Shown: positions 1 to 64,000 of the stretch, piece by piece | Layout of the letters: each line of letters opens with the position of its first letter | Position numbering within the stretch: position 1 is the first letter of the stretch | DNA from: Streptomyces violaceusniger Tu 4113 | GTDB lineage: Bacteria; Actinomycetota; Actinomycetes; Streptomycetales; Streptomycetaceae | Direction of reading: 5' to 3' | Length of the DNA stretch: 64,000 nt | NCBI RefSeq assembly: GCF_000147815.2 | Contig: NC_015957.1 | Coordinates: forward strand, 8,308,001-8,372,000 | Position numbers and translations under genes: made by a program | The notes under the pieces: generated by a model | The model's input: the letters and a program-made list of their open reading frames with translations, nothing else | The model's database searches: none | What the model was told of the DNA's origin: nothing

Positions 1-1226
1 GCGTGGGCGGCCGGATGACGACCGACACCGTCGACGGCTTCCGGCTGGACCGTACCGGTCACTTGATGAACACCTCCTTCCCGGAGTTGCGGCGCACTCC
101 GGGGCTCGGCGCCCTCGCCCTGCGCCCCTTCGCCCAGGGGGTGCTGGTCCACAACGAGGGGCGTACGCACCGGGTGGACACCCCCCGGAGCATGAGGGGC
201 GCATTCACCACGGCACGCGCCCTCGCCAACGCCGCCCGCGCGCCGCTCGGCAGCGGGCTCGACCAGGCCCGACTCGGTGCCGCGCTCGGCAGGCTCGCCG
301 CCCTGCCCGCGGACCGCCTGCTCGCCCGCCCCGACCGGCCGGTCTCCGAGACCCTGGGGGGGCGGGGCCTACCTGCTCGTACGGTCGAGGGGGTGCTGCG
401 TCCGCTGCTCGTCTCGCTGCTGAGCGACCCGGACCTCACCACCTCCAGCCGCTGCGCCGACCTCGCGCTGCGCGGCTACGCACGCGGCCGCCTCTGCCTT
501 CCGGCGGGCGGCGCGTCCACCGTCCCCGAGCTGCTCGCGGCCGCGCTGCCGCCGGGGACGGTCCGTACGGGCGTCCGGGCCGTATCGGCCTCCACCACCG
601 CCGTCGCCACCGCCGAACACGGCGAGATCGGCTGCCGTGCGGTGCTGGTGGCCACCGGTGCGCACGACGCGGCCGAACTCCTGCCCGGGCTGCGGGTACC
701 GGCCTTCCACCCGGTCACGGTGACGCACCACACCGCCGGCCGGCCGCCGCTGCGCGAGCCCGCGCTGATACTCGCCGCGGGCGGCCGGGGCCCGGTCGCC
801 CACACCATGGTGGCCAGCGAGGTCGACCCCTCGCGCACCCCGCCCGGCCGGGTGCTGATCACCTCCACGGTGCTGGGCGCCTCCGCCGCACTGCCCGCCA
901 CCGAGCTCGACCGGGCCGTCCGGGCCCAACTGGCGGCGGTGTACGGCACGTCGACCGCGGGCTGGGAACTGCTGGCCACGCACCACGACCCGTACGCGGT
1001 CCCGGCCATGCCCGCCCCCCACGACCCGCGCCGCCCGGTGCGGCTGCTGTCGGGGCTGTACGTCTGCGGCGACCACCGGGACTCCAGCACGGTCCAGGGC
1101 GCCCTGGCCTCCGGCCGCCGGGCCGCCCGAGCGGTCCTCAGCGACTTCGGCGCCCCACCGGACGCCGGCTCCGGCACGAACGCCCGCAACACCGGTACGG
1201 GGTCCTTCCCCGCGGCGGCGGCCTGA
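1..1226 (+). CDS. FAD-dependent amine-oxidase-like protein (5' end outside window)
   Basis: About 407 residues of an NAD(P)/FAD-dependent oxidoreductase of the amine oxidase type. The reading frame is already open at base 1. The first visible residues, GGRM followed by TDTVDGFRLD, are the stretch that normally comes about 35 residues after the N-terminal GxGxxG dinucleotide-binding motif, so the true start lies upstream. The C-terminal part has LYVCGDHRDSSTVQGALASGRRAA, the usual second FAD contact of this family. The substrate cannot be read from the sequence; relatives act on carotenoid-like molecules or amines. The protein ends in a low-complexity Gly/Asn/Thr tail. The GTG at base 3 is in frame but is not a credible start, because the fold would lack its FAD-binding half. 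Confidence 0.8.
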   Translation, partial: VGGRMTTDTVDGFRLDRTGHLMNTSFPELRRTPGLGALALRPFAQGVLVHNEGRTHRVDTPRSMRGAFTTARALANAARAPLGSGLDQARLGAALGRLAALPADRLLARPDRPVSETLGGRGLPARTVEGVLRPLLVSLLSDPDLTTSSRCADLALRGYARGRLCLPAGGASTVPELLAAALPPGTVRTGVRAVSASTTAVATAEHGEIGCRAVLVATGAHDAAELLPGLRVPAFHPVTVTHHTAGRPPLREPALILAAGGRGPVAHTMVASEVDPSRTPPGRVLITSTVLGASAALPATELDRAVRAQLAAVYGTSTAGWELLATHHDPYAVPAMPAPHDPRRPVRLLSGLYVCGDHRDSSTVQGALASGRRAARAVLSDFGAPPDAGSGTNARNTGTGSFPAAAA

Positions 1227-1578
1227 CCGGCGGCATGCGTGTCGGGGCAGGGCGCTGCTGAGGCTCAGGCTCCGGTCACGCGGCCTGCGGCCCACGGCCC
1301 GGGGCAACCGGCCCCCGCGGCTGCGGCGACCTGACGCGCGACATCCTGCGGTGCACAGGGGCTGAGGCTCAGGCTCCGGTCACGGCCGGCAGCCCGGGAC
1401 AACGGGCACGCCCGGGCCGAGGCGCGGCGCGCGTAGGGTGCGCGGGGAACGGCGCAAGGCACGCCGAGCACGGGCGGAGGCCACGGACCACATCGCGCGG
1501 ACGTATCGCCGAAGGCTGGCGCGGGCGCCCGCCCACACTTCGTCCGTTGCCGAAGCGACCCCGACCTACGCTGGACGC
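1227..1578. repeat. Gene-free spacer with a 24-bp direct repeat
   Basis: This 352-bp stretch separates the oxidoreductase from the ArsR-type gene. It holds an exact 24-bp direct repeat (begins GCTGAGGCTC, ends CCGGTCACG) at 1257-1280 and 1361-1384, 104 bp apart. Both copies are followed by similar GGCAGCCCGGG/GGCAACCGG text, so the duplicated block may be longer and diverged. No convincing ORF, promoter or RNA gene was seen. Confidence 0.6.
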
Positions 1579-2340
1579 ATGGCCACCACCACGGACGCCC
1601 GTGACGCCGACATCGCCCGCCCAGCCGCCGCGATCGCCGATCCGTCTCGCGCCCGCGTCCTGCAGGCGCTGTTGGAGGGCCGCGCCCTGCCCGCGAGCGT
1701 GCTGGCCACCGAGGCCGGGGTCAGCGCCTCCACGGTCAGTGGGCATCTGGCCAAGTTGCTGGAGGCCGGGGTGGTGCGGGTCGAGCCGCACGGGCGGCAC
1801 CGCTACTACCGGCTGACCGGCCCCGCCGTCGGCGAGGCCCTCGAGGCGCTGGCCCGGATCGCCCCGCCGCTGCCGGTCACCTCGCTGCGCCAGAGCACCC
1901 ACGCACACGCCCTGCGTCGGGCGCGTACCTGCTACGACCATGTCGCGGGCACCCTCGGAGTGGCCCTGATGGCGGCGCTGCTGGAACGCGGGGTCCTGGA
2001 GGGCGGCGACGGACGCTTCCACCCCGAGGCGACGGAGAGCGACCGGCTGTCCGCCCCGGGCAACGACACCACCTACCGGCTGACGGACCCGGGGCGCGCG
2101 GAGCTGGCGGCGTTCGGCGTGGACGCGGACGGGCTCCCCGCGCGCCGCCCGCTGATCCGCTACTGCGTGGACTGGACCGAGCAGCGTCACCATCTGGCCG
2201 GAGCGCTGGGGGCCGCCCTGACGGACCGGCTGTTCGCGCTGGAATGGATCCGCCGTGGCAGCCGCCGCCGCGTGATCCACCTGACCGACGCGGGCCGCAC
2301 CGGCCTGGAGCGCACCTTCGGCGTCGTCGTGGACGCCTGA
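1579..2340 (+). CDS. ArsR-family winged-helix transcriptional regulator
   Basis: 253 aa. Residues about 10-80 form an ArsR-type winged helix: IADPSRARVLQALLEG, the recognition region VSASTVSGHLAKLLEAGVV, and a wing GRHRYYRL. The C-terminal half, with YCVDWTEQRHHLAGALGAAL, is typical of the longer streptomycete ArsR proteins rather than of small metal sensors. No clustered Cys/His metal site is evident, so the signal is unknown. ATG at 1579 is preferred because the family fold begins right after it; the frame stays open upstream to 1438 but that extension is Arg/Ala-rich and unlike the family. It stands alone between two repeat-bearing spacers. Confidence 0.8.
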   Translation: MATTTDARDADIARPAAAIADPSRARVLQALLEGRALPASVLATEAGVSASTVSGHLAKLLEAGVVRVEPHGRHRYYRLTGPAVGEALEALARIAPPLPVTSLRQSTHAHALRRARTCYDHVAGTLGVALMAALLERGVLEGGDGRFHPEATESDRLSAPGNDTTYRLTDPGRAELAAFGVDADGLPARRPLIRYCVDWTEQRHHLAGALGAALTDRLFALEWIRRGSRRRVIHLTDAGRTGLERTFGVVVDA

Positions 2341-2741
2341 CCACGCCCGGTGCCCTGACCGCCCTGGGCACCACCCGACACTGGACACACCCGTCGTGGA
2401 CGCCCGACCACGCCCGCCCCTGGGCACAACCGTCGAAGATGCCCGACCCACCCGGCCCTGGGCACAACCATCGTGGACGCCCGACCACGCCCGCCCCTGG
2501 GCACAACCGTCGAAGATGCCCGACCCACCCGGCCCTGGGCACAACCATCGTGGACGCCCGACCACGCCCGGCACGGGCACCGTCCTGGACGCCTGGACGC
2601 GCACCGCCGCCACCCGATCAGCGACCGCCCGCCCCGCACCCAGCCACCTGATCAGCGACCGCCCCGCCCTGCCGACGTCGCCCCCGCCACCCGAGCAGCC
2701 ACCGTCCCGCCCCCGCGCCCCACACCCCCCACACCCCGCCC
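2341..2741. repeat. 77-bp tandem repeat and C-rich low-complexity spacer
   Basis: Gene-free 401-bp stretch between two convergent genes. A unit of 77 bp begins at 2396, 2473 and 2550: two essentially identical full copies, then a third that breaks down after about 21 bp. Each unit holds two related sub-blocks, one with GGGCACAACCGTCGAAGATG and one with GGGCACAACCATCGTGGACG, and partial copies lie upstream (2360-2395) and downstream (2570-2600). The rest to 2741 is C-rich and structureless. Overlapping open frames on both strands are products of base composition. Confidence 0.75.
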
Positions 2742-4424
2742 CTACCCCAGCGCCGCCACCCGCTCCCGGTAGCCCCGGGCCGGGGCCGCGTCTCGGTAGG
2801 GCTCCAGGCGGCGCTCGAAGTCGCGTACGTACTCCACCGCCCGCACCGACCGCATCTCCGAAGCCTGTTGCGCCGCCTCCGCCGCGAGCTGGCACGCCTG
2901 TTCCAGCTCGCCCAGGCCGAGCCGCGCGCTCGCCAGGACCACCCGGCAGAACAGCCGGCTGCGCGCGAACCCGGCGCCGTGCAGTTGCAGGGAGCGCTCC
3001 GCGTGCTGGGCGGCGGCCCGGTACTGCTGCAGATCTCGGTGGCAGTGGCCGAACTCGTCGGCCAGTTGCGCCTCGTCGAAGAGCCGCGCCCAGTGCGGGA
3101 CCTCGTCCCCCGGCCGGGCCGTCTCCAGTGCCCGCTCGGCGCGGGCGAGCGAGGCGGTGCACGCGCGCACCTCGCCCAGGACGCCATGGCCGCGCGCCTC
3201 GATCGCGTGCAGCAGCGACTGCAGCACCGGCGGGGCGCCGCCGCCGACCCCCTGCTGGGCCACCCGGGCCAGTTGCACGGCCTCCCGCCCATGGCCGAGA
3301 TAGACGGCCTGGCGGCTCATCGTCACCAGCACATAGCTGCCGTACGTGCGGTCCCCGGCCGCCTGTGCCAGCCGTAGCGCCTGGACGAAGTAGCGCTGTG
3401 CCAGACCGTGGGCGGCGATGTCGAACGAGGTCCATCCGGCCAGCCGGGTCAGATCGGCGACCGCGCCGAACAGCCGCCGCCCGGTCGCCTCGTTGTACGA
3501 GCCGCGCAGCATCGGCTCGCCCTCGTGCTCGAGATAGCGCACCAGGGCCTGTCGGGCGTGTCCGCCGCCGTACGTCTGGTCCAGCGCCGCGAACAGCTCG
3601 CCGACCGAGCGCAGGGCCGCGATGTCGCCGGAGGTCACCCGGTAGCCCGGTGCGCGCCGGTCGCGGTCGTGCCGACGCTGACGGGGCAGCGGCGCCCGGC
3701 CCTGGGCGCCGTGGGCGCCGTGAGCGCCGTGGGCTGCTCCATGGGCTCCATGGGCTCCCTGAGCGCCCTGAGCGCCCTGAGCGCCCTGGATGGCCGCACG
3801 CCCCGGTGCCACCCCGGCCACCCCTGCCACCCCCGCCGGGCCACCCGCCCGGCCGCCCTGCGCGGGCAGCCGCCCGGCCGCGGCCCCGGCCCCGGTGCCG
3901 ACCCCGCCCCCGAGCCCCGTCCCGGCTCCCACGCCCGCCCCCGCCGGGACGCCGCCCGCCGGTGGCTCGCCGCGCGCCACGCGGTCGTCGGGCCGCCCGA
4001 TCAGCCAGTCGCGGCTGGGGACGACCAGACCCGCCGGGGTGAAGGCGATCTTCCGCAGCTCCGCATGGCTTCCGGAATCCTTCCGCCACAGCCCGCTGAC
4101 GATGTCCACCGCCTCCTGCGGGGTGGCGGCGAACTCCAGCCCCGCGTAGACGGGCGCACAGGCGTCCAGCCCCAGGTCCTGGGCGGTCAGCCGACGCCCC
4201 AACCGCCGGGTGAACACCTCGGCGATCAGCGCCGGGGTGGTGCCGCGTGGCTGCTGTCCGCGCAGCCACCGCGTCACGGAGGTCTTGTCGTACCGCAAGT
4301 CCAGACCGTGCTCCAGCCCGAGCTGGTCCACCCGCCGGGCGAGCCCAGCGTTGGAGAAGCCAGCCTCGGCGATAAGCGCGGCGAGCTGACGATTGGGAAT
4401 GCGCTGTGGGGGTCGTTCCGTCAT
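2742..4424 (-). CDS. TPR-containing regulator with N-terminal DNA-binding-like domain
   Basis: 560 aa. Residues 1-90 ([24 protein letters not shown], then [16 protein letters not shown]) match the helix-turn-helix-like N-terminus of a large streptomycete regulator family. Residues about 290-555 are helical tetratricopeptide-like repeats ([38 protein letters not shown]). Build and length resemble NsdA-type developmental regulators, but the specific role is unknown. Between the domains (about 145-250) is a Gly/Ala/Gln/His-rich insert with repeated GAQ and GAH triplets, probably a flexible linker. ATG at 4424 is chosen because it opens the conserved domain; upstream codons lack family sequence. 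It is divergent from lipB, with about 200 bp between the starts. Confidence 0.75.
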
Positions 4425-4628
4425 CAGCTTGCCGGTCTCCCTGATCGCTCTGTGGAACGGCGCGAATGTAACTGCCGCTCGAGGGCTGATCGCGGCCGTC
4501 GGGCGGCATTCATCCGATCGTGTGAGAACGGGCCGGGTGAGGACGTAAGGGGACACGGTCGTACAGTGGCGGGGGCGCCGCCGCGAGGCTCCGCCCCCAA
4601 TCGCACGTGGGCCGAGAAGGAGCTTGCC

Positions 4629-5453
4629 GTGACCGCCGTGACCACTGCTTCGCCGGGGTCGGTCCCCGGTTCACCGGCGCTGCGCCACGTCCACCTGGGC
4701 TTCGGCGCGGACGCCGTGGACTACGAGGAGGCCTGGCAGGAGCAGCGCCGGGTGCACGCCGCCCGCTTCGCGGACGAGATCCCCGACACCTGCCTGCTGC
4801 TGGAGCACCCCCCGGTCTACACGGCGGGCCGGCGCACGGCCGACAGCGAGCGCCCCCTGGACGGCACCCCGGTGGTGGACGTGGACCGCGGCGGCAAGAT
4901 CACCTGGCATGGCCCCGGTCAGTTGGTCGGCTATCCGATCCTCAAGCTGCCGCGCCCGGTGGACGTCATCGCGCATGTCCGCCGCCTGGAGGAGGCGCTG
5001 CTGCGCACCTGCGCGGAGTTCGGCGTGGAGACGACCCGGGTGGAGGGCCGCAGCGGGGTGTGGGTGCTGGGCGACCCGGTGGACCAGCGCCCCGCGCTCG
5101 GCGGGCTGAAGCTGGACTTCGACCCGCGGCTGGAGGACGAGGAGTTCGACGCACGGCTGAACGGGCCGGAGTACGCCCCCTCCAACGCCGGGCAGCGCCG
5201 TGAGGACCGCAAGCTGGCCGCCATCGGGGTGCGGATCGCCAAGGGCGTGACGATGCACGGCTTCTCGCTCAACTGCAATCCGGACAACACCTGGTTCGAC
5301 CGGATCGTGCCGTGCGGGATCCGGGACGCGGGTGTGACCTCGCTCTCGGAGGAGCTGGGCCGGGATGTGCCGATCTCCGAGGTGCTGCCGGTCGTCGAGC
5401 GGCATCTGCGGGAGGTCCTGGAGTCCACCGTCCCGCTGCCCCGGGCGGTCTGA
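4629..5453 (+). CDS. lipB: Octanoyl-[acyl-carrier-protein]:protein N-octanoyltransferase LipB
   Basis: 274 aa cytoplasmic transferase that moves the octanoyl chain from acyl-carrier protein onto lipoyl domains of 2-oxoacid dehydrogenases and GcvH, the first step of endogenous lipoate synthesis. Family motifs are complete: [33 protein letters not shown], then the catalytic lysine in KLAAIGVRI (Lys195) and the catalytic cysteine in IVPCGI (Cys229). GTG at 4629 is preferred because AAGGAG lies 6 nt upstream; the open frame reaches far upstream but overlaps the divergent regulator. lipA follows after a 284-bp repeat-bearing gap. Confidence 0.96.
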
Positions 5454-5459
5454 CCCTCC

Positions 5460-5600
5460 CGGGCCGGGCCCACCGATCGGGCCCACCGATCGGGCCCACC
5501 GATCGGGCCCACCGATCGGGCCCTGCCGGCCCGGCCCTTCCGGGTCCGGCGCCCCGGAAGGCGGCCCTTCCGGGGCCGGCCCTGCCGGGAATGCGCCCTC
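5460..5600. repeat. 13-bp tandem repeat and GC-rich inverted repeats between lipB and lipA
   Basis: Directly after lipB, CCCACCGATCGGG is repeated four times in tandem (about 5468-5521). Each unit contains the palindrome CCGATCGG. Several GGCCC/GGGCC and CCTTCCGG inverted blocks follow to about 5590. The array could fold as an RNA and may act as a terminator or attenuator before lipA; that is inference. Confidence 0.65.
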
Positions 5601-5737
5601 GCCGCTATCGGTTGCCCTGGACGTAAATGCGTACGAACCACGGGCGTACTCTGGTGACCGCCGACGATTCGAAAGCCCGCCGGCAAACTCGCCACGCCGA
5701 GCCGCCAAGCAGAGCCAAGCAAAGAGGAGTGCCGGAC

Positions 5738-6688
5738 GTGTCCGCAGTCGCACCCGACGGACGCAAGATGCTGCGCCTGGAGGTCCGGAACAGCCAGACC
5801 CCCATCGAGCGCAAGCCCGAGTGGATCAAGACCCGGGCGAAAATGGGCCCCGAGTACACCGAACTGCACGGCCTGGTGAAGCGCGAGGGCCTGCACACCG
5901 TGTGCCAGGAGGCGGGCTGTCCGAACATCTACGAGTGCTGGGAGGACCGCGAGGCGACGTTCCTCATCGGCGGCGACCAGTGCACCCGGCGCTGCGACTT
6001 CTGCCAGATCGACACCGGCAAGCCGCAGGAGCTGGACCGCGACGAGCCGCGCCGGGTGGCCGAATCCGTACGCACGATGGAGCTGAAGTACGCGACCATC
6101 ACCGGTGTGGCCCGTGACGACCTGGAGGACGGGGGCGCGTGGCTCTACGCGGAGACCGTCCGCCAGATCCACGCCCTGATGCCGGACACCGGTGTGGAGC
6201 TGCTGATCCCGGACTTCAACGCGGTCCCCGAGCAGCTCGCCGAGGTCTTCTCGGCCCGCCCCGAGGTGCTCGCGCACAACGTCGAGACGGTGCCGCGGAT
6301 CTTCAAGCGCATCCGTCCCGGCTTCCGCTACGAGCGCTCGCTCGAGGTGATCACCAAGGCGCGCGAGGCGGGTCTGGTCACCAAGTCCAACCTGATCCTG
6401 GGCATGGGCGAGGAGCGCGAGGAGATCAGCCAGGCGCTGCAGGACCTCCATGACGCGGGCTGCGAGCTGATCACCATCACCCAGTACCTGCGGCCGTCCG
6501 CCCGGCACCATCCGGTGGAGCGCTGGGTCAAGCCCCAGGAGTTCGTGGAGCTCGAGGAGGAGGCCGAGGAGATCGGCTACGCGGGCGTCATGTCCGGCCC
6601 GCTGGTCCGCTCCTCGTACCGGGCCGGCCGTCTGTACCAGCAGGCCATCGAGCGGCGCAATGTCGCCGCGGCCTCCCCGGCAGTCTGA
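5738..6688 (+). CDS. lipA: Lipoyl synthase LipA
   Basis: 316 aa radical-SAM enzyme that inserts two sulfurs into protein-bound octanoate to make the lipoyl cofactor. Both iron-sulfur cluster motifs are visible: the auxiliary-cluster cysteines in [12 protein letters not shown] and the radical-SAM CxxxCxxC in CTRRCDFC. The C-terminal SSYRAG, whose serine ligates the auxiliary cluster in known structures, is also present. GTG at 5738 is chosen from GAGGAG about 8 nt upstream and agreement with family length; an in-frame ATG at 5627 would add an uncharacteristic 37-residue leader. It works directly downstream of LipB. Confidence 0.96.
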
Positions 6689-6933
6689 GTCACACTCCGT
6701 CACGTACCGTGCGCCAATCGGCCGTGTGAGCAACACGCTGTGTGATTGCGAGCACACACATATCCGAAGGCTCGGAAAACGCCGCAGGTCAAGGGCGGGA
6801 TACGGGCCGCAGCAGGGCTTCATCGGTGTTTGACCGGCCAGTCACGCACTGGTAACACCATTGGGTAACGATTGAGCCACGCACTGCTTATACGGTGTGC
6901 GTAGCGATCATCCACCGCTTCCGAGGGGTATCC
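6689..6933. other. Spacer between lipA and the small-protein gene
   Basis: 245 bp with less extreme GC content than its surroundings. A short inverted repeat CCAGT-n5-ACTGG lies at 6838-6852. CTTATACGG near 6890 could serve as a -10 element for the small gene at 6934, though no good -35 is seen. Nothing else is recognised. Confidence 0.35.
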
Positions 6934-7131
6934 ATGCCGGCTGCGCCCGTACGCCCGTCCGTCACCGACGCGCTCCTCGTCCTGGAGGGTCTGCTGCTGC
7001 GGGGCGGGCAGCGCACCGCCCGCCGCAACGCCTGGACGGCCGTGCTCGAGGACCGCCGTCGGGCCAAGGACCGGGACGAGGCCGAACACGTGCTGGAGGC
7101 CGTGTCCACCAGTACCTCCCAGGCCACGTAA
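6934..7131 (+). CDS. Small conserved hypothetical protein
   Basis: 65 aa, charged and probably helical (VTDALLVLEGLLLRGGQRTARRNAW, then VLEDRRRAKDRDEAEHVLEAV). No known domain is recognised. ATG at 6934 has GAGGGG about 6 nt upstream; an upstream in-frame GTG exists but has no ribosome site. It sits 10 nt before the DUF4191 gene on the same strand, so the two are probably co-transcribed. Presence in the lipA-glnA interval fits the conserved streptomycete gene order. Function unknown. Confidence 0.7.
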   Translation: MPAAPVRPSVTDALLVLEGLLLRGGQRTARRNAWTAVLEDRRRAKDRDEAEHVLEAVSTSTSQAT

Positions 7132-7141
7132 ACTTCGCTGT

Positions 7142-7822
7142 ATGGCGAGGAAGGAAACATCCGAGAACCCCGGGCGGCTGAAGCAGATCGCCCTGACCTA
7201 CAAGATGACCAAGCGGGTCGACCCGAAGGTCACTCTTGTCGTCGCCGGCGTGGGGATTGTCACCTTCGGTGTCCTTCTCGCGATCGGCTTCCTGATCGGT
7301 CACCCGATCTTCGCTGGCATCCTGGGCTTCGTCCTGGCGTTCCTCGCGATGGCGATCATTTTCGGCCGCCGTGCCGAGCGGGCCGCCTTCGGACAGATGG
7401 AGGGCCAGCCGGGCGCGGCGGCGGCGGTGCTGGAGAACGTGGGCCGCGGCTGGTCGGTGACCCCCGCGGTGGCCATGAACCGGAACCAGGACGTCATCCA
7501 CCGCGCGGTGGGCAAGGCGGGCGTCGTGCTGGTCGCCGAGGGCAACCCGAACCGGCTCAAGAGCATGCTGGCCGCCGAGAAGAAGAAGATGGCGCGCATC
7601 GTCGCGGAGGTCCCGGTCCACGACGTGATCGTGGGCTCCGGCGAGGACCAGGTCGAGATCAAGAAGCTCCGCACCACGCTGCTGAAGCTTCCGCGAGTGC
7701 TGCCGGGCGCACAGGTCACGGTGGTCAACGACCGGCTGCGCGCGCTGGGCGACCTGATGAGCAACATGCCGATTCCGAAGGGTCCGATGCCCAAGGGGAT
7801 GCGGATGCCGAAGGGGCGCTGA
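7142..7822 (+). CDS. DUF4191 integral membrane protein
   Basis: 226 aa. Two membrane segments lie at about residues 33-75 (VTLVVAGVGIVTFGVLLAIGF and IFAGILGFVLAFLAMAIIF) after a basic N-terminus, followed by a soluble domain (about 80-200) containing VHRAVGKAGVVLVAEGNPNRLKSML. The C-terminus is basic and Pro/Gly/Met-rich (IPKGPMPKGMRMPKGR). This matches the conserved actinobacterial DUF4191 family, of unknown biochemical role. The start lies 10 nt after the preceding stop with no clear ribosome site, suggesting translational coupling. A strong terminator follows at 7851. Confidence 0.9.
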   Translation: MARKETSENPGRLKQIALTYKMTKRVDPKVTLVVAGVGIVTFGVLLAIGFLIGHPIFAGILGFVLAFLAMAIIFGRRAERAAFGQMEGQPGAAAAVLENVGRGWSVTPAVAMNRNQDVIHRAVGKAGVVLVAEGNPNRLKSMLAAEKKKMARIVAEVPVHDVIVGSGEDQVEIKKLRTTLLKLPRVLPGAQVTVVNDRLRALGDLMSNMPIPKGPMPKGMRMPKGR

Positions 7823-7850
7823 GCGCTCCCCGCACCGAAACGGATACGAG

Positions 7851-7883
7851 ACGGCGGCCCGGACCTGGAGTCCGGGCCGCCGT
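7851..7883. terminator. Bidirectional intrinsic terminator
   Basis: A perfect 13-bp stem (ACGGCGGCCCGGA with its complement) closes on a 7-nt loop between two convergent genes. The right arm is followed by TTCG and the left arm preceded by AGA, so it could serve both the DUF4191 transcript and the RDD transcript. Confidence 0.75.
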
Positions 7884-7957
7884 TTCGTACGTAACGCCGT
7901 TGTACGCAATCCGTACGCGATCCGCCGTTCATCATCCGGGGGGTGTGATCCCGGGGC

Positions 7958-8425
7958 TCAGACCCTGATCTGCACCGCGCGGGAGAGCCGGTCGTGCAGC
8001 CCGCGGGTGTCGCGGTCCCAGACCACCGCCGGGATGACCAGCACCACCAGCACGCTGCGCAGCACGGCCTTCGGCAGGCTCAGCCGCACCCCGCCCTCGC
8101 CGATGACCCGCAGCTTCAGCAGCAGCTTGCCGGGGGTGGCGCCGACGGTGCCCACGGTGATCAGGCTCAGCACCAGGAAGACCAGCAGCGCCCAGTTCCC
8201 GGCGGCCTGGGCGTCGCGGCCGGACAGCAGCGCGTAGGAGACGAGCAGGCACAGGGCCCAGTCGATGAAGAGCGCCCCGAAACGGCGTCCCAGCGGCGCA
8301 ATGGCGCCCGGTCCGCTCTCGGGGAGCCCGAGCCCCTGGCCCCGGTAGCCGAAGTCGACGCCCATGTCCTCGGCGGCCGCGCGGGGCCCGGAAAGCCACG
8401 ATCCGATTGCTTGCCTCTTGTCCAC
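7958..8425 (-). CDS. RDD-family membrane protein
   Basis: 155 aa. The RDD domain is readable: [23 protein letters not shown] (first helix with the R...D pattern), a second helix [31 protein letters not shown], and a third [29 protein letters not shown] proteins are small membrane proteins, some linked to ion transport; the role here is unknown. The start is GTG at 8425. It is divergent from glnA, with about 250 bp between the starts. This position next to glnA is conserved in streptomycetes. Confidence 0.88.
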
Positions 8426-8545
8426 CCGTCTACGTTACTGCGACCGCATACGTTCCCCGGGCCTGGCCCCCGCCCGCTGGTTCCGGGGCGGCCGTTCGCT
8501 GCCTTTTCCGAGGCCGCGAGGTCCCCGCAATCCCCCTCGGGCCGG

Positions 8546-8583
8546 TTAACCTGGGTGAAACAAATGGGTCATGCCCGGGAAAT
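8546..8583 (+). promoter_or_regulatory. Tandem GlnR-type box upstream of glnA
   Basis: Four five-base half-sites are spaced by exactly 6 nt: TTAAC-n6-GAAAC-n6-GTCAT-n6-GAAAT. This matches the known GlnR consensus (gTnAc-n6-GaAAc, doubled) with one or two deviations per half. It lies 97 nt upstream of the glnA start, where GlnR, the actinobacterial nitrogen regulator, is known to act on glnA. Read by eye from the sequence; direct binding is inferred. Confidence 0.75.
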
Positions 8584-8679
8584 CCCGTCTGCCTATGGTC
8601 GGCGACAGCGCGCCACCGCACATGGACCGCGCGACCGGACAAATCCCCGTCCCACCGCGGCCGGGCTAGGAGGAGTTGG

Positions 8680-10089
8680 ATGTTCCAGAACGCCGACGAC
8701 GCTCGGAAGTACATCTCGGACGAGGACGTCAAGTTCGTCGACGTCCGCTTCTGCGACCTTCCCGGCGTCATGCAGCACTTCACCGTACCGGCGGAGGCGT
8801 TCGACCCGGACGAGGAGCTGGCCTTCGACGGCTCGTCGATCCGCGGCTTCCAGGCCATCCACGAGTCGGACATGGCCCTGCGCGCGGACCTCTCCACGGC
8901 GCGTGTCGACCCGTTCCGCCGGGACAAGACCCTCAACATCAACTTCTTCATCCACGACCCGATCACGGGTGAGCAGTACAGCCGCGACCCGCGGAACATC
9001 GCCAAGAAGGCCGAGGCCTACCTCGCCTCCACCGGCATCGCGGACACCGCGTACTTCGGTCCGGAGGCGGAGTTCTACGTCTTCGACAGCGTGCGCTTCG
9101 ACACCAAGGCGAACGAGTCCTTCTACCACATCGATTCCGAGGCGGGCGCCTGGAACACCGGCGCGCTCCAGGACAACCGTGGCTACAAGGTCCGCTACAA
9201 GGGCGGCTACTTCCCGACCCCGCCGGTCGACCACTTCGCCGACCTGCGCGCCGAGATCAGCCTCGAGCTGAACAAGGCCGGTCTCCAGGTCGAGCGCCAG
9301 CACCACGAGGTGGGCACCGCCGGCCAGGCCGAGATCAACTACAAGTTCAACACGCTGCTGGCCGCGGCCGACGATCTGATGCTGTTCAAGTACATCGTCA
9401 AGAACGTGGCGTGGAAGAACGGCAAGACCGCGACCTTCATGCCGAAGCCGATCTTCGGTGACAACGGCTCGGGCATGCACGTCCACCAGTCGCTGTGGCA
9501 GGGCGGCTCCCCGCTCTTCTACGACGAGCAGGGCTACGCGGGCCTGTCGGACACCGCCCGCTACTACATCGGCGGCATCCTCCGGCACGCCCCGTCGCTG
9601 CTCGCGTTCACCAACCCGACGGTGAACTCCTACCACCGCCTGGTCCCGGGCTTCGAGGCACCGGTCAACCTGGTGTACTCGCAGCGTAACCGCTCCGCCG
9701 CGATGCGTATCCCGATCACCGGCTCCAACCCGAAGGCCAAGCGCGTCGAGTTCCGCGCCCCGGACTCCTCCGGCAACCCGTACCTGGCCTTCTCCGCCCT
9801 GCTCCTCGCGGGTCTGGACGGCATCAAGAACAAGATCGAGCCGGCCGAGCCGATCGACAAGGACCTCTACGAGCTCGCCCCCGACGAGCACGCGGGCGTC
9901 CCGCAGGTCCCGACCTCCCTCCCGGCCGTCCTCGACTCCCTCGAGGCCGACCACGAGTTCCTCCTCCAGGGCGGGGTCTTCACCTCCGACCTGATCGAGA
10001 CCTGGATCGACTACAAGCGCACCAACGAGATCGCGCCGCTGCAGCTCCGTCCGCACCCGCACGAGTTCGAGCTCTACTTCGACGTGTGA
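8680..10089 (+). CDS. glnA: Glutamine synthetase, type I (GlnA)
   Basis: 469 aa, the normal length of a dodecameric type I-beta enzyme, making glutamine from glutamate, ammonia and ATP. Motifs: FDGSSIRGF (N-terminal beta-grasp), the metal-binding [23 protein letters not shown], and the substrate region NRSAAMRIP. The adenylylation loop reads PIDKDLYEL with the tyrosine at position 397, the residue modified by GlnE. The matching glnE lies at the right end of the window. ATG at 8680 follows AGGAGGAG by about 6 nt. Upstream is a tandem GlnR-type box; a strong hairpin follows the stop. The gene is monocistronic. Confidence 0.98.
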
Positions 10090-10104
10090 TCCGTACCGGC
10101 TCCG

Positions 10105-10150
10105 GCCGAGCCCCCGCCGCCGCCCCGATGGGCGGGGGTGGGGGCTCGGC
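10105..10150 (+). terminator. Intrinsic terminator after glnA
   Basis: An 11-bp outer stem (GCCGAGCCCCC pairing with GGGGGCTCGGC) encloses an inner CGCCCC/GGGCGG stem and is followed by GTTTGTG. It lies 15 nt after the glnA stop and before the convergent Ig-like gene. Confidence 0.75.
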
Positions 10151-10165
10151 GTTTGTGCGGAGGGG

Positions 10166-10756
10166 TCACGCGGCGGCGTTGACCGTCTGGGTGTCGGTGC
10201 CGGAGGACGGCAGGAAGCCGGTGTCGCCGTTGTAGAGGGCGACCACGGGGTGGGTGCCGACGCCCAGGGTGTTGAGGGACAGCGTCGCGACGCCCCCCGA
10301 CAGCGGCTGGACGAACGCCCCGCCGCCGGAGGCGCCGATGATGAAGGTGACCGTTCCGGTCGGGACGCCCGTGCCGGGCGCGACCGGGGTGACGGTGGCG
10401 GTGAACGTCACCGAGGCACCCAGCGTCGACGGGTCCGGCGCCGAGGACACCGAGGTAGTGGTCGCCGACTGGACGACGAGGATGACGTTGGCGCCGGTGG
10501 AGGGGGAGAAGTTGGCGTCACCGTTGTAGTTGGCGAGGACGGCGTGGGCACCGACGCTCAGGCTGGGGACGGTGACCGAGGTGGTCCCGCCCGACAGCGT
10601 CCCGGTCAGGGTGGGGCCGCCGGTGACGACGAAAGTGACGTCGCCGGTGGGAGTCCCGACACCGAGCGGGATGACGGTGGCGGTGAGCGTCACCGACTGT
10701 CCGGATGACGCGGGTTGGGGTGAGACCGTGACCAGGGTGATCGTGGGCGTAGCCAT
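10166..10756 (-). CDS. Protein of two bacterial Ig-like (Big_3-type) repeats
   Basis: 196 aa made of two Ig-like domains (about 1-95 and 96-196). Each has the pattern SGQSVTLTATV or GASVTFTATV, then PTGTVTF, then SVGAHAVLANYNGDANF or GVGTHPVVALYNGDTGF, ending STG/SSG. Such domains mediate protein or sugar contacts on cell surfaces. No signal peptide, lipobox or membrane anchor is visible: the ATG at 10756 (GGAGGG 7 nt upstream) opens straight into the first domain. It is therefore cytoplasmic, exported by another route, or a fragment of a larger ancestor. A decayed relative lies 2 kb away at 12624-12920. Confidence 0.75.
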   Translation of the reverse strand: MATPTITLVTVSPQPASSGQSVTLTATVIPLGVGTPTGDVTFVVTGGPTLTGTLSGGTTSVTVPSLSVGAHAVLANYNGDANFSPSTGANVILVVQSATTTSVSSAPDPSTLGASVTFTATVTPVAPGTGVPTGTVTFIIGASGGGAFVQPLSGGVATLSLNTLGVGTHPVVALYNGDTGFLPSSGTDTQTVNAAA

Positions 10757-11146
10757 AGTGGCCCTCCAAATGGTGTGGGGTGGTGGGCCGTTGCTCGCCA
10801 CGCATGCGGGAACACAGCGCGGCGGTGCATCGGAGGCGAGGGGGTGCGCACTTACGGCGATCCACGCGGGGACATCCCCGCGTCGCCGTCCCCCGGCAGA
10901 TGTGGAACCCACCGGTCTGTAGCACCAGTAGGCGCGCGACTCGCCGCCACCGCCAGAGAGTTGCCGCCTAATTACCCCGGATAGCGCAGCGCTCGACGGC
11001 TCTCCCCGCGCACACCATCCGCCTCGTGCGGCGCGCGTTCCGTGCGGTCGGGGCACCGCGTACGCACCGCGCACACGCGTGTGCTGGGGGCAGCCGTGCT
11101 GGGGGCAGCCGTGCCGGGGGCCTGCCGCGGGCGCGCCGGGCCGGGG
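10757..11146. other. Spacer upstream of the Ig-like gene
   Basis: 390 bp without a supported gene. It carries the promoter side of the Ig-like gene. Near its far end a 15-bp tandem repeat (TGCTGGGGGCAGCCG, two exact and one degenerate copy, about 11081-11115) sits just after the stop of the Gly-rich membrane-protein gene. No clear -10/-35 pair was found. Confidence 0.45.
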
Positions 11147-12499
11147 TCAGCCGCCGCCGAAGTCGCCCCCGAAGCCACCGCCGAAACCGCCGCCGTCGCC
11201 GAAACCGCCGCCGAAGTCGCCGCCCCCGGCGTCACCGCCACCCCCGCCGTCGCCGAAGCCACCGCCGAAGTCGCCGGTGTCGTAGCCGGGGTCGAGGGAT
11301 CCGCCCAGCAGCGTGCCGATCAGCAGCCCGGGCAGCAGCATCGAGCCGTATCCGCCGAAGTACCCGCTGGCCCAGGGCCCGTAGGCCGGACCGGCCTCCC
11401 AGTACGGGCGTCGCCGGTCGCCGCCGACCGGGACGGTGCGGGAGTCCGGATCGAGGCCGTCGTCGATGCGGGTGGCGTCCGCGGCGCAGGCGGGTACGGA
11501 GCGCTGGGTGCCGCCAGAGGGCGCCCACTGGACGTCCCGGACCGAGGGGCCGTGCCGCGGGTCGAAGAAGCACGGCGGGCGCCGCTCGGGCAGCGGCCCG
11601 CCCTCGCGGCGGGCGTCGAGCACCGCCAGCGCGAAGCGGCCCTCCTCCAGCGCCTCGGTCACCGGCCGTACGTCCAAGGGGCGCCGGGCGGCGGCCGACT
11701 TGGCCTTCGCCTCCTCGTAGGCGTCCAGGGCGCGGCCGTAGTCGTCCGCCATCTCGGGGGTGGACGCCGGGTCGGCCGGGTCGAAGCCGGTCCGGCTGAG
11801 CTTCTCGCCGTACGCGGTGATGTCCTCCTCGACCGCGCCGCGCACCTGCTCCAGCTCGGCCCGCTCGCGCTCGCGGCGCTGCTTGCGGGTGCGCCGCAGC
11901 AGGTAGAGACCGCCTCCGCCGACGGCGGCCAGAATGATCAGCACCACCACGGTCTCCCCCACCGACATACCGGTGGAGTCCCGCGCGCCCTGGTCGCCGC
12001 CGGTCCCCTGGCCGCCCCGGTCGTGGGTCGCCTTGGCCGCGTCGGTCACGAAGCCGTTCAGGACCGCCGCGAGGTCGCGGGGGTGCTGCCGCAGGTTCTG
12101 CGCCGCCAGCGCCTGCGAGGTGCGTCCCGGCAGCACCGAGGTGTCGGAGGCCGCCCCGAAGGAGGAGCCGAGCGCCACCGCGTAGATGCCGGGACGGTCG
12201 ACGGCGGCCCGCAGCCGCCCGAAGACGCGCTCGCCTCCGTACGCGGGATTGTCCGGCAGGACGGCGACGTAGACGGGCACGCCCGCGTCACGGATATGGG
12301 CCACCAGGCGGCGCGCCTGCCCGGCGCTCAGTGCGTCGGAGGCGCCGGGATCGACATACACGGGGCTGTTCCGCAGCGCCTTGCCGATCTTGTTCACATC
12401 CGTTTCGGCGCGCGCTCCCCCGGCGGTGAGCAGCACCGCCGTCAGAGCGACGAGGACGGCCAGCAGCAGCGTGCCCCATCGCGATGTCTTGACGGACAC
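11147..12499 (-). CDS. Signal-peptide-bearing membrane protein with Gly/Phe-rich C-terminal tail
   Basis: 450 aa. An N-terminal signal-like helix (WGTLLLAVLVALTAVLLTAGGARA) is followed by an extracytoplasmic domain (about 33-165: PVYVDPGASDALSAGQARRLVAHIRDAGVPVYVAVLPD). A membrane segment follows at about 185-205 (VGETVVVLIILAAVGGGGLYLL), then a basic, coiled-coil-like cytoplasmic part. The last about 50 residues are repeats of FGGGFGDGGG. Several streptomycete membrane proteins share this plan; function unknown. The start is GTG at 12499; GAGG is unusually close to it, so the start is uncertain. It lies between the intact and decayed Ig-like genes. Confidence 0.75.
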   Translation of the reverse strand: MSVKTSRWGTLLLAVLVALTAVLLTAGGARAETDVNKIGKALRNSPVYVDPGASDALSAGQARRLVAHIRDAGVPVYVAVLPDNPAYGGERVFGRLRAAVDRPGIYAVALGSSFGAASDTSVLPGRTSQALAAQNLRQHPRDLAAVLNGFVTDAAKATHDRGGQGTGGDQGARDSTGMSVGETVVVLIILAAVGGGGLYLLRRTRKQRRERERAELEQVRGAVEEDITAYGEKLSRTGFDPADPASTPEMADDYGRALDAYEEAKAKSAAARRPLDVRPVTEALEEGRFALAVLDARREGGPLPERRPPCFFDPRHGPSVRDVQWAPSGGTQRSVPACAADATRIDDGLDPDSRTVPVGGDRRRPYWEAGPAYGPWASGYFGGYGSMLLPGLLIGTLLGGSLDPGYDTGDFGGGFGDGGGGGDAGGGDFGGGFGDGGGFGGGFGGDFGGG

Positions 12500-12623
12500 G
12501 CCTCACATTTACCCGCATAAGGGTTCGACTATGCGTGAATCCGTCTTTCGGCGCGGGTCCGACGTGCGTGGCTGGGCCCCGCCACTGCCCCTCTCCGCGG
12601 TGGCGGGGCTCAGTGCTGTGCGA

Positions 12624-12920
12624 TCAGCTCGTGGTGCTGGTCACCGTGCCGTTGTCCGGAGCGGTGACGACCTGGGTGTACTCGGAGACGCCGGAGGCGC
12701 CGAAATTGGCGTCCCCCTCGTAGACGGCACCGACGTCCCAGTTGCCTGCCGACAGCGCCACTTCGAGGAAGGCGAATCCATTGGTGTCCAGGGTGGGGCT
12801 GCTGGTGATCGTGCCCACACCGTTGGTGAGGGTGAAGGTGACCGGGCCCGTGGGGGTTCCGGCGCCGAGCGGTATGACGGTGGCGGTGAGCGTGACCGAC
12901 TGCCCGGAGACCGCGGAGTT
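12624..12920 (-). pseudogene. Decayed Ig-like (Big_3-type) gene remnant
   Basis: Reverse-strand translation from 12920 reads a whole Ig-like domain: SGQSVTLTATVIPLGAGTPTG, VTFTLTNG, then AVYEGDANFGASGVSEYTQVV, ending at a stop at 12624. The first 20 or so residues are almost identical to the start of the intact gene at 10166-10756, also at DNA level. No ATG, GTG or TTG precedes the domain in frame; the frame closes at a TAG at 13011-13013. The 5' end has therefore been lost or replaced by the SnoaL-like gene on the other strand. A GTG at 12818 could at most give a 64-residue half domain. Confidence 0.65.
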
Positions 12921-12966
12921 ATACGGTGGCGGGACAGAGCCAGCCGTCCGACTCCAGGGAGTCCGA

Positions 12967-13305
12967 ATGGTCGACAGCCCGGCAGGCGTCGTCGAAGCGG
13001 CGTTCCAGCACTACATGGCGCAGGACCGCGACGCGGCCTTCCCGCTCTACGCCGATGACTTCTCGTTCACCAGTCCGCAGGACGATCACATCGACAAAGC
13101 AGCGTTCTTCGAGCGGTGCTTCCCGACTGCCGGCCGGTTGAAGGAGCAGCGGTTGCTGCACATCACCCCCGCGGACGAAGAACTCGTCTTCGCCTATTAC
13201 GCGTACGAGCTCAAGACGGGCGAGAGGCACCACAACGTCGAGGCGATCACTGTCCGGGGCGGACTCATCCGGGAGGTGCAGGTCTTCTTCGGCGGCACGG
13301 TCTGA
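12967..13305 (+). CDS. SnoaL-like polyketide-cyclase-fold protein
   Basis: 112 aa alpha+beta barrel protein of the SnoaL/NTF2-like superfamily: helix VVEAAFQHYMAQDRDAAFPLYADDFSFTSP, then KAAFFERCFP, and strands LVFAYYAYELKTG, RHHNVEAITVRGGLIREVQVFFGG. Members include small isomerases, cyclases and many proteins of unknown role; the substrate cannot be read here. ATG at 12967 follows AGGGAG by about 6 nt. The open frame extends to 12742 but that part overlaps the Ig-like remnant. Confidence 0.8.
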   Translation: MVDSPAGVVEAAFQHYMAQDRDAAFPLYADDFSFTSPQDDHIDKAAFFERCFPTAGRLKEQRLLHITPADEELVFAYYAYELKTGERHHNVEAITVRGGLIREVQVFFGGTV

Positions 13306-13390
13306 CAAGCCGTCCCGTCTGTTGGTCCTCGGTGCGGAAGTGGCGCATCCGGTCGATCCGCCGCCGGGAGACGGAGGAGTCCATGCGCGG

Positions 13391-14029
13391 CTAGTCCGTG
13401 CGGCCCGTCGCGGCGACGGTGACGCCGAGGCCGATCATGGAGAGTCCGCCGACGCCGCCGACCAGGGCGAGGCGTCGCGGTGAGCGGGCGACCCAGGTGC
13501 GGGCGGTGGCCGCGGCCAGGCCCCAGACGCTGTCGGAGACCACCGCGATGGCGTTGTAGATCAGGCCGAGCAGCAGCATCTGCAGCGCGACATGCCCCTG
13601 GTCGCGGTCGACGAACTGGGGCAGTACGGCGGCCAGGAAGACGATCGTCTTGGGGTTGGCCACACCGACCGCGAACCCCTCCCACAGGGTGCGCAGGCCC
13701 CCGCGGGCGGGGCCGTCGCCGGTGAAGGCAGCGGGCAGCGAGCGGCGCTGCCGCACCGCCTTGACGCCCAGGTGGACCAGATACGCGGCGCCCACCAGCT
13801 TCAGCGTGGTGAAGACGACGGCCGAGCGCTCCACCACGGACCCGACGCCCAGCGCCACGGCCACGACCAGCACATACGCGCCGAGCGTATTGCCGATGAC
13901 CGTGGTCAGGGCCGCGCGGCGGCCCTGGGCCAGTGCCCGGCCGACCACGAAGAGCACGCTGGGGCCGGGGATCACGATCAGCAGAAAGGACATGGCCGCG
14001 AAGGCGAGCAGCCGGTCGGTGGACACCAT
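13391..14029 (-). CDS. LysE-family amino-acid exporter
   Basis: 212 aa with six predicted membrane helices, the standard LysE/RhtB size. Family signatures: the N-terminal helix FAAMSFLLIVIPGPSVLFVVGRALAQGRR, GNTLGAYVLVVAVALGVG, the central KLVGAAYLVHLGVKAVRQ, and FAVGVANPKTIVFLAAVLPQFV. The role is proton-driven export of an amino acid or related small amine. ATG at 14029 begins the first helix; upstream in-frame codons give only a basic low-complexity extension. It is divergent from the ABC exporter, with about 220 bp between the starts. Confidence 0.88.
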   Translation of the reverse strand: MVSTDRLLAFAAMSFLLIVIPGPSVLFVVGRALAQGRRAALTTVIGNTLGAYVLVVAVALGVGSVVERSAVVFTTLKLVGAAYLVHLGVKAVRQRRSLPAAFTGDGPARGGLRTLWEGFAVGVANPKTIVFLAAVLPQFVDRDQGHVALQMLLLGLIYNAIAVVSDSVWGLAAATARTWVARSPRRLALVGGVGGLSMIGLGVTVAATGRTD

Positions 14030-14249
14030 GGGGCGCATCGAAGCACGCGCACGGGGCGCGGCTCCAGCCCTTTTTCGGGTCATCCGAGGCCACCTGAGGT
14101 TGGCTGAGGTCGCCTGAGGCGCGAGGGCCGCCTGGTGCGATGCGGCCGCTCCACGATCGGTGGACCTTGCCGTAAACCACGGCGCCCGAGTCTCGGTCTG
14201 CGGCAATCTGAGGCATACCGAACGGAAAACACGCCCTCAGGGGGGATTT

Positions 14250-16208
14250 GTGACGTCCCGAACCACCGAGCAGGCGGAACAACCACCGGAACAGCCATCG
14301 AAGCAGCCGTCGGAACAATCACCGGAACAACCGGCCGAGCGGCCCAGCGAGGAGTTACGCTTTCGGCCGCCCGCGCTGACGGCCCTGGAGAAGAACCCCG
14401 TCACCACCCGGGCCATGGCCCGCAGACTGCCCCAACTGGTCCGCCGCTCCATGGCGTTGGCCTGGAAGGTGGACCGGACGGCGGTGGCGGCGCTGCTGGT
14501 GTGCCAGGCGCTGTCGGGCTTCTTCGAGGCGTTCGGGCTGCTGGCCACCACGGGCACGATCACGGCGCTCATCTCCTCCGGCCACATCGCCGACCGGCTC
14601 CGGGACGCGCTGCCCTCGATCGCGGTGCTGGCGGGGGCGGCCGGGCTGCGGGCGCTGCTGGGGATCGCGGTCAGCAACATCTCCAGCAGGCTCTCCCCGC
14701 GGATCTCCCGGGAGGCCGAGACGCAGATGCTGGACGCGGCGATCAACGCCGAGCTGGCGGCGTACGACAACCCCGGGTTCAACGACAAGTGGGACGCGGC
14801 GGACCGGGGCGCCGAGGTGGCGCAGGATCTGATCACCGAGTCGCAGCAACTCATGGGGTGTCTCTCGTCGCTGATCGCGGCGGCGGGCGTGGTCACCGTG
14901 CTGCATCCGGCACTGCTGCCGCTGTTGCTGCTGACCGCGTTGCCGCAGGGGATCGCGGGGATGAAGGCGGCCCGGGTGCACTACGAGACCAGTCGTGCGA
15001 TGAGCGCCGACCGGCGCACGCTCGGGCTGCTGCGCTGGTACATGGTGGACAAGGACATCGCCGATCAGCTCCGTTCCGGCACCATGGCGGAGTTTCTGCT
15101 GAAGCGGTACCGGGCCATCGGGGCGCGGGTGGACGCGGCCACCGACACGGCGGTCCACCGGGGCGCGCGATACGCGGTGCTGGGGGCGCTGGCGGGCGGG
15201 CTGGCGTCCGGGCTGGTGTGGGTGTCGCTGGCGCTGCTGCTGGGCGCGGGGCAGATGTCGGTGGCGTCGGCGGGTACGGCGGTGTTCGCGCTGCGCACGG
15301 TGGGCGCCTCGCTGCAGGGGATGGTCGGTTACGGGACCCGGCTGTTCCGTACGGGGCTGTATCTGGACGACTGGGCGGAGTTCATCGAGGAGGCGGGCGG
15401 ACACCGGATGCGGCGCGGCCCCCGGGTCCCGGCGGCGCCACGGGTGATCAGGGCCGAGGGGCTGACGTACGCCTATCCGGAATCCGACGCCCCGGCCCTG
15501 GACGATGTCACGCTCGAGGTGCGGCGGGGCGAGGTGCTCGCGCTGGTCGGGGAGAACGGCTCGGGCAAGACCACCCTGAGCAAGCTGCTGACCGGGCTCT
15601 ATCTGCCCACCAAGGGCGCGGTGACCTGGGACGGCGCGGATGTGGCGGGGCTGGATCCGCAGGCGATGTGGCGGCATACGGCGGTCGTGCCACAGGACTA
15701 CGCGCACTGGCCGCTGTCCGCCCGCGACAACATCACCCTGGGCCAGCCGCACGGCGGGGACGAGGCGGTCCGGGAGGCGGCGGTCCACTCCGGGGCGCAT
15801 GAGGTGGTGGACGGGCTGCGCAGCGGGCTGGACACTCTGCTCGCCCGGCAGTGGTGGGGCGGGGTGGAGCTGTCCGGCGGGCAGTGGCAGCGCATCGCGC
15901 TGGCCCGCGCGTTCCACCGGCCCGCCGGGCTGCTGGTGATGGACGAGCCCACCAGCGCGCTGGACGCCCGTGCCGAGCACCGGATCTTCGCGGGGCTGCG
16001 GCGGATGGCGGAGGACCGCGCCGTCGTCCTGGTCACCCACCGGCTGGCGAACGTCGCCGTGGCGGACCGGATCGTCGTGCTGGAGCGGGGGCGGGTGATC
16101 CAGCAGGGCACGTTCGCGGAGCTGACGGGGTGCCGCGGGCTGTTCCGGGAGTTGTGGGAGCTGCAGAACGACCGCGGGGTGCCGGCGCCGCGCGGGGAGA
16201 AGGCCTGA
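14250..16208 (+). CDS. ABC exporter (fused permease and ATPase) with a TTA codon
   Basis: 652 aa. A Gln/Glu/Pro-rich N-terminus (about 1-40, repeats of EQPPEQPSKQ) precedes a six-helix membrane domain (about 80-375). The ATPase (about 395-640) has Walker A GENGSGKTT, signature LSGGQWQR, Walker B LLVMDEPTSALD and switch histidine in VTHRL. The fused half-transporter works as a homodimer; similar proteins export peptides or antibiotics, but the cargo is unknown. GTG at 14250 follows GGGGGGA. Codon 36 (14355-14357) is TTA, so translation probably depends on the bldA tRNA and hence on development. Confidence 0.88.
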   Translation: MTSRTTEQAEQPPEQPSKQPSEQSPEQPAERPSEELRFRPPALTALEKNPVTTRAMARRLPQLVRRSMALAWKVDRTAVAALLVCQALSGFFEAFGLLATTGTITALISSGHIADRLRDALPSIAVLAGAAGLRALLGIAVSNISSRLSPRISREAETQMLDAAINAELAAYDNPGFNDKWDAADRGAEVAQDLITESQQLMGCLSSLIAAAGVVTVLHPALLPLLLLTALPQGIAGMKAARVHYETSRAMSADRRTLGLLRWYMVDKDIADQLRSGTMAEFLLKRYRAIGARVDAATDTAVHRGARYAVLGALAGGLASGLVWVSLALLLGAGQMSVASAGTAVFALRTVGASLQGMVGYGTRLFRTGLYLDDWAEFIEEAGGHRMRRGPRVPAAPRVIRAEGLTYAYPESDAPALDDVTLEVRRGEVLALVGENGSGKTTLSKLLTGLYLPTKGAVTWDGADVAGLDPQAMWRHTAVVPQDYAHWPLSARDNITLGQPHGGDEAVREAAVHSGAHEVVDGLRSGLDTLLARQWWGGVELSGGQWQRIALARAFHRPAGLLVMDEPTSALDARAEHRIFAGLRRMAEDRAVVLVTHRLANVAVADRIVVLERGRVIQQGTFAELTGCRGLFRELWELQNDRGVPAPRGEKA

Positions 16209-16254
16209 ACGCAGGCGCTGGGCGGGCGGGCGGTCTGAACGCCGGTCCTGGCGG

Positions 16255-16764
16255 TCAGGGGCTCGGGAACCAGCCGGTTTCGGCGGCGCGGACGCGGGAG
16301 GCGGCTATCTCGGCGTAGGCCCGGTCACGGCCCTCCCAGTGGGAGCCCTCGACGGACTTGCCGGGCTCGAGGTCCTTGTAGACCTCGAAGAAGTGGGTGA
16401 TCTCCTGCCGGTCGAATTCGGGGACGTCCTCGAGGTCCTGGACGCCGGCATAGCGCGGGTCATGGGCCGGGACGCAGAGGATCTTCTCGTCCGGGCCCTG
16501 CTCGTCGCGCATGCAGTACATGCCGATGGCGCGGCAGAGGATGACACAGCCGGGGAAGGTGGGCTCGGCGACGGTGACGAGGGCGTCCAGCGGATCGCCG
16601 TCCCGGCCGAGGGTGAGGTCGACGAAGCCGTAGTCGGCCGGGTACTTCGTCGAGGTGAAGAGCATCCGGTCCAGCCGGATCCGGCCGGTGTCATGGTCCA
16701 TCTCGTACTTGTTGCGGGACCCCTCCGGGATCTCCACGACCACATCGAACTCACCGTGCTCCAT
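16255..16764 (-). CDS. ppa: Inorganic pyrophosphatase (family I)
   Basis: 169 aa cytoplasmic Mg-dependent enzyme that hydrolyses pyrophosphate to drive biosynthesis. Diagnostic sequence: VVVEIPEGSRNKYEMDHDTGRIRLDR, KYPADYGFVDLTLGRDGDPLDALV with metal-binding Asp55, Asp57 and Asp60, PTFPGC, and FFEVYKDLEPGKSVEG. All catalytic acidic residues are kept. The central part (CVILCRAIGMYCMRDEQGPDEK) differs from what is usual in streptomycete housekeeping Ppa, so this may be a second copy. Single gene between the ABC exporter and the TetR gene. Confidence 0.93.
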   Translation of the reverse strand: MEHGEFDVVVEIPEGSRNKYEMDHDTGRIRLDRMLFTSTKYPADYGFVDLTLGRDGDPLDALVTVAEPTFPGCVILCRAIGMYCMRDEQGPDEKILCVPAHDPRYAGVQDLEDVPEFDRQEITHFFEVYKDLEPGKSVEGSHWEGRDRAYAEIAASRVRAAETGWFPSP

Positions 16765-16847
16765 CGCGGCCTCCGGTCACCCGTGCGCTCCGCTGTCCTT
16801 CCAGTGTGCGCCCGGCCGGCAGGGCGGGCAGCCCGGACCTGGGCACC

Positions 16848-17543
16848 TCAGCCACCCCGCACGAGGGCGTCGATCTCGGCCTCGAAGAGGACCGAGGGAT
16901 CGAAGCCCATGCCCGTGAACTGGCCTTGCACATCAAGGCTGATCACGCCGTGGAGCCGGGTCCAGGTGCGCAGCGCACGGCCCTTCAGCTCGCCGCCGGG
17001 CTCCTCCCCGGCCACCCAGGGGCCCGCGCCCTCCAGATGGCGCGCCAGCGCGGCCTCGAGCTCGGTGAGGGGCTGCCCGCCGCTCATGGCGGCGCCACTC
17101 CCCTCGGCGCCGTCACCGCCGACGGTGGCGCAGGCGTCGACGATGGTCCGCATCAGCCCGGCCGAGATCTCGATGGTCTCCGGCGGCGCGTGGTAACCGG
17201 GCACCGGGGTGCCGTAGATGAGCAGATAGCGGTCGGGCTGCCGCTTCGCCCAGTCGCGCAGGGCGAGGGCCAGGGCGCGGAAGCGGTCGGCGGGAACGGC
17301 GTCGGCGACGGCCCGGGCGAGGGCCTCGGCCAGATCGCGGTAGGCGTCGATGATCAGCTCGGTCAGCAGCTCGTCCCGGCTCGCGAAATAGCGGTAGAGC
17401 GCGGGGCCGGTCATGCCCATCGACTTCGCGATCGCGTTCACCGAGATGCCGGCGGTGCCCGACTCGGAGAGCTGGGCCAGGGCCACGGCCTTGGCCTCCT
17501 CCCGGGTCTGTTTGCGGTAGCGCTCTCGCCGTGGTGTCGCCAT
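16848..17543 (-). CDS. TetR-family repressor
   Basis: 231 aa. The N-terminal helix-turn-helix is clear (EEAKAVALAQLSESGTAGISVNAIAKSMGMTGPALYRYFASRDELLTELI), followed by a TetR_C-type ligand domain (LALRDWAKRQPDRYLLIYGTPVPGY, then ALRTWTRLHGVISLDVQGQF). ATG at 17543 is chosen because GAGAGG lies just upstream; an in-frame GTG/ATG to 17585 would run into the promoter. It is divergent from the oxidoreductase gene at 17664, which it most likely controls together with itself. The ligand is unknown. Confidence 0.9.
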   Translation of the reverse strand: MATPRRERYRKQTREEAKAVALAQLSESGTAGISVNAIAKSMGMTGPALYRYFASRDELLTELIIDAYRDLAEALARAVADAVPADRFRALALALRDWAKRQPDRYLLIYGTPVPGYHAPPETIEISAGLMRTIVDACATVGGDGAEGSGAAMSGGQPLTELEAALARHLEGAGPWVAGEEPGGELKGRALRTWTRLHGVISLDVQGQFTGMGFDPSVLFEAEIDALVRGG

Positions 17544-17578
17544 GGACGGGCCTCTCGTACGGGTCGTCGATTTCGGAC

Positions 17579-17615
17579 TTGACACTTCGAGAGTAACAGG
17601 TTCATTGTTTGGTTA
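17579..17615 (+). promoter_or_regulatory. Divergent promoter and candidate TetR operator
   Basis: TTGACA at 17579-17584 is followed after 18 nt by CATTGT (A at position 2, T at position 6), a plausible promoter for the oxidoreductase gene. Overlapping it is an imperfect inverted repeat TAACAG-n10-TGGTTA (17594-17615), a reasonable operator for the neighbouring TetR protein. The stretch is clearly less GC-rich than its surroundings. Confidence 0.4.
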
Positions 17616-17663
17616 GAAGTTCTCACAACAACGAGAGCTCCTCACAGGGAAGCGAGATCCGCC

Positions 17664-18719
17664 ATGATCACCGAAGTCGTTCTGCCGGGCCAGGTGGAGC
17701 CGGAGGGGCTCCAGCTCCGCACCCGTCCGCTGCCCGAGCCCGGGCCCGGGCAGGCGCTGGTGGCCGTCGAGGCGTCGGGGGTCTCCTTCGCCGAGCAGCA
17801 GATGCGCCGCGGGAAGTACTACGACCAGCCGCCGTTCCCCTTCGTGCCCGGCTATGACCTGGTGGGCAGGGTGGTCTCGACCGGCCCCGGGGTGGATCCG
17901 GCCCTGCGGGGGCGCCGGTTCGCGGCGCTCACGAAGATCGGCGGCTGGGCCAGCCACACCCTCGTCCACGCGGGCGATCTGGTGGAGGTCCCCGAGGGGG
18001 TGGACCCGGCGGAGGCCGAGACGGTGGTGGTCAACGGGATCACGGCCTGGCAGATGCTCCACCGCGTGGCCAAGGTGCGCCCCGGGACGACCGTGCTGGT
18101 GCACGGGGCCAACGGCGGAGTGGGCACCACACTGGTCCAGCTCGCCCGCCATGCGGGCGTCAAGGTCATAGGCACCGCCTCGCCCCGCCATCACGACGCG
18201 GTGCGCGCTCTCGGCGCCACCCCCCTCGACTACCGCGATCCGGATCTGCCCGGCCGGGTGCGGGCGCTGGCGCCCGGCGGGGTCGACGCGGTCTTCGACC
18301 ACATCGGCGGCGAGGGCATCGTCGACTCCTACCGGCTGCTCGCCCGCGGCGGCACGCTGGTCTCCTACGGCACGGCGGCCACCCGGGACATCCCCGGATC
18401 GTCCCGGACCCCGGTGCTCAAGCTGCTCGCCCGGCTGACCCTGTGGAATCTGCTGCCCAACGGGCGGGGAGCGCACTTCTACAACCTCTGGGCCGGACGG
18501 CGGCGCCTGGCCGCCTACCAGGCGCGGATCCGCGCCGATCTGGGGCAGGTGCTGGCGCTGCTGGCGAGCGGCGAGTTCACCGCACAGGTGGCGGCGCGGA
18601 TTCCGCTCTCCGATGCCGCGGAGGCGATGCGGCTGGCCGAGTCCGGCACCGTCACCGGAAAGGTCGTCCTGGTCGCGGACCAGAGCGCCGGCCAGGACGG
18701 CGAGGAGAGCGCGCGATGA
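17664..18719 (+). CDS. Zinc-independent MDR-family oxidoreductase (quinone-reductase-like)
   Basis: 351 aa medium-chain dehydrogenase/reductase. N-terminal GroES-like domain: ASGVSFAEQQMRRGKYYDQPPFPFVPGYDLVGRV. NADPH-binding Rossmann motif: VLVHGANGGVGTTLVQLARHAGVKVIGTAS, then DYRDPDL and GVDAVFDHIGG. The zinc-ligand cysteines of alcohol dehydrogenases are absent, placing it with quinone oxidoreductase and enoyl-reductase relatives. It reduces an unknown carbonyl, enone or quinone. The stop overlaps the start of the decayed carotenoid oxygenase gene by 4 nt (ATGA), so they once formed an operon, probably repressed by the divergent TetR protein. Confidence 0.88.
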   Translation: MITEVVLPGQVEPEGLQLRTRPLPEPGPGQALVAVEASGVSFAEQQMRRGKYYDQPPFPFVPGYDLVGRVVSTGPGVDPALRGRRFAALTKIGGWASHTLVHAGDLVEVPEGVDPAEAETVVVNGITAWQMLHRVAKVRPGTTVLVHGANGGVGTTLVQLARHAGVKVIGTASPRHHDAVRALGATPLDYRDPDLPGRVRALAPGGVDAVFDHIGGEGIVDSYRLLARGGTLVSYGTAATRDIPGSSRTPVLKLLARLTLWNLLPNGRGAHFYNLWAGRRRLAAYQARIRADLGQVLALLASGEFTAQVAARIPLSDAAEAMRLAESGTVTGKVVLVADQSAGQDGEESAR

Positions 18720-19140
18720 GCGGCAAGCCCTTCGGCGAGCCCGAGAAGCACGACGAGTACGACAAGCCCCGCAAGCCCTATGTCAGCGGCCGCTACGCCC
18801 CCACGGCGGTGGAGTCGACCGTCTGGGGCCTCGCCGTGCACGGCTCCCTGCCTCCCGAGCTGACCGGCCGCTATCTGCGCAACGGCCACAACCCTCCGCC
18901 CGGGGTGGTGCCGTCGCACTGGTTCAAGGGCAGCGGCATGGTCCACGGGCCGCGGCTGCGCGCCGGAAGAGCGGAGTGGTACCGCAACCGCTGGGTGCGG
19001 ACACCGGCCCTCCACAGCGCCATATCGTCCTGGACGCCCGCGACATCACGGCCGCCTCCGTCGCCACTGTGGAGCTGCCCCACCGCGTCCCCGCGGGGAT
19101 CCACGGCTCCTGGATCCCCGCCCCGGCCACCGGTCCGTGA
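18716..19140 (+). pseudogene. Carotenoid oxygenase remnant with large internal deletion
   Basis: The first about 98 codons encode the N-terminus of an RPE65/carotenoid cleavage dioxygenase-type enzyme: YAPTAVESTVWGLAVHGSLPPELTGRYLRNGHNP, then HWFKGSGMVHGPRLRAGRAEWYRNRWVRTP. From about 19020 another frame supplies the enzyme's C-terminus: IVLDARDITAASVATVELPHRVPAGIHGSWIP, then a stop at 19140. The middle, about 300 residues including all four iron-binding histidines, is gone, and the ends are out of frame. The product would be inactive. The deletion junction lies near 19005-19025. Confidence 0.8.
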
Positions 19141-19145
19141 TAATT

Positions 19146-19168
19146 TTCGTATACGAGTTGTATGCGAA
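19146..19168 (+). promoter_or_regulatory. GntR-type operator before the GntR gene
   Basis: Inverted repeat TTCGTATAC-n5-GTATGCGAA with one mismatch between the arms, 17 nt before the GntR start codon. The core GTATAC-n5-GTATGC recurs in the promoter region of the MHS transporter (22727-22743). The position implies autoregulation. Confidence 0.65.
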
Positions 19169-19184
19169 GTAGCATGGGGGCCCA

Positions 19185-19817
19185 GTGCCAGCGCAGTCCG
19201 GACGAGAAAAGGCGTACGCGTTCCTCAAGGAAACCGTGCTGACCGATCCCGACATGCAGGGCCGGTTCCTCACCGAGCAGGAGATCGCCGACCGGATCGG
19301 CATCTCCCGGACCCCGATCCGTGAGGCCCTGCTCCTGCTGGCGGCCGAGGACCTGGTCCAGCTCGTCCCCAAGCGGGGTGCGCATATCGCCCCGCTCTCC
19401 GGCCGGGAGATCACCGAACTGATGGAGCTGCGCGGGATCGTCGAGCGCTACGCCGCCGAGCACACCATCGAGGCGGGCACGGTGCCGGTCGCGAAGCTGA
19501 TGGAGCTGCTGGACCGGCAGCGCGAGCTGATGGGGCCGGACCAGGCCAAGGAGTTCATCGCCATCGACCATCTCTTCCACGCGACCATGGTCGCCGCGGT
19601 CGGCAATGAACTCCTCAACCGGCACTACGAGGGACTGCGCAGCCGCCAGATCCGCGCCGGGGTGGTGGCCCTGTACAACCACACCGGCCGCCAGGAGGAG
19701 GTGCTCGGCGAGCACCGGGCGATCCTGGACGCGGTGGCCTCGGGGGACAGGGAAGCGGCCCGCACGGCGATCAGCGCCCATCTGGAGTCGACGCTGAAGG
19801 TACTGCTCACCGGGTGA
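19185..19817 (+). CDS. GntR-family regulator, FCD subfamily
   Basis: 210 aa. Winged helix at about 10-72: FLTEQEIADRIGISRTPIREALLLLAAEDLVQLVPKRGAHIAPL. The FCD effector domain follows (about 80-205), with the usual metal-binding pattern started by AIDHLFHATMV and completed by EHRAILDAV. FCD regulators sense small organic acids and similar ligands and mostly control nearby catabolic genes. GTG at 19185 is the only sensible start; the operator overlaps its promoter. It lies convergent to the cupin-nitrilase-transporter operon, which shares its operator and is its likely target. Confidence 0.9.
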   Translation: MPAQSGREKAYAFLKETVLTDPDMQGRFLTEQEIADRIGISRTPIREALLLLAAEDLVQLVPKRGAHIAPLSGREITELMELRGIVERYAAEHTIEAGTVPVAKLMELLDRQRELMGPDQAKEFIAIDHLFHATMVAAVGNELLNRHYEGLRSRQIRAGVVALYNHTGRQEEVLGEHRAILDAVASGDREAARTAISAHLESTLKVLLTG

Positions 19818-19872
19818 GTCAGAGCCCGGCCGCCGGACGGGTGGGTCACCGCCCGGCGCCCGGACCGATGAG

Positions 19873-20253
19873 TCACCGCCCGGCGGGCGCCTCCGGATAG
19901 GTGATCACCAGCATGGTGACGCCCTCCTCGGAGACCCACGGGCCATGCGGCATCCCCGGGGGCCGGCAGGCGTAGAAGCCGCGCGAGAAGGTCCTCCCCA
20001 GGGTCAGATCGCGCATGCTGCCCTCCAGGAGATAGACCTCCTCCCAGCCGTCGTGGCGAGCGACCCCGGACGGGGAGGTGTCCGTCCCCGGCTCCCAGCG
20101 CACCAGGGCGGTGGTGTGGGAGCCGCTTCCGTCCACGGCCAGGATCTGTTCGCTGACCCCCTCGCCCGCACCCGGTGGCCGTTGCCAGGGCCCGGAAGGC
20201 AGATGGAACTCGAGCTCCGGTTTGGCCCCTTCGGCCTCGCGGGCGCCGTTCAC
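19873..20253 (-). CDS. Cupin-domain protein
   Basis: 126 aa single cupin barrel: HTTALVRWEPGTDTSP, then HDGWEEVYLLEGSM (motif 1 with reduced histidines) and RPPGMPHGPWVSEEGVTMLVITY (motif 2). It resembles ChrR-type cupins. It could be a small enzyme or a metal-binding accessory protein; its substrate is unknown. GTG at 20253 overlaps the nitrilase stop by 4 nt (GTGA), showing tight translational coupling; it is the last gene of the operon that starts with the MHS transporter. Confidence 0.82.
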   Translation of the reverse strand: MNGAREAEGAKPELEFHLPSGPWQRPPGAGEGVSEQILAVDGSGSHTTALVRWEPGTDTSPSGVARHDGWEEVYLLEGSMRDLTLGRTFSRGFYACRPPGMPHGPWVSEEGVTMLVITYPEAPAGR

Positions 20254-21059
20254 GGGTTTACCCCCAGCCTGCGGTTGGCCAGGACGGAGACCGTGCGGCG
20301 CACCGCCGCGACCTCGTCGGTGTCGACGTCCCCCACCAGCAGCCCGGGGCCCGCGTCCAGCCGCTCCCGTACGGTGCCGTCGGGGCCGATCAGGGCGCTG
20401 TGGCCGATCCCGGTGGGGGCGGAGGCCGCAGGGGTCACGCCGGACGCCGCCGGATCGGCCTGGCCCACGGCCGCCAGCCAAATGGTGGCGTCGAGCGCCC
20501 GTGCCCGGGTCAGCAGCTCCCACTGCTCGCGCTTGCCGGGCCCCGCGCCCCAGGAGGCGGGCAGCACGGAGAGCACCGCGTCCGCGTCGGCGTGGGCCCG
20601 GAAGAGCTCGGGGAACCGTACGTCGTAGCAGGTGGCCAGACCGATCCGGACGCCGTCGAGGTCGAAGGTCACCACCTCGGAGCCCGGGGCCACGGTCTTG
20701 GACTCGGCAAAGCCGAAGGCGTCATAGAGGTGGATCTTGTCGTAGGAGGTCTCCACCCCCGGGCCGGTGGCCAGCAGGGTGTTGGTCACCCGGCCGTCGG
20801 GCGCCGGGGTGAACATCCCGGCCACGACCACCAGCCCGGCATCCTTCGCGAGCTGCCGGACCTCGGTGGCCCAGGGCCCGTCCAGCGGTTCGGCGATCGG
20901 GCCGAGCCGGGTGCCGAAGCAGGCCATGGCCGCCTCCGGGAAGACGACCAGCCGCGCCCCGGCCTCCGCCGCCCGCTGTGTCTCCTGGCGCAGCAGGGCA
21001 AGGTTCGAGGCCGGGTCCGGGCCCGTGGTGAGCTGGCTCAGTGCGATGCGGAGGGGCAT
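20250..21059 (-). CDS. Nitrilase-superfamily amidohydrolase (carbon-nitrogen hydrolase)
   Basis: 269 aa with the complete catalytic triad: Glu42 in VVFPEAA, Lys108 in YDKIHLYD and Cys144 in ATCYDVRFPE. The KIHLYDAFGF and CYDVRFPELFR sequences place it with amidases of the Nit1/omega-amidase or hydantoinase-like branches rather than true nitrilases. It hydrolyses a C-N bond of an unknown amide. It lies about 200 nt downstream of the transporter gene and overlaps the cupin gene. Together with the uptake gene and the shared GntR operator this suggests uptake and hydrolysis of a small amide. Confidence 0.9.
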   Translation of the reverse strand: MPLRIALSQLTTGPDPASNLALLRQETQRAAEAGARLVVFPEAAMACFGTRLGPIAEPLDGPWATEVRQLAKDAGLVVVAGMFTPAPDGRVTNTLLATGPGVETSYDKIHLYDAFGFAESKTVAPGSEVVTFDLDGVRIGLATCYDVRFPELFRAHADADAVLSVLPASWGAGPGKREQWELLTRARALDATIWLAAVGQADPAASGVTPAASAPTGIGHSALIGPDGTVRERLDAGPGLLVGDVDTDEVAAVRRTVSVLANRRLGVNP

Positions 21060-21179
21060 GGCGGGTGCTGCCTCATTTCCTGGTCGGGAGGGTCGGAGTG
21101 TAGGCGGGTGCCGGGGTACGCGGTCCCGTCCCGGGTACGTGATCCCATCCCGCCCCTTCCCCGGCGCGGCCCGCTTTAC

Positions 21180-21250
21180 AGCTCCGCGGAGCCAGGAGCC
21201 AGGAGCCGGGAGCCGGGAGCCGGGGCCAGGGCGGGACGGGACGGGACGGT
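21180..21250. repeat. Short tandem repeats after the MHS transporter gene
   Basis: Five consecutive 7-bp units of GGAGCC(A/G) at about 21188-21222 are followed by short GGGAC repeats. They lie in the gap between the transporter and nitrilase genes and are probably replication-slippage products. Confidence 0.6.
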
Positions 21251-21260
21251 GCGGAACGGG

Positions 21261-22613
21261 TCAGGACACGGTGGTGGAGGTGGTGCGGCCGACGGGAAGC
21301 GGCTCCGGCTCCTCCTCTTCGGCGGAGGAGGGGTCCCGGCCCAGCCAGAGGCCCGCCACCGTGACCGCGGCGGTGATCGCAATGTAGATGGCCAGCGGCA
21401 CCCAGGCGTGATAGACCCCGAGCAGCGTGGTGAAGAGCAGCGGCGCGATCGCGCCACCGATGATCCCGGCGAGGGTGTAGGCGAGCGAGGAGCCGGTGTA
21501 GCGCAGCCGCGGGGAGAACTGCTCGGCGACGAAGGCCGCCTGCGGCCCGTACATCAGCGAGTGGATCACCAGCGCGCCGACGACCCCGAGGGTGAGCAGC
21601 GCCCAACTGCCGTCCGCGACCAGCGGGAAGAACAGAAACGGCCAGACACCGGCGGCGACGGCGGCGCCCGCGTACAGCCACCGCCGGTTGACGCGGTCCG
21701 AGAGCGCCCCGGCCAGCGGGATGAGCACGATCTGCAGCGAGGAGCCGATCAGCACGGCGGTGAGCGCCGAGCCGCGTGACATGTCGAGTTCCTCGGTGGC
21801 GTAGGTGAGCACGAAGACGGTGAACATCGCGTACAGCACATCGGGGGCGACCCGGCAGAGGATCGCGGCGATCAGCGCCCTCGGCTGGGTGGTGAACACC
21901 TCGCGCACCGGTGCCTCCGGGCGGTCCTGCGCGGCCTCCATCGCCTTGAAGACCGGGGTTTCCTCCAGCTTGGCGCGGACCCACAGGCCGAAGCCCACCA
22001 GGACGCCGGAGAGCAGGAACGCCACCCGCCAGCCCCAGCTCAGGAACTGGTCCTCCGTCAGCGCCGCGCCCAGCGCGGCCAGGACGCCGTTGGCCAGCAG
22101 ATTGCCCGCCGGAGGGCCGACCTGCGCGGCGGAGGCGTAGAAGCCGCGTCGCCGCGGATCTCCGAACTCGCTGGACAGCAGCACCGCACCGCCCCACTCG
22201 CCGCCGACGCCGACGCCCTGCGCGAAGCGCAGCAGCACCAGCGCGGCGGGGGCCGCGACGCCGACCGTGGCATAGGTGGGCAGCAGCCCGATCAGCAGCG
22301 TGGCGCTGCCGATGAGCACGAGCGTCGCGATGAGCACCTTTTTGCGGCCGATGACATCGCCGAGCCGGCCGAAGATGAAGCCGCCCAGCGGCCGGGAGAT
22401 ATAGCCGACGGCGTAGGTGGAGAACGCCAGCAGGGTGCCGGTGAAGGGGTCCTTGGAGGGGAAGAAGAGGTCGCCGAAGACCAGGGCCGCGGCGGCGGAG
22501 TAGACGGCGAAGTCGTACCACTCCAGGGCGGTGCCGGTAAGGCTGGCGACAAAGGCGCGGCGGACCCCGGACCGGTCGGCCCGGGGCGGTGCGCTCGATG
22601 CGGTGGGCTGCAT
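21261..22613 (-). CDS. Major facilitator transporter, metabolite:H+ symporter (MHS) type
   Basis: 450 aa with 12 predicted membrane helices. The N-terminus RRAFVASLTGTALEWYDFAVYSAAAALVF and the loop GRLGDVIGRKKVL are MHS signatures; RFAQGVGVGGEWGGAVLLSSE is the conserved third-to-fourth helix region. MHS proteins import organic acids, betaines and related small molecules with protons. ATG at 22613 is preferred, since GAGGACGGA precedes it and the conserved N-terminus follows; an upstream extension would cross the operator. First gene of the operon with nitrilase and cupin; substrate inferred to be an amide or acid. Confidence 0.9.
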   Translation of the reverse strand: MQPTASSAPPRADRSGVRRAFVASLTGTALEWYDFAVYSAAAALVFGDLFFPSKDPFTGTLLAFSTYAVGYISRPLGGFIFGRLGDVIGRKKVLIATLVLIGSATLLIGLLPTYATVGVAAPAALVLLRFAQGVGVGGEWGGAVLLSSEFGDPRRRGFYASAAQVGPPAGNLLANGVLAALGAALTEDQFLSWGWRVAFLLSGVLVGFGLWVRAKLEETPVFKAMEAAQDRPEAPVREVFTTQPRALIAAILCRVAPDVLYAMFTVFVLTYATEELDMSRGSALTAVLIGSSLQIVLIPLAGALSDRVNRRWLYAGAAVAAGVWPFLFFPLVADGSWALLTLGVVGALVIHSLMYGPQAAFVAEQFSPRLRYTGSSLAYTLAGIIGGAIAPLLFTTLLGVYHAWVPLAIYIAITAAVTVAGLWLGRDPSSAEEEEPEPLPVGRTTSTTVS

Positions 22614-22715
22614 GTTCCGTCCTCGAGGTGGTGCGTGAGGCTTACGTGATGGTACGTGGCGTTTGCGCGGTGGTGCGATGAGATGGTCGGGGGGTGTGCG
22701 TGGGTCGACCTTCCG

Positions 22716-22743
22716 GCATACTTGTTGTATACCAAGCGTATGC
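22716..22743. promoter_or_regulatory. Triple GntR-type operator between transporter and DUF2848 genes
   Basis: GCATAC-n5-GTATAC-n5-GTATGC: three 6-bp half-sites at exact 11-bp spacing, symmetric as a whole around the central GTATAC. The right two half-sites equal the core of the operator before the GntR gene. It sits in the divergent promoter region between the MHS transporter (start 22613) and the DUF2848 gene (start 22825), so one site array could control both. Confidence 0.65.
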
Positions 22744-22824
22744 GCAACCCCTCCGGGGGAAGTTAACCGCTTCGAAATCGCAGAAACAGCACATCGCCCC
22801 ACCGTGCCTTGGAGAGCTCAGCCC

Positions 22825-23538
22825 ATGACGACGCAGCCCAACCAGCCCGCCCGGTCCTCGCTCATCTTCGAACTCCCCGATGGCTCCCTCCACCAGGTGG
22901 AGGTCGTCCAGGTGCTCAACGCGGGCTACGCGGGACGCAGCCAGGACGATGTGGCCGCCCATGTCGCCGAGCTCGCCGAGCTGGGCGTGCCCGCGCCCTC
23001 CGTGACGCCCGCCCTCTACCCCGTCTCCCCCTACCTCGCCCAGCAGACCGGCCAGGTCAGCGTCCAGCACGCCCGCACCTCGGGCGAGGCCGAGTGGGCT
23101 CTGGTCGTGGCCGCGGACGGGGAGCTGCTGCTGACGGCGGCCTGCGACCACACCGACCGGGCGCTGGAGGTGCACGGCGTGGCCTGGAGCAAGAACGCGG
23201 CCCCCGATGTGCTGGCCACCCGCGCCTGGCGGCTGTCCGATGTGGAGTCCCGCCTGGACGACCTGACGCTCCGCGCCTGGGTCACTCACGACGGTGAGGA
23301 GATCGAGGTGCAGAGCGGCACCCTGGCCGAGCTGCTGCCGCCTTCCTACTGGGTCGAGGTGCTGCGCGAACGCGGTGACCTGGTGCCCGGCACCGTGCTG
23401 ATCTCCGGCACCATCCCGATGGCCGAGGACGTGGACCAATTCGCCGGGCGCTGGCGGGTGGAGCTGGGCGACCCGGCCACCGGCCGGACCATCGACTGCT
23501 CCTACGACGTGGTCCCGCTGCCCGAGCCGATCGGCTGA
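22825..23538 (+). CDS. DUF2848 family protein
   Basis: 237 aa. Recognisable as DUF2848: SLIFELPDGSLHQVEVVQVLNAGYAGRSQDDVAAHVAELAELGVPAP, then YPVSPYLAQQTGQVSVQHARTSGEAEWALV and ACDHTDRALEVHGVAWSKNAAPDVLATRAWRL. Its later part (LVPGTVLISGTIP) recalls fumarylacetoacetate-hydrolase-like folds, so it may be a hydrolase or lyase, but no reaction is established. ATG at 22825 follows GGAGAG. It is divergent from the transporter operon across the triple operator, and so part of the same likely regulon. Confidence 0.82.
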   Translation: MTTQPNQPARSSLIFELPDGSLHQVEVVQVLNAGYAGRSQDDVAAHVAELAELGVPAPSVTPALYPVSPYLAQQTGQVSVQHARTSGEAEWALVVAADGELLLTAACDHTDRALEVHGVAWSKNAAPDVLATRAWRLSDVESRLDDLTLRAWVTHDGEEIEVQSGTLAELLPPSYWVEVLRERGDLVPGTVLISGTIPMAEDVDQFAGRWRVELGDPATGRTIDCSYDVVPLPEPIG

Positions 23539-23610
23539 GACGGCACACCCGGGCACCGGCAAGGCACGAAAAGCACCGGTAGCACACCACGAAGAGCACC
23601 GGTAGCACAC

Positions 23611-23659
23611 GAAGGCCGTCCACCGCACGACCCCCGAGGGCGTGCGGTGGACGGCCTTC
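23611..23659. terminator. Strong bidirectional terminator (19-bp perfect stem)
   Basis: GAAGGCCGTCCACCGCACG pairs perfectly with its complement across an 11-nt loop. It lies between the convergent DUF2848 and SPW genes. Two direct copies of AGCACCGGTAGCACAC occur just upstream (23573-23608). Confidence 0.85.
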
Positions 23660-23695
23660 GCCGATGCGCAGACGGTTCAGTGATGCAGCGTCCGG

Positions 23696-24136
23696 TCAGG
23701 TCTCCCTGCCCTTCCGCATCACCATGCCGGCTGCGATCAGGCCGAACAGGCAGGTGATGGCACCCACGACGACATTGTTCACGATCATCCCGATATCGGG
23801 ACCCCGGGCAACCACCCAGGGGGAGATGATCATCCATACACCGATCGCGGACATGGCCCAGCACAGGCTGTACATCCTCCTCGGCGCCGTGGTGAGGCCG
23901 ATGCCCAGCAGGGCGATCGCGATACCGAGGACGAGGTTGTTGACCATGAGGTTGGGGCTGGTGCCCGAGAAGTGCACCACCCAGGGGGAGATGGCGAAGT
24001 ACAAACCGGCGAGAAGCACCGGTCCGTCGAGGAAGACAACATCCCGAGCGTCCATCATGCGCGCGTAGCGCTCCCGCATCTCGGACACGTCGGGGTGGCC
24101 CGTAAGATCACCTTTCGCACGTGAGACGTCGGCCAT
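23696..24136 (-). CDS. SPW-repeat membrane protein
   Basis: 146 aa with four membrane helices arranged as two SPW repeats: GLYFAISPWVVHFSGTSPNLMVNNLVLGIAIALLGI and AIGVWMIISPWVVARGPDIGMIVNNVVVGAITCLFGL. Each repeat carries the SPW signature and a following NN motif. These small membrane proteins are common in actinobacteria and of unknown function. ATG at 24136 is chosen because the basic soluble N-terminus is normal for the family and GGAGG lies just upstream. Confidence 0.88.
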   Translation of the reverse strand: MADVSRAKGDLTGHPDVSEMRERYARMMDARDVVFLDGPVLLAGLYFAISPWVVHFSGTSPNLMVNNLVLGIAIALLGIGLTTAPRRMYSLCWAMSAIGVWMIISPWVVARGPDIGMIVNNVVVGAITCLFGLIAAGMVMRKGRET

Positions 24137-24307
24137 GCGACTCGCCTCCTTCGATCCATGCAAGTCTGACCGCGCAGTGCGGTAAAAACACCGCACCCCC
24201 ATTGTGCGCCTCGCCTTGATATATAGGTAGATGTCGGATTCGCATGAAATGACGTATAGTTCGCGGCCGGCCGCCGTACGACATGCGCACGGGAGGCAGG
24301 GGGAGCG
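24137..24307. other. AT-richer spacer upstream of the SPW gene
   Basis: 171 bp including TTGATATATAGGTAGATG around 24215-24232, the most AT-rich stretch in this part. It probably carries the promoter of the SPW gene on the reverse strand; the upstream end abuts the stop of the tautomerase gene. No further feature is seen. Confidence 0.4.
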
Positions 24308-24679
24308 TCAGGCCGGATGGACCGCCTCGTGCTTCTCGTAGCAGTCCCGGTCGAGATCGCGGACATCGACGGTGGTCTGCACGGTCAGCCCCGGCACGGG
24401 CGACACATGGGCGCGGGCCACCTCCAGCACGGCGGCGGACAGCTCCCGCTTGGTCCCGGCGTCGCGCCCGGACAGGATGGACACCTCGATATGGATCATG
24501 GCGAGGTCCGGGGCGCCGTCCGCGAGATGGGCCTCCTCCATCCGCCGGAAGCGGGTCTTGCAGCCCGCCACCGCCGTGTCGACGGTCTTGGCGACCACCG
24601 GGTGCAGGGCGGCACCGAAGCCGGGGCGGTCGAACGCGTCGGTCAGGGTGTCGGAGTATTCGACGACGATGTGCGGCAT
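24308..24679 (-). CDS. 5-carboxymethyl-2-hydroxymuconate isomerase-like tautomerase
   Basis: 123 aa of the HpcD/CHMI tautomerase family. The proline following the initiator Met (MPHIVVEYSD) is the expected catalytic base after Met removal; RRMEEAHLADG and AMIHIEVSILSGRDAGTKRELSAAVLEV complete the fold. The family isomerises hydroxymuconates in homoprotocatechuate breakdown, but no other genes of that pathway are near, so the natural substrate is open. ATG at 24679 follows GGAGGAG at good spacing. Confidence 0.87.
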   Translation of the reverse strand: MPHIVVEYSDTLTDAFDRPGFGAALHPVVAKTVDTAVAGCKTRFRRMEEAHLADGAPDLAMIHIEVSILSGRDAGTKRELSAAVLEVARAHVSPVPGLTVQTTVDVRDLDRDCYEKHEAVHPA

Positions 24680-24798
24680 GGGCTTGCGCTCCTCCAGGGG
24701 TACGCGGCGGCCGGTGGCGCTGCCGCGCGGGGCCTCTTATGCGGGCATCGTCGCACCTCTCCCCGCTCCACGGCCGAGCGCCCCGGGCCCGCCATCAG

Positions 24799-24850
24799 CT
24801 TCAGTTCCGGCTTCATATCCGCTTCAGCCCTGACCCCGGTATCTGCTTCA
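24799..24850 (+). promoter_or_regulatory. Four CTTCA repeats upstream of the orphan winged-helix gene
   Basis: CTTCA recurs at 24799, 24811, 24822 and 24846, steps of 12, 11 and 24 nt, three copies preceded by G and one by A. Direct repeats at about one helical turn are how OmpR/PhoB-type winged helices bind. The site lies in the divergent spacer between the tautomerase gene and the small ORF that precedes the winged-helix gene. Confidence 0.4.
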
Positions 24851-24858
24851 ATAGGCCC

Positions 24859-24990
24859 ATGGCCAGCCTCCATGACATCGCGACGGGTCGTTACGACCTC
24901 GAGCCGTTCTGGCCGTCCCGGCAGGCGCACCACTTCGACCGCGAGTGTTGCCGCGCATCCGATGCGCGGGCCCGCTCGCTCGGCCGCTGA
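24859..24990 (+). CDS. Small ORF, possible leader peptide
   Basis: 43 codons from ATG 24859: an ordered first half (ASLHDIATGRYDLEPFWPSRQAHHF) then DRECCRASDARARSLGR. Only a weak ATAGG precedes the start. It ends 72 nt before the winged-helix gene on the same strand. It may be a translated leader or a small protein; base composition alone could also produce it. Not recognised as any family. Confidence 0.3.
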   Translation: MASLHDIATGRYDLEPFWPSRQAHHFDRECCRASDARARSLGR

Positions 24991-25062
24991 CCTCTCCGCC
25001 CGGCCGCCCAGCCCGCGCGCACGACGTCCACTGACGCCTTCTCGCGCGAAAGAGCTGACCTC

Positions 25063-25671
25063 ATGACGAACCTCCGTAGCCTGTCGTCCGCCTCCGCTCC
25101 CGCCGCCCCATCGGCAACGTCCGCCGCGTCCGCAACGTCCGTCCCGGCGAACCGCCAGCGGCTGCGGGCCGTCGCACCGGACGAGGTGCCGCCGGTCGCC
25201 GATCTGCTGCACCCCGGCGCCACCTGGCTGCCCGCTCCCCCGCACACCCTGCCCACGCTCCCCGGCCACCCGCCGATGGTCGGCTATCTGGTGCTGGTCC
25301 CGGCCGACCGGCAGCGGCCCGCGGCGGCGGGGCCGCCCCCGGAGGGGATACCGGCGGTGACGGGCGAAACCGGCGAGACGGGTGACGAGCTCATCCGGAT
25401 CGATCCCGACCATCGGACCGCCGAGGTCGCGGGGCGGCCGCTGGACCTGACGTACCTCGAGTTCGAGCTGCTGAGCCATCTCGTCGCCCATCCGCACCGG
25501 GTGCACTCCCGCGATCAGCTCGTGACCACGGTGTGGGGGTACGGCCATGTCGGCGACGGCCGGACCGTCGATGTCCATGTGGCCCGGCTGCGCCGCAAGA
25601 TGGGCCCCGAGCACCGGGGGACGATCGTGACGGTGCGGCGGGTGGGGTACAAGTACGTGCCCACCGTCTGA
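25063..25671 (+). CDS. Orphan OmpR/PhoB-type winged-helix DNA-binding protein
   Basis: 202 aa. The C-terminal about 95 residues are a full Trans_reg_C domain: LIRIDPDHRTAEVAGRPLDLTYLEFELLSHLVAHPHRVHSRDQLVTTVWGYGHVGDGRTVDVHVARLRRKMG, closing with VRRVGYKYVPTV. The usual phosphorylated receiver domain is missing; instead the N-terminus is Ala/Ser/Pro-rich (about 1-75), so control is not by ordinary phosphorelay. ATG at 25063. Target genes unknown; the upstream CTTCA repeats suggest autoregulation. A perfect hairpin at 25693 ends the transcript. Confidence 0.87.
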   Translation: MTNLRSLSSASAPAAPSATSAASATSVPANRQRLRAVAPDEVPPVADLLHPGATWLPAPPHTLPTLPGHPPMVGYLVLVPADRQRPAAAGPPPEGIPAVTGETGETGDELIRIDPDHRTAEVAGRPLDLTYLEFELLSHLVAHPHRVHSRDQLVTTVWGYGHVGDGRTVDVHVARLRRKMGPEHRGTIVTVRRVGYKYVPTV

Positions 25672-25692
25672 CCGCAGCCGTGCACCCATGAC

Positions 25693-25737
25693 GCCCGCCG
25701 TGCCGGGCAGGCCAGGAGCCTGTCCGGCACGGCGGGC
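25693..25737. terminator. Bidirectional terminator
   Basis: Perfect 14-bp stem (GCCCGCCGTGCCGG with complement) whose loop holds a further CAGGC/GCCTG pairing. It separates the convergent winged-helix and MMPL genes. Confidence 0.75.
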
Positions 25738-25761
25738 GCGTACCCGGATGCGGACCCTTGC

Positions 25762-27957
25762 TCAGCGGCCCGCCCCCACCAGCGGCGGCCGCGGCCGCTC
25801 CACCGGCTCCTCGCCGTGGCCGATGCTCGGCAGCCACCGCAGGGCGCGCGGCAGATACCAGTTGCGCTCCCCCAGCAGCGCCATCACCGAGGGCAGCAGC
25901 ACCATCCGCACCAGCGTGGCGTCCACCAGCACCGCGACCGCGAGCCCGACGCCCATCTGCTGCATGTCCTGCATCCGCAGCAGTGCGAAGACCGCGAACA
26001 CGGCGACCATGATGGTGGCCGCCCCGGTGACCGAGCCCGCCGTCGTCCGGATGCCCTCGCGGATCGCGTCCCGGGTGGCGAGGCCCCGTTCATGGGCCTC
26101 CCGGATCCGCGAGACCACGAAGACGTGGTAGTCCATCGACAGCCCGAAGAGGATGACGAGGACGAACAGAGGCATCCACGACTCGATCGCCCCGGCCGGC
26201 TCCATCCCCAGCAGATCCGCACCCCAGCCGTGCTGGAAGACGGCGGTCATCGTGCCGTACGCGGCGCCCACCGACAGCAGGTTGAGCAGGATCGAGACGA
26301 TGGCGATCGGCAACGACCGGAAGCAGAGCAGCATCAGAACGAAGGTCACGGCGGCGATGAAGAGGAAGACCGGTGCGATGTCGGTCTTCAACTGGTCGTT
26401 GAAGTCACGGCTTCCGGCGAGTTCACCGCTCACATACACCTGGTCGGAGACCGGTCCGAGGATCTTCGGCACCAGATCGTCCCGGAGGGTGTCCAGGGCG
26501 CGCCGGGAGGTGGCGTCCTCGCCGTCCCCGGCCAGCGGCACCTCGATCCGGGCCACCCCCTTCGTACGGTGTGCCTCGACGTCGACCGTCCTGCCGAACC
26601 GCCCGGACGCGGCGAGCTCCTTCTTGAAGTCCGCGATGGCCGCCTCGAAGCGGGGCGAGGCGATGTCGTCGGAGCGCAGCACGACCTCGGCAGGGGCGGG
26701 GCCGCCGGGGAAGGCGCCGGTGATCTCCTGGTAGGCCACGGTGATCGGGGCGTCGGAGCCGAACTGCTTGTCCATGCCGAGCTGTTCGGTCTTCATCCCG
26801 AGGGCGGGCGCGGACAGCGCCAGCAGCAGCGCGCCCGATACGACGGCGAACAGCTTCGGCTTGGCCAGGACGGGCCGCATCAGCTTGACGGTGACGCCAC
26901 CGCTGGTGTGCACGCCCTTCTTCCGGCGGCGGTTCAGCAGCGGCACCCGCCCGGCGTCGATCCGGTCGCCCAGCCAGGACAGCATCGCGGGCAGCACGGT
27001 CACCGAGCCGAGCATCGACATCAGGACGACCAGGATGGTGGCGACCGCGAAGCCGTGGAACAGCAGCAGTCCGGACAGGAACATCCCGGACATCGCCAGC
27101 ATGACCGTGACCCCGGAGATCAGCACCGCCCGGCCGCTGGTGGCGGCCGCGATCCGCAGCGCGGTCTCCGCGTCCCGGCCCGCGGCCCGCTCATCGCGCT
27201 CCCGCCGCAGATAGAACAGCGAGTAGTCGACGCCGACGGCCAGGCCCACCAGGAACATCACCGAGACGGTGGAGTCGAACATGGGCAGCTTGTGGCTGAC
27301 GAGGGCGAGCAGTCCGAAGGTTCCGACGCAGGCGGTCACCGCGAGCAGCACCGGCAGCAGCGCGGCCACCAGCGCCCCGAAGACCACCAGCAGAATGCCC
27401 AGCGCCAGCGGTACGGCGGTCAGCTCGGCCTTCTTGAAGTCGTTGGTGAGCATGTCGTCGAGCCGGTGCTGGGCGGTGGCGTCGCCGAACTCGTAGACCA
27501 CGATGCCCCGATGGGCCGACTCGGTCTTCTTCACCGCCTCGACGACCGGCTCCACCCGCTTCCCGGCGGTGTCCGGGTCGCCCTTCATCTCAAAGCTGAT
27601 CAGGGCCTCCCGTCCGCTCTCCGAGCGCACCGGGGGCTGGATGCGCACCGCCTCACCCGTCCGCTCCAGTCGCGCCGTAAGGTCGCGGGCCGCGCCCCGC
27701 CAGCCGTCCGGGCGGTCGCCGCGCAGCATCACCATCTCCCCGGCCGGGGTCTGGAGGCCCGCGTCCTCCAGGATCTTCTCCGCACGCGCGGAGTCGCCCG
27801 TACCGTTCTCGGAATTGGTCATCTGCCGGGACCCCGACATTCCGCCGACCACGGCGACGGCCACGACGAACAGCAGCCATCCGATGATCGCGGTCTTGCG
27901 GTGGCGAGTGCTCCACCCACCCAGCCGCACGGCCAGGCCCTTCCTCGTTGCGCTCAT
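25762..27957 (-). CDS. MMPL/RND-superfamily membrane transporter
   Basis: 731 aa with the duplicated six-plus-six helix plan of actinobacterial MMPL proteins. Helix 1 (RHRKTAIIGWLLFVVAVAVVGG) is followed by a large extracytoplasmic loop (about 45-185). The conserved VGLAVGVDYSLFYLRRERDERAAG and the mirrored LFGLSMDYHVFVVSRIREAHERG (each with the proton-relay Asp-Tyr pair) lie in the two halves. Relatives export lipids or drugs; cargo unknown. ATG at 27957 follows GGGGAGA. It is divergent from the histidine kinase gene, about 250 bp apart. Confidence 0.92.
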   Translation of the reverse strand: MSATRKGLAVRLGGWSTRHRKTAIIGWLLFVVAVAVVGGMSGSRQMTNSENGTGDSARAEKILEDAGLQTPAGEMVMLRGDRPDGWRGAARDLTARLERTGEAVRIQPPVRSESGREALISFEMKGDPDTAGKRVEPVVEAVKKTESAHRGIVVYEFGDATAQHRLDDMLTNDFKKAELTAVPLALGILLVVFGALVAALLPVLLAVTACVGTFGLLALVSHKLPMFDSTVSVMFLVGLAVGVDYSLFYLRRERDERAAGRDAETALRIAAATSGRAVLISGVTVMLAMSGMFLSGLLLFHGFAVATILVVLMSMLGSVTVLPAMLSWLGDRIDAGRVPLLNRRRKKGVHTSGGVTVKLMRPVLAKPKLFAVVSGALLLALSAPALGMKTEQLGMDKQFGSDAPITVAYQEITGAFPGGPAPAEVVLRSDDIASPRFEAAIADFKKELAASGRFGRTVDVEAHRTKGVARIEVPLAGDGEDATSRRALDTLRDDLVPKILGPVSDQVYVSGELAGSRDFNDQLKTDIAPVFLFIAAVTFVLMLLCFRSLPIAIVSILLNLLSVGAAYGTMTAVFQHGWGADLLGMEPAGAIESWMPLFVLVILFGLSMDYHVFVVSRIREAHERGLATRDAIREGIRTTAGSVTGAATIMVAVFAVFALLRMQDMQQMGVGLAVAVLVDATLVRMVLLPSVMALLGERNWYLPRALRWLPSIGHGEEPVERPRPPLVGAGR

Positions 27958-28208
27958 GGCGTTTCTCCCCGTGAGGTACGGACGGAACAGGTCATGCCAC
28001 GACGCTAGAAAACCGCAGGTCCGCGTCCCAGCCGGACAGCCACCCGGTCGCCGAGCCATAGGGCGAGGTGGGGAGGTGGTGCCAGGTACACCCCCGGACG
28101 GTCCGCACCCCCCGTGACCGGCCAGGGGCGCGCGGTCAGACTGAGGGAGTTGACTGACGGTGCCGGATCACCGGGACCGACGGGACGGACCGCCGAGAGG
28201 GACGCAGG

Positions 28209-29486
28209 ATGAAGGTACGCAAAGCGCTGTTGGCCTGTGTGCGGGGGCTTGCCCTGGCCCCGCTCACGCTCGCGGGCTCCATCACGCTGTTCACGCTGTT
28301 GGTCGTGTCCGTGTGTCTGATTCCGCTGGGCGTGGGGGTGTTCACCACCCCGCTCCTGGTCCGCACGGTGCGGGCGCACGCCAATCAGCGCCGGCTGCTG
28401 GCCGCCACCTGGTCCGATGTGCGGATCAAGATGCCGTACCGCCCGCTGCCCGCCGACCGGCGTTCCGGGGTCACCGGGCAGGTGGAGCTGTGCACCTTCC
28501 TGCTGAAGGACCCGGCCACCTGGCGGGATCTGCTGTGGCTGGCCGTCGACATGATCGCCGGCTTTGCCACCGCGCTGCTGGCCTTCGTCTTCGTGCCGTA
28601 CGGGATCGAGGGGTTCGTCCTGGCCGCCGGGGTGTGGAAGCCGATCGTGGACGCGAGCGGCACCTACTGGTATGGGTTCCTCCCCATCGACTCGCTGTGG
28701 ACCGCCCTGCTGGCCGTCCCGGTCGGCATCGGCTTCATGGCACTCGGGGCGACCGTCTCCCCCTTCCTGCTCCGCGGCCACTTCCTGCTGGCGCGAGCCT
28801 TCCTGGACCCGACCCCGCAGATGGCGCTCGAGCAGCGGGTGCAGCGGCTCACCGAGACCCGGCATGACGCCGTGGACACCTCCGCCGCCGAACTGCGCCG
28901 CATCGAGCGCGATCTGCACGACGGCGCCCAGGCCCGGCTCGTCGCCATGGGCATGAGCCTGGGCACCGTGGAAGCCCTGATCGAGAAGGACCCGGCCCAG
29001 GCCAGGGAACTGCTCGCCGCGGCCCGTACGAACTCCGCCGAGGCTCTGTCCGAGCTGCGCGACCTGGTCCGCGGCATCCATCCGCCGGTACTGGCCGAGC
29101 GCGGCCTGGGAGACGCGGTGCGCGCGCTGGCGCTGCGGATGGCGGTGCCCGTGGAGGTGGACGTGGACCTGGCGGGCCGGGCCGATGAACCGGTCGAGTC
29201 GGCCGCGTACTTCGCGGTCAGCGAGGTGCTGACCAACGCGGCGAAGCACGCGGGCGCCTCGCGGATGTGGCTGGACGTGCACCACACGGAGGGCATGCTG
29301 CGCATCACCGTGACCGACGACGGCCGCGGCGGCGCGGAGATCACCCCGGAGGGCGGGCTGAGCGGGGTCGAGCGGCGGCTGGGCACCTTCGACGGGGTCC
29401 TCGCCGTCAGCAGCCCGAGCGGCGGGCCGACCATGGTGACGATGGAGATCCCCTGCGCGCTCTCGGCGCCCGACGCCGCCCGATGA
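28209..29486 (+). CDS. NarL-type sensor histidine kinase with N-terminal membrane sensor
   Basis: 425 aa. Residues about 1-210 form a four-helix membrane sensor domain of the putative-sensor type common in streptomycetes (LAGSITLFTLLVVSVCLIPLGVGVF, DLLWLAVDMIAGFATALLAFVF). The HisKA_3 box follows with the phosphorylated histidine His237 in ERDLHDGAQARL, then the ATPase N-box VSEVLTNAAKHAGA and the G-box DDGRGGA. The response regulator it most likely phosphorylates is at 31253, not directly adjacent as usual; a gene remnant and a reverse-strand gene lie between. Confidence 0.92.
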   Translation: MKVRKALLACVRGLALAPLTLAGSITLFTLLVVSVCLIPLGVGVFTTPLLVRTVRAHANQRRLLAATWSDVRIKMPYRPLPADRRSGVTGQVELCTFLLKDPATWRDLLWLAVDMIAGFATALLAFVFVPYGIEGFVLAAGVWKPIVDASGTYWYGFLPIDSLWTALLAVPVGIGFMALGATVSPFLLRGHFLLARAFLDPTPQMALEQRVQRLTETRHDAVDTSAAELRRIERDLHDGAQARLVAMGMSLGTVEALIEKDPAQARELLAAARTNSAEALSELRDLVRGIHPPVLAERGLGDAVRALALRMAVPVEVDVDLAGRADEPVESAAYFAVSEVLTNAAKHAGASRMWLDVHHTEGMLRITVTDDGRGGAEITPEGGLSGVERRLGTFDGVLAVSSPSGGPTMVTMEIPCALSAPDAAR

Positions 29487-29630
29487 CCCACCGCCGGGGA
29501 AAATCCGGCGGCGATGCGCGAGGCCGGCGCGGAGATCGTCCACCCTCTCCAGGACGAGGAGTGGGGCGTCCGCCGCTTCTTCGTCCGCAACCCGGGCGGC
29601 CGCGTGGACAACGTCCTGGGCCACCGCTGA
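29487..29630 (+). pseudogene. C-terminal remnant of a VOC (glyoxalase-fold) gene
   Basis: In frame from about 29490 to the stop at 29630 the sequence reads ENPAAMREAGAEIVHPLQDEEWGVRRFFVRNPGGRVDNVLGHR. This is the end of a vicinal-oxygen-chelate/glyoxalase-like protein (the EEWGVRRFFVRNPGG motif is characteristic). The N-terminal two thirds are missing: the fragment abuts the histidine kinase stop directly. The ATG at 29514 would give 38 residues, too short to fold. Confidence 0.7.
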
Positions 29631-29652
29631 CACTCCACCGCGCCGCGCGCGC

Positions 29653-31044
29653 TCAGTCAGTGATGTACCAGTCGTCCTTCATGTACTCCAGGGTGCTGGT
29701 CCCGATCTCGTTTTCGGAGAAGGTGACGGAGGCCTTGACCGCATCGGCCGGAATGTCGATCTTGGCGGGGCTTCGTACGACGACCTTCTGCGCGTCGACC
29801 GTCGCGGTCTGCAGAGCCTTCTTCTGCGTAGGCGAGATCATCTGGAACGTGACGAGGAACGTGGACGTGCACGGACCGAACCCCTGGTCCTCCGCCTGCT
29901 TCGCCGCGGGCCCGGCCACCTCGCAGACCGTCTTGATGTCCTCCCGGCCCACGGCGTGCAGATACTCCTCGTACCGCCGGATCGCCCCTTCCTTCGTCCT
30001 GGGCGCGGCCTGGTCCGTGGGCTGTTCTGTGGGCTGGTCCGTGGGCTGGTCCGTGGGCTGGTCCTTGGGCGGATCCGTCGGCGGCTTGTCGGCGGGCCCG
30101 CAGCTGTCGTTGGTGAAGACGCCCGACAGCAGACGCCCCGGGCGCGGGCCCATCGGCCCGTTGAATCCGCTCACATGCTGCTGCGACCCCCACCACCCGG
30201 CGTACCCCCACCAGGGCTCGCGGTTGACAGGGCGGGCGTGCTCCCAAGTTCGCCACTCGGCGCCGCCCTTCGAGGGCCGATCGAGCGTGCCGTTCACCCA
30301 CTGGTTCTTATCGGTCGGATAGGAGCCGTGTGAACCACGCGCCGAGTACACCGTCGGATGCCCGTCCTGCGGATCGAGTTCCGACCACTTCACGCCGCAC
30401 GTATCCTTGCCGTGCTTCGCGAACGTCACCGCCTCCGGCTTACCGTCGCGCAACTGGACCGCGACGCGCTCCCAGTCGCCCTCGTGCCGGTTGCCCGGGG
30501 TCAGGTTGTTGTAGGCGTAGAAGAACCAGTAGACGTACGCCGCGCGCTTCGGGTCGGTCTTGTGGTTGTGGTACTCCCAGTAGACCGGCGCGTCAGTGCC
30601 CTCGCCCTTCCGCACCTCCTTCGGCGGGTCGAGATAGAAACCGCCGTCGGCCTCGGTCGAGGTGTGCCACTTATCCCCGTGTCCGGGGCAGGACACCGGC
30701 TTGGACGACGACTTCCCCGGCTGCACCTCCGCGTGCTGGTAGGAATTGTCCTTACTCCCCAACCGCCGCGGGTCGATCGGATCGGCCACCGGCCCCTCGT
30801 CACGGCAGAAGCCCTCGTGGTCGAAGCGCAGCGCGGACCGCCCGATGAACCGCGTCGCGTCCATCGGCAACAGCGACTCCCCCTTGGCCAGCCGCACCAA
30901 CGGCGCGAACCGCGCGGCCTCGGCCGCGGACCCCTTCGAAGGCTCCGCCCCCGTCCACTCCTTCTCCTTCTCCGGCCCGCACCCCACCAGCGCCACCGAA
31001 AGCGACACCGCCACGCCCACCATCACCCGCATCCGACCCAGCAC
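29653..31044 (-). CDS. Secreted lipoprotein with Vps62-like domain
   Basis: 463 aa. The signal peptide ends in lipobox ALVGC (VLGRMRVMVGVAVSLSVALVGC), giving a membrane-anchored lipoprotein. Residues about 50-310 match the Vps62-like family: AYVYWFFYAYNNLTPGNRHEGDWERVAVQL, then HPTVYSARGSHGSYP. A Pro/Thr/Asp/Gln linker (repeats of DQPTDQPT, about 330-350) leads to a C-terminal SnoaL/NTF2-like domain (KEGAIRRYEEYLHAVGREDIKTVCEV). GTG at 31044 follows AAGGGG by 6 nt; ATG at 31032 is the alternative. It lies reversed between a kinase and its regulator, so it was probably inserted. Function unknown. Confidence 0.82.
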   Translation of the reverse strand: MLGRMRVMVGVAVSLSVALVGCGPEKEKEWTGAEPSKGSAAEAARFAPLVRLAKGESLLPMDATRFIGRSALRFDHEGFCRDEGPVADPIDPRRLGSKDNSYQHAEVQPGKSSSKPVSCPGHGDKWHTSTEADGGFYLDPPKEVRKGEGTDAPVYWEYHNHKTDPKRAAYVYWFFYAYNNLTPGNRHEGDWERVAVQLRDGKPEAVTFAKHGKDTCGVKWSELDPQDGHPTVYSARGSHGSYPTDKNQWVNGTLDRPSKGGAEWRTWEHARPVNREPWWGYAGWWGSQQHVSGFNGPMGPRPGRLLSGVFTNDSCGPADKPPTDPPKDQPTDQPTDQPTEQPTDQAAPRTKEGAIRRYEEYLHAVGREDIKTVCEVAGPAAKQAEDQGFGPCTSTFLVTFQMISPTQKKALQTATVDAQKVVVRSPAKIDIPADAVKASVTFSENEIGTSTLEYMKDDWYITD

Positions 31045-31252
31045 CGGCTCCCCCTTCGTTCGCCCGCCACCAGCCAGCAGCACGGCAAGAGGACATTACG
31101 CAGAATCCGGCAGAACGGTTCCCCGCGCGAGGCGCCCAACCCGCAGGGCCGCCCCGCGCCGCTGATCCCCTCCCGCTCACCGCACAGCGGTACATTCGTC
31201 GGATTCGGTCACGTCCCCCACCCCAGGGGCCCGACGAAGTCTTGGAGCCACC

Positions 31253-31900
31253 GTGCGCGTTGTCCTCGCCGAAGACCTCTTCCTCCTGCGGGACGGTCTG
31301 GTCCGGATGCTGGAGGCGTACGACTTCGAGGTCGTGGCGGCCGTGGAGAGCGGGCCCGAGCTGAGCAAGGCGCTGGCGGAGCTGGAGCCGGACGTCGCGG
31401 TGGTGGATGTGCGGCTGCCGCCTTCGTTCAGCGACGAGGGGCTGCAGTGTGCGCTGCAGGCCCGGCGGGCGCGGCCGGGGTTGCCGGTGCTGGTGCTGTC
31501 GCAGCATGTGGAGCAGTTGTACGCGCGAGAGCTGCTCGCGGACGGCAGCGGGGGCATCGGGTATCTGCTCAAGGACCGGGTCTTCGACGCCGATCAGTTC
31601 ATCGACGCGGTGCGGCGGGTCGCCGCCGGGGGCACGGCGATGGATCCGCAGGTGATCTCGCAGTTGCTGGACCGGCGTGCCCAGGACAAGCCGCTGGGGC
31701 GGCTGACGCCGCGGGAGCTGGAGGTGATGGAGCTGATGGCGGAGGGGCGGTCGAATACGGCGATCGCGGCGCAGCTCTTCGTCACCGAGCGGGCGGTGGC
31801 CAAGCACACCTCCAATATCTTCGGAAAGCTCGGCCTGCCGCCGTCGGACGACAACAACCGCCGGGTGCTGGCGGTGCTGGCCTACCTCGACCGGGGCTGA
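31253..31900 (+). CDS. NarL/FixJ-family response regulator
   Basis: 215 aa. Receiver domain 1-120: acidic pocket LAEDLFLLRDG, phosphorylated Asp52 in VVDVRLPP, and switch lysine in GYLLKDRV. LuxR-type helix-turn-helix about 145-205: LTPRELEVMELMAEGRSNTAIAAQLFVTERAVAKHTSNIFGKLGL. GTG at 31253 follows GGAG at 5 nt. No kinase adjoins it; the kinase at 28209 belongs to the class that partners such regulators and is the probable partner. The signal and target genes are unknown; the GH89 enzyme follows 116 nt downstream on the same strand. Confidence 0.92.
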   Translation: MRVVLAEDLFLLRDGLVRMLEAYDFEVVAAVESGPELSKALAELEPDVAVVDVRLPPSFSDEGLQCALQARRARPGLPVLVLSQHVEQLYARELLADGSGGIGYLLKDRVFDADQFIDAVRRVAAGGTAMDPQVISQLLDRRAQDKPLGRLTPRELEVMELMAEGRSNTAIAAQLFVTERAVAKHTSNIFGKLGLPPSDDNNRRVLAVLAYLDRG

Positions 31901-32016
31901 CGGTCCATGGCCCCGGGGGCCGGCACCTCTCCGTGCGCCCCATTGCTCCCACCCCATAACGCTGGTTAAGTGCCTTCTCCATACGACGCATTGGCCGTTG
32001 TCCGATGGGGGGGCGC

Positions 32017-35000
32017 ATGAGCGACCTGAGCAGACGCACGCTGATCGGAACCGCCGGAGCACTCGGGGCCGGGGCCACGCTGGGGAGCCGCATCCCCGCG
32101 GTGGCCGATGAGCCGCACGACACACAGGACCCCGCCGTGACCGCATTCGACACCGCCCCCGCACGCGCCGCCCTGCGGCGGCTGCTGCCGGCCCACGCCG
32201 AGCAGTTCCGGCTGGTGGCGCTGGCGAAGCGGGGCGATGAGGAACGGTTCGAGGTCGACGGGTCCGCGGGGCGGGTGACGGTCTCCGGCACCAGCCCGGC
32301 GGTGCTGCTCACGGGCGTGCACTGGTATCTCAAGTACACCTGCCACGCCCAGCTCACCTGGTCCGGCGATCAGCTCAACCTGCCGAAGAAGCTGCCCGCG
32401 CCCGCGCGGCGCCTCACGCACTCGACCGCGCTGCCGCACCGCTTCGCGTTCAACGACACCCATGACGGCTACACCGCGCCGTTCGCCGACTGGGACCGCT
32501 GGGAGCACCTGATCGACGTCGCGGCCCTGCACGGCTGCAACGAACTGCTGGTCACCGCCGGTCAGGAGGCCGTCTACCACCGGCTGCTCCAGGAGTTCGG
32601 CTACACCGAGACCGAGGCGCGCACCTGGCTCCCCGCCCCCTCCCACCAGCCGTGGTGGCTGCTGCAGAACATGAGCGAATACGGCGGCCCGGTCTCCACC
32701 GCGCTCCTGGACAAGCGCACCGAGCTGGGGCGGCGGATCGCCGACCGGCTGCGGGAGCTGGGCATGCGGCCGGTGTTCCCCGGCTACTTCGGCACCGTCC
32801 CCGACGGCTTCGCGGACCGCAACCCGGAGGCCCGTACGGTGCCGCAGGGCGACTGGAACGGGCTCAGGCGGCCCGACTGGCTCGATCCGCGCACCGAGTC
32901 CTTCCGGAAGGTGGCCGCCGCCTTCTACCGCCATCAGCGCGAACTGTTCGGCGAGGCCGGGCTGTTCAAGATGGATCTGCTGCACGAGGGCGGCGACCCC
33001 GGCGACGTCCCGGTGCCCGACGCCGCCCGCGCCGTGGAGACCGCGCTGCGGACCGCCCGCCCCGGCGCCATCTGGGTGATCCTCGGCTGGCAGGAGAACC
33101 CCCGCCGCGATCTGCTGGACGCCGTCGACCACGACCGGATGCTCGTGGTGGACGGGCTGTCGGACCTGGACACCGTCACCGACCGGGAGAAGGACTGGGG
33201 TGCGGTGCCGTACGCGTTCGGCACCATCCCCAACTTCGGCGGCCGCACCACGATCGGCGCCAAGACCCATATGTGGACGAAGCGGTTCACCGTATGGCGG
33301 GACAAGCCGGGCAGCAAGCTGGTCGGCACGGCCTATATGCCGGAGGCGGCCGAGCGGGATCCGGCCGCGTTCGAGCTGTTCAGCGAGTTGGCGTGGCGGG
33401 AGGAGGCGGTGGACCGGGCCGAGTGGTTCCGCTCGTACGCCGAGATGCGCTACGGCGGGCGGGACGCCAAGGCCCGGGAGGCGTTCGCCGCGCTGCGCGA
33501 CACCGCGTACGAGATCAGCAGCAAGGACGGCCGCCCGCATGACTCGGTCTTCGCCGCCCGCCCCTCCCTGACCGCCCGTTCGGGCACCAACTACGCGACC
33601 CACACCCCCGCCTTCGACCCGGCCGGTTTCGACGTGGCCTTCGCGGCGCTGCTGGGCGTACGCGCCGGGCTGCGCGACAGCGACGCCTACCGCCACGACC
33701 TCACCGACATCGCGCGGCAGGCCCTCGCCAACCGCTCCTGGCAGCTCATCCCCCAGCTCCAGGACGCCTACGACCGTAAGGACCGCACGGCCTTCCGGAC
33801 GCTGGCCCGGCTGTGGCTCAAGCTGATGCGGCTCAGCGACGACATGACCGGCGCCCACCGGCGGTTCCTGCTGGGCCCGTGGCTCGAGGACGCCAAACGG
33901 ATGGCGTCGGGCGATGAGGAGTCGGCCCGGCTCGAGCGGGCCGCGCGCACCCTCATCACCACTTGGGCGGACCGCGCCACGGCGGACGGCGGCAAGCTGG
34001 CCAACTACGCCAACCGCGACTGGAGCGGCCTCATCGCCGACTTCCACCTCCCCCAGTGGCAGTCCTATCTGGACGAGCTGGAGGACGCGCTGGCGGAGAA
34101 CCGCCCCCCGCGCGCCTTCGACTGGTTCGCCGTCGAGGAGCCGTGGACCCGGGAGCGCACAAGCTATCCGGTGCGGCCGACGACGGACGCCCACCGCACC
34201 GCCCAGCGGGTGTACGAGGCGCTGGCCAAGGCCCCGTACCAAGGCACGCTGACCGTCACCGCCGAGCCCGCCGCCCTGCCGCCCGGCGGCACCGCGACCC
34301 TCACCGCCGCCCTGCGCAACGTCAACGGGCTGCGCGCCACCGGCCGCGTCGACTTCGACCTCACCGTGACCGGGCTCGACCCGGACCCGGACGGGCCGAC
34401 CCGGCTGCCCGGCGTCCCCGCGGGCGGCACGGGCGAGGTCCGCTGGCGCGCGACCGCGCCCGACGAGCCGCTGGAGCACCCGCTCAAGCCGCTGCCGTAC
34501 GAGCTGGGCGTCACCTACGGGCCACGCGGCGAGGACCGGGTGCGGGCCGTACGCACCGGGACGCTGTGGATCGCCGGACCGCCGGCGGACGGCTTGCGGA
34601 CGGTCACCAACACCGGTGCGGCCTTCGGTCAGCTCGAGGAGCGGTTCGCGATCGACGGCGCGGGCCAGGACCTGTGGAAGGGCACCGCCGAATTCGGCTC
34701 CGTCTACCGCGACGGCGTCCTTACGGTGGGCACGGCCAGCACCGTGAAGGTGACCGCCCAGGCGGCCACCGGGCCCTGGGCGCGGGCCGGGATCATCGTC
34801 CGCAACGACCTCGCCACGGCGGGCTCCCCCGGCTTCGTGAACCTCTCCGTCACCCCGGCCAACGGGGTCGTCCTGTCCTACGACTCGGGCGGCGACGGCA
34901 CGCTGGACACCTACCAGCGGATCACCGGCGTCAAGGCGCCCGTCCTGCTGCGGCTGACCCGCACCGCGGCCACCTCCTACACCGGCGAGCTGTCCACCGA

Positions 35001-35151
35001 CGACGGCGCGACCTGGCGGAAGGTGGCCACCGTGACGGCACCGGGCGCGACGGCCGCGCAGGACGCCGGGATCTTCATGACCGCGGCGAACGGGGGCACG
35101 GGGGCCCGGGGGACGGTCGAGTTCAGCGGCTGGAAGACCGGTACGCCGTAG
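32017..35151 (+). CDS. Secreted alpha-N-acetylglucosaminidase (GH89) with C-terminal accessory domains
   Basis: 1044 aa. A twin-arginine signal (LSRRTLIGTAGALGAGATLGS) predicts Tat export. The GH89 core (about 45-720) has HWYLKYTCHAQLTWSG, WEHLIDVAALHGCNELLVTAGQEAVYH, and the two expected catalytic glutamates Glu324 (LLHEGGDP) and Glu443 (AYMPEAAERDP). It would release terminal alpha-linked N-acetylglucosamine from glycans. After it come an Ig-like beta-sandwich (about 740-830) and a laminin-G-like domain (about 860-1044: DLWKGTAEFGSVYRDGVLTVG, GIFMTAANGG). ATG at 32017 with GGGGGGG just upstream is preferred over ATG at 32005. Confidence 0.9.
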   Translation: MSDLSRRTLIGTAGALGAGATLGSRIPAVADEPHDTQDPAVTAFDTAPARAALRRLLPAHAEQFRLVALAKRGDEERFEVDGSAGRVTVSGTSPAVLLTGVHWYLKYTCHAQLTWSGDQLNLPKKLPAPARRLTHSTALPHRFAFNDTHDGYTAPFADWDRWEHLIDVAALHGCNELLVTAGQEAVYHRLLQEFGYTETEARTWLPAPSHQPWWLLQNMSEYGGPVSTALLDKRTELGRRIADRLRELGMRPVFPGYFGTVPDGFADRNPEARTVPQGDWNGLRRPDWLDPRTESFRKVAAAFYRHQRELFGEAGLFKMDLLHEGGDPGDVPVPDAARAVETALRTARPGAIWVILGWQENPRRDLLDAVDHDRMLVVDGLSDLDTVTDREKDWGAVPYAFGTIPNFGGRTTIGAKTHMWTKRFTVWRDKPGSKLVGTAYMPEAAERDPAAFELFSELAWREEAVDRAEWFRSYAEMRYGGRDAKAREAFAALRDTAYEISSKDGRPHDSVFAARPSLTARSGTNYATHTPAFDPAGFDVAFAALLGVRAGLRDSDAYRHDLTDIARQALANRSWQLIPQLQDAYDRKDRTAFRTLARLWLKLMRLSDDMTGAHRRFLLGPWLEDAKRMASGDEESARLERAARTLITTWADRATADGGKLANYANRDWSGLIADFHLPQWQSYLDELEDALAENRPPRAFDWFAVEEPWTRERTSYPVRPTTDAHRTAQRVYEALAKAPYQGTLTVTAEPAALPPGGTATLTAALRNVNGLRATGRVDFDLTVTGLDPDPDGPTRLPGVPAGGTGEVRWRATAPDEPLEHPLKPLPYELGVTYGPRGEDRVRAVRTGTLWIAGPPADGLRTVTNTGAAFGQLEERFAIDGAGQDLWKGTAEFGSVYRDGVLTVGTASTVKVTAQAATGPWARAGIIVRNDLATAGSPGFVNLSVTPANGVVLSYDSGGDGTLDTYQRITGVKAPVLLRLTRTAATSYTGELSTDDGATWRKVATVTAPGATAAQDAGIFMTAANGGTGARGTVEFSGWKTGTP

Positions 35152-35667
35152 CGGGTCGGCGTCAGTGGCGGATCTTTCCCCACCCCGCCCCTTCCCACGG
35201 TATCGATGTGCGGCTCCGCCGCGTGGTGGGGCTCCGCCCCGGACCCCGGCCGCACGGACCCGCATGGGCGTGGGCATCGGCCCGGTCCTCCGCCGCGCCG
35301 CGCGCCGACGCGTTCAGCCCGCCGGTGCGGGTGTTCACGGCGGCGACGGTCGGGGCGTCGACGCCCGGGGTCCAGGTCGAAGCCCCTGCCACGCGCCGGA
35401 GCGCATACCGATGCTGCGAGAAGGGGCCGGGAGGGGAAAGCACCGATACGCTGCTCTGCCGCGTGGTGGGGACTCCGTCGCATGGCAGGGGCTCGGCAGG
35501 GGGCTGCACCCCTGACCCCCGGGGTCTGGGGCGGAGCCCCCCACGCGGCGGAGCCGCATATCGTCGGGTGTCGGGAAGGGGCGGGGAGGGGAACGGCCCG
35601 CCGCAGGCGCCAAGTCCCGCCGGACACCCGTAGGTGACCAACCCGGCCCGCCACTCGTTCACGACAC
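35152..35667. repeat. Spacer cluster of palindromic repeat modules
   Basis: 516 bp without a gene. It holds forward and inverted copies of a modular repeat. One side is CCCCGCCCCTTCCC, a TATCGAT box, CGGCTCCGCCGCGTGG, then GGGGCTCCGCCCC and GACCCC (35179-35247). A shorter forward copy is at about 35440-35475, and an inverted copy (GGGGCGGAGCCCC, CGGCGGAGCCGCATATCG, GGGAAGGGGCGGGGAGGGGAA) at 35528-35595. Each module is self-complementary, so RNA from here would fold strongly. The same modules fill 37609-38188. Confidence 0.75.
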
Positions 35668-37608
35668 GTGGACCAGCACCGGGCGACAGTCGCCCCCGAC
35701 GACGAAACCACCGGCCTGATCGACGTCGAGCAGGCCGAGGCCGCCATCGTCGAGCACTATCCGCGGCTGGTGCGGCTCGCGTATCTCATCCTGCCGCCGG
35801 GCATCGGGCGCACCCGCCGGGTGCTCGCGGCGCACGCCCTCGCCCAGCGCGCGCTGCCCCGCAATCGCGGCTACGGCACGGGCCCGGACCCGCACCCCGA
35901 TGTCGAACTGCCCTGGCAGCGCGGGACGAAGGGCCCCGGGGCCGACACCGGCTATGCCTATGTGCGGCTGCGGGTGCTGCGCCTGGCGCTGCGCGCCGCC
36001 CGGCCGCGGCGCTGGTGGCAGCGGCCCCCGGCGCTGCCGCAGGTGTTCGGGCTGCGGCTGTTCCCGCGCTCCGGCGGGGCCGATGAACTCGCCCTGGAGC
36101 GGGCCCTGTCGGAGCTGTCCGGGCCCGGCCGCGCCGCGTACGTACTGCTGGAGCTGGAGCAACTCGACGAGCACGAGACGCGCGCACTGCTGGGCACCGC
36201 GGGGGTCGCCGACCCGCGGGCCGCGCTGGACGAGGCGGAGTCGGTGCCGGAGCAGGCCGGCAGCCGGGACGAATCACTGCTGGAGTCCCCGGAGTTCGAC
36301 CCGTGTTCGCTCCAGGCGCGGCCCACCGATCTGATGCGCCGCCGTCAGCATGTGCGCGCGGTGCTGGTGGCCGTGGTGGCGCTGGTGGTGTGCGGGACGC
36401 TGCTGGGCGTGCCGGGGCGGGGCTGGGGGCCGACCGGTGCGGCCGCGCCCTCGTACGCCCGCAATCCGTCCTCCGAACGGGCCCTGGACCCCGCGCGGTT
36501 GACGCGGGCCGCGCCCGACGCCTGGCGCACCGCGTCCCGCGCCGGGTTCTCCTCCTGGCCCGCGCGCGGCGACCGCGTCCGGGACACCGCGCTGCTGCGC
36601 CGCGCGCTGGCCGTCTGGGCGCGGCCGGGCCGTTCGGTGCGGATGTCGGCCACCATGGGCACGCAGTCCGGGCCGCCCTCGGGGCCGCCGCAGTTGCTGT
36701 TCGCGGGCGAGGTGGACCAGGCCACGGTGGTGCTGCTGTACGACGGGCTGCGGGTGGCGCGGTACGCGGAGGCGGGCGAGGGCGGTGCGGCCGCGTTGGA
36801 CTTCGCCCGGCTGGACGCCGCCGACGCGGCCACCTCGACCGCGCTGGTCCTCAGCCGCACGGACGGCAACGTCCGCTATCTGACCGCTCCTTGGGTGCGC
36901 CATGCCTGGGTGCGGGATCTGCTCCACCCGGACGGGGCGTCGCGTCCGCTGCACCGCACCGGGCACGGGGTGACCGATCCGGTGCGCACCATTCCGCAGC
37001 TACGGCCCTGCCGTGGCTGGCCCGCGCTGCAGTTCGGCTCCCGGCTCGTGGCCGACCTGGGCGAACTGGCCCCGGCCCGGCTCACCTACGGCACCCCCGG
37101 CGCCGGTGTGCGCGATGTGGCGGGGCGGGCGGCCCGTGCGAGCTGGGCCAGGACCGGATGCCGGCTGGCGATGATGCGCGGGCGGGGGGTGCGCTCGGTC
37201 AACTCCTGGCGGTTCGCCGCCCAGGCCCTGCCGGAGGCGGGCGGCCACGCGGCCTGGCTGTGCACCCGCGCCGACACCTGGCGGGACACGGGCAGCAAAG
37301 TCCTGGCCCAGTTCCAGCCGTGGGACACCCGCCGGGGCGCGGCGGGTGCGGTCGTCTCCAGCGCCGACAACTCTCCCGCCTGCGGCCCGCGCGAGCCGCG
37401 GGTGCTGGCGGGGGTGCTGTGGAAGGCGCGGTCCGGCCGGTGGTATCTGCTGGCCGCCGGGAGCCGTCAGGTCACCGGGATCGTCGCCACCGGCGGCGTC
37501 CGGGGCCGCACTTACGGCCGCGGCCTGACCCTCCCCGCGAAGGCGGGTGCCCGCGCCGACCTCAGGGCCCGGCTGGCGGACGGTGGCCGACTGAGCCCGT
37601 TGCGCTAG
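35668..37608 (+). CDS. Large membrane-anchored protein with sigma-like N-terminus
   Basis: 646 aa. Residues about 15-220 (AAIVEHYPRLVRLAYLILPPGIGRTRRVLAAHALAQRAL, ELSGPGRAAYVLLELEQLDEHETRALLG) look like a degenerate ECF-sigma-type helical region. A membrane segment follows at about 230-250 (VRAVLVAVVALVVCGTLLGV), then a large extracytoplasmic domain (about 260-646) with six or more cysteines (RPCRGWPALQFG, RTGCRLAMM, WLCTRADTW, SPACGPREP). Type II topology is likely. No specific family name is known to me. The GTG start at 35668 lacks a clear ribosome site. It sits alone between two repeat clusters. Confidence 0.72.
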   Translation: MDQHRATVAPDDETTGLIDVEQAEAAIVEHYPRLVRLAYLILPPGIGRTRRVLAAHALAQRALPRNRGYGTGPDPHPDVELPWQRGTKGPGADTGYAYVRLRVLRLALRAARPRRWWQRPPALPQVFGLRLFPRSGGADELALERALSELSGPGRAAYVLLELEQLDEHETRALLGTAGVADPRAALDEAESVPEQAGSRDESLLESPEFDPCSLQARPTDLMRRRQHVRAVLVAVVALVVCGTLLGVPGRGWGPTGAAAPSYARNPSSERALDPARLTRAAPDAWRTASRAGFSSWPARGDRVRDTALLRRALAVWARPGRSVRMSATMGTQSGPPSGPPQLLFAGEVDQATVVLLYDGLRVARYAEAGEGGAAALDFARLDAADAATSTALVLSRTDGNVRYLTAPWVRHAWVRDLLHPDGASRPLHRTGHGVTDPVRTIPQLRPCRGWPALQFGSRLVADLGELAPARLTYGTPGAGVRDVAGRAARASWARTGCRLAMMRGRGVRSVNSWRFAAQALPEAGGHAAWLCTRADTWRDTGSKVLAQFQPWDTRRGAAGAVVSSADNSPACGPREPRVLAGVLWKARSGRWYLLAAGSRQVTGIVATGGVRGRTYGRGLTLPAKAGARADLRARLADGGRLSPLR

Positions 37609-38188
37609 GGGGTGCCCGGCGGGTCTTGACGCCTGCGGCGGGCTGCTCCCCGCCCCGCCCCTTCCCGCAGCATCGATATGCGGCTCCGCCGCGTGGTGGG
37701 GCCCCGCCCCAGACCCCGGGCCAGGAGCGAAGCCCCCGGCAACGGGCACAGGCGGGCAAGCTGCTCCCCGCCCCGCCCCTTCCCGTTACCAAGGGCTTCG
37801 CCCCTGGACCCCGAGGTCCGGGGGCGGAGCCTGCCACCCGGCGGAGCCGCACATCGGCACAGCCCCGCGCCCCAGGGGCAGAGCCCCTTTGGCAACGGGC
37901 GCAGACGGGCAAACTGTTCCCCGCCCCGCCCCGCCCCTTCCCGCAGCGTCGATATGCGGCTCCGCCGCGTGGCACGGCCCCGCCCCAGACCCCGGGATCC
38001 AGGGGCGGAGCCCCTGCCACAGCCTCTCCGGCGTTTGAGGAGCGGGGTCCAGGGGCGGAGCCCCGGCGGGGGTCCAGGGCGGAGCCCCTGCCACGCGGCG
38101 GAGCCGCATATCGATACCGCGGGAAGGGGCGGGGAGGGGAAAGCATCGATATGCGGCTCGCCGCTCGGTCCGCCCGGCGGCCCCCTGC
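37609..38188. repeat. Second spacer cluster of palindromic repeat modules
   Basis: 580 bp between convergent genes. At least four copies of the spacer module are visible: 37647-37722, 37766-37855 (variant with an inverted second half), 37916-38020, and an inverted copy at 38070-38155. CTCTCCGGCGTTTGAGGAG at about 38024-38042 is another phrase common in Streptomyces spacers. Copies share CCCCGCCCCTTCCCG, TCGATATGCGGCTCCGCCG and GGGGCGGAGCCCC. Apparent long ORFs here are due to the repeat composition. Confidence 0.8.
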
Positions 38189-40864
<2,676 letters not shown>

Positions 40865-40904
40865 GGGGCTGGTGGCTCCTTGAGAGGCTGGTGGGCGAAG
40901 TGGG

Positions 40905-42296
40905 TCAGCCGCAGTTACGGGCGCCCACATGCAGTGCCACCGCCGTATTCGCGCCCAGCGTGGCGGTGAACTTCCCCGCGGAGTCGACCGTCACGGCCTT
41001 GCCGCTCTGCACATCGCAGTAGCCGCCGGCCGGGAGCGAGGTCTGGAAGGTCTGGGTGAGGGAGCCGCTTTCGTGGTTGATGGCCACGTACGCCTTGTCG
41101 CCGCGTCCGAAGGCGATGGCGTTGTTGCCGTTGTCCCACCAGTTGGTCACCGATGCGCCCCGGGCCGTGTTGCGGAGGGCGACCATGCTCATGATCTCGG
41201 GCCACTTGTGCTGGCACTTCCAGCCGTCCTGGTAACAGGCGCCCACCGTACCGCCGTTCGGCGGGCCCGCGTCGTTGTCGCCGAACTCGTAGCCGGAGTG
41301 GACGTCCGGGGAGCCGTAGGGCCAGGCCAGCATGAAGACGTTGGCGAGGGTGTAGTCGGCGCCGTTCTTGTACGTCAGCGTGGAGCCGTTGCGCTCGGTG
41401 TCCCAGTTGTCGACGAAGACACCGGACTGGCCGCTCGCCATATAGCCCCAGCCCTCGCCGAAGTTCTTCAGATTCGCCAGCTTCTCGCCCTGGAACACCC
41501 GCTTGAGGTCGCGGCCGTAGCGGAACTCCTGCACATCGCCGTTGCGCAGATACTCCGTCGGGGAGACCGCCTCGCCCTCGCCGTAGATGACCTCCTGCTT
41601 CCAGTAGACGCCGGGGTCGCTCAACTGGCTCTTGATGGCGGCCAGGTCCTCGGTCGGGATGTGCTTGGCGCCGTCGACGCGGAAGCCGTCCACGCCGAGC
41701 GAGAGCAGGTCGTTCAGGTACTGCGCTATCCGGGTGCGGACGTAACTCTCACCGGTGTCCAGGTCGGCGAGGCCCACCAGTTCGCAGTGCTGCACGTTCC
41801 AGCGGTCCTGGTAGTTGCTGATCTGCGAGGTGCAGTCGTCCATGTCCTGGGCCTGGTAGATCCCGGGATAGTCGTACTTGGTGTACGAGGAGCCGCCGGT
41901 GCCGGTGCCGGATCCGGCGGACATGTGGTTGATGACGGCGTCGGCGACCACCTTGACGCCCGCCGAGTGACAGGTGTCGATCATGTTCTTGAAGGCGGTG
42001 CGGTCGCCGAGCCGCCCGGCGATCTTGTAGCTGACGGGCTGGTAGGAGGTCCACCACTGGCCGCCCTGGATGTGCTCGGTGGCGGGCGACACCTCGACAT
42101 AGCCGTATCCGGCGGGGCCGAGGGTGCTGGTGCACTCCTTGGCGACGGAGTCGTAACGCCACTCGAAGAGTTCGGCGGTGACGTCCTTGGTACCGGGCGG
42201 TGTCGCCTGAGCCGTCTGCGGGGGCAGTGCGAAAAGGGCCACCGAGCCCGCCGCGAGGGCGAGTGCGGTGGCAAGGGGAATGCGGTTGCCGGCCAT
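40905..42296 (-). CDS. amy: Secreted alpha-amylase (GH13)
   Basis: 463 aa. Signal peptide [29 protein letters not shown]13 motifs: [19 protein letters not shown] with nucleophile Asp208, QEVIYGEGE with acid/base Glu235, and FVDNWDTER with Asp299. The residue before that Asp is Trp298, where most alpha-amylases have His. Domain C follows, ending at GARNCG; the C-terminal starch-binding domain of longer streptomycete amylases is absent. It cuts alpha-1,4 bonds of starch, feeding the pullulanase and the MalEFG importer. ATG at 42296 follows GGAGG. TGCAAG-type repeats lie 85-170 nt upstream. Confidence 0.95.
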
Positions 42297-42380
42297 CGTT
42301 CCTCCGTGGGGGGAAGAGCTGGGGGTGACCATTGAGCCTCATGTGGCAACGCGCCATGCCCGTAAGGCCAGTTGAAGGTT

Positions 42381-42467
42381 CTTGCTGCAAGACGTCAGTC
42401 CTGCGGTGGTGACCGGACCGTACTCGCGGGTTCTCCTCGTTGCAAGACCTTTCGCAAGCTATTGCGG
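42381..42467 (-). promoter_or_regulatory. MalR-type operator cluster upstream of the amylase operon
   Basis: The palindrome CTTGC-T-GCAAG (42381-42391) and repeats TTGCAAG (42440-42446) and CGCAAG (42453-42458) followed by TTGCGG. The same motif occurs before malE and before the alpha-glucosidase gene. LacI-type MalR repressors of Streptomyces amylase and mal genes are known to need such TGCAAG-containing repeats. Confidence 0.65.
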
Positions 42468-42573
42468 CGGTGTTAAGTTCGACCCCGTTCTCCGGTCCGG
42501 CCGGTCGGGGGTCCGGTCAAGGGCCCCACGCGCCCGGCCGGCCGGACCGGTTCGACGGCCGCGGATCAGTGGA

Positions 42574-42906
42574 TCAGTCGCGGTCCTCGACGGCCATTTC
42601 CCCGAGGAGGGACCAGTCCTCCTGCGGGACATTCATGTTGACGATCCGCGGGGTCGCGGCGAGATGCGGCGGCAGGATCCGCTGCGCGGCCTTGAAGTGC
42701 GGCGAGTTGACGTGGGCCGCACCGGCCTCCTCGTCACGGAACGCCTCGATCAGGATGTACTCGTCCGGGTCCTCGACACTGCGGGACCAGTCGAACCACA
42801 GACAGCCCGCCTCGGCGCGGGTGTCCCGGGTGAAATCGCCGGCGATCTCGGGCCACCGGTCCGCATGCTCGGGCAGAACACGGAACTTCGCGGTGATGAA
42901 GATCAT
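42574..42906 (-). CDS. Antibiotic-biosynthesis-monooxygenase (ABM) domain protein
   Basis: 110 aa ferredoxin-like ABM fold: MIFITAKFRVLPEHADRWPEIAGDFTRDTRAEAGCLWFDWSRSVEDPDEYILIEAFRDEEAGAAHVNSPHFKAA. Members act as cofactor-free quinol monooxygenases, haem degraders or autoinducer-type enzymes; the specific reaction is unknown. ATG at 42906 follows GAGGAA. It stands alone between the amylase promoter and a recombinase-like fragment. Confidence 0.88.
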   Translation of the reverse strand: MIFITAKFRVLPEHADRWPEIAGDFTRDTRAEAGCLWFDWSRSVEDPDEYILIEAFRDEEAGAAHVNSPHFKAAQRILPPHLAATPRIVNMNVPQEDWSLLGEMAVEDRD

Positions 42907-43014
42907 GGGGGGTTCCTCACGTTGTTTCAGGTCGGCCGGCCCGTTGGCATGGACCGGCGGTGTTCCAGGGTCGGCAGTGTTCCAGGATCGCAGTTGTTCC
43001 AGTGCCGGCCCGTC

Positions 43015-43144
43015 GCCGGAGGAGTTGCGACCGGTGTTCACCGGTTCGGTCGACACGACGGTGGCACGGGCCGCGGCCAAGCTGGGCATGGGCCGCGCCA
43101 CCGTCTACCGCGAGATGGCCCGCTACGGCATCCAGGTGCCGGGC
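43015..43144 (+). pseudogene. Possible resolvase/recombinase C-terminal fragment
   Basis: A short forward frame reads EELRPVFTG, then TVARAAAKLGMGRATVYREMARYGI, a helix-turn-helix like the C-terminal DNA-binding tail of serine recombinases. The catalytic part is not present upstream in any frame. It overlaps the last codons of the LacI gene on the other strand, whose tail here is low-complexity (PPGTCPPGTW). Confidence 0.4.
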
Positions 43145-44220
43145 GGGCAGGTGCCGGGCGGGCGGAGAGGTACCGGGTCCTGAACGGTAGGCGGCGCCTG
43201 AGCGGTGGAGCCGCGGACGACCAGGTCCGGCTGGAAGACGAACTCCGTGTGCTGCACCGGGTTTCCGGCCATCTCCTCCAGCAGCGCCCCCACCGCCGCC
43301 GTCGCCATCGACTGCACCGGCTGCCGGACGGTGGTCAGCGGCGGATCGGTGAAGGCGATCAGCGGGGAGTCGTCGAAGCCGACCACCGACACCTGGTGCG
43401 GCACCCGCAGCCCGCGCCGGGCCGCCTCCCGGATCACCCCGAGCGCCATCAGATCGCTGCCGCACACGATGCCCGTACAGCCCCGGTCCAGCAGGGTGGC
43501 CGCCGCCACCTGCCCGCCCTCGACGCTGAAGAGCGTATGCCGCACCAACTCCCCCGCCTCGCCGGGCGATCGGCCGAGCAGCTCGGTGCTGGCCGCGAGG
43601 AACCCCTCGACCTTGCGCTGCGCCGGGACGTAGCGGGCGGGCCCCACCGCGAGGCCGATCCGGTGGTGGCCGAGCGCGGACAGATGGCGGACGGCCATCC
43701 GCGCCGCCGCCCGGTCATCGGGTGAGACGAAGGTGGCCTGGATGTGCTCGTTGTAGCCGTTGATCAGCACGAACGGCACCTTGCGGCCGGCCAGCCGGGC
43801 GTAGCGGGCGGGGTCGGCCGTGGTGTCGGCGTGCAGTCCGGACATGAAGACGATGCCGGCCACATCGCGCTCCTCCAACTGCTCCACCAGTTCGTCCTCG
43901 GTGGCGCCGCCGGGCATCTGGGTGCACAGGATCGGGGTGTAGCCGTGGCCGGCCAGTACCTGCTCGATGATCTGCGCGAAGGCGGGGAAGACCGGGTTGG
44001 TCAGCTCCGGGATCACCAGGCCGACCAGCCCGGCGCTGCGCCGCCGCAGCCGCACCGGCCGTTCGTAGCCGAGGACGTCGAGGGCGGCGAGCACCCGCTG
44101 CCGGGTGGTGTCCGCCACCCCCGCCTTGCCGTTGAGCACCCGGCTGACGGTGGCCTCGCTGACCTTGGCCTGTGCGGCGATATCGGCGAGCCGCGGCCCC
44201 GCCGCGGGTGGGCTCGTCAC
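43123..44220 (-). CDS. LacI-family repressor co-transcribed with malEFG (MalR-like)
   Basis: 365 aa. LacI helix-turn-helix and hinge at about 8-60: [47 protein letters not shown] periplasmic-binding-like sensor domain follows (LVGLVIPELTNPVFPAFAQIIEQVLAGHGYTPILCTQ, SVVGFDDSPLIAFTDPPLTTVRQPV). GTG at 44220 overlaps the malG stop by 4 nt, so it is the last gene of malE-malF-malG. It likely binds maltodextrins and releases TGCAAG-type operators. Very similar to the second LacI at 49315, with a near-identical recognition helix. The last about 20 residues are Pro/Gly-rich and look like a random extension into neighbouring DNA. Confidence 0.9.
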   Translation of the reverse strand: MTSPPAAGPRLADIAAQAKVSEATVSRVLNGKAGVADTTRQRVLAALDVLGYERPVRLRRRSAGLVGLVIPELTNPVFPAFAQIIEQVLAGHGYTPILCTQMPGGATEDELVEQLEERDVAGIVFMSGLHADTTADPARYARLAGRKVPFVLINGYNEHIQATFVSPDDRAAARMAVRHLSALGHHRIGLAVGPARYVPAQRKVEGFLAASTELLGRSPGEAGELVRHTLFSVEGGQVAAATLLDRGCTGIVCGSDLMALGVIREAARRGLRVPHQVSVVGFDDSPLIAFTDPPLTTVRQPVQSMATAAVGALLEEMAGNPVQHTEFVFQPDLVVRGSTAQAPPTVQDPVPLRPPGTCPPGTWMP

Positions 44221-45047
44221 GACTTGGTCGCTCCGGCCGTGAGCCCCGCCACGAGGTGGCGCTGGGCCCAGGAGAACACCAGCGCCGCCGGGATGGCGAT
44301 CATGACGGCCGCGGCCGTCATGGAGCCCCAGTCGGAGGTGTACTGGTTGACGAAGGTCTGCAGCCCGGCGGCGAGCGTGAGGTTGTCCTCGCCCGTCATG
44401 AAGGCGGAGGCGTAGGCCACCTCGGCCCAGGCGGTGATGAAGGTGTAGAACGCGGTCACCGCGAGCCCCGGCTTGGCCAGCGGGACGACCAGACGCCAGA
44501 AGGTCCCGAACGGGTTGAGGCCGTCGACCCGGCCCGATTCGTCGATCTCCACCGGGATGGTGTCGAAGAAGCCCTTCATCATCCAGGCGCAGAACGGCAC
44601 GGCGACGGTGAGGTAGGTGACGATGAGCGAGATCGGCTGGTTGAGCCAGCCCAGCGTCGACATGATGTTGTACAGCGGCACGATGAGGATGGCCACCGGG
44701 AACATCTGGGTGATCAGCAGCAGCCACATCAGCGGGCGCATCCCGGGAAAGCGGAAGCGGCTGACGGCGTAGCCGGTGGTGGCCGCGATGAAGACGCCCA
44801 GGATCGTGGTGATGACCACGATGAACAGCGAGTTGCCGAACCAGGTCAGGAACTCGGTGTCGCCCAGGACGTGTTGATAGTTCCGCAGCGTCGGGTTCTT
44901 CACCACATCGGTGCTGAACGCCTCGCTCTTGGGCTTGAACGAGGTCACCACCAGCCACAGCGGCGGGAAGACCGCGACGGCGGAGGCGATGACGAGCGTC
45001 GTGTGCAGCCCGACGGAGGCGAGCGGGCCGCGTCGTTGGTCGCGCAT
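44217..45047 (-). CDS. malG: Maltodextrin ABC importer permease MalG
   Basis: 276 aa with six membrane helices. The conserved cytoplasmic loop for the ATPase reads ESGRVDGLNPFGTFWRLVVPLAKPGLAV (EAA-type), after PFCAWMMKGFFDTIPVEI. Together with MalF it forms the channel for maltose and maltodextrins. ATG at 45047 is preferred: GGAGAGG lies about 9 nt upstream and the start falls just after the malF stop; the in-frame GTG at 45056 would lie too close to that ribosome site. Its stop overlaps the LacI start by 4 nt. Confidence 0.93.
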   Translation of the reverse strand: MRDQRRGPLASVGLHTTLVIASAVAVFPPLWLVVTSFKPKSEAFSTDVVKNPTLRNYQHVLGDTEFLTWFGNSLFIVVITTILGVFIAATTGYAVSRFRFPGMRPLMWLLLITQMFPVAILIVPLYNIMSTLGWLNQPISLIVTYLTVAVPFCAWMMKGFFDTIPVEIDESGRVDGLNPFGTFWRLVVPLAKPGLAVTAFYTFITAWAEVAYASAFMTGEDNLTLAAGLQTFVNQYTSDWGSMTAAAVMIAIPAALVFSWAQRHLVAGLTAGATKS

Positions 45048-45049
45048 GG

Positions 45050-46072
45050 CTACCACACCTCTCCCTGCTTGCGGAGCGAACGGCGGTAGACCACCGCGAA
45101 GAGCATGAGGATGAGCAGGATCAGCACACCCCAGGCCGAGGCGCCGGCGAAGTCGCGCGGGCTGTTGACGAAGGAGAGCCGGTAGGCGTACGTCACCAGG
45201 ATCTCGGTGGCGTCGCCGGGTCCGCCGCGGGTCAGCAGGAAGATCACCGGGAACATGTTGAACGTCCAGATGGTGGACAGCAGGATCACGGTGGAGCTGA
45301 CCGAGCGCAGCCCGGGCAGGGTGATGTGGCGGAACCGCTGCCAGGGGCTCGCCCCGTCCATCTCGGCGGCCTCGTAGAGCTCACCGGGGATGGACTGCAG
45401 CCCGCCGAGCAGCGCGACCAGCATGAACGGCACCCCGAGCCAGATGTTCACGGCGATCACCGACGCCTTGGCCATGGTGGGGTCGTTGAGCCAGGGCACC
45501 GCGTCGATCCCGCCGCCGTCCAGCACCTTGTTGAGGATGCCGTTCTTCTCGTTGTAGAGCAGCCGCCAGGCGAAGACGGAGACGAAGGCGGGGACGGCCC
45601 AGGGCAGGATCAGCAGCGACCGGTAGAGGGTGCGTCCGGCGAACCGCCGGTTGAGCAGCACGGCCAGGCCCAGGCCGATCGAGAAGGTGAGCGCCACACA
45701 GCAGACGGTCCAGGTGACGGTCCAGCCGAGCCGGTCCCAGAAGACCTGGTCCTGCAGGATGGCCTTGAAGTTGTCGAGGCCGACCGTCTTGTAGGTGGCG
45801 GGGATGTGGTTGATCCCGATGGTGCGCTCGACGTTGGCCTCGTTGGCGTCGGTCAGCGACAGATACAGGCCGCGGACCAGCGGATAGCCGATGATCAGCC
45901 CGACGACGACCACGACGGGCGCGACCATGGCCCAGGCGTACCAGTGGCGGGCCAGCGCGTGGCGGATGCGGCCCCGTGGCGGAGTTCCATCTTTGTGAAC
46001 CCGGCCGCCCCGGCCGCGGGCGCCCTTCGCGCCCGCGGCCGGGTCCAGCGGCCGGCTGGTGTCGACAGCCAT
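45050..46072 (-). CDS. malF: Maltodextrin ABC importer permease MalF
   Basis: 340 aa. A basic N-terminus (about 1-40) precedes six membrane helices (WYAWAMVAPVVVVVGLIIGYPLVRGLYLSL to LILLILMLFAVVY). The EAA loop reads YEAAEMDGASPWQRFRHITLPGLR, the contact site for the ATPase. ATG at 46072 lies 11 nt after malE; malG follows at once. No ATP-binding subunit is encoded here; in streptomycetes the shared MsiK ATPase supplies several sugar importers. Confidence 0.94.
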   Translation of the reverse strand: MAVDTSRPLDPAAGAKGARGRGGRVHKDGTPPRGRIRHALARHWYAWAMVAPVVVVVGLIIGYPLVRGLYLSLTDANEANVERTIGINHIPATYKTVGLDNFKAILQDQVFWDRLGWTVTWTVCCVALTFSIGLGLAVLLNRRFAGRTLYRSLLILPWAVPAFVSVFAWRLLYNEKNGILNKVLDGGGIDAVPWLNDPTMAKASVIAVNIWLGVPFMLVALLGGLQSIPGELYEAAEMDGASPWQRFRHITLPGLRSVSSTVILLSTIWTFNMFPVIFLLTRGGPGDATEILVTYAYRLSFVNSPRDFAGASAWGVLILLILMLFAVVYRRSLRKQGEVW

Positions 46073-46083
46073 CGTCGCCGGCC

Positions 46084-47364
46084 CTACTTCCAGTCGCCCT
46101 TGAGGAGCTTGCGGTACGCGTCACCGGCCGACTTCGCGGCCTTCTCCGGTGAGGTCTTGCCGGTGAGGACGTTCGGGAACTGCACCAGGATCGCCTGGAA
46201 GAGGCTGTTGCCCTCGGGGATCCAGGGGCGCTCGACGGCCTTGTCCACGGCGGCCTTGAAGAACTTCACATTGGGGTTCGCGGCCACCGACTTGTCGGAG
46301 TAGACGGAGGTGCGGGTGGGCAGCAGGGAGAGCTTCTCGGTGGTCTTGGCCTGGACCTCGGCCGAGCTCATGTACTGGGCGAAGGCGTAGGAGGCGTCCA
46401 GGTTCTTCGAACCGGCGTAGACGGTGAGGTTCTGGCCGCCCTGCGGGGCGCCCTGGCCCTTGCTGCCGGCCGGGACGGGGACCACTCCGAGGTTGGACTT
46501 GTCCTTGAACGCCTTGCCCGCCAGGGTGTCCTCGATCGCCCACGGCCCGTTGATCGTCATCGCGACGTCGCCGTTCTTGATGGCGTTCTGCATGTTGTCC
46601 CAGCCGTCGGTGGCGTCGGTCTCCGCCGCCTTGGAGGTGACCAGGTCCCGGGCGGCCGCGAACGCCTTGACGCCGGGCTCGTCGTCGATGGTGACCTGCT
46701 TGGCGCCGGTGTCGAGGAGGTCGCCGCCCTCGCCGTAGATGAAGGGCAGGTACCAGTAGGCGTCGTCGCCGCGCAGATACAGACCGGTCTTGCCGGTCTT
46801 CTCCTTGATCTTCTTGGCGGCGGCCTTGAGCTCGGTCCAGTCCTTGGGCGGCTGGACCCCGGCGTCCTTCAGCATCTTCTTGTTGTAGAAGAGGCCGAGG
46901 GTGTCGATGACCTGCGGTACGGCGTAGGTCTTGCCCTTGAACTCGGCACCCGCCAGGGCCTTGGGCAGATAGTCGGACTGGTCCGCGAGGGCGGGGGTGC
47001 CGTCCAGCGGGGCGAGATAGCCGATGTTGGCGAGGTCCTGGGTCCAGGCGACCTCGGTGCGCAGCACATCGGGCGCGCCGGAGCCGCCGGAGCCCGCCGC
47101 GTTCTTGAACTTGGCCAGCGCATCGCCGAAGGGCACATTGACGTAGTTGACCTTGACGTCGGGGTGCTTCTTCGCGAAGCCGAGGGCGAGCTCCTTGTAG
47201 GTGCCCTTCTCCGCCTCGTTCGACGTGTCCCAGTAGGTCACGGTGCCGGAGAGCTTGCCGCCGGACTTCTTGTCGCCGCCGCTGCCGCCGTCGTCACCGC
47301 CGCATGCCGTCGCCGCGAGCGCCATGGCCGCGACGAGTGCGGTGGCCGCTATGCCACGTCGCAT
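46084..47364 (-). CDS. malE: Maltodextrin-binding lipoprotein MalE
   Basis: 426 aa extracellular solute-binding protein of family 1. The signal peptide ends with lipobox ATAC (RRGIAATALVAAMALAATAC), followed by a Gly/Ser/Lys linker. Core features: GTVTYWDTSNEAEKGTYKELALGFAKKHPDVKVNYVNVPFG, VIDTLGLFYNKKMLKDAGV and VAMTINGPWAIED. It captures maltose and maltodextrins and hands them to MalF-MalG. ATG at 47364 follows GGAGGAG. TGCAAG-type repeats lie 64-106 nt upstream of the start. Confidence 0.95.
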   Translation of the reverse strand: MRRGIAATALVAAMALAATACGGDDGGSGGDKKSGGKLSGTVTYWDTSNEAEKGTYKELALGFAKKHPDVKVNYVNVPFGDALAKFKNAAGSGGSGAPDVLRTEVAWTQDLANIGYLAPLDGTPALADQSDYLPKALAGAEFKGKTYAVPQVIDTLGLFYNKKMLKDAGVQPPKDWTELKAAAKKIKEKTGKTGLYLRGDDAYWYLPFIYGEGGDLLDTGAKQVTIDDEPGVKAFAAARDLVTSKAAETDATDGWDNMQNAIKNGDVAMTINGPWAIEDTLAGKAFKDKSNLGVVPVPAGSKGQGAPQGGQNLTVYAGSKNLDASYAFAQYMSSAEVQAKTTEKLSLLPTRTSVYSDKSVAANPNVKFFKAAVDKAVERPWIPEGNSLFQAILVQFPNVLTGKTSPEKAAKSAGDAYRKLLKGDWK

Positions 47365-47427
47365 CTGAACTCCTCCAAAGCCGGCCGCTCCGTCGCGGCC
47401 CCGGGTTGCGGAGGAACGTAACAGGGC

Positions 47428-47470
47428 CGCAAGCCCGCCGAAAGAGCTTGCGGCAAATTTCTGCAAGACG
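47428..47470 (-). promoter_or_regulatory. MalR-type operator cluster upstream of malE
   Basis: CCGCAAGC (47428-47435), CTTGCGGCAA (47447-47456) and CTGCAAG (47461-47467). The CTTGC/GCAA elements are inverted relative to each other and repeat the motif seen before the amylase and glucosidase genes. Confidence 0.65.
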
Positions 47471-47581
47471 CTCGGCATCGTTACGTCCGCGTGTCCCCGC
47501 GGTAGCCGCTCCGCTCCCCTTCGGGCGCTTGACATGCGCCCACAGCACGACCGGAGCCCCCTCCAAGCCCACCAGCGCGCC

Positions 47582-47609
47582 CTGCAAGCTCTTCCGCAAG
47601 GCATTGCAG
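47582..47609 (+). promoter_or_regulatory. MalR-type operator cluster upstream of the alpha-glucosidase gene
   Basis: CTGCAAGC, then CCGCAAGG, then ATTGCAG within 28 bp, ending 18 nt before the start codon. Together with the malE site this gives two operators in the 264-bp divergent spacer between malE and the glucosidase gene. Confidence 0.65.
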
Positions 47610-47627
47610 AGCTGTTACGTTCGCGCC

Positions 47628-49289
47628 ATGACCCAGGAGCTCACGACCTCCCTTCCCACCGAGCCGGTGCGACCGTCCGAGAGCCCCGGATGGTGGCGCG
47701 ACGCCGTCATCTACCAGGTGTACGTACGGTCCTTCGCCGACAGCGACGGCGACGGGATCGGCGATCTGCGCGGGGTGCGGGAGCGGCTGCCGCACCTCGC
47801 CGGGCTGGGTGTGGACGCCGTCTGGCTGACCCCCTTCTACGCCTCCCCGCAGGCCGACGGCGGCTACGACGTGGCCGACTACCGCACCGTGGACCCGCTC
47901 TTCGGCACCCTCGGCGACGCCGACGACCTGGTGCGCACCGCCCATGAGCTGGGGCTGAGGGTGATCGTGGACGTCGTCCCGAACCACAGCTCGGACCAGC
48001 ACCCCTGGTTCCGCGAGGCGCTCGCCGACCGGCCCGGCGGCGCGGCCCGCACCCGGTACCACTTCCGCCGCGGCCGCGGCGTGCACGGCGAACTGCCGCC
48101 GAACGACTGGGAGTCGGTCTTCGGCGGCCCCGCCTGGACCCGTACCACCGATCCGGACGGCACCCCCGGCGAGTGGTATCTGCACCTCTTCGCCCCTGAG
48201 CAGCCCGACCTCAACTGGGACTCCTCCGAGGTGCGTGCCGAATTCGACTCGGTGCTGCGCTTCTGGCTGGACCTGGGCGTGGACGGCTTCCGGATCGATG
48301 TCGCGCACGGCATGGTCAAGGCCGCCGGGCTGCCCGACATCGGCCGCACCGAACAGGCCAAGCTGATCGGCTCCCAGGTGCTGCCGTTCTTCGACCAGGA
48401 CGGGGTGCACGAGATCCACCGCTCCTGGCGCCGGCTGCTGGACTCCTACCCCGGTGACCGGATCGGCGTCGCCGAGGCATGGGCGCCCACCTCCGAGCGG
48501 CTGGCCCTCTACGTACGCCCGGACGAGCTGCACCAGGCGTTCAACTTCCAGTTCCTCAAGTGCCCGTGGGACGCGGCCGCGATGCGCCAGGTGATCGACG
48601 AGTCGCTGGCCGCGACCGGCTCCGTCGGCGCCCCCACCACCTGGGTGCTCTCCAACCACGACGTGGTCCGGCACACCACCCGTTACGCCGACGGCGGCCC
48701 GGGGCGGGGGCTCGCCCGCGCCCGCGCCGCGGCCCTGCTCACCCTCGCGCTGCCCGGCTCGTCCTATCTCTACCAGGGCGAGGAGCTGGGCCTTCCCGAG
48801 GTGACCGACCTGCCGGACGAGCTGCGCCAGGACCCGGCCTTCTTCCGCACCTCCGCCGACGGGCAGGACGGCCAGGACGGTCAGGACGGCTTCCGCGACG
48901 GCTGCCGGGTGCCCCTGCCCTGGACCCGCTCCGGCGACAGTTACGGCTTCGGCCCCGGCGGGAGCTGGCTGCCCCAGCCGGACGCCTGGTCCGGGCTGTC
49001 GGTGGAGGCGCAGACCGGCGACCCCGGCTCCACGCTGGAGCTGTACCGCGGCGCGCTCGCGCTCCGCCGTGAGCTGCCGGGCCTGGGGGACGGGCCGATG
49101 AGCTGGCTTCAGGCCCCGGCGGGGGTGCTCGCGCTGTCCCGGCCGGGCCTGGTGTGCACGCTCAACACCCTCGCAGAAGAGGTCGAACTGCCGGTCCCGG
49201 GGCGTGCGCTGCTGTCGTCGGCGCCGCTTTCGTACGGGGCCGGAACCGTACGCATTCCGCCTGATTCATGCGCGTGGTGGGCAATCTGA
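47628..49289 (+). CDS. Cytoplasmic alpha-glucosidase (GH13)
   Basis: 553 aa without a signal peptide. GH13 oligo-1,6-glucosidase/alpha-glucosidase motifs: WWRDAVIYQVYVRSFADSDGDGIGDL, VIVDVVPNHSSDQHPWF, nucleophile Asp224 in GFRIDVAHG, acid/base Glu283 in GVAEAW, and Asp345 in LSNHDVVRH. It hydrolyses imported maltodextrins to glucose. A small GQDGQDGQDG repeat lies in a loop at about residue 410. ATG at 47628 is divergent from malE with operator repeats between. The second LacI gene follows 25 nt downstream, probably in the same transcript. Corresponds to the streptomycete malA/aglA-type gene. Confidence 0.93.
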   Translation: MTQELTTSLPTEPVRPSESPGWWRDAVIYQVYVRSFADSDGDGIGDLRGVRERLPHLAGLGVDAVWLTPFYASPQADGGYDVADYRTVDPLFGTLGDADDLVRTAHELGLRVIVDVVPNHSSDQHPWFREALADRPGGAARTRYHFRRGRGVHGELPPNDWESVFGGPAWTRTTDPDGTPGEWYLHLFAPEQPDLNWDSSEVRAEFDSVLRFWLDLGVDGFRIDVAHGMVKAAGLPDIGRTEQAKLIGSQVLPFFDQDGVHEIHRSWRRLLDSYPGDRIGVAEAWAPTSERLALYVRPDELHQAFNFQFLKCPWDAAAMRQVIDESLAATGSVGAPTTWVLSNHDVVRHTTRYADGGPGRGLARARAAALLTLALPGSSYLYQGEELGLPEVTDLPDELRQDPAFFRTSADGQDGQDGQDGFRDGCRVPLPWTRSGDSYGFGPGGSWLPQPDAWSGLSVEAQTGDPGSTLELYRGALALRRELPGLGDGPMSWLQAPAGVLALSRPGLVCTLNTLAEEVELPVPGRALLSSAPLSYGAGTVRIPPDSCAWWAI

Positions 49290-49314
49290 CACGCGACCGG
49301 TACAGTCCCACTCC

Positions 49315-50367
49315 ATGACCGCACGGCTTGCTGACATCGCAGCCCAGGCGGGGGTCAGCGAAGCCACCGTCAGCCGCGTCCTCAACGGCAGGCCGGGGGT
49401 GGCCACGGCCACCCGCGAGTCCGTCCTCGCCGCCCTGGACGTCCTCGGCTATGAGCGGCCCGTGCGGTTGCGGCAGCGCAGCGCCGGGCTGGTGGGACTG
49501 ATCACCCCCGAGCTGGAGAACCCGATCTTCCCCGCGCTCGCCCAGGTCATCGGGCAAGCGCTCACCCGGCAGGGCTACACCCCGGTGCTGGCCACCCAGA
49601 CCCCCGGCGGCTCGACGGAGGACGAGCTGACCGAGATGCTGGTGGACCGGGGCGTGGCCGGGATCATCTTCGTCTCCGGGCTGCACGCGGACACCTCGGC
49701 CGATATGCAGCGCTATGACCAGTTGCGCGGCCAGGGTGTTCCGTTCGTGCTGGTGGACGGCTTCTCGCCGAAGGTGCGGGCGCCGTTCATCTCCCCCGAC
49801 GACCGGGCGGCGATGGGGCTGGCGGTCACCCATCTGGTCTCGCTCGGGCACACCCGGATCGGTCTCGCGCTCGGGCCGAAGCGGTTCGTTCCCGTACTGC
49901 GCAAGATCGAAGGCTTCCAGCAGGCGATGCGGGACCGGCTGGGGCTCTCCCCGGAGGAGTCCGAGGAGCTGATCCAGCATTCGCTGTACACCCTGGAGGG
50001 CGGCCAGGCGGCGGCGACCGCGCTGATCGACCGGGGCTGTACGGCGGTGGTGTGCGCGAGCGACATGATGGCGCTGGGCGCCATCCGGGCGGCCCGGCAG
50101 CGGGGTCTGGGGGTCCCTCAGAACGTCTCGGTGGTCGGCTTCGACGACTCCCCGCTGATCGCCTTCACCGATCCGCCGCTGACCACCATCCGTAAGCCGG
50201 TGCAGTCGATGGGGCAGGCGGCGGTGCGGGCGCTGCTGGAGGAGATCGGCGGCACTCCGACCCCGCCCAGCGAGTTCGTCTTCCTTCCCGAACTGGTGGT
50301 GCGCGGCTCGACGGCATCGGCCCACGGGGTGGAGGCGCGGGGCCGGGCGACCGGGGGCGCGGCTTAG
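49315..50367 (+). CDS. malR: LacI-family repressor following the alpha-glucosidase gene (second MalR-like copy)
   Basis: 350 aa. Helix-turn-helix RLADIAAQAGVSEATVSRVLNGRPGVA and sensor domain LVGLITPELENPIFPALAQVIGQAL, VVGFDDSPLIAFTDPPLTTIRKPV. The protein is similar throughout to the LacI at 43123; the recognition helix is the same except for one residue, so both should bind the same TGCAAG-type operators. ATG at 49315, 25 nt after the glucosidase stop. Which of the two is the orthologue of characterised MalR cannot be settled by eye; the symbol is tentative. Confidence 0.85.
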   Translation: MTARLADIAAQAGVSEATVSRVLNGRPGVATATRESVLAALDVLGYERPVRLRQRSAGLVGLITPELENPIFPALAQVIGQALTRQGYTPVLATQTPGGSTEDELTEMLVDRGVAGIIFVSGLHADTSADMQRYDQLRGQGVPFVLVDGFSPKVRAPFISPDDRAAMGLAVTHLVSLGHTRIGLALGPKRFVPVLRKIEGFQQAMRDRLGLSPEESEELIQHSLYTLEGGQAAATALIDRGCTAVVCASDMMALGAIRAARQRGLGVPQNVSVVGFDDSPLIAFTDPPLTTIRKPVQSMGQAAVRALLEEIGGTPTPPSEFVFLPELVVRGSTASAHGVEARGRATGGAA

Positions 50368-50492
50368 GCCCTGGCCTGCGGACGTAGGTGTACATACGCC
50401 CTATAGAGGACCCCCGGACCAGGACATAAGCAATCAAGACCCGATGCCGCGGATGATCTGCGGGTGGACGTCGTCTGGCAGACTGTTGCCCT

Positions 50493-51341
50493 ATGGGTGG
50501 AGCGACTATCAGGACGACGGCGGGCCGAATGGCCACCCCGGCACTTCTCGCGGACACCGATGCGGCACGGGCGCCGCACCACACCATGAGGGACCGGTTG
50601 CGTACGCCCAGAAGGCCCCGGCTCTGGTTCGAGATCGTCCTCATCGCCGTCAGTTACTGGACATATTCGCTGATTCGCAACGCCGTTCCGGAGCAGCGGC
50701 CGGAGGCGCTGCGCAACGCGGGCTGGATCTGGGAGTGGGAGCACCGGCTCGGCATGGCCTTCGAACGGGGCGTCAACCATGCGATCGACTCGGTGAGCTG
50801 GCTCATCGTGGGCATGAACTACTACTACGCGACGCTCCACTTCATCGTGACGCTCGGCGTGCTGGTGTGGCTCTACCACTGGCATCCGGGCCGCTACGCC
50901 GCCACCCGGCTCGCGCTCTTCGCGACCACGGGCGTGGCCCTGCTCGGCTACTACTTCTTTCCGCTGGCCCCGCCCCGGCTGATGAGCGGCGGACATTTCA
51001 TCGACACCGTCGTGGCGCACCACACCTGGGGCTCGATGGCCTCGGGGAACCTCGCCGATATGTCGAACCAGTACGCGGCGATGCCCTCGATGCACATCGG
51101 CTGGTCGCTGTGGTGTGGTCTGACCATCGCCACGCTGGCCCGTCCGGTGTGGGTGAAGGTGCTGGGGCTGCTCTACCCCTCGGCCACGCTGCTGGTGATC
51201 GTCGCCACCGCCAACCACTTCTGGATGGACGCGGTCGGCGGGGTCGTCTGTCTCTCCTTCGGTTTCGTGCTGTCGTGCGCGTGGTACGGCTCGCTGCCGT
51301 ACCGGCTGCCGAAGCAGGTGGCCGTGATCTGCACGGCTTGA
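50493..51341 (+). CDS. PAP2-superfamily membrane protein
   Basis: 282 aa with about six membrane helices. The PAP2_3-type phosphatase/transferase motifs are readable: the central MPSMHIGWSLWCG (histidine of motif 2) and ATANHFWMDAVGG (histidine and aspartate of motif 3). This branch includes inositol-phosphate transferases and lipid phosphate phosphatases; the substrate is not known here. ATG at 50493 has no clear ribosome site; an internal ATG at 50529 is an alternative. A CTATAG box lies about 90 nt upstream. Confidence 0.85.
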   Translation: MGGATIRTTAGRMATPALLADTDAARAPHHTMRDRLRTPRRPRLWFEIVLIAVSYWTYSLIRNAVPEQRPEALRNAGWIWEWEHRLGMAFERGVNHAIDSVSWLIVGMNYYYATLHFIVTLGVLVWLYHWHPGRYAATRLALFATTGVALLGYYFFPLAPPRLMSGGHFIDTVVAHHTWGSMASGNLADMSNQYAAMPSMHIGWSLWCGLTIATLARPVWVKVLGLLYPSATLLVIVATANHFWMDAVGGVVCLSFGFVLSCAWYGSLPYRLPKQVAVICTA

Positions 51342-51465
51342 TCGTCCCCGGCGGAGCCGCCATTCTCTGTTCGGCATGTCCGACATGAGTTCAGGGGCTC
51401 CATGTGTCGCGCTGATCGACGCGGAATGAGCACGATGAGCGTGACGAAAGGGACCACCGGCCACC

Positions 51466-52416
51466 GTGCACACCGCCGACACCGCTGACGCGTCTGTATC
51501 CGCGTCCGTATCCGCGTCCTCCGTATCCGCGTCCTCCGTATCCGCGTCCTCCGTATCCACCGGCGCCGTCGCCGCTCCTGGCGTGCTGCTCCCCCGGCCC
51601 CGTACCGCCGGGCGGCCGCGCTTCCCGCTGGTGGCCACCGACCTCGACGGCACGCTGCTGCGCAAGGATCTGACGGTCTCGCCCCGCACCCGTGAGGCGC
51701 TCGCCCTCGTCCGGGCCGCCGGGGCGCGGCATCTGGTGGTCACCGGGCGCCCGGCCGCGTCCTGCCGGGAGTTCCTGGTCGCGATCGGCTACCGGGGGCT
51801 CGCGGTGTGCGGACAGGGCGCGCAGTTGTACGACGCCTCCGCGGACCGGCTGCTGGTCTCGGCGTCACTGGACCGGGAGCTGGCCCGGTCGGTGGTGGAG
51901 CGCACGGAGGAGGCGCTGAGCGCGGGGCCGCTGGAGCTCGCCGTGGTGACGGCGGCGCCCGAGAACCGCTTCGTCGTCACCGCTCACTTCACCGACCGGA
52001 GGCGCCCGGAGTGGGGGCTGGCCGAGCGGGAGGAGCTGTGGGCGGCGCCGATCGAGAAGGTGCTGATGCGCCATCGGACGGTGGCGGACGGGCTGGTCGC
52101 CGAGGCAGCGGAGCGGGTGGGCGCGGGCGAGGTGGCGGTGACCCACTCCGAGAAGGGCATGATCGAGGTGCTCCCCGCCGGGACGGACAAGGCGGTGGGG
52201 CTGCAACTGGCCGCCGACCGCATGGGGTTCACGCCCGCGGAGACGATCGCGTTCGGCGACATGCCCAATGACCTCCCGCTGCTGGGCTGGGCCGGATACG
52301 GGGTCGCGATGGGCAACGCGCATCAGGATCTGATGGCGATAGCCGATGAGGTGGCGCCGTCCCATGAAGAGGACGGGGTCGCGGTGGTGCTTGAACGGCT
52401 GTTCGCCCACCCTTGA
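51466..52416 (+). CDS. Cof-type HAD-superfamily phosphatase
   Basis: 316 aa. HAD motifs: nucleophile and general acid in ATDLDGTLLRKD, motif II VTGRPAA, motif III lysine in GTDKAVGLQL, motif IV GDMPNDLPLL. The large C2 cap is of the Cof type, active on sugar phosphates, FMN or similar. An unusual Ser/Val/Ala-rich N-terminal stretch of about 45 residues (repeats of SVSAS) is coded by 15-bp tandem repeats at about 51500-51560; it is probably disordered. GTG at 51466. Single gene. Confidence 0.88.
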   Translation: MHTADTADASVSASVSASSVSASSVSASSVSTGAVAAPGVLLPRPRTAGRPRFPLVATDLDGTLLRKDLTVSPRTREALALVRAAGARHLVVTGRPAASCREFLVAIGYRGLAVCGQGAQLYDASADRLLVSASLDRELARSVVERTEEALSAGPLELAVVTAAPENRFVVTAHFTDRRRPEWGLAEREELWAAPIEKVLMRHRTVADGLVAEAAERVGAGEVAVTHSEKGMIEVLPAGTDKAVGLQLAADRMGFTPAETIAFGDMPNDLPLLGWAGYGVAMGNAHQDLMAIADEVAPSHEEDGVAVVLERLFAHP

Positions 52417-52465
52417 GCGGCTCTCGCATCACACTCGCGACCGGTTGGAGCCGCCCGCCACGCCC

Positions 52466-52494
52466 TTGACTAGACATACACAACTAAACAAAAT
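52466..52494 (+). promoter_or_regulatory. Promoter for a probably leaderless transcript
   Basis: TTGACT at 52466-52471 and CAAAAT at 52489-52494 are 17 nt apart, in a locally AT-rich stretch. Transcription from it would begin at about 52501-52502, exactly at the GTG start of the PLP enzyme gene, which lacks a ribosome-binding site. Confidence 0.5.
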
Positions 52495-52501
52495 ATCCAA
52501 G

Positions 52502-53665
52502 GTGCGAGCTGAACCACGAGCTGAACCCCGCTACGTCGACGAGCGCTCCGGAGCCACGTACTCCATCGACGACCCCCGCTGGTGCGGTGACGACGGGGCT
52601 CCCCTCACCGTCTCCGCGCTGCCCGGCATCACCCGCGAGCAGGTGGACACCGGGGCCCGGTCACTCTGGCGCTACCGAGCGGCCCTCCCGGTGCGCATCG
52701 ACGCCCCGGTGTCACTGGGTGAAGGGTGCACCCCGCTGGTCGAGAAAGACTGGGGGGAGGATCGGATTCTCTTCAAGCTGGAGTGGTTCAGCCCCACCGG
52801 CAGCTTCAAGGACCGCGGCACCAGCGTGATGATCTCGCTCCTCGCCCAGCGGGGCGTACGGGAGGTCATCGAGGACAGCTCCGGCAACGGCGGGGCCTCC
52901 GTCTCGGCGTACTGCGCCGCGGCCGGCATCCGGGCCAGGATCCTCGCCCCCGCCACCACCTCCCCCGCGAAGATCCTCCAGAGCCGGGCGTACGGCGCCG
53001 AGGTCGAGCTGGTGCCCGGCGACCGGGACGCCACGGCGGCGGAGGCGCTGCGCCAGTCGGCCCATACGTACTACGCCAGCCACAACTGGCACCCCTTCTT
53101 CCTCCAGGGCACCAAGACCCTGGCGTACGAGCTGTGGGAGGACCTGGGCTTCACCGCGCCGGACGCCGTGGTGACCGTGGCGGGCGCGGGCAGCACCGTG
53201 CTCGGCTGCGACCTCGGCTTCTCCGAGCTGCTCGCCGCGGGCCAGATCGCCCACCGCCCCCGGCTGCTCGTGGCCCAGCCCGCCCACTGCGCACCGCTCC
53301 ACGCCGCGTTCCACGCGGGCACGGAGGCCCCGGTGCCGTTCGACCACGCCCCGACCATCGCCGAGGGCACGGCCATCCGGGAGCCCGTCCGCTTCCCGGA
53401 GGTGCTGCGCGCCATCCGCCGCTCGGACGGCGACATGGCGGCCATCCCGGAGGACGCGATCGCCGCGGCGGTCCGCCGGCTGACCGCGATGGGGCTGTAC
53501 GCGGAGCCGACCAGCGCGACGGCCGCAGCGGCGATCGAGGTCTTCCGGGCCCGGGGCGCGATCCGCCCCGGTGAGACGACGGTGGTGCTGCTGACCGGGT
53601 CGGGCCTGAAGGCGACGCCGACGATGACGGAGCTCTTCGCACCGGAGGGCGGTGGGCCGCGTTGA
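52502..53665 (+). CDS. Fold-type II PLP enzyme, threonine-synthase-like
   Basis: 387 aa. PLP lysine Lys103 in SPTGSFKDRGT, phosphate-binding loop SSGNGGASVSAY and the C-terminal LLTGSGLKA are typical of threonine synthase and related ammonia-lyases. It contains an N-terminal RYVDERSGATYSIDDPRW segment resembling the zinc-ribbon-like start of such proteins, but without its cysteines. The partner regulator suggests catabolism of an amino acid rather than threonine synthesis. GTG at 52502 is the first sensible codon; it has no ribosome site but lies right at the expected transcription start. The stop overlaps the regulator's start by 4 nt (TTGA). Confidence 0.82.
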   Translation: MRAEPRAEPRYVDERSGATYSIDDPRWCGDDGAPLTVSALPGITREQVDTGARSLWRYRAALPVRIDAPVSLGEGCTPLVEKDWGEDRILFKLEWFSPTGSFKDRGTSVMISLLAQRGVREVIEDSSGNGGASVSAYCAAAGIRARILAPATTSPAKILQSRAYGAEVELVPGDRDATAAEALRQSAHTYYASHNWHPFFLQGTKTLAYELWEDLGFTAPDAVVTVAGAGSTVLGCDLGFSELLAAGQIAHRPRLLVAQPAHCAPLHAAFHAGTEAPVPFDHAPTIAEGTAIREPVRFPEVLRAIRRSDGDMAAIPEDAIAAAVRRLTAMGLYAEPTSATAAAAIEVFRARGAIRPGETTVVLLTGSGLKATPTMTELFAPEGGGPR

Positions 53666-54363
53666 CCGAGGAGGAACGGGACGGGACGGCCGGGTCGACG
53701 GGGTCAGCGGGAACGGCCGGGGCAGCAGCAGGGGGGACAGCCGAGGACGAGCTGCTGCTGCGCGAGGCCGAGAAGATCGTGGTCGCCATCGGCCGGATGT
53801 TCCCCGGGCTGTGCGAGGTGGTCCTCCACGATCTGCGCAACCCCGACCAGTCCATCCGCGCCATCGAGAGCAATCTCTCCGGCCGCGAGGTGGGCCAGCC
53901 CACCACCGAGCTGGGCCTGGCCCGGATCCAGGACCCCGGCTTCCCCGACATCGTGCAGAACTACGCCAACCGCTTCCCGGACGGCCGCCCGGCGAAGAGC
54001 ACCTCGATCGGCATCAAGAACGGCGCGGGCCAGTACGTCGCCGCCATCTGCCTCAACTTGGACGTCTCCCTCTTCGGAAGCGTCGCCCGCAGCCTCAACA
54101 ACCTCATCCGGACCGATGAGCAGCAGCAGCCGCTCACCGAGACCCTCCGCGCCCGTACCGCCGCGGAGCTGCGCACGGTCATCGAGGAATTCGCCGCCGC
54201 CCGCGGCCAGACCCCGCGCAGCCTGGGCACCCCCGCCAAGAAGGAACTCGTCCGCAGCCTCAAGACCAGCGGCTACCTCCAGGTGAAGCACTCCGTCCAG
54301 GTGGTCACCGAACTGCTCGGCGTCTCACGGGCCACGGTCTACAACTACCTGCGCACGCCCTAG
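53662..54363 (+). CDS. DauR/YheO-type transcriptional regulator (PAS-like plus HTH)
   Basis: 233 aa. An N-terminal low-complexity stretch (Gly/Thr/Ala) precedes a YheO-type PAS-like domain (about 30-145: IVVAIGRMFPGLCEVVLHDLRNPDQSIRAIESNLSGREVG, TSIGIKNGAGQYVAAICLNLD). A C-terminal helix-turn-helix (about 175-230: LVRSLKTSGYLQVKHSVQVVTELLGVSRATVYNYL) follows. The family includes the D-arginine regulator DauR. The start is probably TTG at 53662, overlapping the PLP enzyme's stop, so both are made together; it probably senses the enzyme's substrate. Confidence 0.87.
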   Translation: MTEEERDGTAGSTGSAGTAGAAAGGTAEDELLLREAEKIVVAIGRMFPGLCEVVLHDLRNPDQSIRAIESNLSGREVGQPTTELGLARIQDPGFPDIVQNYANRFPDGRPAKSTSIGIKNGAGQYVAAICLNLDVSLFGSVARSLNNLIRTDEQQQPLTETLRARTAAELRTVIEEFAAARGQTPRSLGTPAKKELVRSLKTSGYLQVKHSVQVVTELLGVSRATVYNYLRTP

Positions 54364-54419
54364 ACGTCGTCTTTTCGCCCCCCCCTCACCCGATGAATCG
54401 GCCTCTAGGCTGAGAACTC

Positions 54420-55448
54420 ATGAATCACAGCAGTCGGTTACCACGGTGGGGCGCGCTGGCCCTGACCCTGCTCCTCGCGCTTGCGACCGCGTGCTCGCGG
54501 CATGAGGAGACAGCGCCTGACCACCGGATCTCACCGAAAGCACGGACGTATCTCACGGCGGCCCTGGACCTCGTCCAGAAGCGGGCGCTGAAGCGGGGCG
54601 AGGTCGACTGGCCCGAGATGCGCCGCACGGCGTTTGCCCAGGCAGCGGGCGCCCGGAAGCCGAGCGACACCTACCCCGCGATCGAGGGGGTCCTCCGTGC
54701 CCTCGGCGACGGCCACAGCCGCTTCATCACTCCGGCCGCCGCCGAGCAGGCCTTGGGGACATCCTTGGAAAGGATCCCCGGCCTGGTCGCCAAGCGGCTG
54801 CGGGACGGCCCGGGGTACGTGGCCCTGCCGGGTGTGCAGGGCTCGACGCACACGTATGACACCTATGTGCGTCAGGGCCGGGGCGCGGTGGCGGCGGCGG
54901 ACCGGAAGGGTGCCTGCGGCTGGGTGGTGGATCTGCGCGGGAACAGAGGCGGGAGCGTGTATCCCATGTTCGCCGTCACAGCGGCGATCCTGGGCGACGG
55001 GAAGGTGGGCGCGTTCGTGGGGGCCAACGGCAAGCGCACCGTGTGGACGGTGAAGGACGGGACCCTCGAGGTCGGCGCCAACTCGTCCCCGTGGGCGGCG
55101 GCCAGGCCACTGTCGCGTACCCACCCGGCCGTGGCCGTTCTCACCGACAGCGGGACCGCAAGTGCCGGAGAAGCGGTGACCGTGGCCTTCCGGGGCCGCC
55201 CCGCGACCCGGAGCTTCGGAATGAAGACGGCTGGGGTTCCCACCGGCAACACCCCCCACCGTCTTTCCGACGGTGCGGAGCTACTGCTCACCGAGGTGAA
55301 GGAAGCGGACCGAACCGGGCGCACCTACGACGGACCGATCCCGCCGGATGAGGAGTTCCTCGTCGAGCCCAAGGACATCGGCACCAGCCGCGACCGCGCC
55401 CTGGACGCGGCCGTCCACTGGCTCGGGAAACCACCCGGCTGCCCATGA
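54420..55448 (+). CDS. Lipoprotein S41-family peptidase with a TTA codon
   Basis: 342 aa. Signal peptide with lipobox LATAC (WGALALTLLLALATAC). S41 (tail-specific/tricorn-like) catalytic residues: Ser248 in SGTASAGEAV and Lys269 in FGMKTAG; GWVVDLRGNRGGSVYPM is the strand before the active site. It acts on the outer face of the membrane. No PDZ domain is visible. Codon 7 (54438-54440) is TTA, so full expression probably awaits the bldA tRNA during development. Single gene; the large palindrome follows downstream. Confidence 0.88.
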   Translation: MNHSSRLPRWGALALTLLLALATACSRHEETAPDHRISPKARTYLTAALDLVQKRALKRGEVDWPEMRRTAFAQAAGARKPSDTYPAIEGVLRALGDGHSRFITPAAAEQALGTSLERIPGLVAKRLRDGPGYVALPGVQGSTHTYDTYVRQGRGAVAAADRKGACGWVVDLRGNRGGSVYPMFAVTAAILGDGKVGAFVGANGKRTVWTVKDGTLEVGANSSPWAAARPLSRTHPAVAVLTDSGTASAGEAVTVAFRGRPATRSFGMKTAGVPTGNTPHRLSDGAELLLTEVKEADRTGRTYDGPIPPDEEFLVEPKDIGTSRDRALDAAVHWLGKPPGCP

Positions 55449-56027
55449 GCGGAGGCCCCGCGCGGTGCCGCCTCAGCAGCGCCGCCATGAGAAACGACCC
55501 CTTGGCCGCTCTGCCCCCGGCAGAGCGCCGAGCGGACCCGCCCCGCACTGCGCGACCATGGCGGAATGGCCAACGACATCTCGGTGCGCCGCCTCGACGA
55601 GCCGTCGAGCGACTGACGGTCTCGTCTCGCGCCTTCGGCGCCTTTGAGCATGGGTCCGGCGGGTGGGGGCGCGGGCGGCGTCGCCGGGCGGCGGGCCGTG
55701 GGTGGCAGGGCCGGTGGCGGCTCCCGTGCTCAGGGGCTTGCGCCGATGCCGGACCGCCGGGGGGTGGGGGTACCTCTGGAAAACGTTTGACAAATTAGTT
55801 GCTTCAGATCAAGTGTTTTCGGAAGGGGTACCCGGAGGGGCCGTCAGTCCGGCCGGGTCTCAGCCAAGGCCGGCCGGAGCCGCCACCGGGCTCCAGCCCC
55901 ACCGGCCCGTCGGTCGGCCGCGAGGCCCGCGCCCCCATCCCCCCGCCCCCTGCTCAATGGCGCCGAAGGCGCGAGACGAAACCCGCACCGCACCACCGGC
56001 CCCATCACCAGCAAGCGGCCACGACGG
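55449..56027. repeat. Gene-free spacer with a 358-bp imperfect palindrome
   Basis: 579 bp without a supported gene. Inside, 55622-55979 is one large inverted structure. Its ends are 29-bp inverted repeats with 28 of 29 matches (TCGTCTCGCGCC... at 55622-55650; its complement at 55951-55979), each containing the hairpin GCGCCTTCGGCGC. The arms continue to match inward in blocks (TGGGGGCGCGGGC, GGTGGCGGCTCC, GGGGTACC with GAAAAC). They meet at an AT-rich centre near 55800 (ACAAATTAGTTGCTTC). No transposase or target duplication was recognised. Confidence 0.75.
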
Positions 56028-56231
56028 TCACGCACTTCCCGGCAGATGGTCGAAATCGCCCCGCTTAAGCCCCCGGATAAAGGCAGCCCACGGGGCCGGA
56101 TCCGTGGTGATGACGGCCGCCGGGTCATCGCTCTCCCGGATAAGTATGAGACCGGGAGACGGCGTCGCGACCTCGACGCACTCCGCACTGACTTGACCGC
56201 TACTGAAAGTCGACTTCCGCCAGAAGGACAT
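56028..56231 (-). CDS. DUF397 small protein
   Basis: 67 aa of the DUF397 family: FWRKSTFSSGQVSAECVEVATPSPGLILIRESDDP, then PAPWAAFIRGLKRGDF. DUF397 proteins regularly accompany XRE/DUF5753 regulators in streptomycetes and are thought to modulate them. It begins 15 nt after the XRE gene, in one operon with it. Confidence 0.9.
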   Translation of the reverse strand: MSFWRKSTFSSGQVSAECVEVATPSPGLILIRESDDPAAVITTDPAPWAAFIRGLKRGDFDHLPGSA

Positions 56232-56246
56232 GTCCAGGGCTCCCCT

Positions 56247-57131
56247 TCACAAGGTGTACAGCAAGTGCTGGATGAGCTGGAGTGAATCCCTCTCGGTATA
56301 GCACTTGCGTTCGCCCTGGAGGGCAATGGGCGGGAGAGCCACCGCGCTGAGGTGCTCGAAGGCCGAGTTGTACTGGGTCAGATGCTCGCGGTCCCCCAGG
56401 AACACGGACGAGACCGGGTGCTCGACATAGACCGTGCTCAGTTCGGGGACCCGACTGTCCAAGATGCTGAAAGGTGCTCCCGGCGTCGTCGAGTTGACGT
56501 CCGACTTGAACGCCAGCAACTGAATCCGCACGTGAGGCAACTCGGCCATGGTGACGAGGTGCTCGATCTGGCGGCGCATGACGTCGCCGGGCACGAACTT
56601 CATCAGGAGCGCGGCTTCATGGATGACCGCATGGAAGAGCTGCGATCCGTCGGCCAGCACATGCTGTCGCCGCTGCCGGAACTCGACGCCCGCATCGATC
56701 ACTTGCGGGCTGTCCCGCTGCCCGCTCTCGAAGAGGCAGCGCATGTAGTCCGCCGTCTGGAGTAGACCTGGCACGTACATCCACTGGAACGAGCGGTGCG
56801 CCAAGGCACTCGCCTCCAGCTCCGCGAGATCGAGGGCTCGGGCATTGTGGCTGACTTTGTAGGGCGACCACCACCCCCGACCCGTGGCCCGGCTCAGCTC
56901 ACACAACCCCTCGACCAAGGGATGGCTTGTGCAACCGTACGCCGCCACAAGGGCCCGCAGCTTCTCTTCCGGGATGGCTGTGCGGCCCGTCTCGATGTGA
57001 CTCATATGCGCTCGCCCGAGCCCTGCGTGGGCTCCCGCCTCCGTCGCGGACAAGCCACTCGACTCGCGCAGCTTCCGCAGCTCCTCACCCAACCGTAGTT
57101 GCCGTTGGGTCGGGTTGACCCGCAGCCCCAT
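56247..57131 (-). CDS. XRE-family regulator with DUF5753 domain (WhiJ-like)
   Basis: 294 aa. N-terminal helix-turn-helix (about 10-70: RLGEELRKLRESSGLSATEAGAHAGLGRAHMSHIETGRTAIPEEKLRAL), then a DUF5753 domain (about 105-290: SFQWMYVPGLLQTADYMRCLF, AVIHEAALL, VRIQLLAF, PFSILD, VYVEHPVSSVFLGD). This is the build of WhiJ and its many paralogues, which act with a DUF397 partner in development and antibiotic control. ATG at 57131 follows AAGGGAG. It is divergent from the ATP-binding protein gene. Confidence 0.93.
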   Translation of the reverse strand: MGLRVNPTQRQLRLGEELRKLRESSGLSATEAGAHAGLGRAHMSHIETGRTAIPEEKLRALVAAYGCTSHPLVEGLCELSRATGRGWWSPYKVSHNARALDLAELEASALAHRSFQWMYVPGLLQTADYMRCLFESGQRDSPQVIDAGVEFRQRRQHVLADGSQLFHAVIHEAALLMKFVPGDVMRRQIEHLVTMAELPHVRIQLLAFKSDVNSTTPGAPFSILDSRVPELSTVYVEHPVSSVFLGDREHLTQYNSAFEHLSAVALPPIALQGERKCYTERDSLQLIQHLLYTL

Positions 57132-57213
57132 CGCGCGACTCCCTTCGTGGATCACGCGCAGTCTGCCCGCCTTTGGGGCAACCGGTCCACTCGGGAGGGG
57201 GAATTTCCGACAT

Positions 57214-57232
57214 TAGGTTGCGCTAGCTAAAC
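57214..57232. promoter_or_regulatory. Candidate operator in the XRE/ATPase divergent promoter
   Basis: TTAGGTTGCGCTAGCTAAACC carries two imperfect inverted pairs (TTAG with CTAA, GGTT with AACC) in a locally AT-richer part of the 178-bp divergent spacer. A likely site for the XRE regulator or polymerase; weak evidence only. Confidence 0.3.
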
Positions 57233-57309
57233 CGACGTCTCTACCGTCGAAGACCAATCGCCCAACCGGCGTCCGCCCAACGGCCGTTGGCCGAAGGAGG
57301 CAACACACC

Positions 57310-57753
57310 ATGAGCCACGCGCTCGCCCGCGCCGATTTCTCCCTCGTCTTCCCGCCCGACCCCGGATGGGTCCGTACCGCCCGGGAGGCCGTCCGCACCG
57401 CCCTGCACACCGCGAAGCGCGCCGACTTAACGGACACCGCTCTGCTGCTGACCTCCGAAGCAGTCACCAATGCCGTCAACGCCTGCCGAAGCAGCGGCTG
57501 TTCGGCACCCGTCACTCTCTACGCCGAGTGGGGACCGTACGGCACGCTGCGCGTTCTCGTGAGCGACGACGCCCCCGGTCTCCCCGCGCAGCGCACCCTC
57601 GCCGGAGACGCGGCCGACGCCGAGAGCGGTCGGGGACTGCTCATCATCGGCAGCTCCGCCACCGACTGGGGTGTCTGCCACCACGGGCCGGGCCCGGGAA
57701 AGTCGGTGTGGTTCCAGGTCAGCGGGCCCGAACTGCCCTGTCCGGGACGGTAG
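57310..57753 (+). CDS. ATP-binding protein, anti-sigma-factor-like, with a TTA codon
   Basis: 147 aa GHKL ATPase of the HATPase_c_2/RsbW type: TALLLTSEAVTNAVNACRSSGC (N-box), VLVSDDAPGLPAQ (G1) and ESGRGLLIIGSSATDWGV (G2). Such proteins act as serine kinases or anti-sigma factors. Together with the divergent XRE and DUF397 genes it forms the trio known from the whiJ/abaA type loci. ATG at 57310 follows AAGGAGG. Codon 40 (57427-57429) is TTA, a sign of bldA dependence. Confidence 0.9.
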   Translation: MSHALARADFSLVFPPDPGWVRTAREAVRTALHTAKRADLTDTALLLTSEAVTNAVNACRSSGCSAPVTLYAEWGPYGTLRVLVSDDAPGLPAQRTLAGDAADAESGRGLLIIGSSATDWGVCHHGPGPGKSVWFQVSGPELPCPGR

Positions 57754-57889
57754 ACGACGCCCGGCGCGCACGCCATACGAGAGGGCTCGGGGCCGGCCTC
57801 TCTCACTTCCGGGCAACGGGACGGGTGTGCGCCACCGCGGAGCTACCGTGACGCCACGTTTGCTTGTCGCTCGGCATCTGGAGGTTTGT

Positions 57890-58264
57890 GTGCGGTACAA
57901 AGGGCCGCTTCCGAAGCGGGTCACCGGCCGGTTCAATGCCTGGATGGTCGGGCTGCGGTCCTCTCCGCGGTGGGGGCGGTGGGTGAGTGGGCGGCTGACA
58001 GTGGTGACGTATACGGGGCGGCGGTCGGGGCGCAGTTTCAGTACGCCGGTCGCCTATGAGCGCGCCGCCGATGTCGTCACGATTCGCGTCGCCATGCCCC
58101 AACGGAAGCTGTGGTGGCGGAATTTCACCGGTGAGGGCGGGCCGATGGCGCTGCATCTGGACGGGAGCGAGCGGGCCGGGCACGGGGTCGCTCGGGTCGA
58201 TGGGAAGGGGCGCGTCACCATCACGGTGCGGCTCGACGAGTCGCCTGCGCCGAAGAGCCGCTGA
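57890..58264 (+). CDS. Nitroreductase/deazaflavin-dependent oxidoreductase-like protein
   Basis: 124 aa. The split-barrel fold of F420-dependent Ddn-like proteins is recognisable: RFNAWMVGLRSSPRWGRWVSGRLTVVTYTGRRSGRSFSTPVAYERAADVVTIRVAMPQRKLWWRNF, then GGPMALHLDG. The TGRRSGR...TPV and WWRNF motifs are characteristic. The likely cofactor is F420 or a flavin; substrate unknown. GTG at 57890 is preferred because GGAGG lies 5-6 nt upstream; an in-frame GTG at 57848 would add 14 residues. Confidence 0.82.
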   Translation: MRYKGPLPKRVTGRFNAWMVGLRSSPRWGRWVSGRLTVVTYTGRRSGRSFSTPVAYERAADVVTIRVAMPQRKLWWRNFTGEGGPMALHLDGSERAGHGVARVDGKGRVTITVRLDESPAPKSR

Positions 58265-58348
58265 CGCCTGCGGAATTGCCATGGGCCCCTTCACCCCGCG
58301 CGCGGAGCCGCTGAGTAAGATCGACGGCCACACGGGGGAAGGGCATAA

Positions 58349-59452
58349 ATGAAACAGTTGTTGGGCGGCGCGCGCCGTCGGACGGCTCTGGTCGGCGGCG
58401 CCGTCGTGGTGCTGGTGGCGGCCGGGGTCGGGACCTGGGCCACGGACACCTGGCCGTTCGACGGCAAAGACACCTACTGCTGGGGTGCATGGAAAGAAGA
58501 CAGCGGACCGGGCTTCCTGAGCGGCGACGCCCTCGACGAGGACAACGCCAGCCGTACGTCCAAGGAGACCGCGCCGACACCGCGGCGGCAGCGCGGGCAG
58601 TGCACCGTGGCGCTCCACTCCGAGCGCGTCGGCAGCGACGGCGACCAGGTCGTGGAGGAGACCGAGATCACGGTCACCTACGGCCCCGCGCCCGAGGGCG
58701 CCGGACAGCGCCTGCAGTGGATCGACGGATACCTCGGCGACCGGGCGATGCCGCTGCCCGATGGGCTGCCGGGCGCCACCGACGGGAGGCAGGCGCTGCT
58801 GGTGCTGCCCGAGGGGTGCGACACCCGCGACGGGCGGCCGACCACGGTAACGCTCGACTCGATGGCGCGGACGGTCTACAGCGACTCCACTTTGTCGGCC
58901 GACGCGGGGCTCGGCGGCTCCCAGTCCGTGGCCCAGTTGCTCGTCGCGGTCGCCAACCGGGCGATGGAGAAGGCGGGTTGCGCCCCGGCGAAGCCGCTCG
59001 AGGCCGTCTCGCCGATGCCCACCCTGCCCGAGGAGGAGGAGTCCTTCTTCACCCGCGCCTGCCGGATCAGGGGCCTGGAGTTCGGCGAGAAGGAGGCCCG
59101 CGACCTGGAGTATCAGGTCGGCGCGGTCACCCGGGGTCTCCAATCCTGTTCGGTACGGACGGAGCGCGGTGCAGGCCGGTACTTCGACGCCCTGATGGTC
59201 GCCGAGCCGCGGCTCTCCGCGCTGTTCGACGGAGCCACGGGCAGCAAGGCGCCGGCGCGCGGCTGGCGCGGTACGGGGGTCTTCGCCGACGACTACAAGG
59301 TCGTACGGGCCGACTGCGCGGGGCGCCCGCTCACCGTGCTGATGCTCGCCCCGTCGCTGCACGAGACGACACCGTACTTCGCCGCGTTCGCCAACGCCGT
59401 TGCGCGACGCGTCGGTTGCGCGCCCGTCGCACCTGGGGGATCGAGCCGATGA
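58349..59452 (+). CDS. Membrane-anchored extracytoplasmic protein, first of a tandem pair
   Basis: 367 aa. A basic N-terminus and one membrane helix (RTALVGGAVVVLVAAGVGTWATDTWPF) anchor an extracytoplasmic domain. It has YCWGAW, GQCTVAL, LVLPEGCDT, EKAGCAPAKP, RACRI, QSCSV and VGCAP: eight or so cysteines likely paired in disulfides. No named family is recognised. Residue pattern and length are shared with the next gene, whose start overlaps its stop by 4 nt (ATGA). Function unknown; the layout suggests a duplicated surface protein pair. Confidence 0.75.
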   Translation: MKQLLGGARRRTALVGGAVVVLVAAGVGTWATDTWPFDGKDTYCWGAWKEDSGPGFLSGDALDEDNASRTSKETAPTPRRQRGQCTVALHSERVGSDGDQVVEETEITVTYGPAPEGAGQRLQWIDGYLGDRAMPLPDGLPGATDGRQALLVLPEGCDTRDGRPTTVTLDSMARTVYSDSTLSADAGLGGSQSVAQLLVAVANRAMEKAGCAPAKPLEAVSPMPTLPEEEESFFTRACRIRGLEFGEKEARDLEYQVGAVTRGLQSCSVRTERGAGRYFDALMVAEPRLSALFDGATGSKAPARGWRGTGVFADDYKVVRADCAGRPLTVLMLAPSLHETTPYFAAFANAVARRVGCAPVAPGGSSR

Positions 59453-60702
59453 CCGACTCCGAGAACACAGAGACCACCGAGAAGAACGAGAACACCGAGA
59501 CCGGCGAGAGCGGCGAGAGCGGCGAGAGCGGCGAGAGCGGCGAGAGCAAGCCCCGCAGCGAGCGGGCCATACCCCTCCACGAACGGCGCCGCCCCTGGTG
59601 GCACTGGCAGCGCCTGACCGGCAGTCGGCTGCGGCTGGCCGTGACCACGGGCGTGGCCGCGGCAGTCGTGGGAGCGCTCCTCGGCGGCGCGGGCGTGGCC
59701 TGGCAGGCCGAGGCGGGTCCGTTCGCGGACGACCGGGCCTGCTGGGGGGCGTTCAGCCGGGACGATGTCGCCGCGCTGTTCGACGGGAAGAGGGACATCA
59801 GGACGTCCGATGTGCCCATCACCTCCGATCGCATCGGCGCCGAGGGCCCGTCCGGCGAATGCCGTCTGACGTCTCCGCGCGGGCGGCGGATCACCGTCCA
59901 GACGCACCAGTTGGCCGCCGGGTTCGGCGGCGCGGGCGACCAGTGGGCCGATGAGTTCCTCTCCGCGCGGCTCACCCCGCTGGGCGGCGGGCTGCTGGGC
60001 ATGGCCTCGGACACCCGGGCCTGGCTCGCGCTGCCCGACGGCTGCGTCGGCCGGCCGAACCCGCTGGACATCACCGGCGGCCCCACCGTGATCGACCTGG
60101 AGACCGGCTGGACCGTCTACGACGACGAGGTCGACACCGAGGGCCGCGACGCGCTCGCCCGCGCCGTGGTCAAGCTGGTCAACCACTACATGACCGAGAA
60201 GGGGTGCACGGGCACCATCGCCGATCCGACCGGCCGGATGCCGGAGCCGCCGCGGTTCCTGGACGAGAAGAAGGACGCCATGTGCGACGTCAAGGGGCTG
60301 AAGCTGCCCGGTGCGTACGAGCGCCACGGAATGGGCCGTCCCCTGGTGACCCGGGGCGACGGCCCGGTGCGCACCTGCGACCGCAGTGTGCTCTTCGACC
60401 ACCCCGGGCTGCGGATGATGACGGTCGAGGACCCCCGGCTGGCGGTGCTCTACGACCGGCTGTCCCGGGACGGCGCCAAGGACGCGGTCAAGGCCGGTGA
60501 TCAGGACGGCTACGGCTTCGTCCGCGACGACATGGGGTTGTTCCAGGCCGAGTGCCAGACCGGCCAGGTCACCTTCCTGGTGCGGGCGGAGGACGGCGAC
60601 CGCCCCGGCGACATCCGTACACTCCTCCCCCGCTATGTGGCCGCGGAGGCGGATCGCCTCGGCTGCGGGCCCCTGCACATCACGCTGCCCGCGAAGGGGT
60701 GA
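59449..60702 (+). CDS. Membrane-anchored extracytoplasmic protein, second of a tandem pair
   Basis: 417 aa. The acidic N-terminus contains five GES repeats coded by a 9-bp tandem repeat (about 59502-59546). A membrane helix follows (LRLAVTTGVAAAVVGALLGGAGVAW) and then an extracytoplasmic domain: RACWGAFS, GECRL, LALPDGC, EKGCTGTI, DAMCDVKG, RTCDRSV and LGCGPLHI. The cysteine order matches the preceding protein (CWGA, then G-x-C, then LPxGC, then EKxGC), so the two are paralogues. No known family; likely co-translated with its neighbour. Confidence 0.75.
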   Translation: MTDSENTETTEKNENTETGESGESGESGESGESKPRSERAIPLHERRRPWWHWQRLTGSRLRLAVTTGVAAAVVGALLGGAGVAWQAEAGPFADDRACWGAFSRDDVAALFDGKRDIRTSDVPITSDRIGAEGPSGECRLTSPRGRRITVQTHQLAAGFGGAGDQWADEFLSARLTPLGGGLLGMASDTRAWLALPDGCVGRPNPLDITGGPTVIDLETGWTVYDDEVDTEGRDALARAVVKLVNHYMTEKGCTGTIADPTGRMPEPPRFLDEKKDAMCDVKGLKLPGAYERHGMGRPLVTRGDGPVRTCDRSVLFDHPGLRMMTVEDPRLAVLYDRLSRDGAKDAVKAGDQDGYGFVRDDMGLFQAECQTGQVTFLVRAEDGDRPGDIRTLLPRYVAAEADRLGCGPLHITLPAKG

Positions 60703-60720
60703 GCCGGGGCGCCGGAGGCG

Positions 60721-60746
60721 GGGGCGGGTCCGCCCGGACCCGCCCC
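60721..60746. terminator. Bidirectional terminator before glnE end
   Basis: GGGGCGGGTCCG pairs perfectly with CGGACCCGCCCC across two bases, between the convergent membrane-protein pair and glnE. Confidence 0.65.
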
Positions 60747-60761
60747 GTCCCCGGCCCCGTA

Positions 60762-63700
60762 TCAGCTCTCGTAGTCGTAGAAGAGCCGCTCCACCACCGC
60801 CCGCGCCCGGCGGGTGGTGCGGCGGTAGTCGTCCAGCATCTCGCCGACGTGGCCGGGGCCGTAGCCCAAGTAGCGGCCCACGGCGGCCAGTTCGCGGACG
60901 TCCGTCGGGAAGGTGTCGCCCGCGCGGCCGCGGACCAGCATGACGGCGTTGCGGACGCGGCTGGCGAGGACCCATGCCTCGTCCAGGGTCTGGGCGTCCT
61001 CGGTGGAGATCAGCTCGGCGGCGTGGGCGGCGGCCAGGGCCTCGCGGGTGCGGGTGGTGCGCAGCCCGGGCTCGGCCCAGCCGTGGCGCATCTGGAGCAG
61101 TTGGACGGTCCACTCGACATCGCTGAGACCGCCCCGGCCCAGCTTGGCGTGGGTAGTGGGGTCGGCCCCGCGCGGCAGCCGCTCGGACTCCATCCGGGCC
61201 TTGAGCCGCCGGATCTCGCGGATCGCGTCCTCGCCCAGCCCCTCGGCCGGATACCGCAGCGGATCGATCAGCTCGATGAACCGCCGGCCGAGCCCGGGGT
61301 CGCCCGCCACCGGCTCGGCGCGCAGCAGCGCCTGGCTCTCCCACACCAGGGCCCAGCGGCGGTAGTAGGCGGCGTACGAGCCCAGCGTGCGCACCAGTGG
61401 CCCGGACTTGCCCTCGGGGCGCAGATCGGCGTCGATGAGCAGGGGCGGGTCGGCGGTGGGGAGCTGGAGCAGCCGGCGCATCTCGTTGGCCACGGCGAAG
61501 GCGGCGCGGGCGGCCTCCTGTTCGTCGGCCCCCTCGCGCGGCTCGTGGACGAAGAGCACATCCGCGTCGGAGCCGTAGCTGAGCTCATGGCCGCCGAAGC
61601 GGCCGAGTCCGATGACGGCGAAGCGGGTGGGCAGCTCATCGCCCCAGGTGTCGCGGACGGCGGCGCGCAGGGCGCCGGCGAGGGTCGCGGCGTTCAGATC
61701 GGAGAGGGCGTCGCCGACCATGTCGATCAGCGCGGCGGCGTCCACGGGCGGTTCGGCGGCGGGGACGGCGGGCCGGGCCGGCATGTGTGGTTCGGATTCC
61801 CGCAGGGCGCTGGGAACGTCGGGGGCCCTGCCCGGCGAGGGGGCGGGCGCCGTCGCCGCCGGTCCCGTGGCCCGGCCCGGCGTCCGCTCGTCCGACAGCG
61901 GCCAGCTCACGGTCGGGCGCACCTCGCCGTTGGCCAGCCGGGCGCTTTCGATGACGTCCACGGCCGCCGTACGGAACATCTCGCGCCGCCGCACCCCGCG
62001 CGCCACCGCGACCGCCTGTTCGGCGCCGTCGGCGCGGCCGACGGCGGCCAGCACCTCCTGCTCCAGATGGGCCCGGCCGCGCGGGCGCAGCCCCTCCGGG
62101 TCGCCGAGCAGGGCGACCGCCTCGGGGGCGCGCAGCAGCAGATCGGGGGCGAGCCGCCCGGCGGAGAGCACCCGGGCCAGGTTCTCGGCGGCGGCGCCCT
62201 CGTCGCGCAGCAGCCGCAGATACCAGGGCGTCTTGCCGAGCGCGTCCGAGACCTTGCGGAAGCCCAGCAGCCCGGCATCCGGGTCGGCGGAATCGGCGAA
62301 CCAGCCCAGCAGCACAGGCAGCAACGTACGCTGGATCGCTGCTTTTCTGGTCACACCGGATGCCAGGGCCTCCAGATGGCGTAGCGCACCGGCCGGGTCC
62401 GCGTAGCCCAGGGCCGTGAGGCGCTGACCGGCCGCCTTGGGGCTGAGCCGGATCTCGCCGGGCTGGAGCTGGGCGACGGCGTCCAGCAGCGGCCGGTAGA
62501 AGAGCTTCTCGTGCAGCCGCCGCACTTCGCGGGCGTGCCGCCGCCAGGCGGTGCCCAGTTCGGTCACCGGCTCGGTGCGGAACCCCAGCGACCGGCCGAG
62601 GCGGCGCTGATCGGCCTCGCCCTCGGGCATCAGATGGGTGCGGCGCAGCCGGTAGAGCTGGAGGCGGTGCTCCATGGTGCGCAGAAAGCGGTACGCGGCG
62701 TCCAGCGCGGCGGCGTCGGTGCGCCCCACATAGCCGCCCGCGGCCAGCGCCGCGAGCGCGTCCAGCGTCGTACCGCTGCGCAGCGACTCGTCGGACCGCC
62801 CGTGCACCAACTGCAGCAGTTGGACGGCGAACTCGACGTCGCGCAGCCCCCCGGGGCCCAGCTTGAGCTCGCGGTCGACCTCGGAGACGGGGATGTTCTC
62901 GACCACCCGGCGGCGCATCTGCTGCACATCGGGGATGAAGTTCTCGCGCTCGACGGCCTGCCAGACCATCGGCGCGAGGGCGTCCACATACGCCTGTCCG
63001 AGCGCGGCGTCGCCCGCCATCGGACGGGCCTTCAGCAGCGCCTGGAACTCCCAGGTCTTGGCCCAGCGCTGGTAGTACGCCAGATGGCTGGAGAGGGTCC
63101 GCACCAGCGGGCCGTTGCGCCCCTCGGGGCGGAGGTTGGCGTCGACGGGCCAGATGGTGCCCTCGACGGTGACATCGGAGCAGACGCGCATCAGCCGGGA
63201 GGCGAGCCGGGTGGCGGCCCGCACCGCCTCGTCCTCCTGGACCCCCTCGACCGCCTCCGCCACGAAGATCACGTCCACATCGGAGACGTAATTGAGCTCG
63301 CGGCCGCCGCATTTGCCCATGCCGATCACGGCCAGCTTGCAGGCGGCGGCGTCCTGCGGCTCCTCCTCGGCCGCGATCTCCAGCGCGGCCCGCAGCGTCG
63401 CGGTCGCCAGGTCGGCGAGTTCGGCGGCCGTCTGGGTGATGTCGATGGTGCCGCACACATCGCGGGCCGCGATGGCCAGCAGCGCCCGGCGGTAGGCCAC
63501 GCGCAACGCGTCGGCCCGGGGCAGCCCCGCCCCGGGCGCGCCCCAGACCCCCTCGGCCAGGGCCCGCTCGAACTCGGGGGTGGCCGGATGCAGATCGGCC
63601 GACTCGTACGTCACCAGGGCGTGCCAGTCCCCCGGATGGCGGGCGAGGTGGTCGCCCAGCGCCTCGGACGCGCCGAGCACCCCGAGCAGCCGGTCGCGCA

Positions 63701-63998
63701 GCGGTTTGGCGGTGACGAGGGTGTCCAGCAGCGCCTGCCGCGAACCGGCCCGCTGCCCGCCGTTCGGCTCGCCCGCCTCCCCCTCGTCCTCGGGCAGCGC
63801 CTCGACGAGCCGTACGAGCCCGAGCAGCGCCAGATCCGGGTCGGCCGTCGCGCCGAGCGCCTCCAACAGCACCGAATCGCTGCGCACCGCGGCCAGCTCG
63901 GGCGCGTCCAGCAGCCGTTGGGCGGCCGAGGCGTCGGTGAAACCGTGCCGCAGCAGCCGGGTCACATTGCTGCTCCTGCGTCCCTGCGGTACGGACAT
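60762..63998 (-). CDS. glnE: Bifunctional glutamine synthetase adenylyltransferase/deadenylylase GlnE
   Basis: 1078 aa with start ATG 2 nt inside the window edge. Two nucleotidyltransferase domains are visible: the N-terminal deadenylylase [23 protein letters not shown] and the C-terminal adenylylase [23 protein letters not shown]. Each is followed by DxNLRPEG or DADLRPEG and by a helical GlnD_UR_UTase-like region ([30 protein letters not shown]). It adds or removes AMP on Tyr397 of GlnA. Between the halves, at about 705-755, is a Pro/Ala-rich linker that seems longer than usual. The start fits streptomycete relatives beginning near [17 protein letters not shown], but one upstream of the edge cannot be excluded. 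Confidence 0.95.
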   Translation of the reverse strand: [1078 protein letters not shown]

Positions 63999-64000
63999 CC

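Follow-up and report, generated by a model that had tools for sequence, protein, structure and literature searches.

A lineage-restricted family of intergenic palindromes in Streptomyces with an operator-like core resembling a MarR-GNAT promoter

The palindrome and its family

Between the genes for an S41 peptidase (left) and a DUF397 protein (right; 56028–56231, minus strand, with a gene for an HTH/DUF5753 regulator on the same side), the 64,000-bp stretch of Streptomyces violaceusniger Tu 4113 DNA that we analysed, hereafter the window, carries a long symmetrical structure, and the question is what such a structure is and what it might do. An earlier note, made from the letters of the window, described it as a 358-bp imperfect palindrome, and suggested a MITE-like non-autonomous element, a decayed insertion or a large structured RNA. 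The palindrome itself is well borne out: the predicted DNA fold of 55618–55983 is −147.9 kcal/mol against −99.8 ± 4.3 for 100 shuffles, none of which equals it (z = −11.1). Its length, however, was underestimated, as the symmetry extends over the 366 bp from 55618 to 55983, and it is this whole element that we consider here.

The left tip (55622–55650, plus strand) consists of a hairpin, GCGCCTTCGGCGC, followed by TTTGAGCA, and a recount of its inverted matches to the right tip (55951–55979, minus strand) gave the same figure, 28 of 29, as had been reported. Over 81 nt on each side (55618–55698 and 55903–55983) the complementarity of the arms is 83%, and within them CCGGTGGCGGCTCC and GGAGCCGCCACCGG pair perfectly. 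Inward of the tips, the left arm proper occupies 55651–55757 (plus strand; placed by fold and symmetry, alignment of copies and divergence at the site) and the right, inverted arm 55840–55950 (minus strand; placed by symmetry, alignment of copies and divergence at the site). The operator-like core, a 26-mer (TTGATCTGAAGCAACTAATTTGTCAA; 55787–55812, minus strand) recognised by comparing cores across copies and promoters, is bordered by GGTACC boxes (GGTACCCC) at 55769–55774 and 55827–55832, as it is in most copies listed. GC content is 44% for the core region 55771–55836, against 74% for the entire element and 72% for the window, and the palindrome is therefore AT-rich at its centre only, which agrees with the original description. 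Other copies are homologous for some 20–30 bp further outward, with the consensus CGGGTGCGGNTTTCGTCTCGCGCC.

Immediately to the left of the element lie the final codons and stop of a gene (E P S S D *; 55599–55616, plus strand), which is found on that side in five other aligned genomes (L173, L174, L176, L183 and L184). Position 55599 is also where the similarity of the window to most other genomes starts. The left flank varies between genomes, our own retaining the end of the left gene alone, as if breakpoints gathered there.

The statement that no open reading frame or ordinary terminator explains the palindrome needs some qualification. A codon-usage gene caller places no gene on it, but a mechanical reading does give open reading frames that run across it, and the caller also overlooks the small DUF397 gene. 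A simple scan of 55400–56250 found no sigma-70-type promoter and no T-tailed terminator, hairpins that lack a T run being outside its reach; the palindrome does not have the form of an intrinsic terminator, that is, a GC hairpin and then a T run. Neither the palindrome locus nor the window has a match in Rfam.

A single further 29-nt inverted pair with at least 26 matches (arm offsets 30–399 bp) exists in the window, at 37929–38134, and it belongs to another repeat cluster. In this separate cluster, at 37700–38160, repeats occur in both inverted and direct orientation (GGGGTCCAGGGGCGGAGCCCC, CGGCGTTTGAGGAGCGG, ATCGATATGCGGCTC), among them several inverted pairs of 70–74 nt at 80–83%.

The palindrome is one of many. 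A search of its own genome (11.1 Mb, with a chromosome of 10.66 Mb; the best 40 of 284 candidates were scored) places the family at at least 15 loci, the window locus included and a weak 38-bp match at 2.48 Mb left out, which disposes of the concern raised in the earlier note that there might be no other copy anywhere. The aligned parts of these copies are 67–89% identical. Five copies have a single arm (L011, L012, L016, L017 and L021), L018 and L019 contain tandem left halves, L019 and L020 are without the core, and L020 contains a tandem 47-bp unit.

Two peculiarities of the copies deserve mention. Tandem left halves (L018:3344–4172, L019:3011–3404 and L249:1101–1800) are found in both of the lineages described below, which suggests that half elements have slipped or recombined locally. 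In some copies a different hairpin-like sequence, (T)CACCGAGGCGAGGTGA or ACCGAGGCGAGGTGG, takes the place of the left tip hairpin beside TTTGAGCA; this concerns the groups L010, L080, L094, L119 and L157 and, likewise, L070, L079, L090, L140 and L150, and the feature partly overlaps the end of an ATPase-like gene.

Across the genus, the family was found in eight of 392 sampled Streptomyces genomes (own genome included), and G073 carries a diverged true member. The search, with two candidates scored per genome, gave 11 matches at 1e-8, again with our own included, and more diverged members would escape it; the matches in G079 and G377 proved on reading to be low-complexity sequence and were set aside. 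Of the first 40 relatives sampled, 28 had matches, all of them short and GC-rich as tabulated and none longer than 75 bp. An exact core-pattern scan of a contig collection returned 102 stretches, all in ten Streptomyces (violaceusniger, samsunensis, sabulosicollis, endocoffeicus, rugosispiralis, antioxidans, iranensis, hygroscopicus, niphimycinicus and sp. S465), which we take to represent the S. violaceusniger group together with neighbouring species. Collections of phages and plasmids and IMG/VR held no match, a 145-residue protein query had no match, and among the papers listed by a literature search none dealt with a repeat or operator of this kind in Streptomyces. None of 113 cores lies inside a called gene, with the proviso that the caller misses small genes. 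We conclude that the palindrome belongs to a dispersed family of intergenic elements, restricted to a lineage and each composed of tip, arm, operator-like core, inverted arm and inverted tip.

The copies are unevenly placed with respect to neighbouring genes. After merging by similar neighbours, 15 of 30 sites lie between co-directional genes, 11 between convergent and 4 between divergent genes, against 89, 35 and 106, respectively, of 230 other gaps of at least 150 bp at the same loci. The deficit of divergent gaps (Fisher p = 0.0006) and the excess of convergent ones (p = 0.009) are rough figures, the background pairs being unmerged, and the merging of sites and the gene caller are rough as well, one merged set of 14 being mixed. 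We rejected the idea that copies cluster at the chromosome ends; the record starts at dnaA, and the distance of core sites from oriC is at most about 2.3 Mb in G000 and reaches about 4 Mb in G111 and G180. Judged by eye, their orientation has no consistent bias by replichore.

The core and the promoter of a MarR-GNAT gene

Nothing in the earlier note hinted at a link between the core and the promoter of a regulator gene. In seven genomes of the violaceusniger type (the group), the core pattern with up to two mismatches occurs 13 times in G000 (12 element cores besides the promoter site), 10 in G180, 17 in G375, 15 in G399, 17 in G111, 20 in G412 and 13 in G408, while the reversed pattern, used as a control, has no match in the same seven genomes. 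A variant of the core that lacks clear arms, with GCAACTATRAGRTCAA at its right, begins 59–70 bp before the start of a gene (in G000 at C3:9300490–9301437) whose product, according to Pfam, joins a MarR domain to a GNAT (acetyltransferase) domain. One such variant is present in each of six of the seven genomes; G408 has no promoter site within two mismatches. Another core-like site without clear arms, L207 of G375, is not at the MarR-GNAT gene.

A protein search of 121 genomes of the genus found homologues at 1e-60 in 52, and 30 loci were fetched. The 11 promoters printed from repeat-free genomes all contain a compact palindrome resembling CTGACTGAGTCAG or TTGACTCAGTCAA. Scored with a matrix built from 13 own-genome cores, themselves taken from copies found by whole-element similarity, the promoters of G180, G111, G399 and G000 reach 41.9, 40.3, 39.9 and 35.9, those of G073, G412 and G375 reach 15.2, 13.3 and 9.7, and all others stay at or below −25.4, with a background of at most −15.2. 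The promoters of G000, G111 and G073 were found by way of the protein, and those of G412, G375, G180 and G399 by way of the core pattern, and hence the latter four are not independent. Likeness between promoter and element continues beyond the 26-mer in G000, G111, G180 and G399 (13, 2, 0 and 0 of 5000 shuffles are as good), and is confined to the 26-mer in G412 and G375 (646 and 538 of 5000).

The repeats of G073, found at eight loci, have the same tips and similar arms, and another core. Five of these loci (seven cores) have GCAAGTA in place of GCAACTA, and at L249, L251 and L256 the middle of the core differs yet again. The MarR-GNAT protein of G073 is the closest homologue outside the group (69%), and the promoter of its gene contains GTTGTTCGGGAGCAAGTATGGGGTCAAGCGATTCCGTGAAGG, not the compact palindrome. 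With a matrix from all 10 G073 cores, this promoter ranks first of 30 at 12.4 bits; two group genomes come next at 3.4 and 2.6, the others are at or below −18.4, and the best of 599 background stretches is at −5.6. Taken singly, the G073 cores rank it sole first among the 30 promoters in seven of 10 cases and joint first in the remaining three. A matrix from the seven cores of the main type, chosen after the promoter had been seen, gives it 17.8 bits, against 10.4 and 8.0 for the group, at most −14.7 for the others, −1.5 for the best of 599 background stretches and −13.8 for the best of 2000 shuffles. The three cores of the other type, used alone, place the promoters of G000 (7.0), G073 (5.9) and G111 (0.0) at the top. 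Because there are only two lineages, the joint change of core and promoter amounts to a single contrast.

The regulator differs as well. In G000, G111 and G073, the three repeat-bearing genomes that were aligned, the recognition helix reads T-A-A-H-L-S-R-T, with T, A, H and T at residues 67, 69, 70 and 74 and R and H at 88–89. In the sampled genomes that gave no repeat match, all 27 homologues have D, G and Y at 67, 69 and 70 and I or L at 74, which is the ancestral state of the helix, with mostly P and then S at 88–89. The changed helix is also present in translations from G412, G375, G180 and G399 and in protein P0015. On reading, the gene that immediately precedes MarR-GNAT has a similar end (AELMARASTAPP) in L215, G073, G412 and G375, and the changed and unchanged forms therefore look like orthologues. 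A similar helix is found in S. sparsogenes and S. bingchenggensis (P0008 and P0009). The subfamily with the changed helix (P0001–P0022), whose scores set it apart from the bulk of homologues, extends to these two species and to Streptomyces sp. SAJ15.

A matching sequence thus stands in the repeats and at the regulator's own promoter in six of the seven group genomes and, with its own version, in G073. Our view is that the core is probably a binding site of the MarR-GNAT regulator, a prediction drawn from these comparisons of sequence, and we lean, if not strongly, towards regarding the elements as dispersed operator cassettes of that regulator, perhaps acting as transcription punctuation at gene ends.

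Constraint at shared sites and the competing explanations

If the copies were inert, they should decay where they stand, and sites shared between genomes bear on this. The window site is filled in 11 other aligned genomes, several of which differ in the left or right flank and three of which (L182, L184 and L176) hold part of the element, and also in G375 (L194), where the right flank matches too; in all, it is filled in 12 of 13 distinct genomes searched (16 handles, with three duplicate pairs). G165 has no flank match to the site among the matches listed. Other sites are shared by as many as seven species, and adjoin genes whose readings include prolyl-tRNA synthetase, CobT, nitrilase and thiolase, of all of which Pfam confirms the thiolase only.

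Among five genomes compared at the window site, divergence is 1.4 and 2.1% in the tips, 4.6% in the inner core, 11.3% in the whole core, 11.6 and 11.0% in the arms, and 12.5% in the right intergenic flank, the final 8 bases of which are DUF397 coding sequence. In this set the tips and the inner core alone stand out, the arms and whole core changing at about the rate of the flank. With seven genomes, the values are 1.0 and 2.6% for the tips, 4.8% for the inner core, 12.3 and 10.9% for the arms and 20.1% for the flank. Ten other site groups (53 sequences) give 8.2% for tips, 22.1% for arms and 31.9% for flanks, figures that carry a mild bias, as the groups were fetched via the core pattern and the tip columns were set on an intact-tip copy. 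There are exceptions: both tips of the thiolase group (0.18 and 0.38) and the right tip of the proS group (0.32) are without conservation, and four groups have a flank whose divergence does not exceed that of the arm. In these 10 groups, divergence is lower in tips than in arms and lower in arms than in flanks, and therefore the pattern is not one of plain decay. We conclude that copies at shared sites are under constraint in their tips and inner core, which does not support the suggestion of a merely decayed insertion.

A large structured RNA or an attenuator could also hold such a palindrome together. The very strong single-strand fold, calculated with DNA parameters, would be expected of one, and RNAalifold on 33 full copies predicts 64 pairs, nine of them with two-sided changes. 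The covariation term, however, is −0.47 of −86.5 kcal/mol. A transcribed structure should tolerate wobble pairs on one strand and pair best within a copy, yet in those 61 of the 102 copies tried whose arms could be aligned, wobble pairs number 384 and 380 on the two strands, and a copy's own right arm, ranking anywhere from 0 to 58 among 61, fits no better than the arms of other copies. With Rfam silent as well, we regard this part of the earlier proposal as highly improbable. The same ranks led us to reject the idea that the arms within one copy are homogenised.

The earlier suggestion of a MITE-like element fares better. On this account, the copies are fossils that once moved through their inverted tips by means of a lost or unseen transposase, the core is mere interior, and conservation is incidental or reflects slow decay. 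The family is indeed non-coding, short, multicopy and dispersed, with long terminal inverted repeats and truncated and half copies. Moreover, none of the genes called at the eight copy-bearing loci of G073 (about 1.5 kb per side) is similar to a gene adjoining the copies of the group, and the family has therefore moved or multiplied in the past. No aligned empty site came out of these comparisons. Against this, no target-site duplication was found in 38 copies, though old copies may have lost it, and no transposase is present among the 25 of 93 neighbour families listed (67 proteins from 14 own and eight G073 loci). The own-genome matches, from the best 40 of 284 candidates, included no autonomous partner with the same ends. 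A genome-wide transposase search covering PF01797 found two Y1 transposases, both of which look like ordinary IS200/IS605 types; on reading, their ends are other than those of the palindrome, and a REP/RAYT system was rejected for want of such a link. The account also sits badly with tips four-fold more conserved than flanks, and leaves the match of core and promoter in two lineages unexplained. We consider it unlikely.

Finally, promoter and core could be copies of each other without any binding, being linked by descent only: the promoter either took over the core or was its source, and the repeats are recognised by some other protein or by no protein at all. Copying predicts likeness that extends past the 26-mer, as seen in the four genomes named above. 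However, the core varies between lineages along with the promoter, and copying alone would not predict a helix that differs between genomes with and without repeats. We find this explanation more doubtful still than that of MITE-like fossils.

A putative operator network and its relation to known systems

The operator-cassette reading that we favour would run as follows. The MarR-GNAT protein would bind the cores. At some point an operator may have been captured between inverted, hairpin-tipped arms, and the resulting cassette would have multiplied by a transposition-like process in the Streptomyces branch with the changed helix, leaving copies that are now presumably fixed, selected sites, mostly outside divergent promoter gaps. 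Bidirectional punctuation would be their likeliest job, with the bound protein acting as a roadblock between hairpin tips and released by the regulator's signal; that the elements serve this role is a conjecture, and we entertain it with some doubt. Alternatively, the cores might titrate the regulator.

We put forward a wider idea with considerable reserve, namely that regulator and genome-wide repeat family co-evolve. Helix and operator would have changed together, cassettes would have spread to some 10–20 fixed, mostly gene-end positions per genome, each lineage tracking its own operator, and the regulator would be a signal-controlled, chromosome-wide insulator. Intergenic palindromic repeats are common in bacteria, and what keeps them, and whether the host makes use of them at all, is seldom testable. 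Here, the pairing of the core with one named regulator in two lineages, together with the helix change, brings the upkeep of a repeat within reach of experiments on a single protein and a single deletion strain. If the idea is true, a repeat family can turn into the binding network of a regulator, or capture a regulator, and it may be possible to watch the two evolve together.

Whatever its function, the family is real, restricted to a lineage and in part constrained; it is of the REP/MITE kind, and its operator-like core, which is paired with a host regulator, is unusual. MarR-family regulators of this kind act on their own promoter, and the core resembles their autoregulatory operators in lying just upstream of the MarR-GNAT gene and in its TTGA/TCAA half sites; it differs in being 26 bp long, asymmetric in the middle and multiplied over the genome, where the 11 promoters from repeat-free genomes have the compact palindrome. 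REP and BIME sequences are dispersed intergenic palindromic repeats, few of which lie between divergent promoters, and the present family shares all of these properties, but it is much longer, has 10–20 copies and an AT-rich operator-like centre, and no RAYT-type partner was seen. Bacterial MITEs, for example Correia-type elements, can hold protein-binding sites, and our family is like them in its inverted ends, non-coding and dispersed nature and binding-site-like interior; unlike them, it has shown no target duplication, it is conserved at shared sites, and its core follows one host regulator.
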